From positions 1 to 64,000 of the forward strand of contig JAJPKJ010000007.1 of assembly GCA_021323755.1 (NCBI GenBank): a stretch of DNA of 64,000 nucleotides, in the 5' to 3' direction. Below the pieces are notes generated by a model, which searched no databases, was not told where the DNA came from, and worked only from the letters and a program-made list of their open reading frames with translations. The DNA is from Chitinophagales bacterium (GTDB lineage Bacteria > Bacteroidota > Bacteroidia > Chitinophagales > Chitinophagaceae). A program made the translations under genes and the position numbers. Below, piece by piece: positions 1 through 64,000 of the stretch (positions within the stretch are counted from its first letter, which is position 1; the number at the start of each line of letters is the position of its first letter).

Positions 1-126
1 AGACCTCATCAATCGCTGGGTTTTGTTCCACCAGCCGAGTATCATTAATCCGTTTCCCTAGAATTACTAAAAACTAGAAAACTCTAATTGTTAGTGGCAT
101 CAAATTCAGGGGAACTTACAGACAAT

Positions 127-627
127 TTACATTGATTTGTGGACTGTCGGGTACATATCTATTTCGATAGGCTGAAGATAAATAGGTTTAAACTTTTTAG
201 CCTCAAGGTAAATTTCATTTTTGATTTCTGGTATCGGCTCAGACTTTGTATTTTCATCTTTATAAATAAAATAGACGGGAAGAATAACTATTTGGTCTTT
301 GCCTGAATGGTTAATCCATTTACCGCTCGTCTTTTTAATTGCTTCAACAATTATAGAACCAATTGTTGAAGTATCATTGTTAATACTAATTAACTCCATC
401 TCACTTTTAAAAAATCCATTTTTGTCAATTTTTATTTTCGCCTGAAAATACCTGTTATGTGCCCTCGCACTATCTTGAAAAAAGCCATAATTAAAATAAA
501 CATAATTCACTAAGTTTTTCGTAAGAATATTATAGCCGCCAGCGTATGTTATTATTCGACTAGTATCTTGTGAATCGCAAATACTTAGTATAAACAAGAA
601 CATCACAAATGAAATTGATCTCTTCAT
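127..627 (-). CDS. hypothetical secreted protein
   Basis: 166-aa ORF with N-terminal signal-like hydrophobic segment; no family recognised. Confidence 0.6.
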   Translation of the reverse strand: MKRSISFVMFLFILSICDSQDTSRIITYAGGYNILTKNLVNYVYFNYGFFQDSARAHNRYFQAKIKIDKNGFFKSEMELISINNDTSTIGSIIVEAIKKTSGKWINHSGKDQIVILPVYFIYKDENTKSEPIPEIKNEIYLEAKKFKPIYLQPIEIDMYPTVHKSM

Positions 628-686
628 AGCTTTATTTCATAACGAGTCAATATTATTATACAGTTTTTAACGCACACGTAGTCCCC

Positions 687-1082
687 AGCGAAGAGAGGGA
701 ATCCATTTTGTTTAGGTGGTTCGCAGCGCTTGCAATAATAATTTCTTGTCTGGGCTTGTTTGGGCTTGCTGCTTTTTCAGCGCAAAAAAGACAAAAAGAA
801 ATGAGCATACGAAAAGTTGTTGGCGCATCAACCACCGACATCGCGACATTATTCTCTAAAGATTTTTTTAGACTGATATTAATTGCAATTCTTATTTCTT
901 TTCCCCTTTCCTTGTGGGCCATGAATATGTGGCTTGATAATTTTGCTTATCGAATACACATAAGCGCTAGCATGTTTGCTTTGACATTCCTGTTCATATT
1001 TTTCATCACTTTAATTACAATTAGCTTCCAATCCATAAAAGCAGCGATAACAAATCCGGTAAAAAGTTTGCGTAATGAATAA
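687..1082 (+). pseudogene. C-terminal remnant of FtsX/MacB-type ABC transporter permease
   Basis: Frame reads SEERESILFRWFAALAIIISCLGLFGLAAFSAQKRQKEMSIRKVVGAS...NPVKSLRNE, the typical C-terminal end of an ~800-aa Bacteroidota FtsX-like permease; the N-terminal ~85% is absent. Confidence 0.75.
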
Positions 1083-1090
1083 GATCTTTG

Positions 1091-1162
1091 TAGTCCCGAC
1101 AAGAATCGAACCTGTATCAAAAGTTTAGGAAACTTCTATTCTATCCATTGAACTACGGGACC
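1091..1162 (-). tRNA. tRNA-Arg (anticodon CCU)
   Basis: Reverse complement GGTCCCGTAGTTCAATGGATAGAATAGAAGTTTCCTAAACTTTTGATACAGGTTCGATTCTTGTCGGGACTA folds by eye into acceptor, D, anticodon (loop TTCCTAA) and T arms; CCA not encoded. Confidence 0.92.
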
Positions 1163-1262
1163 GATTTTATTTTCAACTTTCGCAAAAATAATGTTTACTT
1201 CTCTACAGAATATATTTTCCTTTATCAGGATTTGACTAATTTCAGCATCTAAAAATTTAAAA

Positions 1263-1721
1263 ATGAAAAAGGCTCTGAGTTTGATATTATCAGCTGTTTT
1301 TTGCGTACTCATCACCGATTCGCTAAAATCCCAAAACAATGCTCCGCATGTAAACCACCTCGCATTATATGTGGTAGACCTGCAGCGCAGTGCAAATTTT
1401 TATAAAAATATCATGCAGCTTCAGCAAATTGAAGAACCCTTTCATGATGGCAAGCATGTTTGGCTAAAACTTGGCGAGCATAGCCAATTGCATATTATTT
1501 CCGGCGCAGCCGCAGATATTCCCCACGATGAAAATATTCATCTCGCATTTACGGTTCCCTCGCTTGAAGATTTTATTAAGCATCTCAAAGCAGAGCATAT
1601 AAAATTCGGCAATTGGGCCCAAAATTCAGAAGAGCCGCAGGTCCGGGCTGATGGTATCAAACAGGTTTACTTCCAGGATCCTGATGGTTATTGGATCGAG
1701 GTGAACAATGACAAATTTTGA
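1263..1721 (+). CDS. VOC (glyoxalase/bleomycin resistance) family protein with signal peptide
   Basis: NHLALYVVDLQRSANFYKNIM...YFQDPDGYWIEV pattern. Confidence 0.85.
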   Translation: MKKALSLILSAVFCVLITDSLKSQNNAPHVNHLALYVVDLQRSANFYKNIMQLQQIEEPFHDGKHVWLKLGEHSQLHIISGAAADIPHDENIHLAFTVPSLEDFIKHLKAEHIKFGNWAQNSEEPQVRADGIKQVYFQDPDGYWIEVNNDKF

Positions 1722-1827
1722 CAGTGAAGGGTTATTGTCGAGTGTTAAATACCCATAAACACGCATCATAAAACTTCAAACTCAAAACTGCAAACTTGCC
1801 TTATCTTTGCCGTCCTTAATCCAGGAT

Positions 1828-2478
1828 ATGAAGTTTTACAATTTAGTTATCAAATACAGATTATATCTCGCTATTGCATTTCTTGCTATTGCCATTGCAA
1901 CCAATTTTTATGTTGGTTTTTGGCCCGCATTCCTTCCTTATCTGATCACCGTTGTATTGATTTTCGGGTACTTTTTTTTCGGCCCGTTAAGATTGATACA
2001 GGATTCGATGGAAAATGGCGACATGGAAGGCGCCGAAAAAATCCTGAATTCCATTCGCTATCCGGGACTATTGTACAAACCGATCCGGTCGGTTTATTAC
2101 ACCTTAAAAGGCAATATGGCCATGATGAAACAGGATTTTGATGTTGCTGAAAAAAATATGAAAAAAGGATTGGACTTAGGCATGCCGATGAAAGAAGCTG
2201 AAGGGGCAAGTTTGTTGCAGATGGGAATGTTGTCAATGCAAAAAAATGATCTGCGACAGGGAGAAAGTTATATTCGCCAAGCAATACGAAAAGGTTTGCC
2301 CGACAAGGAAAATCAGGCGACAGCCTATTTACAACTTTGTTCAATAATGATGACGAAAAGAGAATTCAGGGCAGCTAAAGAATTCTTTAGAAAAGCAAAG
2401 GCATTAAAACCCACTACTCCGCAAATTGTTGACCAGATAAAACAAATTGAAAAATATATTTCCAGAATGCCCGGATAA
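1828..2478 (+). CDS. TPR-repeat membrane protein
   Basis: N-terminal hydrophobic segments then helical repeats; ATG at 1828 preferred over track TTG at 1807, which overlaps a TATCTTTG box. Confidence 0.7.
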   Translation: MKFYNLVIKYRLYLAIAFLAIAIATNFYVGFWPAFLPYLITVVLIFGYFFFGPLRLIQDSMENGDMEGAEKILNSIRYPGLLYKPIRSVYYTLKGNMAMMKQDFDVAEKNMKKGLDLGMPMKEAEGASLLQMGMLSMQKNDLRQGESYIRQAIRKGLPDKENQATAYLQLCSIMMTKREFRAAKEFFRKAKALKPTTPQIVDQIKQIEKYISRMPG

Positions 2479-2494
2479 TGTTTGCCTGATACAG

Positions 2495-3328
<834 letters not shown>

Positions 3329-3351
3329 TTTCTGAAATATGGACGTGAATC

Positions 3352-4710
3352 TTATTTGATTTTTAATTCCCCTAACTGCACCATCCGGTAGATGGTAGAT
3401 TTTCCGACATCTAATTTTTTTGCAACAAGCAAAACATCCTTGTCGTATTTATCAAGATAATGTTGAATCAATTGTATCTCAAATTCCTTCAATGTAATTT
3501 CTTTACTTAATAGATCTGCGATGCTTGAGGTTGTGTTGTAAGTAATGTGATCCGGAAGAATGGTTTCATCATCAGCCATTACTACAGCCAGTTCGACAAT
3601 AGATTTTAACTCGCGCACATTGCCTGGAAATGAATATTGCATCAGCTTTTGTTGCGCTTCGGACGATAATATTTTTTTTGCTAATTTATTTTCTTTACAA
3701 AATGCATCGGTAAAATGCTTGGCCAAAATGCATACGTCGTTACCCCGTTCGCGCAAGGGAGGCAATTGAACAGGCAACCCGATCAAACGATAATAAAGAT
3801 CTTCCCTGAAGGTTTTATTCTTCACTTCTTCCATTAAGTTTTTGTGGGTTGCGACAATTATGCGCACATCAATTTTAATGGTTCCATTACCACCAACGCG
3901 GGTAATTTCCTTTTCCTGCAAGACGCGCAATAATTTTGCCTGGAGGTTGATATCCAGTTCACCGATCTCATCAAGAAATAGTGTTCCTTTATCTGCTTCC
4001 TCAAATCTGCCGATGCGACGCGTGACGGCACCGGTAAACGCACCTTTTTCATGACCGAACAATTCACTTTCGATCAAATCCTTTGGAATGGCAGCCACAT
4101 TGACCGTAACAAAAGGCAGCTTATGCCGGGCTGAATTATAATGAATGGCTTTGGCCACCATTTCTTTTCCAGAACCGGTTTCGCCGGAAATAGAAACAGT
4201 TATGTTGGTGTTGGCAGCCTTTTCGATCATGGCAAAGACTTTTTTTATTGCATCACTTTTGCCGATGATCATTTCAGAAAAATCGTATTTGCGACCAACC
4301 TGTGTTTTTAAAGTTTCCACTTCCTGTTTCAGATCACTTATTTCACGCAAATGCAAAATGCTGTTCCATAAACGATCTTTGGTTTCATCATCCTTAACAA
4401 TATAATCGAATGCTCCATTTTTTAAAAGGTTGATCGCTGTTGCAACATCCTCTTGTCCGGAAATAATGATTACCCGAACATCAGGATTTGTTTCCTTTAT
4501 CTTTTTTAGAACTTCTGCGCCATCATAATCAGGCAAGGAATAATCGAGAGTAACTACATCAGGATTTTGATGTAGCTGAGCAAAGAAATCGTTTGGCGAT
4601 TCAAATCGTTTTATCTCATATTCAGGGTTCAGCGACAGATAATGCTGTAGCATAGAACCATACCACGTATCATCTTCTACAATAAAAACTTTGAAGGCTT
4701 GATTTTTCAT
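3352..4710 (-). CDS. sigma-54-dependent response regulator (NtrC family: REC-AAA+-HTH)
   Basis: REC domain, GETGSGKE Walker A, ESELFGHEKGAFTGA sigma-54 contact motif, C-terminal HTH. Confidence 0.93.
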   Translation of the reverse strand: MKNQAFKVFIVEDDTWYGSMLQHYLSLNPEYEIKRFESPNDFFAQLHQNPDVVTLDYSLPDYDGAEVLKKIKETNPDVRVIIISGQEDVATAINLLKNGAFDYIVKDDETKDRLWNSILHLREISDLKQEVETLKTQVGRKYDFSEMIIGKSDAIKKVFAMIEKAANTNITVSISGETGSGKEMVAKAIHYNSARHKLPFVTVNVAAIPKDLIESELFGHEKGAFTGAVTRRIGRFEEADKGTLFLDEIGELDINLQAKLLRVLQEKEITRVGGNGTIKIDVRIIVATHKNLMEEVKNKTFREDLYYRLIGLPVQLPPLRERGNDVCILAKHFTDAFCKENKLAKKILSSEAQQKLMQYSFPGNVRELKSIVELAVVMADDETILPDHITYNTTSSIADLLSKEITLKEFEIQLIQHYLDKYDKDVLLVAKKLDVGKSTIYRMVQLGELKIK

Positions 4711-4833
4711 AGCTAAAGTGCTTGACTCTTAATAACGCAAAAACAACAAAAATATTCCCGTAATCAGAAAATTTCCGGATTTTATACGATTTTTATTCTC
4801 AGAGGCTGTTTTGAACCTGCCTATCTTTGATCA

Positions 4834-7800
4834 ATGCCCATTACTGATAATAAACAACATCAAAAATTTTTAGAAGAATTTTCAAAACTCAATAAAGAGC
4901 AGCAATTGGCAGTGGGAACCATCGAAGGTCCCGTAATCGTTAATGCCGGACCTGGAACAGGCAAAACACAAATCCTTGCAGCCCGAATTGCTAATATTTT
5001 ATTGCAAACGGATACTGCTCCTGCCAGTATTCTCTGCCTCACTTTTACGGATACCGGCGCCGTTGAAATGCGCAAACGATTATTAAAAATGATCGGCGCT
5101 GCGGCATATAATGTTCGCATTCACACATTCCATTCCTTTTGTAATGAAGTGATACAGGATAACCTGAGTTATTTCGGCAAGCTGAATCTTGAACCGATAA
5201 GTGATCTGGAAGAAATCGATCTTTTCAACAAAATGATCGATTCAATTGAAAAAGACAATCCGCTGAAAAGATATCGCGGTGAAGTATATTTTGAGAGACT
5301 GCGATTAAAAAGATTATTTGAGCTGATGAAAAAAGAGGCATGGAAGCCGGATTTTCTCAACGAAAAGATCAATGCCTACATTCAGGAACTACCAACCAAA
5401 GAAGGTTTTTTTTATAAAAGGAAATTCAAAGAGTTCAATGCCGGTGATCCCAGACGCGCAATCATTGCAGACGAAATAGAGAAAATGGAAATCCTTCGCG
5501 CCGCAGTGAATTTGTACCCGCGTTTCCAGCAAATGATGAAAGACATCGGCCGATATGATTTCGACGATATGATATTGTGGGTGCTTGACGCATTTGAAAA
5601 AAATAAAAATATGCTGCTCGATTACCAGGAGCGCTTTTTATATTTTTTGGTTGATGAATTCCAGGATACAAGTCGTTCGCAAAATCTCTTGCTGCAATAC
5701 CTGATCAATTATTGGGATGTGCCCAATGTTTTTGTTGTGGGAGATGCAGATCAAAGCATTTTTTCTTTTCAGGATGCCAATGTTGAAAATATCATTGAAT
5801 TTGAAAAACATTATGGAAATAACATCACCAAAATTGATCTGGTAAATAATTATCGTTCGACGCAACCTATTCTTGATATGGCGCATCAGCTTATTACCCA
5901 TAACGAGCTTCGCACGGTACAGCGGGATGAGATCTTAATATCATCAAACCAAAGTCTGCAAATCGTTTCAGATAAACCGCTGATCGCCGAATATCCGAAT
6001 GCCACACAGGAAACGATAGACATCGTCCTACAAATTGAAAAATTAATTCAACAGAAAATAAGTGGAAAAGAGATCGCCGTGATCTTCCGCAATCATGTTC
6101 AGGCGGAAGAGATCGTTGCATTACTGGAAGCAAAAAATATTCCGGTCAACACAAGAAAAAAAATCAACCTCCTGCATTTGCCTTTCATTAATAACATCAT
6201 CAATATTCTTTACTGGATTGACAAAGAAAATTATATCCCCTATAGTGCAGATGACCTCTTATTTCAAATATTACATTATCAATTTTTTAGCCTCAGGCCG
6301 ATCGAAATTGCCAAACTGAGCATCGCAGTAAACGAAAAAAAGCTTTCAAACAAAGCAGAAATATTTTCATTACGAAGAATAATTGCTGAAAATACGAATG
6401 CAAAAATTGATCTGTTTACACAAGCCGATACTTCTGTTAAAGACGTCAGTAATGCGCTGGAGAATCTATTAAATGCTTCTCATAATGTTACGCTTCAACA
6501 TTTGATCGAGCTGGTCATTCAACAAACAGGCATTCTTTCTTTCATCATGAAAAATTCCGAAAAGCCCTGGCTGATGCAGGTTTTGAATACTTTTTTTGAT
6601 TTTATCAAGGAAGAATGCAGACGGGATCACGAGCTTACCTTGCACGGTTTGCTGAATACTTTTGAAACGATGAGAAAAGGAGATATTACTATTCCCTTTT
6701 ACAAAGTAACCACCACCGATGATGGAGTCAATCTGGTCACAGCCCATAGTGCCAAAGGCGCTGAGTTTGCGCATGTATTTGTGATAAGCTGCACGCAATC
6801 GGTTTGGGATGAAACCAGCACCGGCAATAAAAAAAATTACCGGCTCCCCGATAATCTTGTCAGCAATCATAATAAAGCAACCACGCTTGAGGAAAGTCGA
6901 CGTTTATTTTACGTCGCCATTACACGTGCAAAAACAAACCTGCAAGTCTCTTATCCATTAAAGGATAAAAAAGAAAAAGAACAGGTAAAAAGCAATTTCA
7001 TTACAGAGATTCTTGAGGACCCAAACATACAGACTGTTTCAAAGTCTTTACCAGACGAGCTTTTAACAGATTGCCTAGCTCTGCAGTTTGCTCAGAAAGC
7101 AAAACCTGAAATTGAACTGATCGAAGATGCATATATCGATCAATTGCTTAAACGCTACTCGTTAAGTGTAACGCATTTGAATAATTTTCTGGAATGCCCG
7201 TTAAAATTTTATTATCAAAATCTAATTAGAGTTCCTTCTGCAAAAAATGAGAACATGGTTTTCGGAAGTGCCATACATTTTGCATTGCAACGCCTGTTTG
7301 AAAAAATGAAACAGAACAACAATATTTTTTCATCAAAAGAAGATATGCTGAATGATTTTTCCTGGTACATGCAGCGTAATCGCGAAGCCTTCACACCCGA
7401 ACAATTTAAAAGGCGAAATGAATACGGAGAAAAAATATTGCCGGCTTATTACGAAACGCATATCAATAACTGGAATAAAATTGTATTGATAGAAAAAGCA
7501 TTTCGCAATATTGTCGTGCAGGAAATTCCACTGAATGGTAAATTAGACAAGATGGAATTCACTGGCAGACAAGTTAATGTCGTTGATTATAAGACGGGGA
7601 AATATGAAAACGGAAAAAAGAAATTATCATTACCCGGGGAAAAGGAACCCAATGGGGGCGACTACTGGAGGCAGGCTGTGTTTTATAAAATCTTAATAGA
7701 TAATGATAAAACCAATACCTGGGAGGCGATAAGTACAACGTTTGAATTTGTTGAACCCGTAAACGAAATTTATAGATCGGAAAAAATTGTGGTAACGCGG

Positions 7801-7971
7801 GAAGACATCACTACGGTCATGCATCAGATCACGGACACCTGGAATAAGATTCAAAACAAAGAATTCAAAACAGGTTGCGGCAAGACCGATTGTGTGTGGT
7901 GCAATTTCGTAAAGACAAATAACCTTGCCATTGCACTGCATGAACTCGCGGAAGAAGAAACAGAAGCGTGA
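4834..7971 (+). CDS. UvrD/Rep-type helicase fused to PD-(D/E)XK nuclease with probable Fe-S cluster
   Basis: AGPGTGKTQIL and VDEFQDTS helicase motifs; C-terminal LECPLKFYYQNL, VVDYKTGK, CGKTDCVWC. Confidence 0.9.
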   Translation: MPITDNKQHQKFLEEFSKLNKEQQLAVGTIEGPVIVNAGPGTGKTQILAARIANILLQTDTAPASILCLTFTDTGAVEMRKRLLKMIGAAAYNVRIHTFHSFCNEVIQDNLSYFGKLNLEPISDLEEIDLFNKMIDSIEKDNPLKRYRGEVYFERLRLKRLFELMKKEAWKPDFLNEKINAYIQELPTKEGFFYKRKFKEFNAGDPRRAIIADEIEKMEILRAAVNLYPRFQQMMKDIGRYDFDDMILWVLDAFEKNKNMLLDYQERFLYFLVDEFQDTSRSQNLLLQYLINYWDVPNVFVVGDADQSIFSFQDANVENIIEFEKHYGNNITKIDLVNNYRSTQPILDMAHQLITHNELRTVQRDEILISSNQSLQIVSDKPLIAEYPNATQETIDIVLQIEKLIQQKISGKEIAVIFRNHVQAEEIVALLEAKNIPVNTRKKINLLHLPFINNIINILYWIDKENYIPYSADDLLFQILHYQFFSLRPIEIAKLSIAVNEKKLSNKAEIFSLRRIIAENTNAKIDLFTQADTSVKDVSNALENLLNASHNVTLQHLIELVIQQTGILSFIMKNSEKPWLMQVLNTFFDFIKEECRRDHELTLHGLLNTFETMRKGDITIPFYKVTTTDDGVNLVTAHSAKGAEFAHVFVISCTQSVWDETSTGNKKNYRLPDNLVSNHNKATTLEESRRLFYVAITRAKTNLQVSYPLKDKKEKEQVKSNFITEILEDPNIQTVSKSLPDELLTDCLALQFAQKAKPEIELIEDAYIDQLLKRYSLSVTHLNNFLECPLKFYYQNLIRVPSAKNENMVFGSAIHFALQRLFEKMKQNNNIFSSKEDMLNDFSWYMQRNREAFTPEQFKRRNEYGEKILPAYYETHINNWNKIVLIEKAFRNIVVQEIPLNGKLDKMEFTGRQVNVVDYKTGKYENGKKKLSLPGEKEPNGGDYWRQAVFYKILIDNDKTNTWEAISTTFEFVEPVNEIYRSEKIVVTREDITTVMHQITDTWNKIQNKEFKTGCGKTDCVWCNFVKTNNLAIALHELAEEETEA

Positions 7972-8060
7972 TTTACCGATTTACAAGATTATTAGCAAAA
8001 ACAACATGCCTCATTAATGCGAAAGAATATAAGTTTGCAGATAATTTTTTTGAATAGCAA

Positions 8061-9506
8061 ATGAAAATTGCAGAACGGCTTTCATTCTTTTTGATTTCGT
8101 TGATCCTTATTATCAATGCTCTCGGTGGCGCCGGCTGTGCAAATATTTTGCCACCAACGGGCGGGCCCAAAGACACATTGCCCCCTGTCTTAGTATCTGC
8201 AGTTCCAAAAAATATGATCCTGCATTTTAATGGCAATCGCATCACATTCACTTTTGATGAGTATGTAACCCTTGATAAGATCCAGGAAAACCTGGTCATT
8301 TCCCCGACACCCAAAATCAATCCCATTGTTGATTCCAAATTGAAAACAGTTACCATAAAACTAAAAGACACTTTACGACCAAACACCACCTATCAATTTA
8401 ATTTTGGCAATGCCATCAAAGATGTGAATGAAGGCAATACACTGAAACATTTTTCTTATGTCTTTTCAACCGGCTCATATATTGATTCATTGGAATTTTC
8501 CGGGAGAGTGGTGGTGGCAAAGACAGGAAAAGCGGATAGTACACTGATCGTCGTTCTGCATAAGAATTTAGATGATTCAGCCATTGTCAATGATCGACCT
8601 CCTTATGTTACAACACTCGACAGCGCAGGCTTTTTTACCTTTAGATATCTTGCGCCGGGGACCTATGCTCTATATGCATTCCGGGATCAGGGTAACGCAA
8701 GAAAATATTTTTCAAAAAGTGATCTTTTTGCTTTTGCCGACAAACCCATTGAAATAAACGGACGCACTCCAACCATTACTCTATATGCATTTGCAGAGGA
8801 AGAGGATAAGAAAAAAACAAATAAACCTACCGGAACCAAGTCGTCTTCAAAATCTGAAAAAGCAAAAGAAAAGGATAAGCGCCTGATCATGAAAACAAAT
8901 CTGACAGCCGGAGAATTGGATATCCTCGGTAATCTTGAATTTGATTTTGCAACACCACTAAAAGATTTCGATTCAACAAAACTTCATTTTACCGATGAAC
9001 AATTCAAAGAGATAACCAATTATCGTCTCATTACTACCAACGATACCTTGCACAAGACCATTGAACTTGTTTATAAATGGGAACCGGATACAAAATACAA
9101 TATCATTGCCGAAAAGGATTTCGCCCAGGATACTTCTGGAAGAAAATTGTTAAAAGCTGATACCATTGCCATCCATACAAGAAGAGAAAGTGAATATGGA
9201 GAATTGGATCTGCGTTTTCGTAATCTTGATCTTAGTAAAAATCCCGTTCTCCAATTTATACAAGGTGACGATATTAAGTTTTCTTTCCCATTAACCTCGC
9301 GTGAATTTAAAAGAGCGCTTTTTTTACCCGGCGAATATAAACTCAGCATTTTATATGACGACAATAAGAACGGCGTCTGGGATGCAGGTGAATTTTTCGG
9401 CAAGCATAAACAACCCGAAAAAGTACAACAGGTACTGCTCAACAATAAAAAGAATGCGCTGAACATCAGATCCAATTGGGATAACGACGTGGATATTACT
9501 TTGTAA
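8061..9506 (+). CDS. Ig-like (SbsA-type) domain-containing lipoprotein
   Basis: Lipobox-like GGAGCANILPPTGGPKDTLPP, typical of Bacteroidota Ig-like proteins. Confidence 0.75.
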   Translation: MKIAERLSFFLISLILIINALGGAGCANILPPTGGPKDTLPPVLVSAVPKNMILHFNGNRITFTFDEYVTLDKIQENLVISPTPKINPIVDSKLKTVTIKLKDTLRPNTTYQFNFGNAIKDVNEGNTLKHFSYVFSTGSYIDSLEFSGRVVVAKTGKADSTLIVVLHKNLDDSAIVNDRPPYVTTLDSAGFFTFRYLAPGTYALYAFRDQGNARKYFSKSDLFAFADKPIEINGRTPTITLYAFAEEEDKKKTNKPTGTKSSSKSEKAKEKDKRLIMKTNLTAGELDILGNLEFDFATPLKDFDSTKLHFTDEQFKEITNYRLITTNDTLHKTIELVYKWEPDTKYNIIAEKDFAQDTSGRKLLKADTIAIHTRRESEYGELDLRFRNLDLSKNPVLQFIQGDDIKFSFPLTSREFKRALFLPGEYKLSILYDDNKNGVWDAGEFFGKHKQPEKVQQVLLNNKKNALNIRSNWDNDVDITL

Positions 9507-9555
9507 CCGAATGCGGGAACCCGCAAAGCGTTTGTTTTTCCATTAACTTTGCACC

Positions 9556-10173
9556 ATGCAATTCTCTTCTTCACTCGTAGAAAATGCGGTCAATGAATTT
9601 GCAAAACTACCGGGCATTGGTAAAAAAACTGCCTTGCGATTGGTGCTGCATTTATTAAAACAAAATGAAGCAACGGTAGGTAATTTTGGAGATGCCATCA
9701 TCAAAATGCGAAATGAAATCAAATTCTGCCAGCGATGTCATAATATTGCTGATGCCGATATTTGTTCCATATGCGCCAACTCCATGCGCAAGCAGGAATT
9801 GATTTGTGTTGTTGAGAATATTCGTGATGTAATAACGATCGAAAGCACACAACAATATAACGGAACTTATCATGTGCTCGGAGGAATTATTTCTCCCCTT
9901 GATGGTGTTGGGCCAGAACAATTAAATATTGAATCGCTGGTAAACAGAATTAATAAAGAACAGGTGCAGGAAATTATTTTTGCATTGAGCCCAAACATAC
10001 AAGGCGACACAACCATTTATTATATTCAGAAGAAACTGCAACCGCTGTCTGTAAAAATCACCACGATCGCAAGAGGGATTTCCTTTGGTGGTGAACTTGA
10101 ATATGCAGATGAAATGACACTTGCACGCTCTATCGCCAACCGGTTGCCGGTAGAAAATTACGTGTCGAAATAA
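9556..10173 (+). CDS. recR: recombination mediator protein RecR
   Basis: HhH LPGIGKKTALRL, zinc finger C-x2-C-x8-C-x2-C, Toprim; length 205 aa. Confidence 0.96.
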   Translation: MQFSSSLVENAVNEFAKLPGIGKKTALRLVLHLLKQNEATVGNFGDAIIKMRNEIKFCQRCHNIADADICSICANSMRKQELICVVENIRDVITIESTQQYNGTYHVLGGIISPLDGVGPEQLNIESLVNRINKEQVQEIIFALSPNIQGDTTIYYIQKKLQPLSVKITTIARGISFGGELEYADEMTLARSIANRLPVENYVSK

Positions 10174-10176
10174 AAA

Positions 10177-10860
10177 TCATTTCACCCCAAAAAATTCATA
10201 AAAATAATTCTCCGGTTGCAGGTTAAGCCACTGCTGCCGGTTTTTATTTAAATCATCATAACTAAAATTATCAATATCCTGCTGTTTAAAATGCAACATA
10301 TTCTCCGGCTTTTTCTTGGTAATAATGCCAAGACCAAAATCGCAATCCAGCACAAAGACATTGATATCATTTCTAAAGCTTCGCAAGTGAACTATCGTTT
10401 TCCAAACATCGCCGTTCCAGACACCCACAAAATTGTTAGCCTTCCATTCCTCAAAACTGATAGAGGCCTGCTTGGTTTGCGGATTGCAATCGTGCATTAT
10501 GATAACAGCATCATCGCTCATGTATCTTAACGTGTTTTCAACATCGCGCAAAGCATAGCCATATTCATGCATCCCATCAATTAATGCAATATCAATTTTC
10601 TTTTTTTCAAGGAGTCGCGGCGCATCCTGCGAAAAGAAATCATCGCTTGTTTTTTCAACGTAGTTGTTGAATAGATTGTATGGATTGATCAACACTTTTC
10701 CCGCTTTTCTGCTGAAATCAAACCGAAACTCAGGGTCAACAGCAATTTTAAAATTACTTTTTACCTTAAAAAAAATATGCCCGTTAAAAACACCTATTTC
10801 TAGATAGTTCTTGAGCCTTTTTTGTTTCATCAAAGTTTGTAAAATGCTAAGTCTGTCCAT
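10177..10860 (-). CDS. class I SAM-dependent methyltransferase-like protein
   Basis: KNYLEIGVFNGHIFFKV...IDIALIDGMHEYGYALRDVENTLRYM. Confidence 0.7.
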   Translation of the reverse strand: MDRLSILQTLMKQKRLKNYLEIGVFNGHIFFKVKSNFKIAVDPEFRFDFSRKAGKVLINPYNLFNNYVEKTSDDFFSQDAPRLLEKKKIDIALIDGMHEYGYALRDVENTLRYMSDDAVIIMHDCNPQTKQASISFEEWKANNFVGVWNGDVWKTIVHLRSFRNDINVFVLDCDFGLGIITKKKPENMLHFKQQDIDNFSYDDLNKNRQQWLNLQPENYFYEFFGVK

Positions 10861-11010
10861 GATCTTTTATTAAATATGAATTATAAATATAAAATTTATC
10901 GCCGTTATTGGAATTTTTATTGAATTTTATTTGAAATTCACCCGCAATAAATCCATAATTTGGTTTATTAATAAATTCCAAATTACTTCGATTGCATTTA
11001 ACTAAGGGTT

Positions 11011-11907
11011 ATGTTTGATGCCATTTTTATTGAAAAAAAAAAGTGTTCTCCGCGCAAGGATGCGTTGTTTTCGATATTAATTCCTTCATGGAATAATCTC
11101 CCCTATCTTAAACTATGCGTTGAAAGTATCCGTAAAAATTCACATTACACTCACCAGATCATTGTTCATATAAATGAAGGATCTGATGGAACACTTGCCT
11201 GGATCGAATCACAGCCCGACATTGATTATACTTTCAGCAAGAAAAATATTGGGGTGTGTTACGCGCTGAATGCGGGCAGAAACCTGGTAAGCACAGATTT
11301 CATCGTGTACATCAATGACGATATGTATGTTTGTCCTGGTTGGGATTTTGCGTTGGCAGAAGAAATCAACAAATCAGAACATTTCTATTTCTTTTTTTCA
11401 GGTACGGCGATTGAACCTGTTTCCTCCAGCAATTGTGTTATTGAAAAAGATTATGGAACGAATATTGAAAATTTCCGCGAGCAACAACTATTAAATGAGT
11501 TCAGCGATTTGCCCATGCATGATTGGCAGGGTGCCACCTGGCCGCCAAATGTGGTACACAAAAATATCTGGGACCTGGTCGGCGGCTACAGCACTGAATT
11601 TTCTCCCGGCATGTATTCCGACCCCGATTTTTCAATGAAGCTATGGAACGCAGGAATTCGCTTGTTCAAAGGCGTCAGTAAAAGCCGTGTTTATCATTTC
11701 GGCTCCCGCTCAACAAAAAGAGTGGTGAAAAATAAAGGCTATTATACTTTTATCGCTAAATGGAAAATGACTTCCGGAACATTTACAAAATATTATTTAC
11801 AAAGAGGAACCCTTTTTAGCGGAGAATTGGAATCGCCCAAGATCCATATGGGAATAAAATTGAAAAATCTTTTGAAAAGATTTCTTCTGATCTTTCTCAA
11901 ATACTGA
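11011..11907 (+). CDS. glycosyltransferase family 2 protein
   Basis: FSILIPSWNNLPYLKLCVESIRKNS...NDDMYVCPGWD. Confidence 0.88.
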   Translation: MFDAIFIEKKKCSPRKDALFSILIPSWNNLPYLKLCVESIRKNSHYTHQIIVHINEGSDGTLAWIESQPDIDYTFSKKNIGVCYALNAGRNLVSTDFIVYINDDMYVCPGWDFALAEEINKSEHFYFFFSGTAIEPVSSSNCVIEKDYGTNIENFREQQLLNEFSDLPMHDWQGATWPPNVVHKNIWDLVGGYSTEFSPGMYSDPDFSMKLWNAGIRLFKGVSKSRVYHFGSRSTKRVVKNKGYYTFIAKWKMTSGTFTKYYLQRGTLFSGELESPKIHMGIKLKNLLKRFLLIFLKY

Positions 11908-11920
11908 ATTCGCGCGCGGA

Positions 11921-12841
11921 TCATGTGTATTTCGAAATAAGCTGGTACAAATTGAATTGTTCATGTTGGATTAGTTCCCGGATATCCTTTGACAAATCTT
12001 CTTTGCTCAGATCTTTCATTCGCTGGTATTGGATAAGCTGATAGGCTTCTGCAGCGAGCAGCTCCGGTTTGTGGGCATTTTTGGTCTCATCACTCAAATC
12101 AATTTTAATCTGATTCCAGAGTTCCCTGACGCCTTCGCCCTGTGTGGCAATTGTCTTTAATACAGGAATCGGTTGTTGATCCTGTATCAAAATCCCCTGC
12201 AGGTTCTTCACCAGGTTATCTGTTTGCTCATGATCGCTTTTATTGACAACGAAAATATCAGCGATCTCCATTAACCCCGCTTTCATGGTTTGAATATCAT
12301 CGCCGGATCCGGGCGTTAATACAACGATTGTCGTATCTGCAATGGCTGCCACCTCCACTTCGTTTTGGCCAACACCAACAGTTTCAATTATGATATAATC
12401 GAAGTCGGCAGCTTTCAGCAGATCGGTTATTTCTATCACCTTCGGATTTAATCCGCCCAAATTTCCGCGCGATGCAAGTGAGCGAATAAAAACATCCTCA
12501 TGATTGAACCACTTGTTCATTCTTATACGATCTCCAAGCAAGGCTCCAAAATGAAATGGCGATGAAGGATCAACACAAATAACTGCAATTTTTTTATGTT
12601 CGCTGATGAGATGCCCGATGAGAACGTCTATCAGCGTGCTTTTGCCTGCGCCGGGCGCCCCGGTGATGCCGATGACCTTTCTGGTAGAATAATCTGCTGG
12701 CAATGATTGGAGCAGCTCTAAATAATCAGCATGTTCGTTTTCTATCCATGAGATGCAACGAGATAGGATACGCCGGTCTCCCTGCCGAATGGATGGTATT
12801 ATCTTGGTCGAATTTATCTTTGAAAGGAAGATATCTGTCAT
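11921..12841 (-). CDS. meaB: methylmalonyl-CoA mutase-associated GTPase MeaB (ArgK family)
   Basis: GITGAPGAGKSTLIDVLIG, VDPSSPFHFGALLGDRIRM, ETVGVGQNEVEVA. Confidence 0.93.
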   Translation of the reverse strand: MTDIFLSKINSTKIIPSIRQGDRRILSRCISWIENEHADYLELLQSLPADYSTRKVIGITGAPGAGKSTLIDVLIGHLISEHKKIAVICVDPSSPFHFGALLGDRIRMNKWFNHEDVFIRSLASRGNLGGLNPKVIEITDLLKAADFDYIIIETVGVGQNEVEVAAIADTTIVVLTPGSGDDIQTMKAGLMEIADIFVVNKSDHEQTDNLVKNLQGILIQDQQPIPVLKTIATQGEGVRELWNQIKIDLSDETKNAHKPELLAAEAYQLIQYQRMKDLSKEDLSKDIRELIQHEQFNLYQLISKYT

Positions 12842-12946
12842 CGTAATTCAAAAGTAGGAGCAAAAATCTGAGTGTAAAAAAATCGTTTTAAAATCTTTCT
12901 TAACGATTAAGCAGTTAAATTTGATGCCATTTATCAACATTTAATC

Positions 12947-13591
12947 ATGACGAACTTTATACCGATATTTCCGTTAAGCGTTGTCGTTTATCCTGGCGAA
13001 AACCTCAACCTGCATATATTTGAACCGCGCTATAAACAGCTTATCAGCGAGTGTTATGCGGAAGCAAAACCATTTGGAATTCCAAGTATAATCAATGAGA
13101 AGGTCAATGAAATGGGAACGCTGGTAACGATTACTGAAATCGTGAACAAAAGCGAGAACGGTGAAATGGATATCAAAACAAAAGGCATTAGTATCTTCAG
13201 GATATTGGAGGTGATCAAAAAAGTTCCCGATAAACTTTATAGCGGCGCAATTGTGAATTACCCGGAAAATGTGCAGGAGGTGGCCAATAGGGATTTAATA
13301 AAAAAAGTAATGAACGCACTGCGTGAATTGCATCGTCTTTTAAAAATCGATAAGGATTTCAAAAAGACCGATGATGAAGTGACGGCCTACGATCTTGCGC
13401 ATCATGTGGGATTATCCTTAGAAGAAGAATATGAATTGCTGGAATTATTAAGAGAAGATCAGCGGCAGGAATATTTGAAAAGACATTTGAGCAAGGTGTT
13501 GCCGGTCATCGCGGAAATGGAAACGCTAAAAAAACGGGTCAAGCTCAATGGTCATTTTAAAAATCTATCTTCATTTGATTTTGAACAGTAA
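12947..13591 (+). CDS. LON peptidase substrate-binding domain-containing protein
   Basis: IPIFPLSVVVYPGENLNLHIFEPRYKQLI motif. Confidence 0.88.
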   Translation: MTNFIPIFPLSVVVYPGENLNLHIFEPRYKQLISECYAEAKPFGIPSIINEKVNEMGTLVTITEIVNKSENGEMDIKTKGISIFRILEVIKKVPDKLYSGAIVNYPENVQEVANRDLIKKVMNALRELHRLLKIDKDFKKTDDEVTAYDLAHHVGLSLEEEYELLELLREDQRQEYLKRHLSKVLPVIAEMETLKKRVKLNGHFKNLSSFDFEQ

Positions 13592-13600
13592 AGCCTAACG

Positions 13601-14326
13601 ATGGACATCACATTATGTTTCGATTTCGGTAACACGCGCTTAAAATGCGCTGTTTTTTCAGATGGGAAATTTGTAGAAGAAATTTTGCTGGATAGTGATG
13701 ATGATGCGACCATTCAATCCCTTATTCAAAAATATGCTCCAACAAAGTCTATTTTATCTTCAGTAGTCAATCATAATCCGGCAATTGAAAATTTATTGAA
13801 GCAGTCAACCCGTTTTCACAAATTAGATCATCTTTCAAAATTACCCGTCACTACCCCTGTCGGAAAGCCCGAGACCATCGGCGCAGACAGGCTTGCATTG
13901 GTTGTGGCTGCAGTGAATATTTTTCCAAAAAAAAATAATTTGGTTATTGGTCTGGGCAGCGCCATCACCTATAACTTCGTTAATAAGCATAATGAGTTTT
14001 TAGGAGGGGGAATATCCCCCGGAATGGAAATGCGTTTTAAATCCTTGCATCAGTTCACTGCAAAACTTCCATTAATAAAAGCAGACTGGAATTTTCCATT
14101 GGTCGGTTTTGACACCAGAACCAATATTCTCAGCGGCGTTATTTTAGGGATAACCAAAGAAATTGATGGCACCATTGATGCATACGCCGAAAAGTATCAC
14201 AACTTTAACGTGCTTTTAAGCGGCGGCGATATTCATTATTTCGCCAGACGATTGAAAAATAAGATATTCGCCGACCCGTATTTAATTTACAAAGGTTTAT
14301 ATGCCATCAGTGAATTCAATCAATAA
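13601..14326 (+). CDS. coaX: type III pantothenate kinase
   Basis: CFDFGNTRLKCAVF, PVGKPETIGADRLALVVAA, GGGISPGMEMRFKSLHQFTAKLP. Confidence 0.95.
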   Translation: MDITLCFDFGNTRLKCAVFSDGKFVEEILLDSDDDATIQSLIQKYAPTKSILSSVVNHNPAIENLLKQSTRFHKLDHLSKLPVTTPVGKPETIGADRLALVVAAVNIFPKKNNLVIGLGSAITYNFVNKHNEFLGGGISPGMEMRFKSLHQFTAKLPLIKADWNFPLVGFDTRTNILSGVILGITKEIDGTIDAYAEKYHNFNVLLSGGDIHYFARRLKNKIFADPYLIYKGLYAISEFNQ

Positions 14327-14909
14327 TCTCTACTCAAAAAGAACGCTGGCATATTCTTGCGCAAAAATTGTCTTGCCCCTGATCATCTTGAGCTTTGTTG
14401 CCTGTGAAAACAACATGAAAAAAATTCCGGCACTCCGTAAAAAGCAAGTGGGCATTGAAACAGGGAACGACATAGAAAGTTATTACAGTGTCGATGCAAA
14501 AGTGAAGGCAAAGCTAACGGCCCCGTATATGCTACGATATCTTGCCGATTCCCCCTATGTTGAATTTCCCAAGACAATGCATGTCGATTTTTACAACGAC
14601 ACCATGCGCATCCAAACCAAAATGGATTCGAAGTATGGAAAATATTTTCAGTACTCCGAACGAGTCTTCCTGCGTGATAGCGTTATCGTAAAGAATTCCA
14701 TTACGGGCGACACACTAAAAACAAATGAATTGTGGTGGGATCAGAAAAAACAACAATTGTACAACGATAAACCTTCCTATATTTTCAAAAAGGATGGCAC
14801 AAAACTCTTTGCAAAAGATGGATTGGAGGCGGCGCAAGACCTGAGCTGGTACACTTTTAAAAAAGTTTCCGGACCTGTTTCTGTCCCTGAAAATGGATTA
14901 CCGAAATAG
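14301..14909 (+). CDS. lptC: LPS export ABC transporter periplasmic protein LptC
   Basis: Bacteroidota LptC-like lipoprotein (LSFVACENN... DSKYGKYF...NELWWDQKKQQLYND); overlaps coaX end, exact start uncertain. Confidence 0.8.
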   Translation: MPSVNSINNLYSKRTLAYSCAKIVLPLIILSFVACENNMKKIPALRKKQVGIETGNDIESYYSVDAKVKAKLTAPYMLRYLADSPYVEFPKTMHVDFYNDTMRIQTKMDSKYGKYFQYSERVFLRDSVIVKNSITGDTLKTNELWWDQKKQQLYNDKPSYIFKKDGTKLFAKDGLEAAQDLSWYTFKKVSGPVSVPENGLPK

Positions 14910-14950
14910 TCAGCGCGCAATGGTGAATAGTATCGCAGCGTTCTATATTA

Positions 14951-15559
14951 TTAACTGACTGGCTTATTGTCTTTCCAATGCCACAAGTGAAGACAGGCAT
15001 AGGTTCTGTAAGGACTCCATTTCTCCGAAATCTTAAATAAATTTTCTTTGAATTCTTTTTTATTTGTCCGATCTAATTTGTAGAGTTTTATCATCGCATT
15101 TTGAATTCCCAGGTCATCAACGGCAAAAACATCTTCACGTCCGAGGGTGAACATCAGCAGCATTTCCGTTGTCCATCTACCGACACCTTTTATCTCGGTT
15201 AAATAATTTATTACTTCATCGTTACTGAGCTTACTGAGGTGTTTGTGATCAATTCCTTTTTCCATGGCGAATTTTGCAACATTATGCACATAATTTGTTT
15301 TAGCATTCGACAAACCGATTGCGCGTAACTTATCAAAAGGGATAGATAATATTTGCTCCGGCGTTGGTGTTGTGGTATCAAAAAGGGCAAGAAACCTTTT
15401 GTGAATCACATCAGCAACTTTTGTTGAAAGCTGCTGACTCATGATAGAGCCACACAAATGCAACTGGATATTTTTTCTTTTTGTGAGCTTGAACGGTCCG
15501 TGCTGCTCGATTATTTTTTTAAGTTTTTTATCTTTAGAAAGATGATCAATATAATGCAT
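14951..15559 (-). CDS. HhH-GPD DNA glycosylase (AlkA-like 3-methyladenine glycosylase)
   Basis: IKGVGRWTTEMLLMFTLGREDVFAVDDLG HhH-GPD motif with catalytic Asp. Confidence 0.9.
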   Translation of the reverse strand: MHYIDHLSKDKKLKKIIEQHGPFKLTKRKNIQLHLCGSIMSQQLSTKVADVIHKRFLALFDTTTPTPEQILSIPFDKLRAIGLSNAKTNYVHNVAKFAMEKGIDHKHLSKLSNDEVINYLTEIKGVGRWTTEMLLMFTLGREDVFAVDDLGIQNAMIKLYKLDRTNKKEFKENLFKISEKWSPYRTYACLHLWHWKDNKPVS

Positions 15560-15638
15560 GTTGAATGTGATTTTTGCAAGGAGTTCAATTGGTAATATTT
15601 TCAGTTCAACTCAGGTAAAAATAGATTTTAAATTTGTG

Positions 15639-16310
15639 ATGATGAAAAGGGAGATTTTTGTTACTGATGATGGTTCTCATTCTGTTTTGAATGATGAAAT
15701 GCAGACAACCTATCATTCAAGATATGGGGCTATCCGGGAATCGAGACATGTTTTTATTGAAAACGGCTTGCAAAGACTGGAAAGCACCGATGCAAGGATA
15801 AACATTTTTGAAATGGGTTTCGGAACAGGCCTGAATGCATTATTGACATTGATCGAGGCAGAAAAAAATCACCAAGAAATTTATTACGAAACCATTGAAT
15901 TATTTCCGCTTGAAAAAGATCTTTATGAGAGACTGAATTATTGTGCGCAATTACAAAGAGAGGATCTAAAAGATGAATTTGAAAAACTCCATCACAGTGA
16001 ATGGGAAATGCAGATATCAATACATTCTTTTTTCAATTTTAGAAAACTAAATACTTCTCTTGCCGATCATACATTCAATAAATTATTTGATATTATTTTC
16101 TATGATGCCTTTGCGCCGAAAGCCCAGCCTGAATTGTGGACCAAAGAGATTTTTGAAAAATTATTCGCCGCCCTTAACCCCAAAGGCTCATTGGTAACTT
16201 ATTGCAGCAAGGGAGATGTTCAACGAAAAATGAAAGCTGCAGGATTTATAATAGAAAAATTAGCCGGACCTCCGCATAAAAGAGAAATATTGCGTGCCGT
16301 AAAAGAATAA
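15639..16310 (+). CDS. mnmD: tRNA 5-methylaminomethyl-2-thiouridine methyltransferase MnmD
   Basis: DGSHSVLN...TYHSRYGAIRESRHVFIENGL, FEMGFGTGLNALLT, FYDAFAPKAQPELWT; start at 15639 or 15642 rather than track start. Confidence 0.9.
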   Translation: MMKREIFVTDDGSHSVLNDEMQTTYHSRYGAIRESRHVFIENGLQRLESTDARINIFEMGFGTGLNALLTLIEAEKNHQEIYYETIELFPLEKDLYERLNYCAQLQREDLKDEFEKLHHSEWEMQISIHSFFNFRKLNTSLADHTFNKLFDIIFYDAFAPKAQPELWTKEIFEKLFAALNPKGSLVTYCSKGDVQRKMKAAGFIIEKLAGPPHKREILRAVKE

Positions 16311-16313
16311 ATC

Positions 16314-17303
16314 TTATTGGCGCAATACGCGGTCAATCTTGTGCACTACCCCATTTCTTGCCATAATATTGGGTGCGTAAATATTGGCGGATACAGAATC
16401 GCTGTTTCCTTCTGCCTGGTAATAAGCGGCGCCAAAAATTACTTTTATGGTGTTGGTGGATAAGGTGACTTGTGTAGCTGTATCCGAACTACCAACATTG
16501 CCAATAGCAATGCCCATATCGGAAGTAAAATATCTATTGTTGATAATATGGTATGCGAGCAATTTGGCGACTGTATCGGCAGGAAGCGTTTTAAAAGTAT
16601 CGACATTGAGGAACCCTGCATTGCGAAATGCATTATTGTTAGGAACCAATACCGTATAAATGCCGCCGCCTGTCAAAAGCGATTGAATATTGAATAAGGT
16701 CGAACTACTTGTTCGCGCCACAGCAGTATCAAAATAACTCAATGTTGTATCTGCCTGCGTAATTTGCAAAATTGTTCCTGCCGGTGGGAACAATGGCTGC
16801 GCCATCACATCAAGATAGCCATTACTTGCCGAAACATCGGTTGTAGGAACGCTGATTCCATTAATGTAAAGATTGGTTCCGGTATAAGTAACAAAAATTG
16901 AATCGCCGCTCGCCAAGCTATCTATTTTTACATTTTGACCCGTGCCATTAATCAATGCAGAAGATAATCGCGCTTCCCCCAGCAGGATACTATATTCCAA
17001 TAATTTCTTTAACACATCCACATTCATGGTGTCTATCACGGAGATATTTAACCCGTATTGATTCATTATTTGATCGGTACAAACAAACATTGTCACCATT
17101 GAATCCGGATTATTTAAAACAGTATCAAGTCCTGATCTTACCAAGGCGGCATTCAAAATGGTGAGATTGGTTGCTGTTTTTATAAGTTGTGCCACCGTTG
17201 GGTTTTTAACCGGCGGAGCCGTGCTTGAATTTTTTACGCAACTGATAAATACAATTACGATCAAAAAAATTGTGATCGGCTTGCACAAAACATTAATTTT
17301 CAT
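16314..17303 (-). CDS. fasciclin domain lipoprotein (two domains)
   Basis: VFISCVKN lipobox; repeated fasciclin patterns (AALVRSGLDTVL..., TVLVPNNNAFRNAGF). Confidence 0.85.
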   Translation of the reverse strand: MKINVLCKPITIFLIVIVFISCVKNSSTAPPVKNPTVAQLIKTATNLTILNAALVRSGLDTVLNNPDSMVTMFVCTDQIMNQYGLNISVIDTMNVDVLKKLLEYSILLGEARLSSALINGTGQNVKIDSLASGDSIFVTYTGTNLYINGISVPTTDVSASNGYLDVMAQPLFPPAGTILQITQADTTLSYFDTAVARTSSSTLFNIQSLLTGGGIYTVLVPNNNAFRNAGFLNVDTFKTLPADTVAKLLAYHIINNRYFTSDMGIAIGNVGSSDTATQVTLSTNTIKVIFGAAYYQAEGNSDSVSANIYAPNIMARNGVVHKIDRVLRQ

Positions 17304-17337
17304 AACCCGGTTTTTTGTGGATCTTTTTCCAAATCCT

Positions 17338-18294
17338 TTAAGGCAATAATATATGGTTCGTTACATGAATAACGCCATTATAGGCCATAATATTGGGAGA
17401 AGTAATGGATGCTGAACTGTTATGTCCCTCCACTTCATATTGTAACCCGTTGATCTGTTGACCAACAATGGTATTTCCGGTTAATAATGTTGTCAAAGTC
17501 TGTCCACTTGCGAAATCAGATGTAAAAACCCTTTTAGGCAAAATATTGTATTCCATAATTCTTGCTAAAGAATCCGGGTTGCTGTTATTAATGACACTGA
17601 GTGTTGTAAAGCCTGCTGTTTGAAAGGCACTATTGGTAGCTAAAAAAACGGTATAAATACCGGAACCGGATAATAAAGTATCAATATTGACAGTACCGGT
17701 ACTTGCTCTTGCAATTGCTGCTGCAAAATAACTAAATGCAGTATCTGCTTGTATGGTATGTAATAAATTTCCGGATGGAGGGATCAACGGAGCTGAAACG
17801 CCATCCAATATACCATTGGTTGCTGCAAAATCATAAGAGGCTAATTGAAACCCATTTACAAAAAAACTGCTTCCCGTACTTGTTATAAAAACTGAATCTC
17901 CCAAATATGTTTGTACCGGTATATTATTAGCGATCGTGAATTGAGTTGATAAATGCTTGCCCGGAATTAAGCCATATAATAATATTTTCCGCAGCTGGGT
18001 ATCCGGTAAACTTGTTAAAGTAGTGCTGGAGATCCCGAAGCCTGAATAGGCTGCATCAGTAGCAACAAAATAAGTATAAGGACCGGGTTTGCTTAGTAAA
18101 GTATCCAAATCCACCGCATTTACTGCACTGCTAAGCACGGTTAGATTACTGATCGTCGCAATTAACCCGCTGATCGTTGTATCGGTAGGAGTAGTGGAAT
18201 TGATATTACTGTTCTTAATACAGCCTGAAACCAACATACTATTGTAGATGATCACCAATAGAACAAAAGAGCCTAATAATTTTTTTCCTCTCAT
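17338..18294 (-). CDS. fasciclin domain lipoprotein, paralog of the adjacent gene
   Basis: VSGCIKN lipobox; fasciclin repeats; co-directional with 16314..17303. Confidence 0.85.
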   Translation of the reverse strand: MRGKKLLGSFVLLVIIYNSMLVSGCIKNSNINSTTPTDTTISGLIATISNLTVLSSAVNAVDLDTLLSKPGPYTYFVATDAAYSGFGISSTTLTSLPDTQLRKILLYGLIPGKHLSTQFTIANNIPVQTYLGDSVFITSTGSSFFVNGFQLASYDFAATNGILDGVSAPLIPPSGNLLHTIQADTAFSYFAAAIARASTGTVNIDTLLSGSGIYTVFLATNSAFQTAGFTTLSVINNSNPDSLARIMEYNILPKRVFTSDFASGQTLTTLLTGNTIVGQQINGLQYEVEGHNSSASITSPNIMAYNGVIHVTNHILLP

Positions 18295-18389
18295 AAATCA
18301 ATTTTTGTTTAATATTTATTGCAATTAAAATACCACAACTATTACGAAAAAAATTAGTTGTGGTTGTGTTTTAACAAAACAAAAGCCAA

Positions 18390-19889
18390 TTATTCAAAAC
18401 CATAACTCATTTTACCATCTTTTTCATCTTTCATCAAAATTCCCAGCTGCTGCAACTGGTTGCGGATCTTATCAGAAGTTGCATAATCTTTGCGCGTTCT
18501 TGCTTCTTTTCTAATTTCCACCAATAAATCCAAAACCCCGTTAAGTTTTGTAAGCTCGGCAGCATTTTCGTCCCGAAGTCCTAAAATATTTTCCAAATAA
18601 GTGGAAAAATATTTTTTCATCAATTGTAATGTTTCTTCGCTAATGGAGGAGGCGCTGATATGCCCATCTCTGATGGCATTAATGATCGGAACTATTTCAA
18701 ACATATTCGCCAGGACTTTTGCGGTATTGAAATCATCGTTCATGAATTCATCTAAATCATGCAATAGTTTTGCAATCTTGGTTTCAAGGTTATTATCTAT
18801 TGCTGCAGCATTATCATCAACCGGGCGTTCCAATTTCTGCAGATTTTTATAGGCTTCCCACAATCTTTTCAACCCTTTTTCAGCAGCCTGCAGTGCTTCA
18901 TTGCTAAAATCGAGCGTGCTCCGGTAATGTGTTTGCAAAATAAAAAACCGGATCGTCATTGGTGAAAACGGCTGTGATAATAATGGATGATCTCCGCTGA
19001 ATAATTCAGTAAGTTTAATCACATTATTATAACTCTTGCCCATCTTTTTTCCATTAATGGTTATCATATTATTGTGCAACCAATAACGTGCGGGCACTTT
19101 GTGATTGCAAACCGTGCTCTGTGCGATTTCACTTTCATGATGCGGGAAAAGCAAGTCCATTCCACCACCGTGAATATCAAATTGGTCCCCAAGATATTTT
19201 GTACTCATTGCCGAGCATTCAATGTGCCATCCCGGGAAACCTTCGCCCCAAGGACTTTCCCAACGCATAATGTGTTCCGGAGGCGCGGCTTTCCACAATG
19301 CAAAATCCTGCCTGTTCCTTTTCTCATGCTGGTTTTCCAATTCTCTTGATGTTTCTAATAGATCATCCAAAATCCTTCCGCTCAATTTTCCATATGGATA
19401 ATGCTCAGCATATTTTTTTACATCAAAATAAACAGAGCCGTTTGTTTCATAAGCATATCTTTCATGGATGATCTTTTTTATCATTTCAATTTGCTCAACG
19501 ATATGACCGGTTGCTGTGGGTTCAATGCTTGGTTCAAGATTATTGAACTTGCGCATGGCCCAATGGAAAAGGTTGGTATATTTTTGCACCAACTCCATCG
19601 GTTCCAATTTTTCTATTGTTGCTTTTTTCGAGATTTTATCTTCCGCTTCGCGGCCTTCTTCTTCAAAATGCCCGGCGTCGGTGATGTTGCGCACATACCG
19701 CACTTTATTTCCAAGATGCATGAGGTAACGATAAATAACGTCAAAGGTGATAAAAGGGCGAGCATGACCAAGATGACTTTCACCGCTTACTGTTGGTCCG
19801 CAAACATACATACCCACATAACCCGGAACGATTGAAGTGAACAATTCCTTTTGCCTGGTGTAAGAATTATGGACCTGAAGTGACTGCAT
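18390..19889 (-). CDS. cysS: cysteinyl-tRNA synthetase
   Basis: MYVCGPTVSGESHLGHAR HIGH-type, GWHIECSAM, KMGKSYNNVI KMSKS-type motifs. Confidence 0.97.
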   Translation of the reverse strand: MQSLQVHNSYTRQKELFTSIVPGYVGMYVCGPTVSGESHLGHARPFITFDVIYRYLMHLGNKVRYVRNITDAGHFEEEGREAEDKISKKATIEKLEPMELVQKYTNLFHWAMRKFNNLEPSIEPTATGHIVEQIEMIKKIIHERYAYETNGSVYFDVKKYAEHYPYGKLSGRILDDLLETSRELENQHEKRNRQDFALWKAAPPEHIMRWESPWGEGFPGWHIECSAMSTKYLGDQFDIHGGGMDLLFPHHESEIAQSTVCNHKVPARYWLHNNMITINGKKMGKSYNNVIKLTELFSGDHPLLSQPFSPMTIRFFILQTHYRSTLDFSNEALQAAEKGLKRLWEAYKNLQKLERPVDDNAAAIDNNLETKIAKLLHDLDEFMNDDFNTAKVLANMFEIVPIINAIRDGHISASSISEETLQLMKKYFSTYLENILGLRDENAAELTKLNGVLDLLVEIRKEARTRKDYATSDKIRNQLQQLGILMKDEKDGKMSYGFE

Positions 19890-20037
19890 ACCTGAATATT
19901 GTAATAATTGAATTGAGTTTTAAATATGAACGGTGATATGTTTGCGCAAAAATAAACTATCCTGCGAAACTTAACAGGGGCAACAACAAGAGAAAGATGT
20001 TTTAGAAATGAATTTCATAGCTGCAAGGTAATAAAAA

Positions 20038-21183
20038 TTATTTGGTTTGAGAAGGCAGTTGCAAATCGGCGATCACCGGATGATGATCGGAGTACGGCAG
20101 GTTGAATTTCTTGCACTGCAGGACATCAAATTGCTCATCAGCAAAAATATAATCTATCCTGAGTGTAGGAGAAATATACATATAAGAGCGCCCGATGCCT
20201 AGTCCTCTTTTAATAAAGGCATCCTGCAAATTTCCTCGAATATGAAAATAGGCATATGAATTCGGCACATCGTTAAAATCGCCGCAAATGATTGAGGGGA
20301 AAGGGCTTTTATCGAGCTGTTCGCGAACAAGGTCCGCTTGCTCTCCGCGAAAACCATAAGCGCGCTTTAATTTCTTGATAATGGATTTTGACGCTTGCAG
20401 CGAGCTATCCTCCACTTTTTTTATTATCTCGAGGTCGCGAAATTCTTTATTGCTGAATAGTACCGATTGAAGATGCGTTGTAAAAATGCGGATGGTTTTC
20501 CCATTAACGTTCAGATCCGTTGCTATCAAACTTTCTGTTGCCCGTACCGTATCCTTTCCCCCATAACGAATTTTTATTGAGTTAATGATCGGGTATTTTG
20601 AAAAGATGATCACCCCACTTTCATACATATCGTCATAACGGCGATAGTCACACGAAAAGAAATAATATGGAAAATGCAATTGCTGCTGGATATAAGGAAT
20701 ATTCGAAGCAAATTCTTTCGGATTATGCGATTCAAAAAACTCCTGGAAACATAAAACGTCGGCATTTTGCTGATCAATAAATTCAAGCATTTTGGTCCGA
20801 TGGCCGGAACTGTGTGGTCTATTATTGATGAATTCATCCCAACGGCGAACATTCCAGGTAAGGATGCGCAACGCATTGTCCGCTTTTTTTTCCTGAAAAG
20901 TTGATGGCAGATTAAAGGCAAAAAAAGCATGAATATTTTTCCATCCGATGATTAATGTGATCAATGAGATCAAGGCCCATTTGCGTGTGGTGAAGAATAA
21001 CCAAAAGAAAAAAAAGAGTACTATCAGTAACAATAAGATTGGAAATACCAACCCCAATAATGAAATGAACCACCACTTGTTGGGATGCAAAAATGCATTG
21101 GTACAGGCTAATAAAAAAAGAATGGCAATAGTAAGATTGGCAATGATAAAAAAACGGCGGGTAAAATTTCGCAGCGTGGCCAT
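20038..21183 (-). CDS. endonuclease/exonuclease/phosphatase family membrane protein
   Basis: LRILTWNVRRWDE, CFQEF, ICGDFNDVP, SDHHPVIADL. Confidence 0.9.
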   Translation of the reverse strand: MATLRNFTRRFFIIANLTIAILFLLACTNAFLHPNKWWFISLLGLVFPILLLLIVLFFFFWLFFTTRKWALISLITLIIGWKNIHAFFAFNLPSTFQEKKADNALRILTWNVRRWDEFINNRPHSSGHRTKMLEFIDQQNADVLCFQEFFESHNPKEFASNIPYIQQQLHFPYYFFSCDYRRYDDMYESGVIIFSKYPIINSIKIRYGGKDTVRATESLIATDLNVNGKTIRIFTTHLQSVLFSNKEFRDLEIIKKVEDSSLQASKSIIKKLKRAYGFRGEQADLVREQLDKSPFPSIICGDFNDVPNSYAYFHIRGNLQDAFIKRGLGIGRSYMYISPTLRIDYIFADEQFDVLQCKKFNLPYSDHHPVIADLQLPSQTK

Positions 21184-21197
21184 GATTGGCTTCTAAG

Positions 21198-22124
21198 TTA
21201 CAAATCTTCTTTATCTGCAGCGCGTTTTAGAATTTCTTTTTCTTCATCAGTTAAAAAACGATACCCTTCCTGGTTTATCTTATCCAGGATATCATCAATC
21301 CTTTTCTGCGTTATATTTGGTATTTTCTTAAACGGCTGCGTCCCGGAAACCTTATAAAAAAATTGTTCTTTGGTTGATTTCAAATTTGCTTTTGCATCTG
21401 GATTGAACAGGTTTCCAAACCAATCAAAAAAATTATTCATCCACACACTCCAATCATTTCCTCTGCGCATTTGATGTATAAAAATAAATCCAAAAACGCC
21501 CGCACTGATATTTGCAATGTAAGAACCCACGTCACCATACCCGATACTGTAGAAATTCATTAGGATATAGATGCCCGTTAGTATCCACAATGGAATGCCT
21601 CCATTAATCATGGGGAAAATGCGATAATCGGATGCCAATACGGTGACGGCAATGGCAATGGCCAGCACCGATGGGTTTGCGCCCGTTAAAAATGCACCGG
21701 TGATATGCGAATTGAGTTTTGGGAAAGCCTGGTAGGCAAGAATGTAAAAGGCTGCGCTGAACAATCCGGCATAAATATATAGGGGAATTAATCTTCTATT
21801 GCCTGAAAGGTCCTGCAGAATATATCCAAAGGCCCAAAGCCAAAACATGTTGCCTATAAAGCGAAAAACTTCACTGTCGGCAAACATAAAAGTAAACAGG
21901 GTCCAGGGTCTGCCGTAAAGGGTGTGCGGATCTGCCGGCATTACAAACCAATGAAAAACATTTTTATAAAAATCGGCCGGTGTCGGAGAAATCGATAAGT
22001 AAATAATGTAGATGAACTTGAGGATGACAAAAAGAACCGCATTAAGAATAACCAACTGCATTAATGCATTACTCTCCTGCCCTACAGTCATTCTTTTACG
22101 ATACCTGTCTCCCATTAACTGCAT
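21198..22124 (-). CDS. rhomboid-family membrane protein, predicted catalytically inactive
   Basis: Rhomboid topology (FRFIGNMFWLWAFG, FLTGANPSVLA, SYIANISAGVFGF) but catalytic Ser/His replaced; C-terminal ISxxxIDxILDKINxxGYxxLTxEEKEIL tail. Confidence 0.85.
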   Translation of the reverse strand: MQLMGDRYRKRMTVGQESNALMQLVILNAVLFVILKFIYIIYLSISPTPADFYKNVFHWFVMPADPHTLYGRPWTLFTFMFADSEVFRFIGNMFWLWAFGYILQDLSGNRRLIPLYIYAGLFSAAFYILAYQAFPKLNSHITGAFLTGANPSVLAIAIAVTVLASDYRIFPMINGGIPLWILTGIYILMNFYSIGYGDVGSYIANISAGVFGFIFIHQMRRGNDWSVWMNNFFDWFGNLFNPDAKANLKSTKEQFFYKVSGTQPFKKIPNITQKRIDDILDKINQEGYRFLTDEEKEILKRAADKEDL

Positions 22125-22213
22125 ATGTTTATTTAAAATTACAAAACCAATTTTAAAGGTATTGCCTAAAACAAATCATTACTGATAATTTAACAGGAAA
22201 AAAACAAAAGAGT

Positions 22214-22834
22214 TCAATAAAAGTTACGCCTGTTTTTCCTGTTCCAATACATTACAAGAATCAAACCAACAATTGCGCCGCCAAGATGCGCCCAGTGGGC
22301 AACATTATCTCCCTGCCTTGGAGCAAAACTTCCGAATAGATCCCAAAGCATAAATGCGGGTATCACATATTTTGCCTTGACCGGAATGGGTATGAACATA
22401 ATGTACAAAGGAGTGTTTGGAAAGAGATATACAAAAGCAGCCATCACCCCCATAATAGCGCCAGATGCGCCAATAGCATATCCGAAATCCTTTTGTATAA
22501 GTAGTTGGGTCAATCCGGCAAGAACGCCGCATATCATATAGAAGGTCAAGAACCTTTTGCTGCCCCACAGGTTTTCAAGGATATTTCCAAACATCCATAG
22601 GGCGAACATATTAAAGAGAATATGTGCAAATGCTATTTGACCTCCTTCCAATGCCTGGTGCATGAACATATAACTAACGAGCTGCCAGATCTTGAAATTG
22701 CCTGTGTCCAGACTCCATAAGGCGCCATATTCTTCCAAAAAAAATCCCTGCTTGCCAAAGACAATCTGTGCTATCCACACAAGTCCGTTAATGATCAGCA
22801 GGTTTTTAATTACCGGTGTCAGCGTTTGATTCAT
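22214..22834 (-). CDS. rhomboid family intramembrane serine protease
   Basis: HILFN, GASGAIMG, AHLGGAIVG catalytic motifs intact. Confidence 0.93.
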   Translation of the reverse strand: MNQTLTPVIKNLLIINGLVWIAQIVFGKQGFFLEEYGALWSLDTGNFKIWQLVSYMFMHQALEGGQIAFAHILFNMFALWMFGNILENLWGSKRFLTFYMICGVLAGLTQLLIQKDFGYAIGASGAIMGVMAAFVYLFPNTPLYIMFIPIPVKAKYVIPAFMLWDLFGSFAPRQGDNVAHWAHLGGAIVGLILVMYWNRKNRRNFY

Positions 22835-22905
22835 AATTTTTAATTAAAGTGCGCAAATTAAACTTTACCATGATAAAATGATTTGCCACCACTCAAATAT
22901 CTCTG

Positions 22906-24315
22906 TTAATTTCTCAATTTCAATTGTACCACGTTTTCGATATGATGCGTGTGCGGAAACATATCAACAGGTTGAACTTTGGTGACAACATATTTCTCAT
23001 TGAGCAGGTTCAGATCTCTTGCCTGCGTTGCCGGATTGCAACTTACATATACCACTGTCGGCGCTTCCATGTCCAAGATCTTCTTTGTCAATTTTTCGTG
23101 CATGCCGGCGCGCGGCGGATCAGTAATGACTACATCTGGTTTGCCAAGTTGCGAAAAAAACTCATCATTGCAAATATCAATTACATCGCCGGCAAAAAAA
23201 TGCGCGTGATGAATAGCGTTCAATCCGGCATTTTGTTTTGCATCACCAATGGCTTCTTCCATTAACTCAACACCAATTATTTTTTTGGCAAGCCTGCTTA
23301 CAAAAATCCCAATGCTCCCGGTTCCGCAATACAGATCGTAGACGGTTTCTTCGCCCGTTAACTCAGCAAAATCGCGCGTTACCTGGTATAATTGCTCCGC
23401 TTGCCTGGTATTGGTTTGAAAGAAGGATTTCGGACCAATCTTGAATTGAAAATCTTCCAACTTTTCAATAATATACCCTTTTCCAAAAAAAACCTGCGGA
23501 AGCAAATTATGCAAACTATCGTTCTGCTTGGGATTAATCGTATACAATAAGGTGGTGATCACAGGAAAATGTTGCATGATGTAATCAAGCAACTGATTTC
23601 TTTTTTCATCATCATCAAATCCAAAAATGATATTCACCATGATCTCTCCAGTTGTGCAAATGCGTACCTGCATATTGCGCAACCATCCCTGGTGAAGTTT
23701 TATATCGTAAAAAGAACAGCCATTATCAATAGCCCAGTTTTTCACAGCCAGGCGGATCTGGTTGGTGGGTTCATTTTGCAAATAGCAGGTTTCGATATCA
23801 ATTATCTTGTCAAAAATTCCTTTGGCATGAAAACCAGCTACGTTTTGCATCGGAGAAATATCTGGATTATGCAGTTCCTCGAGCAACAAAAAACGTTTGT
23901 TGCTGAACGTATACTCAAGTTTATTGCGATAATATTTTGTTGACGATGAGCCAATGATCGGTTGCAAATGCGGAATCGAAATCTTTCCAATTCTTTTCAA
24001 CTGGTCTTCCACCTGCTTTTGTTTGTATGCCAGCTGATGGTCATAAGGCAGCATTTGCCATTGGCATCCGCCGCAAACACCAAAATGGGTGCAAAATGGT
24101 TCAACACGCTGAGCAGCATATTGATGATGATGGATGGCAAAACCTGCCGCCCAATCTTTTTTACTCTTAAACAATTTTATGTCCGCAATATCGCCGGGAA
24201 CGGCATTTTCAATAAACACCACTTTCCCTTCAACATGCGCCAGCGACTTGCCTTCAGCGGCATAATCTTCCACCAGGATTTTTTCGAGAATGATATTTCT
24301 GTTTTTTCTTTTCAC
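22906..24315 (-). CDS. rlmD: 23S rRNA (uracil-C5)-methyltransferase, RlmD/RumA family
   Basis: TRAM domain, FGVCGGCQWQ Fe-S cysteines, DLYCGTGSIG, DPPRAG, VSCNPATQARD. Confidence 0.92.
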   Translation of the reverse strand: MKRKNRNIILEKILVEDYAAEGKSLAHVEGKVVFIENAVPGDIADIKLFKSKKDWAAGFAIHHHQYAAQRVEPFCTHFGVCGGCQWQMLPYDHQLAYKQKQVEDQLKRIGKISIPHLQPIIGSSSTKYYRNKLEYTFSNKRFLLLEELHNPDISPMQNVAGFHAKGIFDKIIDIETCYLQNEPTNQIRLAVKNWAIDNGCSFYDIKLHQGWLRNMQVRICTTGEIMVNIIFGFDDDEKRNQLLDYIMQHFPVITTLLYTINPKQNDSLHNLLPQVFFGKGYIIEKLEDFQFKIGPKSFFQTNTRQAEQLYQVTRDFAELTGEETVYDLYCGTGSIGIFVSRLAKKIIGVELMEEAIGDAKQNAGLNAIHHAHFFAGDVIDICNDEFFSQLGKPDVVITDPPRAGMHEKLTKKILDMEAPTVVYVSCNPATQARDLNLLNEKYVVTKVQPVDMFPHTHHIENVVQLKLRN

Positions 24316-24424
24316 CGCGCAAAAGTAAGAATACTAAACCTTACGGATTTTACGTTTTCAGAAGCTCTTAACAATGTCAATCATCAAAAAGTTTAACTTC
24401 GTTGCCAATACTTTAAAACCTAAT

Positions 24425-25870
24425 ATGAGCTTACGAAAAATCAATTTCTCCTTTCTTCTTTTGTCATTATCCGTCACCGCGTTTGCCCAGCAAGGACACA
24501 ATATAAAACTCACTTTAAAACCATATAAAAAAGAACAGGTTTATCTAGGCTATTATTATGGCAAATTGAAAGCGGTCAGCGATTCGACGATTTTGGATGA
24601 AAATAGCAGGGGGGAATTCAAAGGCAAAGAAAAACTGCCTCCCGGTATCTATTTTGTTGTTTCACCAAAAAAAGAAATTTTATTTGAAGTACTAATAGAC
24701 AGTGAGCAAAATTTTTCCATCAGCGCCGACACCGTGGACCTGATGCATAATATCACGTTCACTGGTTCTGCAGACAATAAACTGTTTCAATCATACACCA
24801 ATTTTGCTGCAAAAGATGGAAAGGCCATTGCCGATCTGCAAAAGGATCTTGGCAATGCAAAAACAAAATCAGATTCAACGCAGATCATTGATAAAATAAG
24901 ATCCCTTGATCAGGAAATACAAGATTATAGAAATGATGTTCAGAAAAAATACCCTGCTTCTCTGTTAGCCGGATTATTTACGGCGATGAAAGAACCTGTT
25001 GTTCCGCCAGCAGATAAGCAACCCGGCGGAAAATATGACACCGCATTTGCTTATCATTATTTCAAATCACATTATTGGGACGGCGTTTCATTTACTGATG
25101 ATAAACTCGTGCGCACACCCATATTTGAACCGAAACTTGAAAAATATTACCGCGATCTTGTTCCCCACGATGCAGATTCCATCAACAAAGAAGTCGACTG
25201 GATGCTTTTATATGCCCGCGTTAATAAAGAACTATTCAAATATTTACTCGTTCATTTTGTGCAGAAATATGTGAACCCTGAATACATGGGAGAAGATGCA
25301 GTCTTTGTTCATTTGTTTGAAAAATTCATTAATACAGGAGAAGCAGATTTCTTCACCGAAAAATATCGCAAATTCATCAATGACCGCGCATATAGTTTAA
25401 TGGCAAACCTTATCGGTCAGCCCGCTCCGAATTTGATAATGGTCGATACCTCTGACAAGGCTTCGCCATTGTACAATGTGAATGCAAAATTCATAGTGAT
25501 CTGTTTTTGGGACCCAACATGCAGTCATTGCAAGGAAGAAGTTCCAAAACTCGATTCCATTTACGAAGCAAAGTGGAAACAGGAAGGCGTAAAAATGTAT
25601 GGAGTAATGGTTGATGGTGGAAGGGCAAACTGGACGAGATTCATACAAGATCATAATTTAAGGGACTGGTATCATGTTTATGAAACCAAAGAACATCATG
25701 ATGCAGAAGAAGCTGCAGGCAAGCCCGGCTACAAACAATTGTATGATGTTTATCAAACTCCGACATTATTTCTGCTCGATAAGGACAAACGCATCATCGC
25801 AAAAAAATTAACTTACCAGCAGTTCGATAAAATAATAACCTTGAAACTGAATAACACCAAATCCAGCTGA
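24425..25870 (+). CDS. thioredoxin-like protein of DUF5106/TlpA type, secreted
   Basis: Signal peptide SLSVTAFAQQ; VICFWDPTCSHCKEEVPKLDSIY (C-x2-C). Confidence 0.85.
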   Translation: MSLRKINFSFLLLSLSVTAFAQQGHNIKLTLKPYKKEQVYLGYYYGKLKAVSDSTILDENSRGEFKGKEKLPPGIYFVVSPKKEILFEVLIDSEQNFSISADTVDLMHNITFTGSADNKLFQSYTNFAAKDGKAIADLQKDLGNAKTKSDSTQIIDKIRSLDQEIQDYRNDVQKKYPASLLAGLFTAMKEPVVPPADKQPGGKYDTAFAYHYFKSHYWDGVSFTDDKLVRTPIFEPKLEKYYRDLVPHDADSINKEVDWMLLYARVNKELFKYLLVHFVQKYVNPEYMGEDAVFVHLFEKFINTGEADFFTEKYRKFINDRAYSLMANLIGQPAPNLIMVDTSDKASPLYNVNAKFIVICFWDPTCSHCKEEVPKLDSIYEAKWKQEGVKMYGVMVDGGRANWTRFIQDHNLRDWYHVYETKEHHDAEEAAGKPGYKQLYDVYQTPTLFLLDKDKRIIAKKLTYQQFDKIITLKLNNTKSS

Positions 25871-25871
25871 T

Positions 25872-27818
25872 ATGAGGAAGATAGCAGGTATTTTTTCAAT
25901 CATAATCGTCTCTTGTCTTTTTGTCATTACTAGAGCTAATGCACAAACTATTTTTACTTATGGCAATACTGCGGTAAGCAAAGTCGATTTTTTAAAAGCA
26001 TACCAAAAGAACAATACAGAAAAAACCGCTACCGAAAAATCTTACCGTGATTATCTTGAATTATATATCCGCTTCAGGTTAAAAGTGAAAGCCGCTTATG
26101 ACATGAAGATCGATACTTTATCAAACCAAAAAATTGAATTGCAAAATTTCCGCAACCAGGTTGCCGATGGTTATATCAACGATAAAGAAAGTCTGGATAA
26201 ACTAATCAACGAAGCCTTTGTACGCAGTCAAAAAGATATTCATCTGGCGCATATTTTTATCGCGTTTCCTAAAAATGCGTCAGCTGCTGATAGTTTGAAA
26301 ACATCACAAAAAGCAACCGATGTTCTTAATGAATTGAAGAAGGGGAAAAATTTTGGTGAGGCCGCAGTTCAGTATTCAGATGATCCGGCTGCAAAACAAA
26401 ATCGTGGAGAAGTAGGCTACATCACTGTTTTCACATTGCCCTATGATTTGGAAAACCTCGCTTATAATACGCTGCCTAATCAGATCTCAAAAATATACCG
26501 AAGCAAATCGGGTTATCATATTTTTAAAAATCTGGGAGAAAGAAAAGCAATCGGCAAAATAAGAGTGGCGCATATATTATTGGCATTCCCGCCAAATGCT
26601 TCCGACCCTGCTAAAGCAGCAACGAAACAAAAAGCCGATTCTATCTATGATGCTTTGAAGAATGGCGCCGCTTTTGGCGAGCTCGCAAAAAAATTCAGTG
26701 CTGATAATCTTTCTTACCAAACCAATGGCGAAATTGCAGAATTTGGAGTCGGGAAATATGATAGACCCTTTGAAGATGCCGCCTTTTCTTTGAAGAGTGA
26801 TGGCGACATCAGCGAACCCGTTCGCACTGCTTTCGGATACCATATCATTAAAAGATTGGGAAGAAAGCCTGTCTCAACCGTCGCTAACAAAGAAACTACT
26901 GAATCGATCAAACAAATCGTGATCAATGACGCACGTATTAACGTTTCCAAAAAGATCCTCCTGGAAAGAGTGCTTACACAAACTCATTTCAAACGCTTAC
27001 CGATAAACGAAAATGATTTATGGATATTCACCGACAGTTTTTTACAAAGCAAAACAGTTCCTTTATTGAACGGGCTGAATAATACCACCGGTCTTTTTTC
27101 ATTTCCACAAAAAAATATTGTTGTAAAAGACTGGCTTAGTTATATTAAAACGGCAAGAAATGTTCCGGCGTTAAGCAATGGAAAGACGATGAAGGAAATT
27201 TTTGAACAATATCTGCAAACCGTTGCCTTTGAATATTATCGTAATCATCTTGAGGATTACAATAAAGATTTTGCTTACCAGCTCAATGAATTTAAAGAAG
27301 GTAATATGTTGTTTGAAATCATGCAACGGAAAATATGGGATAAGGCCTCAACCGACAGCACCGGACTAAGAAAATATTTTGAAGACCATAAGGACAAATA
27401 TTGGTGGGATGCAAGCGCCGATGCTGTTGTGTTTACCTGCAGCAATGAAAAAGCGGCAAACACTACCAAACAAAAATTGCAAAACAATATTGGTGGATGG
27501 AAGAAATTGGTGGATGCTTCGGACGGATCAACACAAGCGGATTCAGGCCGATTTTTATTAACGCAGCTACCATTGCCCGAAGAAAAAAAATTCACCGAAT
27601 CGCAATTTAGCTCTATGGTCAGCAATCAACCTGATAATACGGTCACTTTTGCTTATATCATTAAATTGTACAACGAACGTTCGCCAAGAAATTTTGCAGA
27701 AGCGAGAGGATTGGTTACCAATGACTACCAGCTTTATTTGGAAGACAAATGGATCCAGGAATTGAAAAAACAGTATCCGGTAAAAATCAATGAGGCTGTT
27801 GTTAAGAGTTTGAAATAG
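25872..27818 (+). CDS. parvulin-type peptidyl-prolyl isomerase (SurA/PpiD-like), two rotamase domains
   Basis: Two HILLAF/HIFIAF...GEVGYITVF / GEIAEFGVGKYDRPFEDAAF...GYHIIK repeats. Confidence 0.9.
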   Translation: MRKIAGIFSIIIVSCLFVITRANAQTIFTYGNTAVSKVDFLKAYQKNNTEKTATEKSYRDYLELYIRFRLKVKAAYDMKIDTLSNQKIELQNFRNQVADGYINDKESLDKLINEAFVRSQKDIHLAHIFIAFPKNASAADSLKTSQKATDVLNELKKGKNFGEAAVQYSDDPAAKQNRGEVGYITVFTLPYDLENLAYNTLPNQISKIYRSKSGYHIFKNLGERKAIGKIRVAHILLAFPPNASDPAKAATKQKADSIYDALKNGAAFGELAKKFSADNLSYQTNGEIAEFGVGKYDRPFEDAAFSLKSDGDISEPVRTAFGYHIIKRLGRKPVSTVANKETTESIKQIVINDARINVSKKILLERVLTQTHFKRLPINENDLWIFTDSFLQSKTVPLLNGLNNTTGLFSFPQKNIVVKDWLSYIKTARNVPALSNGKTMKEIFEQYLQTVAFEYYRNHLEDYNKDFAYQLNEFKEGNMLFEIMQRKIWDKASTDSTGLRKYFEDHKDKYWWDASADAVVFTCSNEKAANTTKQKLQNNIGGWKKLVDASDGSTQADSGRFLLTQLPLPEEKKFTESQFSSMVSNQPDNTVTFAYIIKLYNERSPRNFAEARGLVTNDYQLYLEDKWIQELKKQYPVKINEAVVKSLK

Positions 27819-27888
27819 TCCGAACTATCGTAAAGAAAATATTTTATACTCTGCAATAGAGCTCCGGCCCCTGCCATCGGACTTTTCA

Positions 27889-28842
27889 CTATACGATCTC
27901 CTTCACCACGTTACAGATGACTTTGGGTTTTCCTAATGTGTAATAATGTAAAACCGGGACTTCCGCTTTCTTTAATTCTTTGCTTTGCTGCGTGAGCCAT
28001 TCGGTCCCTACTTTTTCAACTTCTTCATCATTCCTGCATTTGATGATCGCATCCGACAGGTCGGCGGGAATATCGACATGAAAAATTTTGGGTAAAATAC
28101 TCAGTTGTTTTTTACTGGTTATCGGTTTTAGTCCCGGAATGATCGGCACATTTATGCCAATGCCTTTGCAGGCTTTTACGAAGTCAAAATATTTTTGATT
28201 ATCAAAAAACATTTGCGTGGTGATATATTCTGCCCCTGCATCCACCTTTGCCTTAAGAAAATTTAGATCTGTACTGATGTTGGGCGATTCAAAATGTTTT
28301 TCGGGATAGCCGGCAACACCAATGCAAAAATTGGTCTTGCCCCCGTTCTTAATATCTTCTTCGATATAGATTCCATTGTTCAAATGGACCACTTGTTTCA
28401 ACAGATCAATTGCATAATGATGCCCATCTGCCTCGGGCTCAAAAGATGATTCGTTTTTTGCGGCATCACCACGCAGCACCAGCACATTATCAACACCTAA
28501 AAAATGAAGATCGATCAATGCATCTTCAGTCTCTCTCCGGGTAAACCCGCCGCAGATCAAATGAGGCACTGCATCTACTCGATAGTGATTCATGATTGCT
28601 GCGCAAATGCCAACTGTTCCCGGGCGTTTGCGTACTTCCACTTTTTCAAAAGTGCCGTCCGGCTTTTTTTTGAACATCGTTTCACTGCGATGATAAGTAA
28701 CATTGATAAATGATGGTTTGAACTCCATCATCGGATCAAGATGTTCGTAAATGGAATTAATGGTCTTACCTTTTAACGGCGGTAATATTTCAAAAGAAAT
28801 CTGTGTGCCTTTTGCATTTTGTATGTGCTCTATAACTTTCAT
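27889..28842 (-). CDS. metF: methylenetetrahydrofolate reductase
   Basis: FEILPPLKGKTI, FINVTYH, DNVLVLRGD, TTQMFFDN; internal ATG (MKVIEHIQ) preferred over track start. Confidence 0.95.
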   Translation of the reverse strand: MKVIEHIQNAKGTQISFEILPPLKGKTINSIYEHLDPMMEFKPSFINVTYHRSETMFKKKPDGTFEKVEVRKRPGTVGICAAIMNHYRVDAVPHLICGGFTRRETEDALIDLHFLGVDNVLVLRGDAAKNESSFEPEADGHHYAIDLLKQVVHLNNGIYIEEDIKNGGKTNFCIGVAGYPEKHFESPNISTDLNFLKAKVDAGAEYITTQMFFDNQKYFDFVKACKGIGINVPIIPGLKPITSKKQLSILPKIFHVDIPADLSDAIIKCRNDEEVEKVGTEWLTQQSKELKKAEVPVLHYYTLGKPKVICNVVKEIV

Positions 28843-29046
28843 GGTATTTGAAGATAGAAGAAAGAAGGTAGAATTTTGAAGTATGCGTTCCCGTCTCTGC
28901 ATTCCACATACGATATCCTGTCTCCTTTCTTCTTCACAAGTTTGCAAACATAAATCATTAGCGTAACAACGCAAATAGCTGTTAAAGTATTTTTCTAAAT
29001 ATGCATTTCAAAATTCTTCCGGTATTTTTGCGCCAAATATTTTTCA

Positions 29047-29817
29047 TTGAGCATAACTATACAAACTGACGATCTCGTAAAAAAGTACGGTAACCGCACG
29101 GTAGTTAATCATGTCTCTGTAAATCTGCAGCAGGGTGAAATAGTTGGATTACTTGGCCCCAATGGCGCTGGTAAAACAACTACTTTTTATATGGTGGTTG
29201 GATTGATAAAGCCCGATGAAGGTGACGTTTTTTTGGATGAAACCAACATTACCAAATTGCCCATGTATAAACGCGCGCAAATGGGTATTGCATATTTGCC
29301 CCAGGAGGCTTCGGTCTTCCGAAAGTTAAGTGTGGAAGATAATGTGAAAGCAATTCTGGAAATGACGAAGCTTTCAAAAAAAGAACAGAAAGACAAATTG
29401 GAGTCATTGCTGGAGGAATTTGGATTAAATCATGTAAGAAAAAATAATGGCGACTCATTGAGCGGTGGCGAAAGAAGAAGGACCGAAATTGCCCGGGCAC
29501 TGGCTGTCGATCCGAAATTTATTTTACTTGATGAACCTTTTGCCGGAGTTGATCCGATCGCCGTGGAAGATATTCAGGCTGTTGTTGCCAGATTAAAATA
29601 TAAAAACATCGGCATCTTGATCACCGATCATAATGTCAATGAAACGCTCTCGATTTGTGACCGCGCATACTTATTGATTGAAGGAAAAATTTTTAAACAC
29701 GGAACTGCTGAAGAATTGGCCAACGATGAACAGGTTCGCCGTTTATATCTGGGAAGAAATTTTGAATTGAAACGTAAAGATTATCTGCATGAAGAAGCGC
29801 GAAAGGAAAGTCTGTAA
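29047..29817 (+). CDS. lptB: LPS export ABC transporter ATP-binding protein LptB
   Basis: [51 protein letters not shown] start. Confidence 0.95.
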
Positions 29818-29958
29818 ATTCTTCAATGGGGCTAATAATACACGGTTCCCCTGGCATGGATGTCTACTGCGGGCACCGGAGTCCTATTCATAATACGCTA
29901 ACTAAATCTTCACCGATTTCTCTTTCCCATGTCATAATCATTGCTTATTTTGCTGTAA

Positions 29959-31479
29959 ATGAAATTACTGAGTCCGGCAATATCGAGGTTGGCGCGTTTA
30001 CGTCTCTGGCAAATCGAGCAGTGGATGCAGAATCCTGTGGATATGCAGCGGCAAGTGTTGCAGCATTTGGTTACCTCCGCGCAATACACCGAATTTGGGC
30101 GCAAGTATAATTTCTCAAAAATATTTTCCATCAAAGAATTTAAGAAAGCGGTCCCCATTCATGAATATGATGACCTGAAACCATATATCCAGCGCATCAT
30201 GAACGGCGAACAAAATATTTTGTGGGATACCCCGGTGAGTTGGTTTGCAAAAAGTAGCGGCACGACGAGCGATAAGAGCAAATTCATTCCGGTCAGTGAA
30301 GAAAGTTTGCAGGATTGCCATTACAAGGGCGCGAAGGATGTGTTGACGATGTATTATAATTTTAATCCCGATTCTGATCTGCTTACGGGCAAAGGTTTGG
30401 TAATCGGCGGAAGTCATAATATCAATCAGCTCAATGAAGAAGCGCATTATGGAGATCTGAGCGCTTTGCTCTTGCAAAATTCTCCGTTTTGGGCAACCTG
30501 GCTACGCACCCCGGAATTAAATATTGCCCTGCTCGATGAATGGGAAAATAAGATCGAAAAGCTCGCACAAAATACCATCAACGAAAACGTAACCTCTATT
30601 TCCGGCGTTCCAACATGGACGATGGTTTTGATAAAACGTATTTTGGAAATGACGGGCAAAACTACATTGGGTGAAGTTTGGCCTTCGCTGGAATTATACA
30701 TCCATGGTGGCGTTTCGTTTACTCCTTACCGTGAGCAATTTGAAAAACTGATCGGCAGAAAAATAAATTATCTCGACATGTATAATGCGAGTGAAGGATT
30801 TTTTGCGGCCCAGGCAAATCCCAATGACGATGGCATGTTGTTATTTTTAGACCATGGGATTTTTATGGAATTCATGCCCATTGAAGAATACGGAAGACAA
30901 CAGCCGGAAACCATCGGGTTGAAAGATGTTGAAATTGGTGAACAATATGCCCTGGTTATCAATACCAACGGCGGCCTATGGCGATATCTTTTAGGGGATA
31001 CGATCCAATTCACTTCCCTAAATCCTTACCGGATAAAAGTGACGGGAAGACTAAAGCATTATATAAATGCGTTTGGAGAAGAAGTGATCGTCGATAATTC
31101 TGATAAGGCAATCGCTATTGCTTGTGAAAAAACAAATGCGGTCGTGAATGATTACACTGCAGCCCCGGTTTATTTTAGCGACAACAGTAACGGCGCCCAT
31201 GAATGGCTAATCGAGTTTGAAAAAATCCCGGAAAATATTAGTCACTTTACCTACGAATTGGACAACGCATTAAAAAACATTAACAGCGATTACGAAGCCA
31301 AGCGCCATAAGGATATTGCGCTGCGAATGCCTTTGGTAAAAGCCTTGCCAAAAGGTTTATTTACAGAATGGCTCCGCAGCAAAGGCAAGTTGGGCGGGCA
31401 GCACAAGGTTCCGCGTTTATCCAACGACAGAAAATATATTGATGAAATAAATGCTTTGGAATTGCGTTTTCATCCCTGA
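29959..31479 (+). CDS. GH3 auxin-responsive promoter family protein (adenylate-forming)
   Basis: TEFGRKYNFSKI, PVSWFAKSSGTTSDKSKFIPVS, YNASEGFFAAQ, KGLFTEWLRSKGKLGGQHKVPRLSNDRKY. Confidence 0.92.
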   Translation: MKLLSPAISRLARLRLWQIEQWMQNPVDMQRQVLQHLVTSAQYTEFGRKYNFSKIFSIKEFKKAVPIHEYDDLKPYIQRIMNGEQNILWDTPVSWFAKSSGTTSDKSKFIPVSEESLQDCHYKGAKDVLTMYYNFNPDSDLLTGKGLVIGGSHNINQLNEEAHYGDLSALLLQNSPFWATWLRTPELNIALLDEWENKIEKLAQNTINENVTSISGVPTWTMVLIKRILEMTGKTTLGEVWPSLELYIHGGVSFTPYREQFEKLIGRKINYLDMYNASEGFFAAQANPNDDGMLLFLDHGIFMEFMPIEEYGRQQPETIGLKDVEIGEQYALVINTNGGLWRYLLGDTIQFTSLNPYRIKVTGRLKHYINAFGEEVIVDNSDKAIAIACEKTNAVVNDYTAAPVYFSDNSNGAHEWLIEFEKIPENISHFTYELDNALKNINSDYEAKRHKDIALRMPLVKALPKGLFTEWLRSKGKLGGQHKVPRLSNDRKYIDEINALELRFHP

Positions 31480-32729
31480 TGCGCCTGCAGACTTTCAACT
31501 TCATTCTTTCTCAAAAAGCAAGTCACGATCATAAGACTGATAAAAACAGAAGTATAATACAAATACAAATAAGGCACATCGATAAAGCTGTAAAAAATAA
31601 CAATCGCCATCTTCAATGTTGCAAGCGGCATGTTTGAAAAATTGATCTTCCCTTTATAAAAAGAACAAATCAAAACAAATAGAACTGGAATTACAAAAGT
31701 TAACGCAATCAATAAAGAATGTAGCAAATGCATTTTCTCCGGTACAAAAAAACGCGCAAAACCCAATCCGCTTGTAAAGACCTCCGGACTATCTCGCCAG
31801 ACAATTTGAGCAAAATCAATATAATTTCCCGGTACTTTTATTAATTGAACCAGGGTGTGCCAGCCAAAAGGGAGGATGAAAAAAAATAAAATAAAAAATA
31901 ATCCGGTTGCCGCCAGTGTGAGTGCCGATCTCTTTTTCTTATTGATGAGCAAATACAAAAAGAATGCAGGCACAAAACCGATTGCCGAATAACGACTCAT
32001 CATGCAAAGAAAAATGGTAATGCTGATGAGAAAAATATTTTCCGAAATAATGGCAAGTGTCAGCGTTACATAAAATAAAGCGATGACGCCCTCTTCCGTA
32101 AGACCAATAAACCCATGATCGTCATCTGCCGAAACAAGCCAACACAGTAAAACCCCAGCGATCATTAAAATCGGTAAAAAAAAATTCCAGTTCTTTTTAA
32201 TTTGAACCATACCCAGAAAAATGAGGTAAATGATCATTATTGAACTCACCGTAACCCAACGCAAATCAATATGCAAGACAACTGCGGGCGAAAAAGGCAG
32301 CCACATAAAAGGCAAATAAATCGGTTTGCTTCCGCTCCATATTTGCGGAATATTATCGTACACATTCTTCCAATTGCCGTGCAAAAAGCGCTCGTTCATT
32401 GTTTTTATGACAGGCAGCATATCGGCATTCCGGTAATCAATCGGATTTGCAGATAGAATTAATTTTGCTCCAAAAAAAAGGAAAATGCCGGCTATTATTA
32501 TTAAAGAAATCCGCAAATAATTCTCTGGACCATTGAGATCGGTTTTATGCCATTGAAATTTTTTTCGTGGAAAGAATAGTACCAAAATGCTTATGCAAAT
32601 TCCTGCCAAAAAATAAAGGATCGAAAAAAAAGAAGGGGTCCTGGGGATATTCAGAAAATAAGTGGCACACAGCGTCTCCAGGGCAAACGCAACAAGAAGG
32701 ATCATTTTTAAACCTGCGGTTTTGAACAT
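31470..32729 (-). CDS. multi-pass membrane protein, GT-C/GT87-like
   Basis: About 10 hydrophobic segments; NPIDYRNADMLPVIKTMN...NIPQIWSGSKPIYLPFMWLPFSP loop. Confidence 0.6.
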   Translation of the reverse strand: MFKTAGLKMILLVAFALETLCATYFLNIPRTPSFFSILYFLAGICISILVLFFPRKKFQWHKTDLNGPENYLRISLIIIAGIFLFFGAKLILSANPIDYRNADMLPVIKTMNERFLHGNWKNVYDNIPQIWSGSKPIYLPFMWLPFSPAVVLHIDLRWVTVSSIMIIYLIFLGMVQIKKNWNFFLPILMIAGVLLCWLVSADDDHGFIGLTEEGVIALFYVTLTLAIISENIFLISITIFLCMMSRYSAIGFVPAFFLYLLINKKKRSALTLAATGLFFILFFFILPFGWHTLVQLIKVPGNYIDFAQIVWRDSPEVFTSGLGFARFFVPEKMHLLHSLLIALTFVIPVLFVLICSFYKGKINFSNMPLATLKMAIVIFYSFIDVPYLYLYYTSVFISLMIVTCFLRKNEVESLQAHQG

Positions 32730-32831
32730 AAATTCCGGTAACAGAATAAATATATTTATTTAAAACCAAAACCGTGAATTAATATATTTGTCCTGCTGCT
32801 AAATTGCAAAGCAATTACTCAACATTTGATC

Positions 32832-33782
32832 ATGTCATTATTTGGAAAATTAAAGCAATTTAAATTCACGCATTGGATATATAATTTGTTCCATTACAGC
32901 ATGCTTTTGCATAATAAAGCAGCTTATAAGAAGTATAATATTCGCAAATCGCTGGTCGGCTCTATTTCAAGCAAAGACTTCCCCGATAAAGAATCGCAGG
33001 CCTGGCTCGATAAAGGGGATTCAAAACAATTGGTCTCAACTAAAGATCAATTTCTTTTTTTTAACCAAGATATCCAACAACAATTATCAAAATGGAGCGA
33101 TAATGGCTTCATTATTTTAAAAGAACATTTTAATGAGGTAAAGATCCAATCTGTCAATAACGAGATCGAAAAATTAGTGGCAAAAAATAAGCTGCATTTT
33201 ACGCACGACAATAAATTAATGTTCGCCAACAGGATTTCCTCAGTAATAAAAGATATTACCCAGGAAAAAAGCCTGACTGATATTTTACATTTTATTCTTG
33301 ACAAAGAAGTGGTGCCCTTTCAAACCATAAATTTTTTGCAGGGGAGCAATCAGCGTGCGCACTCCGATAGTATTCACATGACGACATATCCCTTAGGTTA
33401 TCTCATCGCGGTGTGGATCGCGCTGGAAGATACAAATATGAATAACGGGCCGCTTTTTTATTATCCGGGAAGTCATCGTTTGCCTTATTTATTGAATAAG
33501 GATTTTAACGAAGGGGAAACTGCGCTCACACTGGGTAAAAAAGATTACCCTGATTATGAAGATGCGCTGGAAAAACTGGTTACAGAAAATAATTTTGAAA
33601 AGAAAATCTTCCTGGCAAAAAAAGGCGATGTGTTTATCTGGCACGCGAACCTGGTTCATGGTGGATTACCGGTTGTCGATAGATCACTAACCCGCAAGAG
33701 TATGGTGATTCACTACTATGCGAAAGACGTCATCAAATATCATGAGATCAGTGAGCGGCCATCTTTGTTAGCGCAGGATTAA
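32832..33782 (+). CDS. phytanoyl-CoA dioxygenase family protein
   Basis: HSDSIH...GPLFYYPGSHRLPYL...WHANLVHGG Fe(II)/2OG ligands. Confidence 0.88.
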   Translation: MSLFGKLKQFKFTHWIYNLFHYSMLLHNKAAYKKYNIRKSLVGSISSKDFPDKESQAWLDKGDSKQLVSTKDQFLFFNQDIQQQLSKWSDNGFIILKEHFNEVKIQSVNNEIEKLVAKNKLHFTHDNKLMFANRISSVIKDITQEKSLTDILHFILDKEVVPFQTINFLQGSNQRAHSDSIHMTTYPLGYLIAVWIALEDTNMNNGPLFYYPGSHRLPYLLNKDFNEGETALTLGKKDYPDYEDALEKLVTENNFEKKIFLAKKGDVFIWHANLVHGGLPVVDRSLTRKSMVIHYYAKDVIKYHEISERPSLLAQD

Positions 33783-33830
33783 CACTTAAAATTCTTTCTC
33801 TATATTGCATCACCTTTAAAAAAAACGCGA

Positions 33831-34580
33831 ATGAAATTGTTGGAAAATAAAATAGCCATTGTGACCGGCGCCAGCCGTGGTATTGGAGAAGCGATTGCTT
33901 TAAAATTGGCTGAGCACGGAGCATCAGTTGCTTTCACTTATTTAAGCAGCGATGAAAAAGCAAAAGCATTGGAAGAAAAATTACAGGGTTTTGGCGTACA
34001 AGCGCGCGCCTATAAAAGTAACGCTTCCGTATTTGCGGAATGTGAATTTTTTGTAAATGAGGTGCTGAAAGAATTTGGAACAATTGATGTTTGTGTGAAT
34101 AATGCCGGGATCTCAAAAGATAATCTACTACTGCGCATGTCACAAGAGCAGTGGGATGACGTTATCAAAGTAAATCTGAACAGCGTGTTCAACATCACCA
34201 AACAGGTTATCCGTCCGATGATGAAAGCAAGAAAAGGCTCTATCATTAACATGAGCTCAATTATCGGTATTCGCGGAAATGCAGGACAGAGTAGCTATGC
34301 AGCCTCTAAGGCCGGCATTATCGGTTTTACAAAATCAATCGCGCAGGAATTGGGTAGCCGCAATATCCGTTGTAACTCCATCGCTCCGGGTTTTATCGAA
34401 ACAGATATGACACATTATTTAAAAGACGGAGATGCATCGAAATCCTTTCTCGAAAAAATCCCTTTGGGCAGATTCGGAAGTGCAGAAGAAATTGCCAACA
34501 CAACCTTATTCCTGGCCAGCGATATGAGTTCATACATCACCGGGCAGGTCATCAGTGCATGTGGGGGATTGAATATCTAA
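33831..34580 (+). CDS. fabG: 3-oxoacyl-ACP reductase FabG
   Basis: VTGASRGIGEAIA, NNAGISKDNLLLRM, SSYAASKAGIIGFTKS. Confidence 0.95.
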   Translation: MKLLENKIAIVTGASRGIGEAIALKLAEHGASVAFTYLSSDEKAKALEEKLQGFGVQARAYKSNASVFAECEFFVNEVLKEFGTIDVCVNNAGISKDNLLLRMSQEQWDDVIKVNLNSVFNITKQVIRPMMKARKGSIINMSSIIGIRGNAGQSSYAASKAGIIGFTKSIAQELGSRNIRCNSIAPGFIETDMTHYLKDGDASKSFLEKIPLGRFGSAEEIANTTLFLASDMSSYITGQVISACGGLNI

Positions 34581-34611
34581 CGGTGACCATTAACCGAAAA
34601 TAAAACATACA

Positions 34612-35247
34612 ATGCAATCATATAAAAAATTACTTTCGGATAATAAAGCATGGGCTGAAAAAATGCTCAGGGAAGATCCTGAATATTTTGATCGACTCGC
34701 CCATTTGCAAACTCCCGAATTCTTATGGATCGGTTGCAGCGACAGCCGCGTTCCTGCTAACCAGATCACCGGCACCCAGCCCGGAGAAATTTTTGTTCAT
34801 CGCAATGTTGCCAATCTTGTCATTCATACCGACGTCAATCTTTTAAGTGTCCTGGAATTTGCCGTTGTCCATCTCAAAGTAAAACATATTATCGTTTGCG
34901 GTCATTATGGTTGCGGTGGAATTAAAGCGGCAATGACCAATCATGATTATAAACAAGTGCTCAACATGTGGCTGCGCAATATCAAAGATGTTTATCAGCT
35001 CTACCAGGAAGAACTTGACGCGATCGAAGATCTGGAAAAGCGCGCAGACAGGCTGACAGAACTTAATGTAAAAGAACAGGTCTTGCATCTTGCCAAAACT
35101 TCGATCATTCAACGCGCATGGAAAAATGAAAAGCGCCCAAACCTGCACGGTTGGGTCTACGGCTTGAAGGACGGAATTATCCATCCTGTGTTCGAAATGC
35201 AGGCGGGATCTCCCATTGATTCCATCTATTCATTCGATGATCTGTAA
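34612..35247 (+). CDS. can: beta-class carbonic anhydrase
   Basis: WIGCSDSRVPANQI, HRNVANLV, VCGHYGCGGIKAAM. Confidence 0.95.
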   Translation: MQSYKKLLSDNKAWAEKMLREDPEYFDRLAHLQTPEFLWIGCSDSRVPANQITGTQPGEIFVHRNVANLVIHTDVNLLSVLEFAVVHLKVKHIIVCGHYGCGGIKAAMTNHDYKQVLNMWLRNIKDVYQLYQEELDAIEDLEKRADRLTELNVKEQVLHLAKTSIIQRAWKNEKRPNLHGWVYGLKDGIIHPVFEMQAGSPIDSIYSFDDL

Positions 35248-35286
35248 ATATTAATGATCTAAGGTTCTGGGTTTGCTGACATATGA

Positions 35287-35916
35287 TCATTTACTATTTC
35301 TCTCTTCAATATAATTGTGCCACAGGATCATTGCCGCAATGGATCGATGTGGTTTCCATTTTTCAGCAATGAATAGCATTTCTTCTTTAGTGATATTAGA
35401 CGGAAGCTGTTTTACTTTTTTTAAACTATTTATCATCGCCAGATCGCCCACGGGAAAAATATCGCTTCGTTGTAATCCCATTAACAAATAAACATCAACA
35501 GTCCAGTTACCAATTCCTTTTATTTTTGTAAGCTCAATTCTAATCTCATCATCATGTAAACTGCAAATTTTTCTAATGGACAATTCACCATTCACAATAG
35601 ATAATGCAAGATGCCTGGCGTAAATCATCTTCTGCCTGCTGAAATAACAGGCTTTCATTTCTGGGTCAGTTAATGCCAATAATTTTTGGGGTGTGATGGT
35701 CCCGATCTTTTCTCTAAGCTTATTCAATGCAGCTTTTGCGGAGGCAAGAGAAACCTGCTGTTCAAGAATGATATGGATTAATGTTTCAAAATTTGGTTTT
35801 CGTTTCCACATCGGCGGATAGCCATATTGCTGAATGATTTTGCGTAGATGTTTGTCTTTTCTTGCGAGATCATCGCAGAGCTGGTGAAAATTATCTTCGC
35901 TGAATACTGTGATCAT
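35287..35916 (-). CDS. HhH-GPD DNA glycosylase, second AlkA-like paralog
   Basis: ILEQQVSLASAKAAL, IKGIGNWTVDVYLLMGLQRSDIFPVGDLA. Confidence 0.88.
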   Translation of the reverse strand: MITVFSEDNFHQLCDDLARKDKHLRKIIQQYGYPPMWKRKPNFETLIHIILEQQVSLASAKAALNKLREKIGTITPQKLLALTDPEMKACYFSRQKMIYARHLALSIVNGELSIRKICSLHDDEIRIELTKIKGIGNWTVDVYLLMGLQRSDIFPVGDLAMINSLKKVKQLPSNITKEEMLFIAEKWKPHRSIAAMILWHNYIEERNSK

Positions 35917-35999
35917 TACTGCACGAATTTTTTCTTTCAGATTCTGTTAGGAATTACCTGAGCTCTTTCGTCTTCATGCTTTTCGTTTGCAAATTCGCG

Positions 36000-36770
36000 T
36001 TACCGTTTTTTAAATTTTTCAATGGCCTTTCTCGATTGTTCGCTAATGATTAATTTTCCGCTGATCGCCGCACGTTCTATTAATAATTTATCCCAGTGTT
36101 CTGTCCCCTGCCAAAAAGTCTTTTTCATTTCAGCCATGGCAACAGTACTTGAATGAGAAAGTGTTTCTGCAAGTCTTCGCAGGGATTCATCCATACCGGT
36201 GACATCAGGATGTAATTCTGCATACAATCCTTTACGTCTTGCCCAGTCTGTATTTCGCCACATAGTAGCATCAATGGCCAGTTGCGAAAAAGCAGAAGAT
36301 CCGATCTTTCGTTCTACTGCCGGACCAACAACAAAAGGCCCGATTCCGATTGCCAGTTCACTCAACTTTATTTCTGCCCCTTCAACAGCAATAGCATAAT
36401 CTGCAGCAGCAACCAACCCAACTCCCCCACCAACACATTTTCCATGCACACGCGCAATAATAAATTTCACACACTTGCGCATTTCATTGATCACATGGGC
36501 AAAGCCGCTAAAGAACTCCAATCCCTCTTCTTTTGTTTTTATCGCGATCAATTCATCAAAAGATGCGCCGGCACAAAAAGCTTTTTCTCCGCTGGATCGC
36601 AACACGATCACTTTTGTTTCCACATCATTACCAGCGGCATGAATTTGTTTTGCCAATTCCTCAAGAATTTTTCCAGGTAACGAATTACTTTGCGGATGAT
36701 AGAACTCAATTGAAGTGACACCGTTATGTGTTTCAACTTTCACATAGCCATTTTGGATTTCCTGTAGCAT
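36000..36770 (-). CDS. enoyl-CoA hydratase/isomerase family protein
   Basis: SSGEKAFCAGASFDEL, RVHGKCVGGGVGLVAAADYAIA crotonase motifs. Confidence 0.9.
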   Translation of the reverse strand: MLQEIQNGYVKVETHNGVTSIEFYHPQSNSLPGKILEELAKQIHAAGNDVETKVIVLRSSGEKAFCAGASFDELIAIKTKEEGLEFFSGFAHVINEMRKCVKFIIARVHGKCVGGGVGLVAAADYAIAVEGAEIKLSELAIGIGPFVVGPAVERKIGSSAFSQLAIDATMWRNTDWARRKGLYAELHPDVTGMDESLRRLAETLSHSSTVAMAEMKKTFWQGTEHWDKLLIERAAISGKLIISEQSRKAIEKFKKR

Positions 36771-36872
36771 AAAATGATTGGGCGGGTTTTATTGAACGGC
36801 AAATCTACGGTGAAAAAGAAAATACCAAAGACAGTAAGTTTTTATTTTGTATTTTGACCCCGGCCTAAATCT

Positions 36873-38216
36873 CTAATTCTCTTTTGCTATACTGATCATC
36901 GCCTGCAATGATCTTTCCACATCCTCATCTGTCGTTGCGTAAGAACTCACGCTAATCCGCATGGCTGCTTTCCCATGCCAGGTTGTTCCCCCGCACCAAC
37001 AGGTTCCGTCCTGCTGTATTTTTTTTATGATGTTGTTCGTAGTTTCCGAATCGCCGAAATTGACCAGCACCTGGTTCAATTCCACTTCATTTAAAATTAA
37101 AAAACCAGCATCCTGCAAACCTTCGGCAAAGCGTTTTGCCTGCCTGCAATTTTTTTCTATCATCGCTGCCAATCCTTTTTTTCCAAGAGCTTTCAACGCA
37201 GCCCAAACGGCTATACCCCGCGCCTGTCGTGACATTTCGGGAACGTATTGAAATGGCTCGCGCATGCTGATCTCGGGAAGATAGGCAGCAGTTGCAGACA
37301 TTGCTTCAAAAAGAACTTGCTTGTCTTTGACAAACGCAAAACCACAATCGTATGGAACATTGAGCCATTTATGCGCATCCGTTCCCCATGAATCCGCAAG
37401 TTCAATTCCCTTCATGAGATATTTTTTTTCCGGGGAAGCCGCAGCCCATAACCCGAAAGCGCCGTCAACATGCACCCAAACATTGTCATTTTTCACCCGA
37501 TCGCAGATTTCTTCAAGCGGATCAAATGCCCCGGAATTCACATTACCTGATTGCGCGCAAACAATGGTTGGTCCATGGATAACAGGGATCTTATTGGCGA
37601 TCATCCTTCCCTGTTCATCAACCGGAACCCGGATTATCCGGTCTCTGCCAAAACCCACCATACTCAGTGCTTTCATCAAACTCACGTGCAATTCGTCACC
37701 CGCTATCACGGTAATTTCAGGCGCGTTGAACAATCCTTTGGACTGAACATCCCATCCCTGGTTTTTTAATAATGCATGCCGGGCGGCGGCAAGACTGGTA
37801 AAGTTTGCCATTGTAGCTCCCGTAACAAAAGAGGTGACTGTATTTTTGGGTAGGCCCAGTAGGGAGACAAGCCAATTGCTGCTGACTTCTTCCAGTAATG
37901 AGGCAACCGGCGACATTACCGAAAGTGCGCCGTTTTGATCCCACACTGTTGCCATCAATTTTGCAGCCATCGCCGCTTCGAGCGAACTACCCGTTACAAA
38001 ACCAAAATATCTTCCACCGGAAGATTTTACTGTCGCTGGAGAACCATAATCATCAAGTAATGCCAATATTGCTGACGCATCAATTGAATCTTCCTGCAGG
38101 GGAGTATCTAAATATCTAAGTTTTTCGATTGCTGATGCACCTGGGTATACCGGTTGATCGCCTCTTTCATCAATATATTTTTTTGCTCTTTTCGCGAAAT
38201 CATCCAATAGATTCAT
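36873..38216 (-). CDS. PLP-dependent group II decarboxylase
   Basis: WVHVDGAFGLWAA, DSWGTDAHKWLNVPYDCG (PLP lysine). Confidence 0.9.
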   Translation of the reverse strand: MNLLDDFAKRAKKYIDERGDQPVYPGASAIEKLRYLDTPLQEDSIDASAILALLDDYGSPATVKSSGGRYFGFVTGSSLEAAMAAKLMATVWDQNGALSVMSPVASLLEEVSSNWLVSLLGLPKNTVTSFVTGATMANFTSLAAARHALLKNQGWDVQSKGLFNAPEITVIAGDELHVSLMKALSMVGFGRDRIIRVPVDEQGRMIANKIPVIHGPTIVCAQSGNVNSGAFDPLEEICDRVKNDNVWVHVDGAFGLWAAASPEKKYLMKGIELADSWGTDAHKWLNVPYDCGFAFVKDKQVLFEAMSATAAYLPEISMREPFQYVPEMSRQARGIAVWAALKALGKKGLAAMIEKNCRQAKRFAEGLQDAGFLILNEVELNQVLVNFGDSETTNNIIKKIQQDGTCWCGGTTWHGKAAMRISVSSYATTDEDVERSLQAMISIAKEN

Positions 38217-38249
38217 AAGAAATATTTTAAAAGAAACTGCAAAATTTCA

Positions 38250-39239
38250 TTACAATAATCCTTTCTCCATTAAATACTCTGCTATCTGCACAGCATTTGT
38301 AGCCGCACCTTTACGAAGATTGTCGCTCACAATCCACATATTTAAAGTATTGGGTTGTGTTTCATCTCTGCGCAATCTTCCCACAAAGACCTCGTCTTTT
38401 TCATGGGCATCCTTTGGCATCGGATATTGTTGTGTTGATGGATCATCTACCACAATGACTCCCGGAGATCTGCTCAAAATATTTCTCACCTCACCTAAAT
38501 CAAAATCTTTTTCAAACTCAACATTCACCGCTTCGCTGTGACCACCCACAACCGGAATACGCACGGTGGTGGACGTTACCCGAATGGAATCATCCCGCAT
38601 TATCTTTTTCGTTTCGTTCACCATTTTCATTTCTTCTTTAGTATAACCATTATCAACAAATACATCTATCTGCGGGATCACATTCAGATCGATCGGGTAT
38701 TTATAAGCCATTTCTCCCTGCACGCCATTGCGTTCATTCATTAATTGTGCAACCGCTTTTACCCCGGTACCCGTAACACTTTGATATGTTGATACCACAA
38801 TTCTTCTTATTTTATATTGTTTGTGCAAAGGATTTAATGCAACGACCATTTGAATGGTTGAACAATTGGGGTTGGCAATGATCTTATCCTCTTTTGTCAG
38901 GGCATCAGCGTTTATTTCGGGAACAACCAGTTTTTTTGTAGGATCCATTCTCCATGCAGAAGAATTATCGATCACCGTAATTCCAGCAGCAGCAAATTTC
39001 GGCGCCCACTCCAGCGATGTTCCACCACCTGCTGAAAACAAAGCCACATCAGGTTTTGCGGCGATTGCATCAGTTGCGCTCACTACCTTGTATTTCTTTC
39101 CTTTGAATTCAACCTCTTTGCCAATTGACCTTTCGGAAGCAACGGGCAACAATTCAGTGACGGGAAAATTTCTCTCGGCGAGCACTTGTAACATTTTGGT
39201 TCCAACCAATCCTGTGGCGCCAACTACTGCAACTTTCAT
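38250..39239 (-). CDS. asd: aspartate-semialdehyde dehydrogenase
   Basis: VAVVGATGLVGTKMLQVL, SAGGGTSLEWAP, IANPNCSTIQMVVAL. Confidence 0.96.
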   Translation of the reverse strand: MKVAVVGATGLVGTKMLQVLAERNFPVTELLPVASERSIGKEVEFKGKKYKVVSATDAIAAKPDVALFSAGGGTSLEWAPKFAAAGITVIDNSSAWRMDPTKKLVVPEINADALTKEDKIIANPNCSTIQMVVALNPLHKQYKIRRIVVSTYQSVTGTGVKAVAQLMNERNGVQGEMAYKYPIDLNVIPQIDVFVDNGYTKEEMKMVNETKKIMRDDSIRVTSTTVRIPVVGGHSEAVNVEFEKDFDLGEVRNILSRSPGVIVVDDPSTQQYPMPKDAHEKDEVFVGRLRRDETQPNTLNMWIVSDNLRKGAATNAVQIAEYLMEKGLL

Positions 39240-39256
39240 TTTTTATTTTTTAAGGT

Positions 39257-39293
39257 TAAAAATCAAAAAGCCTCCCCGAATCTGGGAAGGCTT
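39257..39293 (-). terminator. terminator hairpin in asd leader (candidate attenuator)
   Basis: Minus strand AAGCCTTCCC-AGATTC-GGGGAGGCTT followed by TTTGATTTTT; 10-bp stem, ends about 18 nt before asd start. Confidence 0.85.
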
Positions 39294-39316
39294 CTATTAT
39301 TTTGAACACAAAACAA

Positions 39317-39379
39317 TCAGGCATCTTCCCTTTTCAAGAGCGTCTTGCATGTTTGCTTTGTATGTTTTGTAATCATCAT
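39317..39379 (-). CDS. putative 20-aa Thr/Lys-rich leader peptide of asd
   Basis: ATG ATG ATT ACA AAA CAT ACA AAG CAA ACA TGC AAG ACG CTC TTG AAA AGG GAA GAT GCC TGA; 4 Thr and 4 Lys codons; lies between consensus promoter and terminator. Confidence 0.6.
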   Translation of the reverse strand: MMITKHTKQTCKTLLKREDA

Positions 39380-39385
39380 GAGGAG

Positions 39386-39416
39386 CAAAAATAATTACGA
39401 ACGCAGTTAATCCCAA
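39386..39416 (-). promoter_or_regulatory. Bacteroidota-type promoter of asd leader
   Basis: Minus strand TTG (39416-39414) - 20 nt - TATTTTTG (39393-39386); 6 nt before leader ATG. Confidence 0.7.
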
Positions 39417-39510
39417 ATTTTTTTACTTTTATTATCAAACATTTCCGCAAATGCTTGTATTTGCTTATGAACGGTCGGATAAAACAATTCAGGAACGCGG
39501 TTACATTGTC

Positions 39511-39547
39511 AAAAAAGATAAAGGCTTACATAAAACAGGTAAGCCTT
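39511..39547 (-). terminator. rho-independent terminator of pepO-like M13 peptidase gene
   Basis: AAGGCTTAC / GTAAGCCTT perfect 9-bp stem followed on minus strand by TATCTTTTTT. Confidence 0.85.
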
Positions 39548-39569
39548 ACCGTTAGAATCTAAAGCTGTT

Positions 39570-41609
39570 TTACCAAATCTTAATCCTTGCACTGTCTGGT
39601 TTATACATTTTATCGCCTTCTTTAACGTCGAATGCTTTATAAAAAGGGGCGAAGTTTGATAATGGACCAAGCACGCGAAACCTGTCTGGCGAATGAGGAT
39701 CAACGCTAACCAACTGACGCATCAGTTCATCTTTGTATTTACTGCGCCACGCTTGCGCATAGGCCAAAAAGAATCGTTGATCGGGAGTTATTCCGTCAAT
39801 TTTTGTACTGTCCTTTCCTTCATTGGTTAATTTGAATGCATCATATGCAATCGTAATGCCACCAAGATCGGCAATATTCTCACCAGTAGTCAATGCGCCA
39901 TTTACATGCAATGTGTCTACAGCAACAAACCCGTTAAATTGATCGATGATGAGTTTGGTTTTAGCCACAAATTTTAGGCTGTCACTTTTGCTCCACCAAT
40001 TTTTTAAGTTCCCATCCTTATCATATTGCGCACCCTGATCATCAAAACCATGTGTCATTTCATGTCCAATGAACATTCCTATTGCGCCATAGTTGACCGC
40101 ATCGTCGCCACTCATATCAAAAAAAGGATATTGTAAGATGCCCGCCGGAAAAACGATCTCATTATTGTACGGATTGTAATAGGCATTAATAGTTGGCGGC
40201 GTCATCCCCCACTCGGTTCTGTCAACAGGTTTGCCAACTTTTGCAGCCTGAAAATCATATTGATTTTTATCGCATGATATCCTGTTTTCAAAATACTTAT
40301 TCCTATCGATCGTCACTTTACTGTAATCTCTCCATTTGTCTGGATAGCCAATTTTTTTGAGAAATGCATGGAGCTTGTCTTTTGCTTTTGCCTTTGTGCT
40401 ATCGCTCATCCAATCAAGATTACCGATTCTTGCATCAAATGCAGTCTGTAAATTATTTACCAGCTCAAGCATTCTTTTTTTAGCTGCTTCAGTAAAATAT
40501 TTTTTTACATAGATCTGTCCCAACGCTTCCCCAAGATGCCCGTCAGTAGCGGAAACCAACCTGAACCATCTTGGTTTCATGGTCTGCTGCCCGCTTAACG
40601 CTTTATTGTAATAATCAAAACTTGCGTTAACAAATTCACTGCTCAATGCGTTTGCATCGGCATCTATCGTATGAAACTGCAGATAAGCTTTCCATGAATC
40701 AACTGGTGCTTTCTTTAAAAGCTCATTGAGTTTTGCATAAAATTTCGGTTGTTGCACATTCACCGAATCCGAATGAAGGTTCATTGCATCTAATGTAGCT
40801 TTCCATTCAAAAGCGGGCATTTCTTTATCCAATTCACTTACCGCTAATTTGTGATAATTACTTTGCGGATCACGTAACTCCACATTTGTTTTATGACTGG
40901 TAGCAATATCTTTCTCAAGGTCATAAATAAGTATCATTTTTTTTGCAGCCGTTGCTGAATCATCACCGGTATATTTCAATAGCTTTTGAATATAGTTTTG
41001 ATACGCCTTTATTACCGCAAGCGATGCAGTATCTTTTTTAAAATAATAATCTCTGTCGGGTAAACCCAATCCACCTTGTCCAAAAATGACGATATTCATT
41101 TTGCTGTTCTTATCATCAGAGCCAACTCCGCCATTAAATAGAATGCCTTTATTTTCTTTTTGCAATTCTACGATGTAGCTAAGAACTTGTTTAGCATTCT
41201 TAATGCCGTTTATTTTTTGCAAATAAGGTTTTAAAGGTTCGTAGCCGCGTTTATCAATCGTTGCAGAATCCATTCCGGATGCATAAAAATCGCCAACCTT
41301 CTGTTCAATGCTGCCGGCACTATTATTGGCTTTTGAAACGCTATCAAGCAAGACCCGCAAACTATCCTGCGTCCTGTTGTACAGATCATTGAAGCCACCA
41401 ATGCCAGATTCTGTGGAAGGAATTACGGCATTCTTTAACCATTTCCCATTCACATACAAATAGAAATTATCACCGGGCTTTACGGATGAATCCATGGCAG
41501 ACCGGTCTATAAAATCAGCGCCGGCTGAAGATTTATCGGGTGCATTGCATGCCGTCCCCATTATTAAAATAATACTCGTCGCAAGAAGTGGAAAGAAGAT
41601 CTTTTTCAT
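39570..41609 (-). CDS. M13 family zinc metallopeptidase (PepO/neprilysin-like) lipoprotein
   Basis: FIGHEMTHGFDDQGAQYDKDGN HExxH; GENIADLGG; lipobox MGTACN. Confidence 0.94.
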   Translation of the reverse strand: MKKIFFPLLATSIILIMGTACNAPDKSSAGADFIDRSAMDSSVKPGDNFYLYVNGKWLKNAVIPSTESGIGGFNDLYNRTQDSLRVLLDSVSKANNSAGSIEQKVGDFYASGMDSATIDKRGYEPLKPYLQKINGIKNAKQVLSYIVELQKENKGILFNGGVGSDDKNSKMNIVIFGQGGLGLPDRDYYFKKDTASLAVIKAYQNYIQKLLKYTGDDSATAAKKMILIYDLEKDIATSHKTNVELRDPQSNYHKLAVSELDKEMPAFEWKATLDAMNLHSDSVNVQQPKFYAKLNELLKKAPVDSWKAYLQFHTIDADANALSSEFVNASFDYYNKALSGQQTMKPRWFRLVSATDGHLGEALGQIYVKKYFTEAAKKRMLELVNNLQTAFDARIGNLDWMSDSTKAKAKDKLHAFLKKIGYPDKWRDYSKVTIDRNKYFENRISCDKNQYDFQAAKVGKPVDRTEWGMTPPTINAYYNPYNNEIVFPAGILQYPFFDMSGDDAVNYGAIGMFIGHEMTHGFDDQGAQYDKDGNLKNWWSKSDSLKFVAKTKLIIDQFNGFVAVDTLHVNGALTTGENIADLGGITIAYDAFKLTNEGKDSTKIDGITPDQRFFLAYAQAWRSKYKDELMRQLVSVDPHSPDRFRVLGPLSNFAPFYKAFDVKEGDKMYKPDSARIKIW

Positions 41610-41721
41610 AAAAACAGTTTGGTTAAAAAATTGAATCTAAAAAACTTCCAGATGATCGCATGCTCACTAAATAAGCAGTATAAAAAGTTAATTATCGGGC
41701 TATAGGTAAGATAGGACTTAA

Positions 41722-42642
41722 TTACACCAATGCAATATCGAAACTCACCAATTCTACAAATTCCTGCACGCGTCCATCAATATCTGCTTTTGTGATTTCT
41801 CTCAATCTTTGTGTGCCGAATTTTTCTACACAAAAACTCGCCATGGCGCTACCAACAATAATCGCTGTTTTCATATTCGCAAAAGAAATATCTTTTGTCT
41901 TTGCCAGGTGCCCGATAAAACCACCAGCAAATGTATCACCTGCTCCGGTTGGATCAAAGACTTCTTCTAACGGTAATGCGGGCGCGAAAAACACCTCGTT
42001 GCCATGAAACAATAATGCGCCGTGTTCGCCTTTTTTTATGATCAGGTATTTTGGACCCATTTTTGAAATCGCAGCTGCAGCCTTCACCAAAGAATATTCT
42101 CCGCTTAATTGTCTTGCTTCGCTGTCGTTTACCAATAATACATCAACTTTTGCCAGGACTTTTTTCAGGTCATCCAATGCAATGTCCATCCAAAAATTCA
42201 TCGTGTCAATAGCGATCAGTTTCGGTTTCTTTTTCAACTGATCGATCACACTCAATTGCACAGATGGCGCAAGATTTCCAAGCATTATAAATTCACAATC
42301 CTGGAAACTGTCAGGCACAACAGGCTGAAAAGTTCCGAGTACATTTAATTCCGTTACCAGTGTATCGCGCGTATTCATATCCATATGATATTTGCCCGAC
42401 CAATAAAAAGATTTTTCATCCTTTTTGATCTGAACCCCTTCCAGATCCACGCCACGCGCCGATAATGCATCCAGCTCTGCCTGCGGAAAATCTCCGCCAA
42501 CCACCGAAATTTGTTTCACCGAAGTGAAATTACTCGCACACCAGGCAATATATGTTGCAGCGCCACCAACAATTTTATCACTTTTGCCAAAGGGCGTTTC
42601 AATATCATCAAACGCCATAGAACCCACTACAATTAACGACAT
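41722..42642 (-). CDS. PfkB family sugar/nucleoside kinase
   Basis: DPTGAGDTFAGGFIGHLA signature. Confidence 0.92.
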   Translation of the reverse strand: MSLIVVGSMAFDDIETPFGKSDKIVGGAATYIAWCASNFTSVKQISVVGGDFPQAELDALSARGVDLEGVQIKKDEKSFYWSGKYHMDMNTRDTLVTELNVLGTFQPVVPDSFQDCEFIMLGNLAPSVQLSVIDQLKKKPKLIAIDTMNFWMDIALDDLKKVLAKVDVLLVNDSEARQLSGEYSLVKAAAAISKMGPKYLIIKKGEHGALLFHGNEVFFAPALPLEEVFDPTGAGDTFAGGFIGHLAKTKDISFANMKTAIIVGSAMASFCVEKFGTQRLREITKADIDGRVQEFVELVSFDIALV

Positions 42643-42732
42643 TTTAAAATTTTAGTTGAATAAAAAAATCGCACAAACCTACATGAAATTTGACGTAACA
42701 AAAACTCTACCCGCTTTTTTATATGGCAGATC

Positions 42733-42746
42733 CTAACACTTGTTAG
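42733..42746. promoter_or_regulatory. candidate TetR-family (PaaR) operator
   Basis: CTAACACTTGTTAG, perfect 6-2-6 palindrome, 7 nt upstream of TATTTTTG (42754-42761) of the TetR-family gene. Confidence 0.65.
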
Positions 42747-42769
42747 TTTTGTTTATTTTTGATGCCTGT

Positions 42770-43360
42770 ATGGCAAAAATTCAAAGCAAAAAGAACAGCA
42801 CCAAAAAAGAGATCATTATTGAAAAAGCCGCCAAACTCTTTCGCGACAAAGGCTTTGGCGCTTCTTCCATGCGTGATCTTGCAGAAGTAGTGGGGGTGGA
42901 AGCTGCAAGCTTGTACAACCATATTCAATCCAAGTCCGAAATTTTACAAGCGATCTGCTTTAAAGTGGCCAACGAATTTATTTCTCATCTTGAAGCTGTC
43001 GAAAGAAGCCCCGAACCAACATTAAAGAAAATGGAGACCATTATCCGTTTTCATATCCGCATGATGCTGGAACAATATGAATACGTATATATTTCCGATC
43101 ATGAATGGAGACATTTGCCAGAACCTTATCTTTCTAATTTCTTAAATCAACGAAGAAGCTACCGTAAAAGATTAGGAGATATCATTGAAAACGGCATCCA
43201 AAAAAATGAAATAAAAAATATTGAACCCTATGTTGCGATATTAACCATCTTATCCGCGATAAGCGGGATAGAATCCTGGCAACGCTCCCGCAAAAGCACC
43301 AGTGCCGAAACGCTGGAAACGAATATGGTAAAGTATCTGATCGAAGGGTTGAAGAAATAA
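42770..43360 (+). CDS. TetR/AcrR family transcriptional regulator, probable paa regulator
   Basis: N-terminal HTH KEIIIEKAAKLFRDKGFGASSMRDLAEVVGVEAASLYNHIQSKSEIL; ATG at 42770 preferred over track TTG. Confidence 0.9.
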   Translation: MAKIQSKKNSTKKEIIIEKAAKLFRDKGFGASSMRDLAEVVGVEAASLYNHIQSKSEILQAICFKVANEFISHLEAVERSPEPTLKKMETIIRFHIRMMLEQYEYVYISDHEWRHLPEPYLSNFLNQRRSYRKRLGDIIENGIQKNEIKNIEPYVAILTILSAISGIESWQRSRKSTSAETLETNMVKYLIEGLKK

Positions 43361-43430
43361 CAGAGAATAAAACAAAGAATAGAAAAAATGAGAACTTCCC
43401 ACTGTAAACTCTAAACTGGAAACTAAATAC

Positions 43431-44516
43431 GTGGCTACACATTTTCATAAACTAAGGATTAAGGATATACGAAATGAAACTCCTGAGTGTGTTTCCATTG
43501 CATTTCATATTCCCGAAGAATTAAAAAAAGAATTTGAATTCACGCAGGGACAGAACATTACCGTCAAAGCGATCATTAATAATGAAGAAATTCGCCGTTC
43601 ATATTCTATTTGCAGCAGTCCTTTGCAAAATGAACTACGCATCGCTGTAAAAAAGATCAGTGGCGGAAAATTTTCTTTATACGCTGATTCAATAAAAGAA
43701 AATGATGCACTTGAAATTCTTCCGCCTACGGGAAAATTTTACACTGCCTTAAATCCTGTCAACAAAAAAAACTACATCGCATTTGCTGCGGGAAGCGGCA
43801 TTACTCCGGTCATCTCCCTTATTAAGACCACCTTAGCCACCGAGCCGCAGAGCAGCTTTACATTAATATATGGAAATAAGAATCGCAGTTCCATCATTTT
43901 TAAAGAGGAACTGGAAGGGATCAAAAATCGTTACATCAATCGATTCGCTCTTCATCATATCTTAAGTCGCGAGCAAACGGATGCAGCCATTAATCACGGA
44001 AGAATCAACAAAGAAAAATGTGATGAGTTAAATGAGAAACTCATCAACATTAATGAAATGGATGAGTTCTTTATTTGCGGGCCGGAACAAATGATATTTT
44101 CTGTAAAAGACTGGCTGGAAAAAAAAGAAATTGATAAAAAGAAAATTCATTTTGAATTATTCACCGTGCCCGGAGAGCGGTCGGAGATCAAAAATCCCAA
44201 GTCGGATAATCAGAGAAGGAAAATCGTCGATAAGATTAGTAACGTTACCATAAATCAAGATGGCATTGCCTTTAGCTTTGAACTCGGCTATGATGATGAA
44301 TCAATTTTAAATGCTGCCTTGAAGCAAGGCGCTGATTTGCCTTTTGCGTGCAAAGGCGGTGTTTGCAGCACATGCCGCGCTAAATTGATTGAAGGCAAAG
44401 TTGATATGGAACAGAATTATGCCCTGGAACCCGATGAACTTGAAAATGGGTTTATTCTCACTTGTCAATCGCATCCGCGAAGCGAAAAAGTGATTATTGA
44501 TTTTGATATAAAATAA
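43431..44516 (+). CDS. paaE: phenylacetyl-CoA epoxygenase reductase subunit PaaE
   Basis: FAD/NAD reductase (RRSYSICSS, AAGSGITPVISLI) plus C-terminal 2Fe-2S ferredoxin CKGGVCSTCRAKL; adjacent to paaABCD; GTG start. Confidence 0.93.
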   Translation: MATHFHKLRIKDIRNETPECVSIAFHIPEELKKEFEFTQGQNITVKAIINNEEIRRSYSICSSPLQNELRIAVKKISGGKFSLYADSIKENDALEILPPTGKFYTALNPVNKKNYIAFAAGSGITPVISLIKTTLATEPQSSFTLIYGNKNRSSIIFKEELEGIKNRYINRFALHHILSREQTDAAINHGRINKEKCDELNEKLININEMDEFFICGPEQMIFSVKDWLEKKEIDKKKIHFELFTVPGERSEIKNPKSDNQRRKIVDKISNVTINQDGIAFSFELGYDDESILNAALKQGADLPFACKGGVCSTCRAKLIEGKVDMEQNYALEPDELENGFILTCQSHPRSEKVIIDFDIK

Positions 44517-44621
44517 GAAAGCGCAGTGAATACCGCGCCTCGTTTAAACTAACAGTCACTATAATTTTGGGCTTAGGGATTAAAACGGGAGATAAATTTA
44601 TTGATAATACGCTGATATCAC

Positions 44622-44641
44622 AATACTACATTTGTAGTATT
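44622..44641. promoter_or_regulatory. perfect 9-2-9 dyad resembling BlaI/MecI operator
   Basis: AATACTACA-TT-TGTAGTATT; followed by T-run, so a weak terminator is an alternative. Confidence 0.5.
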
Positions 44642-44966
44642 TTTTTAGCCGGATCTCGATAAAAAGAGAAGGAGCTGCATCCAATTTACCTGCCAAAATG
44701 CATCAAAAATGAAATAAATTAAAAAATCCATTGGGAAAGAAAGTTTTCTAAGTCCAACCGAATTGATTTCATATTATAAAAGGCATTGTTTCGGATAGGT
44801 CCAAGCAGGTGACCGTCATTAAAAAAAAGCTTACTGTTAAAAGTGATTTTATCATGGAACAATAATAAAGTAAAGCTTCTACTTTATACTTTACAATAAA
44901 TTTGAATGGTTAAGAACGCAAAAAGTCTCCCCTTTCTCAAAGGGCATATGGTTGCCCGTGCAAAAG

Positions 44967-44980
44967 CTAACAACCGTTAG
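44967..44980. promoter_or_regulatory. candidate TetR-family (PaaR) operator upstream of paaA
   Basis: CTAACAACCGTTAG, same half-sites as 42733-42746; 19 nt before TATCTTTG at 45000-45007. Confidence 0.65.
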
Positions 44981-45028
44981 TTTCTATAAAGAAAAAAAGT
45001 ATCTTTGAGAATTAAAATTTGTTTGTTC

Positions 45029-45967
45029 ATGCTGGATCCGGAGAAAATATTTTTAGATAAGGTCTATGAAGAAATAAAAATTGAACCGAAAGACTGGATG
45101 CCGGATCAATATCGAAAAACGCTTATCCGGCAGATATCCCAGCATGCTCACAGTGAAATCGTTGGGATGTTGCCCGAAGCAAATTGGATCACGCGGGCGC
45201 CAACATTAAGAAGAAAGGCAACATTGATCGCAAAGGTGCAGGACGAAGCCGGGCATGGCTTGTATCTTTATTCTGCTGCCGAAACTTTAAATATTACCAG
45301 GGATGAAATGCTCGATCAATTGCATAGCGGCAAAGCGAAATATTCCTCCATTTTCAATTATCCGACATTAACCTGGGCAGATATGGGCGCGATCGGTTGG
45401 CTGGTTGATGGCGCCGCAATAATGAACCAGGTTCCATTGTGCCGTTGCAGTTATGGTCCTTATGCGCGTGCGATGATCCGCATTTGCAAGGAAGAAAGTT
45501 TTCACCAGCGCCAGGGTTTTGAAATATTATTGACGCTCAGTAAGGGGACAGAAGCCCAACGCAAGATGGCCCAGGATGCTATCGATCGCTGGTGGTGGCC
45601 AAGCATTATGATGTTCGGCCCCAATGATGACGCTTCTCCGCATTCTGCACAGAGCATGGCCTGGAAAATAAAACGTTTCAGTAATGACGAATTGAGACAG
45701 AAATTTATTGACATGTGCGCAGAACAGGTGAAAATATTAAGACTCACATTACCAGATGAAAAATTGAAATGGAATGAAAAAAGAAATCATTTTGATTTTG
45801 GAGAAATTAATTGGAAGGAATTTTGGAATGTGGTAAATGGAAACGGACCCTGTAATAAGGAAAGACTGGCAGCCAGAACAAAAGCACATAAAGATGGAGC
45901 TTGGGTTCGAGAAGCAGCCGCCGCACACGCAGAAAAAAGAAAATCAAGGGCGCAAAAAGCTGCATAA
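45029..45967 (+). CDS. paaA: 1,2-phenylacetyl-CoA epoxidase subunit PaaA
   Basis: [49 protein letters not shown] at 45029 preferred. Confidence 0.97.
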
Positions 45968-46005
45968 ATTTTTTATCTGAGATCCATCATCTAAAATTCA
46001 ACTTA

Positions 46006-46290
46006 ATGAATAAAGAATGGCCATTATGGGAAATCTTTATCCGGAGCAAAAATGGTCTTGATCATAAACATGCCGGAAGTTTGCATGCCGCTGATGCACA
46101 AATGGCAATTGAAAATGCTAGAGATGTTTATACAAGAAGAATGGAAGGTGTAAGCATTTGGGTAGTGGAATCAAAATATATTCACGCATCAAATCCCGAT
46201 GAAGCTTCATCATTATATGATCCGGCGAATGACAAACCCTATCGTCATCCGACATTTTATGAATTGCCCGATGAATTAAAGAATATGTGA
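46006..46290 (+). CDS. paaB: 1,2-phenylacetyl-CoA epoxidase subunit PaaB
   Basis: MNKEWPLWEIFIRSKNGLDHKHAGSLHAADAQMAIENARDVYTRR; start corrected from track 45901. Confidence 0.96.
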   Translation: MNKEWPLWEIFIRSKNGLDHKHAGSLHAADAQMAIENARDVYTRRMEGVSIWVVESKYIHASNPDEASSLYDPANDKPYRHPTFYELPDELKNM

Positions 46291-46297
46291 TCGCTTT

Positions 46298-47065
46298 ATG
46301 AAAGAAAGAATCAACTACACCATCCATCTCGCAGATAACGCATTAATACTTGGTCATCGAAACAGCGAGTGGACTGGATTTGGGCCAATTATTGAACAGG
46401 ATATTGCCATCTCAAATATTGCATTGGATCTAATCGGACAGGCAAGAAATTTTTATCAATATGCCGCAACATTGATCAGCAATTCAACTGCTGAGCCCGT
46501 TACGGAAGACACACTCGCTTACTTGCGCGATGCAAAAGATTTTTTGAATTGTTCATTGGTCGAACAGACAAATGGCGATTGGGCAAAAACAATTTTACGA
46601 CAGTTTTTTTTCAGCGCCTATCAGTTTTATTTATATCAGCATTTGCAAAATAGTAATGATGAAAAGCTGGCCGCAATTGCAGAAAAATCTTTAAAGGAAG
46701 TTACTTATCATTTGCGATGGAGTAGTGAATGGGTAATAAGATTGGGGGATGGAACCGAAGAAAGCAATAAACGGATTTTGACTGCAGTTGATGACCTGTG
46801 GATATGTACCGGAGAATTGTTTGAAGCGACTGGTTTTGAGCAAACAGCAGCAAACAAAGGTTACGGCGTTGATGTTTCATTATTAAAAAGCGATTGGATG
46901 CAAAAAGTGAGAGATATTTTTGAGGAAGCCACGCTCCCCTTGCCAGTGGAAACGGAATCGCAGGTAAAATGGTTTGGCAAAGAAGGAAAACATTCAGAAC
47001 ACCTCGGTTATATTTTGGCTGAAATGCAGTTCCTGCAAAGAACTTATCCCAATAGCGAATGGTAA
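46298..47065 (+). CDS. paaC: 1,2-phenylacetyl-CoA epoxidase subunit PaaC
   Basis: ADNALILGHRNSEWTGFGPIIEQDIAISNIALDLIGQARNFYQYAA. Confidence 0.96.
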   Translation: MKERINYTIHLADNALILGHRNSEWTGFGPIIEQDIAISNIALDLIGQARNFYQYAATLISNSTAEPVTEDTLAYLRDAKDFLNCSLVEQTNGDWAKTILRQFFFSAYQFYLYQHLQNSNDEKLAAIAEKSLKEVTYHLRWSSEWVIRLGDGTEESNKRILTAVDDLWICTGELFEATGFEQTAANKGYGVDVSLLKSDWMQKVRDIFEEATLPLPVETESQVKWFGKEGKHSEHLGYILAEMQFLQRTYPNSEW

Positions 47066-47077
47066 TTCTTTTATTAA

Positions 47078-47590
47078 GTGATCAATATGATCGATGAAGA
47101 AAAAATATCAGTGAAAAAAATCCGGGAGATTCTAGAATCGGTGAACGATCCGGAAGTTCCTGTGCTTTCTATCATTGACCTGGGAATTTTGCGCGACGTA
47201 ATAATCAATGATGACGAAATCGAAATATTGATCACACCTACCTATTCCGGTTGCCCGGCTATTGATATGATCAGCATGAATATTAAATTGGCATTGATTG
47301 AAAATGGTCACAAAAAAATAAAGATCACATCCGTTCTCTCCCCTGCATGGACAACCGATTGGATGAGTGAGGAAGGAAAACAAAAATTAAAAGCTTTTGG
47401 AATTGCGCCACCCACGCTCAAACAACAGATTTGTCACACAGAACTCTTTCATGAGGGAGAAGCCATTCAATGCCCGAGGTGCAATTCTTATCATACAAAA
47501 TTGATCAGCCAGTTTGGTTCTACCGCTTGCAAGGCATTGTATGTTTGCGAGACCTGCAAAGAGCCTTTCGATTATTTCAAATGCCATTGA
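47078..47590 (+). CDS. paaD: phenylacetate-CoA oxygenase assembly protein PaaD
   Basis: VNDPEVPVLSIIDLGILRDV, TPTYSGCPAIDMI, CPRCNSYHTKLISQFGSTACKALYVCETC; start GTG 47078 or ATG 47087. Confidence 0.95.
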   Translation: MINMIDEEKISVKKIREILESVNDPEVPVLSIIDLGILRDVIINDDEIEILITPTYSGCPAIDMISMNIKLALIENGHKKIKITSVLSPAWTTDWMSEEGKQKLKAFGIAPPTLKQQICHTELFHEGEAIQCPRCNSYHTKLISQFGSTACKALYVCETCKEPFDYFKCH

Positions 47591-47640
47591 ATTGCTCCTC
47601 CAATAAATCGTAAATTGTAATACTCAAATCACAAATAATA

Positions 47641-48417
47641 ATGTCATCAATTCTTTTGGAAATAAAAAATTCGGTAGCTATCATCACGCTTAATCGTCCT
47701 GAAAAATTTAATTCATTCAATCGGGAGATGGCATTATTGCTGCAAAACATTTTGGACGATTGTGCCGCTGATAAAAATATTCGATGCCTCTATCTGACCG
47801 GAAATGGAAAAGCCTTTTGTGCCGGGCAGGATCTGGGAGAATTGACAGGAGATGAAGCGCCGGGTTTTGATAAAATTCTTTCAGAACATTATAATCCTGT
47901 CGTTACCCGGATCAGAAATATTGAAAAGCCTGTTGTTTGCGCAGTGAATGGAGTTGCTGCCGGCGCGGGTGCAAATATTGCGTTATGCTGTGACGTGGTC
48001 GTGGCAAGCCTTTCAGCATCATTTGTCCAGGCGTTCTCAAAAATCGGATTGATACCAGACTGTGGCGGAACATTTTTTTTACCAAGATTGATCGGTTTTC
48101 AAAAAGCGAGTGCATTCATGATGCTTGGTGATAAAGTATCTGCCACCGATGCAGAGAGAATCGGGATGATCTACAAAATATTTCCGGAGGAAACTTTTTT
48201 TGCAGAATCATTAAAGATCGCCATCACGCTTTCGCAAATGCCGACAAAAGGTTTGGCTTACACAAAGAAGGCATTGAATCATTCACTATCAAATTCATTC
48301 GAACAACAATTACAGGTTGAAGACAAATGGCAATTCGCCGCTGCCAACACCCAAGATTATAAAGAAGGCGTAAAATCTTTTTTAGAAAAACGAAATCCCG
48401 TTTTTACAGGTCAATAG
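47641..48417 (+). CDS. paaG: enoyl-CoA hydratase/isomerase, probable PaaG
   Basis: Crotonase motifs (AFCAGQDLGEL, GVAAGAGANIALCCDVV), position at end of paaABCD. Confidence 0.85.
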   Translation: MSSILLEIKNSVAIITLNRPEKFNSFNREMALLLQNILDDCAADKNIRCLYLTGNGKAFCAGQDLGELTGDEAPGFDKILSEHYNPVVTRIRNIEKPVVCAVNGVAAGAGANIALCCDVVVASLSASFVQAFSKIGLIPDCGGTFFLPRLIGFQKASAFMMLGDKVSATDAERIGMIYKIFPEETFFAESLKIAITLSQMPTKGLAYTKKALNHSLSNSFEQQLQVEDKWQFAAANTQDYKEGVKSFLEKRNPVFTGQ

Positions 48418-48501
48418 ATCTTCATTTTTGTTTTAATAAAATAATTACATCACTGGCGTTTTCAGGCGCATTAATTTATCTACATTTATCTTTTGCATTT
48501 T

Positions 48502-49710
48502 ATGAAATCAAAACAAGCTGCATTAGGATTTATTTTTATTACGCTTCTTATCGACGTAACCGGCTGGGGCATTATTATTCCGGTCATGCCAAAATTAATT
48601 GAGCAGTTGATTCATGCCGACGTAAGCACCGCTTCAAAATATGGAGGCTGGCTCACTTTTGCATTTGCCTTCATGCAATTTTTCTGTGCGCCGATATTGG
48701 GAAACCTAAGCGACAAATACGGCCGCAGACCTGTTTTATTATTTTCATTATTTGGATTTGGAATAGATTATCTCTTTCTCTCATTCGCTCCAACCATTGG
48801 ATGGTTATTTGTGGGAAGGGCTGTGGCAGGAATAACAGGAGCCAGTTTTACAACAGCCTCAGCATATATTGCAGATATCAGCACAAATGAAAATCGTGCG
48901 AAAAATTTCGGAATGGTTGGCGCAGCATTTGGATTGGGATTTATCGTTGGCCCGGTGATCGGCGGTTTACTCGGACATTTTGGTCCACGGGTTCCCTTTT
49001 ATGCGGCAGCAGGATTATGTTTGTTGAACTGGTTATACGGATATTTTATTTTGCCAGAATCATTGAGCCTCGATCACCGCAGAAAATTTGAATGGAAAAG
49101 AGCAAACCCGGTTGGTGCCCTTGCTCATTTAAGAAAATATCCCGCACTGGGTGGATTATTTGTAGCAGTGACTCTTGTTTATATTGCTGCACACGCTGTT
49201 CAAAGCAACTGGAATTATTTTACCATGTACCGTTTTAACTGGAGTGCGGGAATGGTTGGCATTTCCCTTGGCGTTGTTGGGGCATTAATTGCATTGGTTC
49301 AGGCAGTGCTATTACGTTTTATTAATCCGAAATTAGGCAATGAAAGAAGCGTTTATGTTGGCCTTGGTTTATATACTTTAGGCATGCTTTTATTCGCATT
49401 TGCCACACAGGGTTGGATGATGTTCGTATTTCTTGTTCCTTACTGTTTGGGTGGAATTGCGGGCCCGGCATTGCAAGCAATCATCTCAAGCCATGTGCCA
49501 CCAAATGAACAAGGAGAATTACAAGGTTCTCTTACCAGTTTGATGAGTGCAACAACCATTATCGGCCCATTGATAATGACCAATCTTTTCTATTACTTCA
49601 CGCAAAAAAGTGCACCCGTGCAATTTCCGGGAGCGCCCTTCCTATTAGGAAGTATATTAATATTATCAAGCTGCATCATCGCTTATAAGTCTTTAAAGGT
49701 AAATTCCTGA
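48502..49710 (+). CDS. MFS transporter, TCR/TetA-like
   Basis: [48 protein letters not shown] at 48502. Confidence 0.88.
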
Positions 49711-49946
49711 GGCAGTAAACAATAATTTCTTCAAAATCTCCGTTGCATATTGCGGAATATCTTAATTGTGCTTGCAACTACATTTAAATAAGGGAAACCA
49801 TTTAAAAAGTTTGCTGCCTGAAAAAGTCTGCCTGCACATTTATTTGGAAAAAACACGTTTAAGTTTATTATAAATAATACATAACCTATGATGAGCGCTT
49901 GTGCAGTTCATTTTAAAACTAAATCATCAATCAAATTTTCGAAAAC

Positions 49947-50531
49947 ATGAAAACCTTTAAACTTCTTCTCATTGGATCTTTGGTAATCAGTATCGCAATA
50001 ATAAGCTGCTCAAAAGGCAGCACTGGCCCGCAAGGTCCGGCAGGCCCCGCAGGAACTAACGGATCCAACGGAGCTAATGGTTCAAACGGGACCAATGGTA
50101 CCAACGGAACCAACGGCACAAATGGAACAGACAGCGTGCTTTATTCTGCATGGGATACTTTAAGTACACCTTATGACACCACAGCCGCCGCATATACCGA
50201 TACCATACAAGCTCCGGCGATTACACAATCCATTATAGATAGCGGATTAGTAATAAGCTATGTCAAGGACATCTATGGTAATACCGGAACAACAGTAGAT
50301 ATTACTGAATACATCACATCCGGTGTATTTGTAACATATGGACTTGGAACAATAAATATCTCTTCCGGATTTGATATGACAGGGGTCCAATTCCGATATG
50401 TCGTTGTGCCGGGTGCAATTCTGACCAGCAGTACATTCAAGCAGTACTCAAGCCAGCAAATAAAACGCATGGATTTCAGCACGCTTACTAAATTGCTAGG
50501 AGAAGCAACTAATAAATCAACATCGAACTAA
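49947..50531 (+). CDS. collagen-like (Gly-X-Y repeat) lipoprotein
   Basis: ISCSKGSTGPQGPAGPAGTNGSNGANGSNGTNGTNGTNGTNGTDSVLYSAW. Confidence 0.85.
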   Translation: MKTFKLLLIGSLVISIAIISCSKGSTGPQGPAGPAGTNGSNGANGSNGTNGTNGTNGTNGTDSVLYSAWDTLSTPYDTTAAAYTDTIQAPAITQSIIDSGLVISYVKDIYGNTGTTVDITEYITSGVFVTYGLGTINISSGFDMTGVQFRYVVVPGAILTSSTFKQYSSQQIKRMDFSTLTKLLGEATNKSTSN

Positions 50532-50550
50532 TAAAAATTTCAGATAAAAA

Positions 50551-50584
50551 AACCCGGTACAATAATTTAGTACCGGGTTTTTGT
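50551..50584 (+). terminator. rho-independent terminator
   Basis: AACCCGGTAC-AATAATTTA-GTACCGGGTT followed by TTTGTTTT. Confidence 0.9.
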
Positions 50585-50806
50585 TTTACGGAACACATCT
50601 TTTTTCGAGAAAGAAGGATCGTTTTTTGCAGAAGTTGTTTGGGGAATTATTTTTCTTTCAATTGAATATAGTTGATTAAATTTGTTTGCAGTCTGCGATT
50701 CTTGCTTAAGAAAAACTTCAATTTTAGCTTTATAAGTAAACCTTTACTTTTAAAATAACGTACCATAATCTAATTAAAATAATTATTAATCTAAACTGAC
50801 GAAATC

Positions 50807-51349
50807 ATGAAAAATTTGATCCCCTTATTTGCTGCAATAATTGTTGTTTCATTATCAATAGCTGGTTGTTCAAAAGGTGACAGAGGTCCCGCTGGTCCTG
50901 CTGGTCCGGCCGGTCCTGATAGCATATTTTATTCTGCATGGGCCTCCCTTCAGATGCCTCTTAATACAAACGATTCATTATACGAAGAAACGATTACTGC
51001 CTCTGCATTGACATCAACTTTTCTAGATAATGGTGCTTTATTATCCTACGTTGCGATACCGCCGGCAACTTCAGGTCTTGCAGACACCCTCGTAATAAAC
51101 AGTTCGGATCTTTTTACCTATACTGGGGGAGCTTACTTGACGCAGGATCTGCTTCCGGGTCAAATTGAATTATACTCTAACCTGAATCTTACCGGTCTCG
51201 GAGCAGCATACCGTTATGTTCTTGTTCCAGGAACAATACTCAGTACAAGCGTCTTTAAACAATACACCAAGGAACAAATTAAAAAGATGGATTATAGTAC
51301 TCTCACCAAATTGGCGAATACTGCCAAAACACAATCATCAACGAACTGA
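50807..51349 (+). CDS. collagen-like lipoprotein, shorter-repeat paralog
   Basis: AGCSKGDRGPAGPAGPAGPDSIFYSAW; C-terminus KQYTKEQIKKMDYSTLTKLAN parallels first copy KQYSSQQIKRMDFSTLTKLLG. Confidence 0.85.
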   Translation: MKNLIPLFAAIIVVSLSIAGCSKGDRGPAGPAGPAGPDSIFYSAWASLQMPLNTNDSLYEETITASALTSTFLDNGALLSYVAIPPATSGLADTLVINSSDLFTYTGGAYLTQDLLPGQIELYSNLNLTGLGAAYRYVLVPGTILSTSVFKQYTKEQIKKMDYSTLTKLANTAKTQSSTN

Positions 51350-51371
51350 TTAAAATAAATGGCATAACTAA

Positions 51372-51405
51372 AAACCCGATGCAAATTGTATCGGGTTTGA
51401 TTTTT
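51372..51405 (+). terminator. rho-independent terminator
   Basis: AAACCCGATGCA-AAT-TGTATCGGGTTT followed by GATTTTTTT. Confidence 0.88.
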
Positions 51406-51424
51406 TTAAGAGGCCAATTAATAA

Positions 51425-53590
51425 TTATTTCACTGCAGGTCTTACCAGTTTCAATTCATTAATAATGTTTGAGGCGCCACCGAGTTTGTCAATACACCAA
51501 AGCACATAGCGAATATCAACACAAATGGTGCGGTTATAAACCGGATCGAACGCGATCTTATGACTTAATGCTTCATAATTTCCATCAAATGCAAGACCGA
51601 TCAGTTCTCCATTTGCATTCAACACCGGCGAACCTGAGTTGCCTCCGGTAATGTCATTGTTGGTGATAAATGTTACCACCAAATCATTTCTTTGCTTATC
51701 TCCATACTGACCGAAATCTTTTTTATTAGCAAGGTCAATCAATTTTGCAGGCAGATCAAATTCATAATTACCGGGAACATATTTTTCCAAAACGCCCTTC
51801 ATCGTGCATACATAATCATAATGCACAGCATCGCGCGGGTTGTAAGATTTTACATTGCCATAAGAAACGCGCATAGTAAACGTTGCATCTGGATAACGGA
51901 TCTTTTTTGGATCCATTTGTATGATGCCCTTTAAATATAATCTTCCCAACTCATTATTCCTTGCCGTGAATTGCTGAAAGAAAGAAATGTATTTCCCCTG
52001 CCAGTTTTTTAAGTAAGCGCTTGCATGCGCATATGCCGGATCACTTTGTAAAACAGTAGCATCAGGATTGGCAACAAAGGCATTCCATTTTGCATCATCA
52101 AAAATCAGGGTGTTTGCAAAAATATCCGCAGCATATTTTTTGTACGTGTCTTCATTATTAAGATCACCGTAACTTCCTTTGATGCTTTCGTACAAACCAA
52201 CCGGTCGCTGGTTTTTATCGATTTCCAAATAATACATCATGGTTATTGTGGCAAGAATATTTTGATCGGAAATTTTATTTTCTGATTTCAAAAAATTCTT
52301 CCTTGCTGCAACAGCCGCATCCATCAGTTTTTTAATATCTCCGCCGTTTTGTTTTACCAATGCCAGTTCGATCTGTTGCAGGCTGGAGGCAAATGCCATT
52401 AATGGCGAACCCAGGATTCCCTCATTAATATATACGCGATGCATAGAATACGCACGCCATGCGTCATAGGCTTTTTGCCAATCGCTTAAAATATTTTGAA
52501 ATTCCGGTTTATCCTGCGCCCATTGTTGAAATTTTTGTTCAGCAATTTTTTTCTGATCATAAAGATGATATTTTATCAATTGCTTCGACTCGCCATCATA
52601 AAACTTCCAATAATTGGCAATGCCTGCATAACTTGGGGCAAGCTGTAATTTTACCGACGGATCTTTTTTCATTTCCTCAAACATATATTTCAATCGAACA
52701 TCACGCAACTTGACTAATGTGGGATTATCGATCTCAATTTTTTGTTTTATTCCGAAAGATGTTTCATATCGGTTAGTACCACCGGGATAGCCATATATCA
52801 TGGCAAAATCTCCATCTTTGATACCTTTGATCGAAACAGGCAAAAAATATTTTGGTTTTAAGGGAACATCTTCGGGAGAATAATCTGAAGCTTTTCCATC
52901 CTTGCTCATATACACGCGAAAAATAGAAAAATCACCGGTGTGACGCGGCCATTCCCAATTATCCGTATCGCCTCCAAATTTGCCAACACTTTCCGGCGGA
53001 GCGCCAACCAAACGTATATCATTATAGCGCTGGTATACAAAGATCAAAAACTGATTTGCTTTGAATAGTGAGCTCACTCTTCCAATAACATGATTTGCGG
53101 CATCGCTATAACGGTTATTGATAGACGTAATTGCTGATTGCACTTTTGCCGCTCTTTCATCTCCCGCCGATCCTTTTGCCGAATCCTCAATTTCCTTGGT
53201 AACATCTTCTATTTTTAATAAGAAATCTGCATACAACCCCTGCGCAGGAATTTCTTCCTGTTTACTTTTTGCATAGAATCCGTCTCGCAGATAATTGTGA
53301 TCAATTGTGCTTGATGCCGTGATAGCGCTGTAACCGCAATGATGATTGGTGAATATCAATCCTTCATTACTCACAATCTCACCCGTACAACCACCACCAA
53401 AAATGATTACAGCATCTTTAATGGATGCCTTATTGATGCTGTACAATTGTTCTTTTGTAAGTTTTAATCCCCGCAACACCATATTATTATAGACCTGTTC
53501 GCCAAGCAACATGGGAAGCCACATGCCTTCGTCGGCAAAAACCTGAAATGTGATAATGAACAATGCAATCGTTACAAAGAATTTCTTCAT
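51425..53590 (-). CDS. S46 family dipeptidyl-peptidase (DPP7/DPP11 type)
   Basis: GGCTGEIVSNEGLIFTNHHCGY, DITGGNSGSPVLNANGELIGLAFDGNYEA; start at MKKFFVTIALF (53590). Confidence 0.93.
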   Translation of the reverse strand: MKKFFVTIALFIITFQVFADEGMWLPMLLGEQVYNNMVLRGLKLTKEQLYSINKASIKDAVIIFGGGCTGEIVSNEGLIFTNHHCGYSAITASSTIDHNYLRDGFYAKSKQEEIPAQGLYADFLLKIEDVTKEIEDSAKGSAGDERAAKVQSAITSINNRYSDAANHVIGRVSSLFKANQFLIFVYQRYNDIRLVGAPPESVGKFGGDTDNWEWPRHTGDFSIFRVYMSKDGKASDYSPEDVPLKPKYFLPVSIKGIKDGDFAMIYGYPGGTNRYETSFGIKQKIEIDNPTLVKLRDVRLKYMFEEMKKDPSVKLQLAPSYAGIANYWKFYDGESKQLIKYHLYDQKKIAEQKFQQWAQDKPEFQNILSDWQKAYDAWRAYSMHRVYINEGILGSPLMAFASSLQQIELALVKQNGGDIKKLMDAAVAARKNFLKSENKISDQNILATITMMYYLEIDKNQRPVGLYESIKGSYGDLNNEDTYKKYAADIFANTLIFDDAKWNAFVANPDATVLQSDPAYAHASAYLKNWQGKYISFFQQFTARNNELGRLYLKGIIQMDPKKIRYPDATFTMRVSYGNVKSYNPRDAVHYDYVCTMKGVLEKYVPGNYEFDLPAKLIDLANKKDFGQYGDKQRNDLVVTFITNNDITGGNSGSPVLNANGELIGLAFDGNYEALSHKIAFDPVYNRTICVDIRYVLWCIDKLGGASNIINELKLVRPAVK

Positions 53591-53724
53591 GATAAAAAGA
53601 TTTTGGAAAGACAAACCTACAATTAATCGAAAACATGAAGGAAGAGAAACTTTCTTTTTTAAAATAAAAATGTTCCGGCACATTACTGCGCCAGAACATT
53701 AACAACAAGATCCAAACACCAAAA

Positions 53725-54129
53725 TTATTTCACTTTTGTAACAACCACATCTTCTACAATACGGTTGCTTACTTCAAAAGAATGAACATCATCAGATGCA
53801 TCTTTGAAATTTCTTACTACAAAAGATAATTTTCCGGTTTCTGATGAAGGAAGTTTGAATCTTTTATCAAACTTCTTGTCATTGTAAACTTCCTGGAAAA
53901 GTTGGTTGCCATCATTATCAGTTACAATAACACTGAACTTATTACCATTGGGATTATCTACTGATACGCCAAACAAGATAACATCATCTTGTGTGCCTAA
54001 ATACTTAACAGTTGTATTTTTATCAGTGGATGCAATCGTGGTAGTTTGTGCTTGTGTTGTTGCTACTGTAAACAATAATAAACCTGCTGCTGTGAACTTT
54101 GCAATTGTGGTCATAATTTGCTTCTTCAT
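53725..54129 (-). CDS. hypothetical secreted protein
   Basis: Signal peptide ending TTQAQ; beta-rich 134-aa protein. Confidence 0.7.
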   Translation of the reverse strand: MKKQIMTTIAKFTAAGLLLFTVATTQAQTTTIASTDKNTTVKYLGTQDDVILFGVSVDNPNGNKFSVIVTDNDGNQLFQEVYNDKKFDKRFKLPSSETGKLSFVVRNFKDASDDVHSFEVSNRIVEDVVVTKVK

Positions 54130-54369
54130 ATAATTGTTTGTTTAGTGACTAAATAATAAAAATCTTTAGCGGAAGCTATCGTGTTGGGCGTGCAATCGGT
54201 TAAGATGGAAACAATCGGGCAAGTGAGATACTCAGTGAAGAACGAATGAAGGAAGAATTTGTTTCAGTTGATAAGCTCTTCGTGTATTTCTGAGGCAAAG
54301 ATACACCCGAATCTTGAATTTCCAAAACGATACAGGTAATTAACAATTTCTTAAACAAAGAATAAATGT

Positions 54370-55365
54370 CTAAACTACATTTAATGTCTTCCATAACAAG
54401 TCTTTAAGTTCAACCAGACCTTGTTGTGTCACAGAAGAAATAAAAATATTCGGAATATTTTTTGGCAACTCTTTTTTAATCGCGCTTTTTAATTCGTCAT
54501 CAAGCATATCGCTCTTGCTTATGGCAATAATAAATTGTTTGTGCAATAACTCGGGATTGTATTGTTCGAGTTCATGCAACAAGATGGCAAATTCCTTTTT
54601 GTGATCATCGCTGTCTGCAGGAATTAAGAAAAGCAATACTGAATTTCTTTCAATGTGCCTTAAAAAACGATGCCCCAATCCTTTGCCTTCTGCCGCACCT
54701 TCAATAATTCCAGGAAGATCTGCAATACAAAAACTCTTGCCATCGCGATATTCAACAATCCCCAATTGTGGTGTTAATGTAGTAAAAGCATAATCCGCAA
54801 TTTTTGGCTTTGCCGCTGTAAGCACAGATAACAGTGTCGATTTACCGGCATTCGGAAATCCCACCAAACCCACGTCGGCCAGAACTTTTAGCTCTAACAC
54901 CTTCCACCCCTCTTCGCCCGCTTCCCCTGGTTGTGCATGTTCGGGCGCCTGGTTTGTTGCTGTGGCAAAACTGGCATTACCTAATCCTCCCCGCCCGCCT
55001 TTCATCCAAATTATTTCTTGTCCGTCTTCTAAAATTTCCGCCTCTTTTATCCCTGTTTCTTCATCACGTGCAATTGTTCCGAGTGGCACATCAATAATGA
55101 TATCTTTTCCCGACCTCCCCGTGCAGTTTGTCCCACTGCCCCCTTCGCCATTTTCTGCAAGCACATTCTTATAATAACGTAAATGCAATAATGTCCATAA
55201 ATTCTTATTGCCGCGCAGAATGATATGGGCACCACGGCCACCATCGCCACCATCAGGACCAGCCATCGCATTATATTTCGTACGTAAAAAATGCTTACTC
55301 CCCGCACCGCCATGCCCGCTTCGGCAAAAAATTCTTATCTGGTCTACAAAATTTGATTTTTCCAT
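54370..55365 (-). CDS. obgE: GTPase ObgE/CgtA
   Basis: Gly-rich Obg fold ([18 protein letters not shown]), [43 protein letters not shown]. Confidence 0.97.
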
Positions 55366-55583
55366 AACACGAATTACACCAGTTTTTACAAATTACTACT
55401 ACGATTATACTTAACCGTTATATTTAACATAAACACAAGTCCCTTTAAATTGCCGGCATATTATTTTGCAAAGATAATTTTTATGTGGTCAGCTTTGGGG
55501 TTTCTATTAAAGATCCCAGCATCGCATGCTTGGGTGGAAGCTTTTCTAAATTTGAGAGGTTTGTATCCATTGATAAGCGGGCA

Positions 55584-56579
55584 TCAGACATCAACATCAT
55601 AATGGATTCCGGCAGCAGCCCGGATTTTATCCAATACCTCCATCAATGATAAGGTATCGGCATGCGTCATGACAGGGCTCTCAGTCAGTCCTTTTCTCAA
55701 ACATTCACCAACATGACTTGCTTCATAATGATATCCAAAACCATCGATCTTCTCAAAGGGAATGATCTGCTTGCTGTCCGGATAATCGGGATAAAATTCT
55801 ATTTCAGCTGCAGGCGAATAAAAACGATGGGTTAACCGAATGCGTGCTTTATCGCCATTGATGTGCGCTTCCGTTGCAAGATTTGAAGAAAAGCTTGAAA
55901 AAATCTGGGCGATCGCCCCATTATTATATTTCAAAGTGGCAGCACATTGTTCATCGACTCCGGTTGAAGACGGGGTCATCGAAGCTTCGATTGCATCAGG
56001 CTTTCCCAAGACAGACATCGCCATGAAAACATTATAGATGCCGATATCGAGCATCGTTCCACCGCCGAGTTTGGGATCGTAGATTCTTGCCGCAATTGGC
56101 TTTTTGGGAATAAACCCAAAATTGACCAGCACGCTCCTGATTTCGCCAAGCTTTCCCGCTTTTATCATTTGCTGAACTACCGCATAATTGGGTAAGAATT
56201 TTGTCCATAGGGCCTCCATCAAAAAAAGATTTTTCTTTTTTGCAGCATCGATCATTTCTTTTGCCTGGCGTTGATTAATAGCAAATGCTTTCTCACACAA
56301 TACTGCTTTTTCATTTTCTATACACAATAAAACGTGCTCATGATGCAATCCATGCGGGGTGGCAACATAAATAACATCGACTTCATGATCATTCACCAAA
56401 TCTTCATAGCTCCCGTAACTGACCCTTGCTGAAAATTTCTTTGCAAATTCATCGGCAACGGGTCTATGTCTTGAACCGACCGCGACCAATTCGGCATCCG
56501 AAACATATTGCAGGTCAGATGCAAATTTTGCGGCAATATTGCCGCAGCCTAGAATTCCCCATCTTATTTTGTTATTCAT
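55584..56579 (-). CDS. Gfo/Idh/MocA family oxidoreductase
   Basis: IRWGILGCGNIAAKFASDL, VIYVATPHGLHHEHVLLCIENEKAVLCEKAFA. Confidence 0.92.
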   Translation of the reverse strand: MNNKIRWGILGCGNIAAKFASDLQYVSDAELVAVGSRHRPVADEFAKKFSARVSYGSYEDLVNDHEVDVIYVATPHGLHHEHVLLCIENEKAVLCEKAFAINQRQAKEMIDAAKKKNLFLMEALWTKFLPNYAVVQQMIKAGKLGEIRSVLVNFGFIPKKPIAARIYDPKLGGGTMLDIGIYNVFMAMSVLGKPDAIEASMTPSSTGVDEQCAATLKYNNGAIAQIFSSFSSNLATEAHINGDKARIRLTHRFYSPAAEIEFYPDYPDSKQIIPFEKIDGFGYHYEASHVGECLRKGLTESPVMTHADTLSLMEVLDKIRAAAGIHYDVDV

Positions 56580-56682
56580 GCCATTAATTTATAGAAATAA
56601 TTGCAATGAATGATCGTATTCACCGCTGGAAAAAAATATCTTCTTAAATAAAAAAGGTTTAATAAATTAGAGCCACAAAACA

Positions 56683-57093
56683 TTGTTTATGCATCATAGA
56701 AAAATTTTCGCTGGTATTGTATTTATCAGTTTCATTGTATTTGGCATCGCCGCCACAACCCCACCCGCTGAAAATCCAAATAAAAACCTGAAAGTACTGC
56801 CAAAAAATATCAGTCACGAAGATCTGGATAAAATAATGGATGGATTCAAAGAGGCCCTAGGTGTAAAATGTAATTTCTGCCACGCGCCTTCTGCCGATAC
56901 AGCCTCCCATCACCTGGATTTTCCAAGCGATGCAAAACCTGAGAAAGATATTGCTCGTCATATGATGAAGATGACCGCCAAGATCAACAAAAAATATTTC
57001 AGCTTTAACAAAGACGAGGCTGGTAAAATGGTTCAGACCATTAGCTGCATTACTTGCCATCGCGGCAACCCGCATCCGGGAGAAAAGCATTAA
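56683..57093 (+). CDS. c-type cytochrome, two CxxCH motifs
   Basis: Signal peptide; CNFCH and CITCH. Confidence 0.9.
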   Translation: MFMHHRKIFAGIVFISFIVFGIAATTPPAENPNKNLKVLPKNISHEDLDKIMDGFKEALGVKCNFCHAPSADTASHHLDFPSDAKPEKDIARHMMKMTAKINKKYFSFNKDEAGKMVQTISCITCHRGNPHPGEKH

Positions 57094-57126
57094 TCGCAGT
57101 AAAATATTCATATTAAAAGGTTCAGG

Positions 57127-57534
57127 ATGATGCACGCTGCAAACAAAATTCCTGTAATAGCGATCCTATTATTATTAACCATTACTGGCGCAGCATTGAC
57201 CAAACCCGATTACGATAAAAAATATAAAAATCTAAAAGTACTGGCAAAAAATATTGGCAGCGATGATTTGGAACGAATAATGTACACTTTTGAAAGACAA
57301 CTGGGTGTTACTTGTTTATATTGTCATGTTACTGCAAAAAATGTCACTCCGGAAAAAATGGATTTTGCCAGCGATGAAAAAAAAGAAAAACAAGTGGCGC
57401 GCGAAATGCTCAGGATGACCATTAAGATCAACAAAAAATATTTTGATCTCTCTCTCGATAAAAAGATCATCACTAAACCTGTTATCTGGTGCAGAACCTG
57501 CCATATGGGTTATCCCATTCCGCACATTCAATAA
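57127..57534 (+). CDS. c-type cytochrome, two CxxCH motifs, paralog of preceding gene
   Basis: Signal peptide; CLYCH and CRTCH; shared NLKVLxKNIxxxDLxxIM and MTxKINKKYF. Confidence 0.9.
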   Translation: MMHAANKIPVIAILLLLTITGAALTKPDYDKKYKNLKVLAKNIGSDDLERIMYTFERQLGVTCLYCHVTAKNVTPEKMDFASDEKKEKQVAREMLRMTIKINKKYFDLSLDKKIITKPVIWCRTCHMGYPIPHIQ

Positions 57535-57568
57535 ATATTTTTTATAAACAATTTAGGGTATCAATACA

Positions 57569-60500
57569 TTATTGCTTGAATAATTTTTGTTCATACACAT
57601 TTGATACGGTTGTTATTTTAATGATATAAACCCCGGCTGCAAGGTTTGCTGCCGCAACACCAATAACCGATGAACCATTATTATTGGCAATGTGCCTGAT
57701 GGTGTTGCCCGAAACATCAACAATTGAAATTTCTTTTATCTCTTCTTTGCCTGCTGTTACGGTGAAATAAGAACTTGCCGGATTGGGAAATACCTGCGGT
57801 GCTAACTGATTTCCGAAATTTACAGTAATGATATTTGAATAGGAAATAGCTCCATCCAGATCGACCATTTTAAGGCGGTAGAAATTGTATCCATTATTGG
57901 GATGATAATCATCAGCAGAATAATTATGAATAATGCTGCTGTTGCCCGCTGCATTGACCTGCTCGAATGTGGTAAAGCCAATGCCATCATCACTTCTTTG
58001 CACATCAAAATATTTGCTATTGATTTCCGAAGAAGTAGCCCAATGCAAAGCGGTATATTGGTTATTGACATTGCTTCCGGTAAAGCTGATTATTTTAACA
58101 GGCAATGCCCCGCTTATTTCTGCATAGTTTGCAATCGTTGCCGTTGATAATATAGCATTATTATCGCTTGTTACAGCCATACCAACATAAGCAGTTGCAT
58201 TTCCGAATCCAAGATCTACTGTGGTGCCAATCTGTATCCATGAATTTTGCTGACCGGTTGCCGAAATATAAGCCGTGTATTGCGTTCCGCTTTTATTTAA
58301 CGCAACCCAATAGGGCGCACTAATACTTGGAATGGTAATTACGGTCGTCGGTCCCCCGGAACTGCTCCGGTACTCAAAGACAATTCCGCTGCTATTTGTT
58401 GTTCCGATAAAAGCAAAACGCGAGGTATTACTTACGCTGTCTCTGAACATGAGCCCCGCTTTATTGGCGGCATTGGAAGCATCCTGTGTCAATACCTCAG
58501 CCACCACATGTTCGTCGCCGGTTAAATTGGTGAATGCATATTGAAACTCATCAGCATTACCCCCAATATCATTCCCTGAGCCCTGTATTGTATAAATGCC
58601 ATTATTCAAACAGGAAGAACCCGTTACTCCAATATCGCCAATGTCGGCACTAAAATATCTCGTGGGCAATGAACCGCAAGGTGCGGTGCAGTTACTTGTT
58701 GTGAAAGTGCTTGCCGCAACCGCGCTTGAACCTGCGGCGCAGACCGCTTGAACCTGGTAAGTATATCCGGTGTTGCAGGTGAGGGCAGAAATATCAATTG
58801 AAGTTGAAGTTGTTGATCTGGTTATCCAACTGCTCACCAGCGATGTTTTGTATTGAATCGTATAACTTACAGCGCCGGAAACAGCCTGCCAGCCTAAGGT
58901 CGCGGTATTTTGAGTAATGTTCGAAACAGACAGGTTTGCCGGCGTAGAACAGGTGTTTGTTAATTGTCCGTACACTTCCAATTCATTAATAACATAACCA
59001 CTGCTGGAGCTGTTGCGTGTAACGCCCTGCATCCTGATATATTGATAACTGACATTAGCAAGTGTCACCACGTTTGTCGTCGAAGTATTTCCTGTAAAAG
59101 AATAAAGGGTAGTAAAAGTAGTACCATCATTGGAACCCTCTATGTTATAGGCTTTGCCATAATTAGCACCCCAGTAAATCACTACCTTACATATATCATA
59201 TTTTGCGCCCAGGTTTACCGTAATAAAAGCTCCATCGCCGCCTGAACTCTTGGAGGACCAGCTGGTTGATTGATTACCATCGAATGCATTAGCCGCACTG
59301 CTTCCGGTTGCCGTTGATGAAGCGGCGTAAGTGGCATTGCTATTGCTAACCGATGATGCCACGTTCGGATAGGCATTACAAGTTGTGTTATTGGTCAATC
59401 CATAAACCATCAGCTGGTTGGAAAAAGTATTCACATATACTTTACCGTTAGCGATGGTCGGGCAATTCATTTTAGAAAAATTTCCAAGATTATCTGCCGG
59501 GTTAATGGTGGAATTCCACAATTCTGTAGTAACATCATCTGCGCGTACAGCGCGCAATACACCAGGACAGGTTTGCTGATTCGCATTACACCCATTTATC
59601 GCATGCGTTATCCATAATATAGCAGAAGAAGGGTCTGTTCCATTTGAAGAGACGGACATATAAGCGCCCGAAATTCCCGTTGGACCACTAACGCTACTAC
59701 TGACGGGAGACCCCAATGAGTTTGTTCCCACTTTGTAGGATTGCAAGAGTGTATTTTCAGAAAATTGGTAAACATATTGATTGGTGGCTCCGCCAAAATA
59801 GGCAAACGAAGCATGCATTTGCGCATTGGAGGAAATGGAGATTTCCTGCATTGCCTGGTCCGCAGTTGAGCTATAGCCGCCAAGGTTTGTGGTGTTAAGC
59901 AAATAAATAAATTTTCCCTTGACAGCTGTCATTACCATATTTGTATTGGGTATAAGTAAAACCTGGATTGGAAAATCAAGATCAGCACTGTTATACAACA
60001 AATAATCTGTGGGTGTAAAAAAACTACTCACTTTCAATGAGGTTGCCGTATTATCAAAAGTATTGGGCGTGAGTTTAACAACACTCTCGCCTCTGTTCAC
60101 GGTATCACTGGGCAGATCGGTGAACCCATCTGCGTCATCGTATGCATTGCCGGTTGTAAAATATAAATTACCGGCCGCATCTACCGCAGGCGCTGCCCCA
60201 CTCATCCATATACCACCTCTGCCATCATTGGGAGTAGATATATATCCCATTTTTAATTGAAGTGATGATGCATCATATCCTATTATCCATCCATGCGCCG
60301 GATTCCAGTCGCAGTGGGCGGAGAAAGAAATGTAAACAATGCCATTGGAAAGAACCAATCCACCACGATTGAATTGTCTTCTTGGGTCAAATCCAATTCT
60401 TCCCCCTACATTACCATCTCCTACGCCGGCAAGGGTGTCAATTATTTCAACCGGGCTATTGGCTTTTTCTGAACCTGTGCCTAGGTCAATCGCATGTAAA

Positions 60501-61120
60501 TATTGATGAAAGCCTGTTGTGGTATATGTGTATTCTTCATTGGGAACACTATTATTCCAGGTATGATTATCTTCTACGGTTGGGTCGACAGTCTTTGTGA
60601 CAAAATACATTGTACTTGAAGATTTATCAATTACCGGCGTACCAATGATTCCAATATTGCTTGAAAAATCATTATAAGATCCGCCACATAATCCCGGGTG
60701 CATATCGTTTTTTGTTGGCGGACGATAACCGGAAGGCGTGTAATTTTTCTGCCAGTAGGCATTTATGCTGCCATCATCGGCATCAAAAGCATAGATGGTA
60801 TTATTAACGGTACAGACAAAAACGATATTCCGGGAACCCACAGAGGGAATGCTCACTCCACTGGCCACCAATGGTTGCGCATAAACCTGGTCATCTACAG
60901 GCCTGGAATATAAAATGCCAAATGTCCCTGAGTTTACATTAGCTGTACTAAGCGCTGTTTCCTGTTTATTCCAACCGGTTCGCCCAAGATCATTATGCTG
61001 CATAAGTACGTCTGTTTGCGCTTGAACAACAGAAATGCATAAAGCAAAACAAACACAGAACAGGATTCTGCAAATAATAAGACGGTTCATAACATCTGCA
61101 TTAATTTGGTTTAAATACAA
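57569..61120 (-). CDS. large secreted multidomain protein: PQQ-like propeller, F5/8-type C (discoidin), fibronectin III, T9SS type A sorting domain
   Basis: NTIYAFDADDGSINAYW; discoidin ASSTATGSSAANAFDGNQSTSWSS; FnIII; C-terminal VFPNPASSYFTV...GVYIIKITTVSNVYEQKLFKQ. Confidence 0.85.
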   Translation of the reverse strand: MYLNQINADVMNRLIICRILFCVCFALCISVVQAQTDVLMQHNDLGRTGWNKQETALSTANVNSGTFGILYSRPVDDQVYAQPLVASGVSIPSVGSRNIVFVCTVNNTIYAFDADDGSINAYWQKNYTPSGYRPPTKNDMHPGLCGGSYNDFSSNIGIIGTPVIDKSSSTMYFVTKTVDPTVEDNHTWNNSVPNEEYTYTTTGFHQYLHAIDLGTGSEKANSPVEIIDTLAGVGDGNVGGRIGFDPRRQFNRGGLVLSNGIVYISFSAHCDWNPAHGWIIGYDASSLQLKMGYISTPNDGRGGIWMSGAAPAVDAAGNLYFTTGNAYDDADGFTDLPSDTVNRGESVVKLTPNTFDNTATSLKVSSFFTPTDYLLYNSADLDFPIQVLLIPNTNMVMTAVKGKFIYLLNTTNLGGYSSTADQAMQEISISSNAQMHASFAYFGGATNQYVYQFSENTLLQSYKVGTNSLGSPVSSSVSGPTGISGAYMSVSSNGTDPSSAILWITHAINGCNANQQTCPGVLRAVRADDVTTELWNSTINPADNLGNFSKMNCPTIANGKVYVNTFSNQLMVYGLTNNTTCNAYPNVASSVSNSNATYAASSTATGSSAANAFDGNQSTSWSSKSSGGDGAFITVNLGAKYDICKVVIYWGANYGKAYNIEGSNDGTTFTTLYSFTGNTSTTNVVTLANVSYQYIRMQGVTRNSSSSGYVINELEVYGQLTNTCSTPANLSVSNITQNTATLGWQAVSGAVSYTIQYKTSLVSSWITRSTTSTSIDISALTCNTGYTYQVQAVCAAGSSAVAASTFTTSNCTAPCGSLPTRYFSADIGDIGVTGSSCLNNGIYTIQGSGNDIGGNADEFQYAFTNLTGDEHVVAEVLTQDASNAANKAGLMFRDSVSNTSRFAFIGTTNSSGIVFEYRSSSGGPTTVITIPSISAPYWVALNKSGTQYTAYISATGQQNSWIQIGTTVDLGFGNATAYVGMAVTSDNNAILSTATIANYAEISGALPVKIISFTGSNVNNQYTALHWATSSEINSKYFDVQRSDDGIGFTTFEQVNAAGNSSIIHNYSADDYHPNNGYNFYRLKMVDLDGAISYSNIITVNFGNQLAPQVFPNPASSYFTVTAGKEEIKEISIVDVSGNTIRHIANNNGSSVIGVAAANLAAGVYIIKITTVSNVYEQKLFKQ

Positions 61121-61351
61121 ACAGAATTAGCTACTGACTTCATTAAAAACGTAACAGTAAAAAAGGGATAAGCAGGTTCTATATAGGATTACAAAAGGTT
61201 TTGCGTAGGAGAAATAAAAATAAAAATTTATTTGCGACAAACAAAATTAATAACAAATCAAAATGGGGCTTTTAAACAACACTTTTTCTTTGATATTCGC
61301 TTTTATTCATTCAATTTTAATCTTTTACTTTTGTCTGTATATTAAATAAAC

Positions 61352-62770
61352 ATGGCAAACAATTTATTCGATTTTGGAATGATTGGTCTCGGTGTAATGG
61401 GGCGCAATCTTTTACTGAATATGGCCGACCATGGATTTCGTGCAATTGGATTTGATAAAGATGTTCAAAAAGGCGCAGCCCTTGAATCTTCGGCCACACC
61501 CAACACGGTTGTAAAAGGAGTAAGCACGCTGGCAGAGATGATAAAACTTTTAGAACCTCCGCGCAAACTGATGATGCTTGTTCCTGCCGGTAAACCAGTT
61601 GATGATGTTATTAATGATCTGCTTCCACTTTTAGAGAACGGAGATATTGTAATTGATGGCGGCAACTCGCATTATACGGACACATTGAGAAGATTAAATT
61701 TCCTGAAAGACAAAGGCATCCATTTCATGGGCGTTGGGATCTCAGGCGGCGAACAAGGTGCTAGAACAGGTCCTAGCATTATGCCCGGCGGAGATCCTGC
61801 AGCATATGAACAGGTTAAACCGATACTCGAAGCTGTTGCTGCAAAAGTAAATGGAAGCCCCTGCGTCGCGCATTTGGGGAAACTTGCTGCTGGCCATTAT
61901 GTAAAAATGGTTCATAACGGGATCGAGTATGCGATAATGCAACTTATCAGCGAGACCTACGATCTGTTACATCGTGGATTGGGATTGAATAATGATGAAC
62001 TGCACAAAGTGTATAAAAACTGGAATGAAGATGAACTGCAATCTTTTTTGATTGAAATAACTGCAGATATTTTTTTGCAGCAGGATGATAAGACTGATAA
62101 TCGTTTGGTTGATATGATTCTTGACAAAGCCGGTTCAAAAGGAACCGGGAAATGGACTTCGCAGGATGCAATGGACCTTCCGGTTTCGGTTCCTGTTATT
62201 GATATGGCTGTTGCCATGCGGGATCTTTCTACTTATAAGGAAGAAAGAATTCAGGCTGCTGCGTTATACAAAACAGCGAAAACACATATTGATGTTCCGC
62301 AAGAGGTTTTTATACAACAATTGGAAGACGCATTATATTTTGCAACAATCATCTGCTATGCACAAGGATTAGCTATGTTACAAAAGGCTTCGTCCGAACT
62401 CAATATGGATATTCCTTTGCCTGAAGTAGTTCGTGTCTGGCGCGGCGGCTGTATCATTCGTTCTTCATTACTCGAAACTTTTTATACTGCATTTAAAACA
62501 AACCCTACGCTGCCGAATTTGTTACTGGATAATAATATTGCGCAACTGCTCCATGCAAAAAGACAGCACATGCGTAATATCATTATGCACGCTGCACAAA
62601 CAGGTTATGCGATTTCCGGCCTGATGGCCTCGCTTGGATATTTTGATGCGTACAGAAGTGAGCATTTACCAACAAATCTAATCCAGGCACAACGCGATTA
62701 TTTCGGTGCACATACTTACCAGCGAGTTGATATGCCCGGAACATTTCATACAGAATGGAAAAGCAATTAA
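61352..62770 (+). CDS. gnd: 6-phosphogluconate dehydrogenase, decarboxylating
   Basis: GMIGLGVMGRNLLLNMADHG, GVGISGGEQGARTGPSIMPGG, KMVHNGIEYAIMQLI. Confidence 0.97.
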   Translation: MANNLFDFGMIGLGVMGRNLLLNMADHGFRAIGFDKDVQKGAALESSATPNTVVKGVSTLAEMIKLLEPPRKLMMLVPAGKPVDDVINDLLPLLENGDIVIDGGNSHYTDTLRRLNFLKDKGIHFMGVGISGGEQGARTGPSIMPGGDPAAYEQVKPILEAVAAKVNGSPCVAHLGKLAAGHYVKMVHNGIEYAIMQLISETYDLLHRGLGLNNDELHKVYKNWNEDELQSFLIEITADIFLQQDDKTDNRLVDMILDKAGSKGTGKWTSQDAMDLPVSVPVIDMAVAMRDLSTYKEERIQAAALYKTAKTHIDVPQEVFIQQLEDALYFATIICYAQGLAMLQKASSELNMDIPLPEVVRVWRGGCIIRSSLLETFYTAFKTNPTLPNLLLDNNIAQLLHAKRQHMRNIIMHAAQTGYAISGLMASLGYFDAYRSEHLPTNLIQAQRDYFGAHTYQRVDMPGTFHTEWKSN

Positions 62771-62845
62771 ACGATTCGTTAATTAAGAACTAAAAGAGCA
62801 ATCTGTAATTTTTAATTTCTTTTTTTACATTCTAAAATAATTTTT

Positions 62846-63193
62846 ATGAAAAAGAAATTAGCTTACACTTTTACATTGATGTTTATTTTGACTGGTGCCT
62901 GCATAGCTCAGGAAAAAATCGAAAAATATTGTGAGGTGTCTGTTAGAGAAGGCTTATTTCATAAAGTCTGGGTGGATCTGGGAAGTGCGGGTATTTCATT
63001 TAAAGACAGTTCAATGACTCAAAACTTATCAAAGATCAAAAGCCTCAAGAATGTTGTTGACGTTCTGGATTATATGAATAAGATTGGCTGGCATTTTGAA
63101 TCCTCTTTGTATGATCGTTCAAATGAAAAAAAAATATTTTACTTCAAGAAAACTTTCGATAAATCTGAGCTCATTGCGGGGAACGAAAATTAA
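62846..63193 (+). CDS. hypothetical secreted protein
   Basis: 115-aa ORF with signal peptide between gnd and zwf; no family recognised. Confidence 0.65.
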   Translation: MKKKLAYTFTLMFILTGACIAQEKIEKYCEVSVREGLFHKVWVDLGSAGISFKDSSMTQNLSKIKSLKNVVDVLDYMNKIGWHFESSLYDRSNEKKIFYFKKTFDKSELIAGNEN

Positions 63194-63208
63194 AATCTTT
63201 ACATAATC

Positions 63209-64000
63209 ATGCAAAATCACAAAATACCTCCTGCTTCTGTATTGTTTATTTTCGGTGGAAGCGGCGATTTAAATTATCGCAAACTTTGTCCTGCCTTGTA
63301 TAATCTATTTATTGACGAATGGATGCCGGAAAAATTTTCCATCATTGGCATCGGAAGAACAGAATATTCTGATGACAGTTACCGCGAGCGGTTGCTCGAT
63401 GGGATTAAACAATTCAGCAGAAGAAAAGATGAACAGAATGGAAAATGGGCAGATTTTTCTCAGCACGTTTCGTATTTGCAAATGGACGCAGAAAAAGATG
63501 AGGAGTACAAAAAAATCGCAGACATTGTAAAAACCAAGGAAAAGGAGTTCGGCGTTCATCCCAATGTGATTTTCTATATGGCCGTTGCACCGCAACTTGT
63601 TCCGGATATTGCAAAAAAATTAGGCCCCCTGGAACTCTGTTCGGATTCAAAATGCACCCGCATTGTCGTAGAAAAGCCGTTCGGGCATGATCTGCAGAGC
63701 GCTCATGACCTGAATGCATTATTAAAAAGCATGTTCAAAGAATGCCAGATATATCGCATCGATCATTATCTGGGAAAGGAAACGGTGCAAAACATTCTCG
63801 CATTACGTTTTGCCAATGCATTATTCGAACCGATATGGAACAGAAATTATATTGAGTTTGTACAGATAACCGCTGCCGAGACCGTTGGTGTGGAAGGCCG
63901 CGGAGGCTATTATGAAACTTCCGGCGCATTGCGCGATATGGTGCAAAATCATATTCTGCAATTGATATGTATGATCGCAATGGAAGCCCCCGTTTCATTC
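63209..64000 (+). CDS. zwf: glucose-6-phosphate 1-dehydrogenase, truncated by window end
   Basis: Open frame from ATG 63209: [34 protein letters not shown]...[21 protein letters not shown]...[21 protein letters not shown]; absent from ORF track because no stop in window. Confidence 0.95.

Follow-up and report, generated by a model that had tools for sequence, protein, structure and literature searches.

The window, i.e., the 64,000-nt stretch of Chitinophagaceae DNA analyzed here, carries asd on its minus strand. Directly upstream of this gene, the first-pass annotation had proposed a TTG-N20 promoter, a start codon 6 nt further on, a 20-codon ORF rich in Thr and Lys codons, and a terminator, and all of these features are present in the minus-strand sequence (Table 1). 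The leader ATG (39379) lies 6 nt 3' of the TATTTTTG box. Thr is encoded by codons 4, 7, 10, and 13 and Lys by codons 5, 8, 12, and 16, exactly as claimed (four Thr and three Lys codons within codons 4-13, and Lys at codon 16). A terminator scan returned an intrinsic terminator at 39295-39266 with a T-rich tail, the 12-bp stem of which contains six G-C pairs. The ATG of asd, a gene whose identity had been assigned correctly, follows 26 nt 3' of this stem. The GGGAAG sequence near the end of the leader (39330-39325) has its complement, CTTCCC, within the terminator's 5' arm. The element folds with -36.9 kcal/mol (z = -4.45 against dinucleotide shuffles) and represents the sole combination of promoter, small ORF, and terminator of this kind in the 64 kb of the window. 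Further upstream, after a PepO/M13-like peptidase gene, an inverted repeat (AAGGCTTAC...GTAAGCCTT, 39548-39510, minus strand) is followed by a T-rich stretch; it is probably the terminator of the peptidase gene, separating that gene from asd.

Table 1 Features of the asd upstream region in the window
Feature	Position	Strand	Evidence
Promoter TTTG-N20-TATTTTTG, Bacteroidota-type	39386..39417	minus	sequence and relatives
Leader ORF MMITKHTKQTCKTLLKREDA (20 codons, then stop)	39317..39379	minus	sequence; in relatives, reading frame, synonymous bias, and absence of stops
Control codons of the leader: Lys 5, 8, 12 and Thr 4, 7, 10, 13	within 39317..39379	minus	
Segment A (AUACAAAGCA), inside His-Thr-Lys-Gln codons; partner C	39354..39363	minus	covariation; paired in minimum-energy fold
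Lys12 codon AAG, likely stall codon, 16 nt 5' of B; Lys at this position in 66/74 in-register leaders	39344..39346	minus	
Segment B (GGGAAG), 5' half of anti-terminator, overlaps leader codons 17-19	39325..39330	minus	
Segment C (UGUUUUGUGU), 3' of leader stop; partner A	39306..39315	minus	covariation
Segment D (AGAAGCCUUCCC), terminator 5' arm; partner B or E	39284..39295	minus	terminator scan, covariation
Segment E (GGGGAGGCUUUU, 39277-39266) and T-rich tail, terminator 3' arm	39258..39277	minus	terminator scan, covariation
asd, aspartate-semialdehyde dehydrogenase, presumed regulated gene	38250..39239	minus	NCBIfam NF011456/PRK14874 and TIGR01296, above cut-off

The first-pass annotation had suggested a family-wide alignment of this region for the leader, its codons, and compensatory changes in the stems. 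The asd upstream regions were sampled from genomes of the genus and the family of the window (Chitinophagaceae, by named records; n = 138), and the element was found conserved, with covarying helices, in 104 of them. These comprise all 100 terminator-bearing regions, which were matched by our model R1, and four further ones; since R1 was built from terminator-bearing members, their matching is partly by construction, while the leader was not used in choosing them. Most of the remaining regions belong to more divergent members in which the terminator is absent, too (27 regions), and where it is absent, the model found nothing above noise. The same holds for all 40 asd loci sampled from other families of the order, two of which have an unrelated terminator. 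From a set of 80 named records, 23 matched at E below 1e-6, including Niastella yeongjuensis, Limnovirga soli, Flavihumibacter, and Filimonas; asd of Mucilaginibacter, Pedobacter, Sphingobacterium, Flavobacterium, and Hymenobacter in the same set did not match. As far as sampled, the element seems to belong to the Chitinophagaceae. It can be discarded as a general feature of Bacteroidota asd genes, since the other families of the order and the records from Sphingobacteriaceae, Flavobacteria, and Cytophagia gave no match. Some relatives (L003, L005, L022, L047) have roughly 180-330 nt between terminator and asd, with motifs like AACGTACAAGTGTGCGACGCAA; the window does not contain GTGCGACGCAA.

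Relatives that keep the hairpin and have lost the leader ORF or its codons had been named at the outset as the observation that would argue against an attenuator. The comparison did not bear this out: all 103 elements analyzed have a leader ORF (14-23 codons), and at least three Lys codons are present in 100 of them. The peptides share the core K-H-T-K-x-(T/I)-K-K, and Lys, Thr, and Ile account for 24%, 12%, and 8% of their residues, respectively. From the ATG to the last core Lys, none of the 103 leaders has a stop in frame 0, and stops occur in 100 and 52 of the 103 for frames 1 and 2. The pN/pS ratio is 0.57 in frame 0 versus 1.12 and 0.88 in the other frames (53 leaders of one register). 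Judged by these measures, the coding signal is confined to the leader frame. Relative to the first base of the leader stop codon, segment B begins within -15 to +5 nt in 103 of 103 elements, so that a ribosome at the stop would cover B. If the stop lies 3' of B, the phase of B relative to the ORF is a single one in 69 of 79 leaders; if it lies 5' of B, the phases are distributed 10/5/9. Such a pattern would follow from a codon constraint that acts on B only where B is translated. Of 74 in-register leaders, 66 have a Lys codon 16 nt 5' of B, and Lys codons also recur at -19 (48 leaders) and -28 (57 leaders). A TAnnTTTG-like box precedes 101 of the 103 leaders; in 86, its distance to the ATG is 6-9 nt. 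An exact TTTG is found 19-21 nt upstream of this box in 92 leaders, compared to 11 at a control distance. Because the conserved promoter box is so close to the leader ATG, the RNA is probably leaderless or nearly so.

The RNA contains three helices: A pairs with C (some 12 positions), B with D, and D with E, where B is GGGAAG or a variant of it located around the stop. The A:C helix (39363-39354 with 39315-39306 in the window) had been missed by the first-pass annotation. We ranked 3750 column pairs by an APC-corrected G-test. The top 13 pairs include D2-E16, D1-E17, A12-V8, D10-E8, B0-D10, B1-D9, D9-E9, D3-E15, and A14-V6 (the V columns contain C) and thus represent all three helices. In addition, an alignment-free test compared the pairing of each segment with its own partner to that with partners from other sequences (1000 permutations). 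Own-partner pairing gave z values of 8.4 for A:C, 10.1 for B:D, and 18.2 for D:E, with 0 of 1000 permutations as high, and the control combinations A:D, B:E, and B:C gave 1.2, 0.4, and -0.9. The controls make shared ancestry an unlikely cause of the signal. Structure-pair counts on the model-fitted alignment, and likewise on a plain MAFFT alignment, agree with these results for A:C and D:E; in the distal half of A:C, pairing is seen in only 73% of the cells. Matched changes in B and D were found in L047 (GAGAAGG with CCUUCUC), L051 (GGAGAAG with CUUCUCC), L050 (AGGAAAGG with CCUUUCCU), and L157 (ACGGAAGG with CCUUCCGU). Both B:D and D:E covary and use the same bases of D, and the mutual exclusion of terminator and anti-terminator that had been proposed is therefore well supported. 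The postulated anti-terminator itself stood in its GGGAAG/CTTCCC part, which is complementary in the window and covaries as B:D; the additional GAA/TTC pairing is restricted to the window copy and not conserved. Segment C can alternatively fold into a small hairpin (UUUUG-UGUU-CAAAA, 39313-39300); a local C:C' hairpin of this type (UUUUG/CAAAA) is visible in many sequences but was unsupported by the column-pair ranking.

The features expected of an attenuator are thus found on the sequence level: a short leader ORF with coding potential, codons for end products, a terminator, an exclusive anti-terminator, and a suitable spacing of stall and stop positions. The coding potential of the leader, its codon positions, the three helices with their exclusion, and the paralogous leaders described below were all traced by comparing genomes. 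The asd element is most probably a ribosome-mediated transcription attenuator, with lysine as the main signal and Thr/Ile codons that probably add an input from the threonine branch. From its architecture, we infer where transcription starts, that the leader is translated, that the ribosome stalls, and how lysine and threonine act, as follows. The near-leaderless transcript would begin just 5' of the leader ATG. With ample charged tRNA-Lys (and tRNA-Thr), the ribosome would proceed to the leader stop and cover B; D would then be free for pairing with E, and transcription would stop ahead of asd. If lysyl-tRNA is low, the ribosome would wait at the Lys codons 16-28 nt 5' of B, covering A, so that A:C could not form and B would be exposed just ahead. 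Once D is made, the exposed B would pair with it, no terminator would form, and asd would be transcribed. Without any translation, A:C would close B in a loop, thereby favoring the terminator. Lysine shortage would hence very probably turn asd on.

By usual footprint sizes, a ribosome with the -16 Lys codon in its A site ends just short of B. The spacing of the Lys codons before B is therefore compatible with the earlier suggestion that stalling frees GGGAAG, and the positions of codons and stop appear to follow the same logic, in which stalling exposes and termination of translation covers B. We folded transcripts ending at D with the ribosome-covered bases masked (103 elements). With a ribosome at the Lys codon, P(B:D) exceeded 0.5 in 103 of 103 elements, compared to 48% without a ribosome and 48% in a control with shuffled B. 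With a ribosome at the stop, P(B:D) is zero, which is a consequence of masking B. At equilibrium, the full-length RNA favors the terminator whatever the state (mean P(D:E) 0.81-0.98). The decision must therefore be a kinetic one, as in known attenuators.

In the first-pass annotation, Thr and Lys were regarded as control amino acids of equal rank. This is a variant of the attenuator reading rather than an alternative that excludes it, and asd does feed both branches; Thr is well represented in the leader, and Thr or Ile is found at -22 from B in 45 of 74 in-register leaders. But the frequent Thr codon ACA at -31 falls into arm A, where RNA pairing may be what maintains it; more generally, pairing rather than decoding could account for the conservation of the ACA (Thr) and AAR (Lys) codons in this arm. 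At -22, Thr itself accounts for only 24 of 74 leaders, and short leaders such as MKMMKHTKRIKKHS contain one Thr and four Lys codons. Paralogous leaders bear on the same question. The second model sites within the family proved to be leaders of dapA, a gene of the lysine branch, in ten genomes (L097, L099, L100, L101, L103, L374, L375, L376, L378, L380; one representative dapA was confirmed with TIGR00674). In all ten, position -22 is Thr or Ile at asd and Val or Ser at dapA (once within a changed core, KKYASKKN), and the Lys codons are kept; one such pair is MQKMMKHTKRTKKHSIQWEG ahead of asd and MQLIKKHTKQVKKHSMYGEG ahead of dapA. Thr/Ile at -22 is hence specific for asd in genomes with both elements, a point in favor of a threonine input. 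The asd and dapA leaders are related and do not count as independent events. Neither the own dapA of the window genome nor its monofunctional aspartokinases showed a lysine leader. Moreover, a separate Thr/Ile leader precedes thrA in the window's genus (26 of 27 loci read; e.g., MSSTITTTTTL in the window genome). Since the dapA leaders keep Lys without Thr/Ile and thrA has a leader of its own, lysine is likely the main signal at asd, with Thr/Ile as an added input. The Lys part of the earlier proposal is thus supported by a constant codon and by the dapA paralogues, and the equal weight of Thr was not sustained; we consider it possible but doubtful.

The thrA leaders of the genus (L117 in the window genome; L329-L354), which precede a bifunctional aspartokinase/homoserine dehydrogenase gene, form a hairpin (ACAACCC/GGGTTGT) with their end and stop, and no T-run terminator was seen at these loci; their mechanism may be different from that of the asd attenuator. 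In another family of the class, a thrA leader with Thr/Ile codons (MYNSTIIITIIITTGRNLAEE; L371, G361:C1:2234251-2234391) is followed by an ordinary terminator.

A His-rich leader (MKFNLHIHHHHTCPTR) with a terminator precedes hisG in the window genome and follows the same plan as the asd leader (L115, G000:C37:19362-19498, minus strand; model E = 0.007), with GGTAAGC/GCTTAC in place of GGGAAG/CTTCCC. Such hisG leaders were also found in eight other family members (one representative confirmed with TIGR00070), and leaders with terminators precede hisG, trpE, and thrA in other families of the class and phylum. These leaders of like plan suggest that the scaffold serves more widely in Bacteroidota as an attenuator design whose codons can be exchanged; its lysine version was so far only found in Chitinophagaceae.

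These exchanges also bear on the possibility that the leader acts as a nascent-chain arrest peptide, in which the basic KHTKRTKK stretch itself would delay the ribosome (or respond to an effector or a drug) and the same RNA switch would operate downstream. The leader peptide is indeed conserved and strongly basic, and Arg and Gln recur beside Lys. We nevertheless regard this as improbable: the constant feature is the Lys codons at a set distance from B, the residues in between vary, His replaces the Lys codons in the hisG leaders of the family, and other families of the phylum have Trp codons before trpE and Thr/Ile codons before thrA, as sensing of tRNAs predicts. Even less probable is a riboswitch binding lysine, threonine, or another metabolite, with an incidental small ORF. 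A compact conserved RNA with a terminator ahead of an amino acid gene would be in line with this idea, but the coding signal lies in one frame only and the His/Lys exchange between hisG and asd leaders tracks codons. A known RNA family or riboswitch can be discounted, as no Rfam family matched at cut-off; the best match below it was Phe_leader (32 bits vs 55), itself a leader-peptide attenuator. Finally, although intergenic terminators are common, we give very little credit to the hairpin being the terminator of the upstream gene next to a chance ORF, since that gene has its own inverted repeat, a conserved promoter lies between, and a plain terminator gives no reason for the conserved leader and anti-terminator pairing, on the strength of which this reading was rejected as very unlikely.

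Like thrL, hisL, trpL, and pheL of Proteobacteria, the asd attenuator proposed here combines a short leader ORF, clustered control codons, a stop adjoining one half of the anti-terminator, mutual exclusion of anti-terminator and terminator, and a gene that belongs to the pathway of the amino acid being sensed. Unlike them, it contains mainly Lys codons, precedes asd (and dapA), and has a Bacteroidota promoter with the ATG almost at the RNA start. Its first hairpin, A:C, encloses B without sharing anti-terminator bases and would compete by topology. A Thr/Ile run before thrA, as in thrL, is not what the window leader represents: it is dominated by Lys and located ahead of asd, and the thrA leader of the same genome is separate.

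The Bacteroid-trp motif is linked to trp genes by its name, and the asd element differs from it in both gene and amino acid. No match to this cis-regulatory RNA motif of Bacteroidetes (RF01692; PMC2864571) was found in the window up to E = 10. In Flavobacterium psychrophilum, strong clues for leader-peptide attenuation at amino acid operons and conserved 5' elements at pheA and hisG were reported, and the accessible part of that study of structured elements in Flavobacteriaceae contains no asd, dapA, or lysine case (PMC9723704). SEP5 of Sinorhizobium meliloti, a proposed leader peptide, is encoded by a small ORF in which six codons for Thr and three for Lys are clustered, located in the 5' UTR of a gene called aspartate dehydrogenase; it is alphaproteobacterial, conserved only in Sinorhizobium, and the accessible part of the report describes no attenuator structure (PMC10117765). 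The L-box riboswitch, which has been named as RNA control of lysine genes in other bacteria (PMC1262725), also acts on the RNA level but binds lysine directly and has no leader ORF; the Rfam lysine riboswitch model did not match at the gathering score or at E up to 10. The asd RNA motif of Lactobacillales (RF01732; PMC2864571) is named after the same gene, and it has no match in the window.

Leader-peptide attenuation in Bacteroidota has been suggested before, but we found no detailed working-out, and our literature search, with subscription papers mostly outside its reach, returned no worked-out lysine or asd leader-peptide attenuator. On balance, the asd element is somewhat more likely than not to be the first lysine-sensing leader-peptide attenuator, built on one Chitinophagaceae scaffold (A:C, B:D, D:E) with swappable codons (for asd, Lys and Thr/Ile; for dapA, Lys; for hisG, His), a topological protector hairpin, and an almost leaderless RNA. 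The natural variants (asd vs dapA, asd vs hisG) already amount to a codon-swap experiment. This family-wide, covariation-backed case hints at the amino acid that gates a branch-point enzyme and offers a switch ready for testing in a phylum from which few regulatory RNAs have been described.

Weak model matches in other families (E 1e-4 to 1e-6) were, among those read, ordinary terminators, some hisG/trpE/thrA leaders, and one leader with a run of Cys codons. The latter ORF (MKNTFTFTCCCCSTRR; L361, G400:C50:28283-28415) contains four Cys codons in a row and has a terminator, and a peroxiredoxin-like gene lies about 200 nt downstream; it is a possible cysteine leader. In divergent members of the Chitinophagaceae (L109, L110, L112), leader-like ORFs (MMKINTEYKRNKRSYLLG, MTRKLHKSKKHLPNR) with terminators precede a gene for a PLP-dependent aminotransferase.
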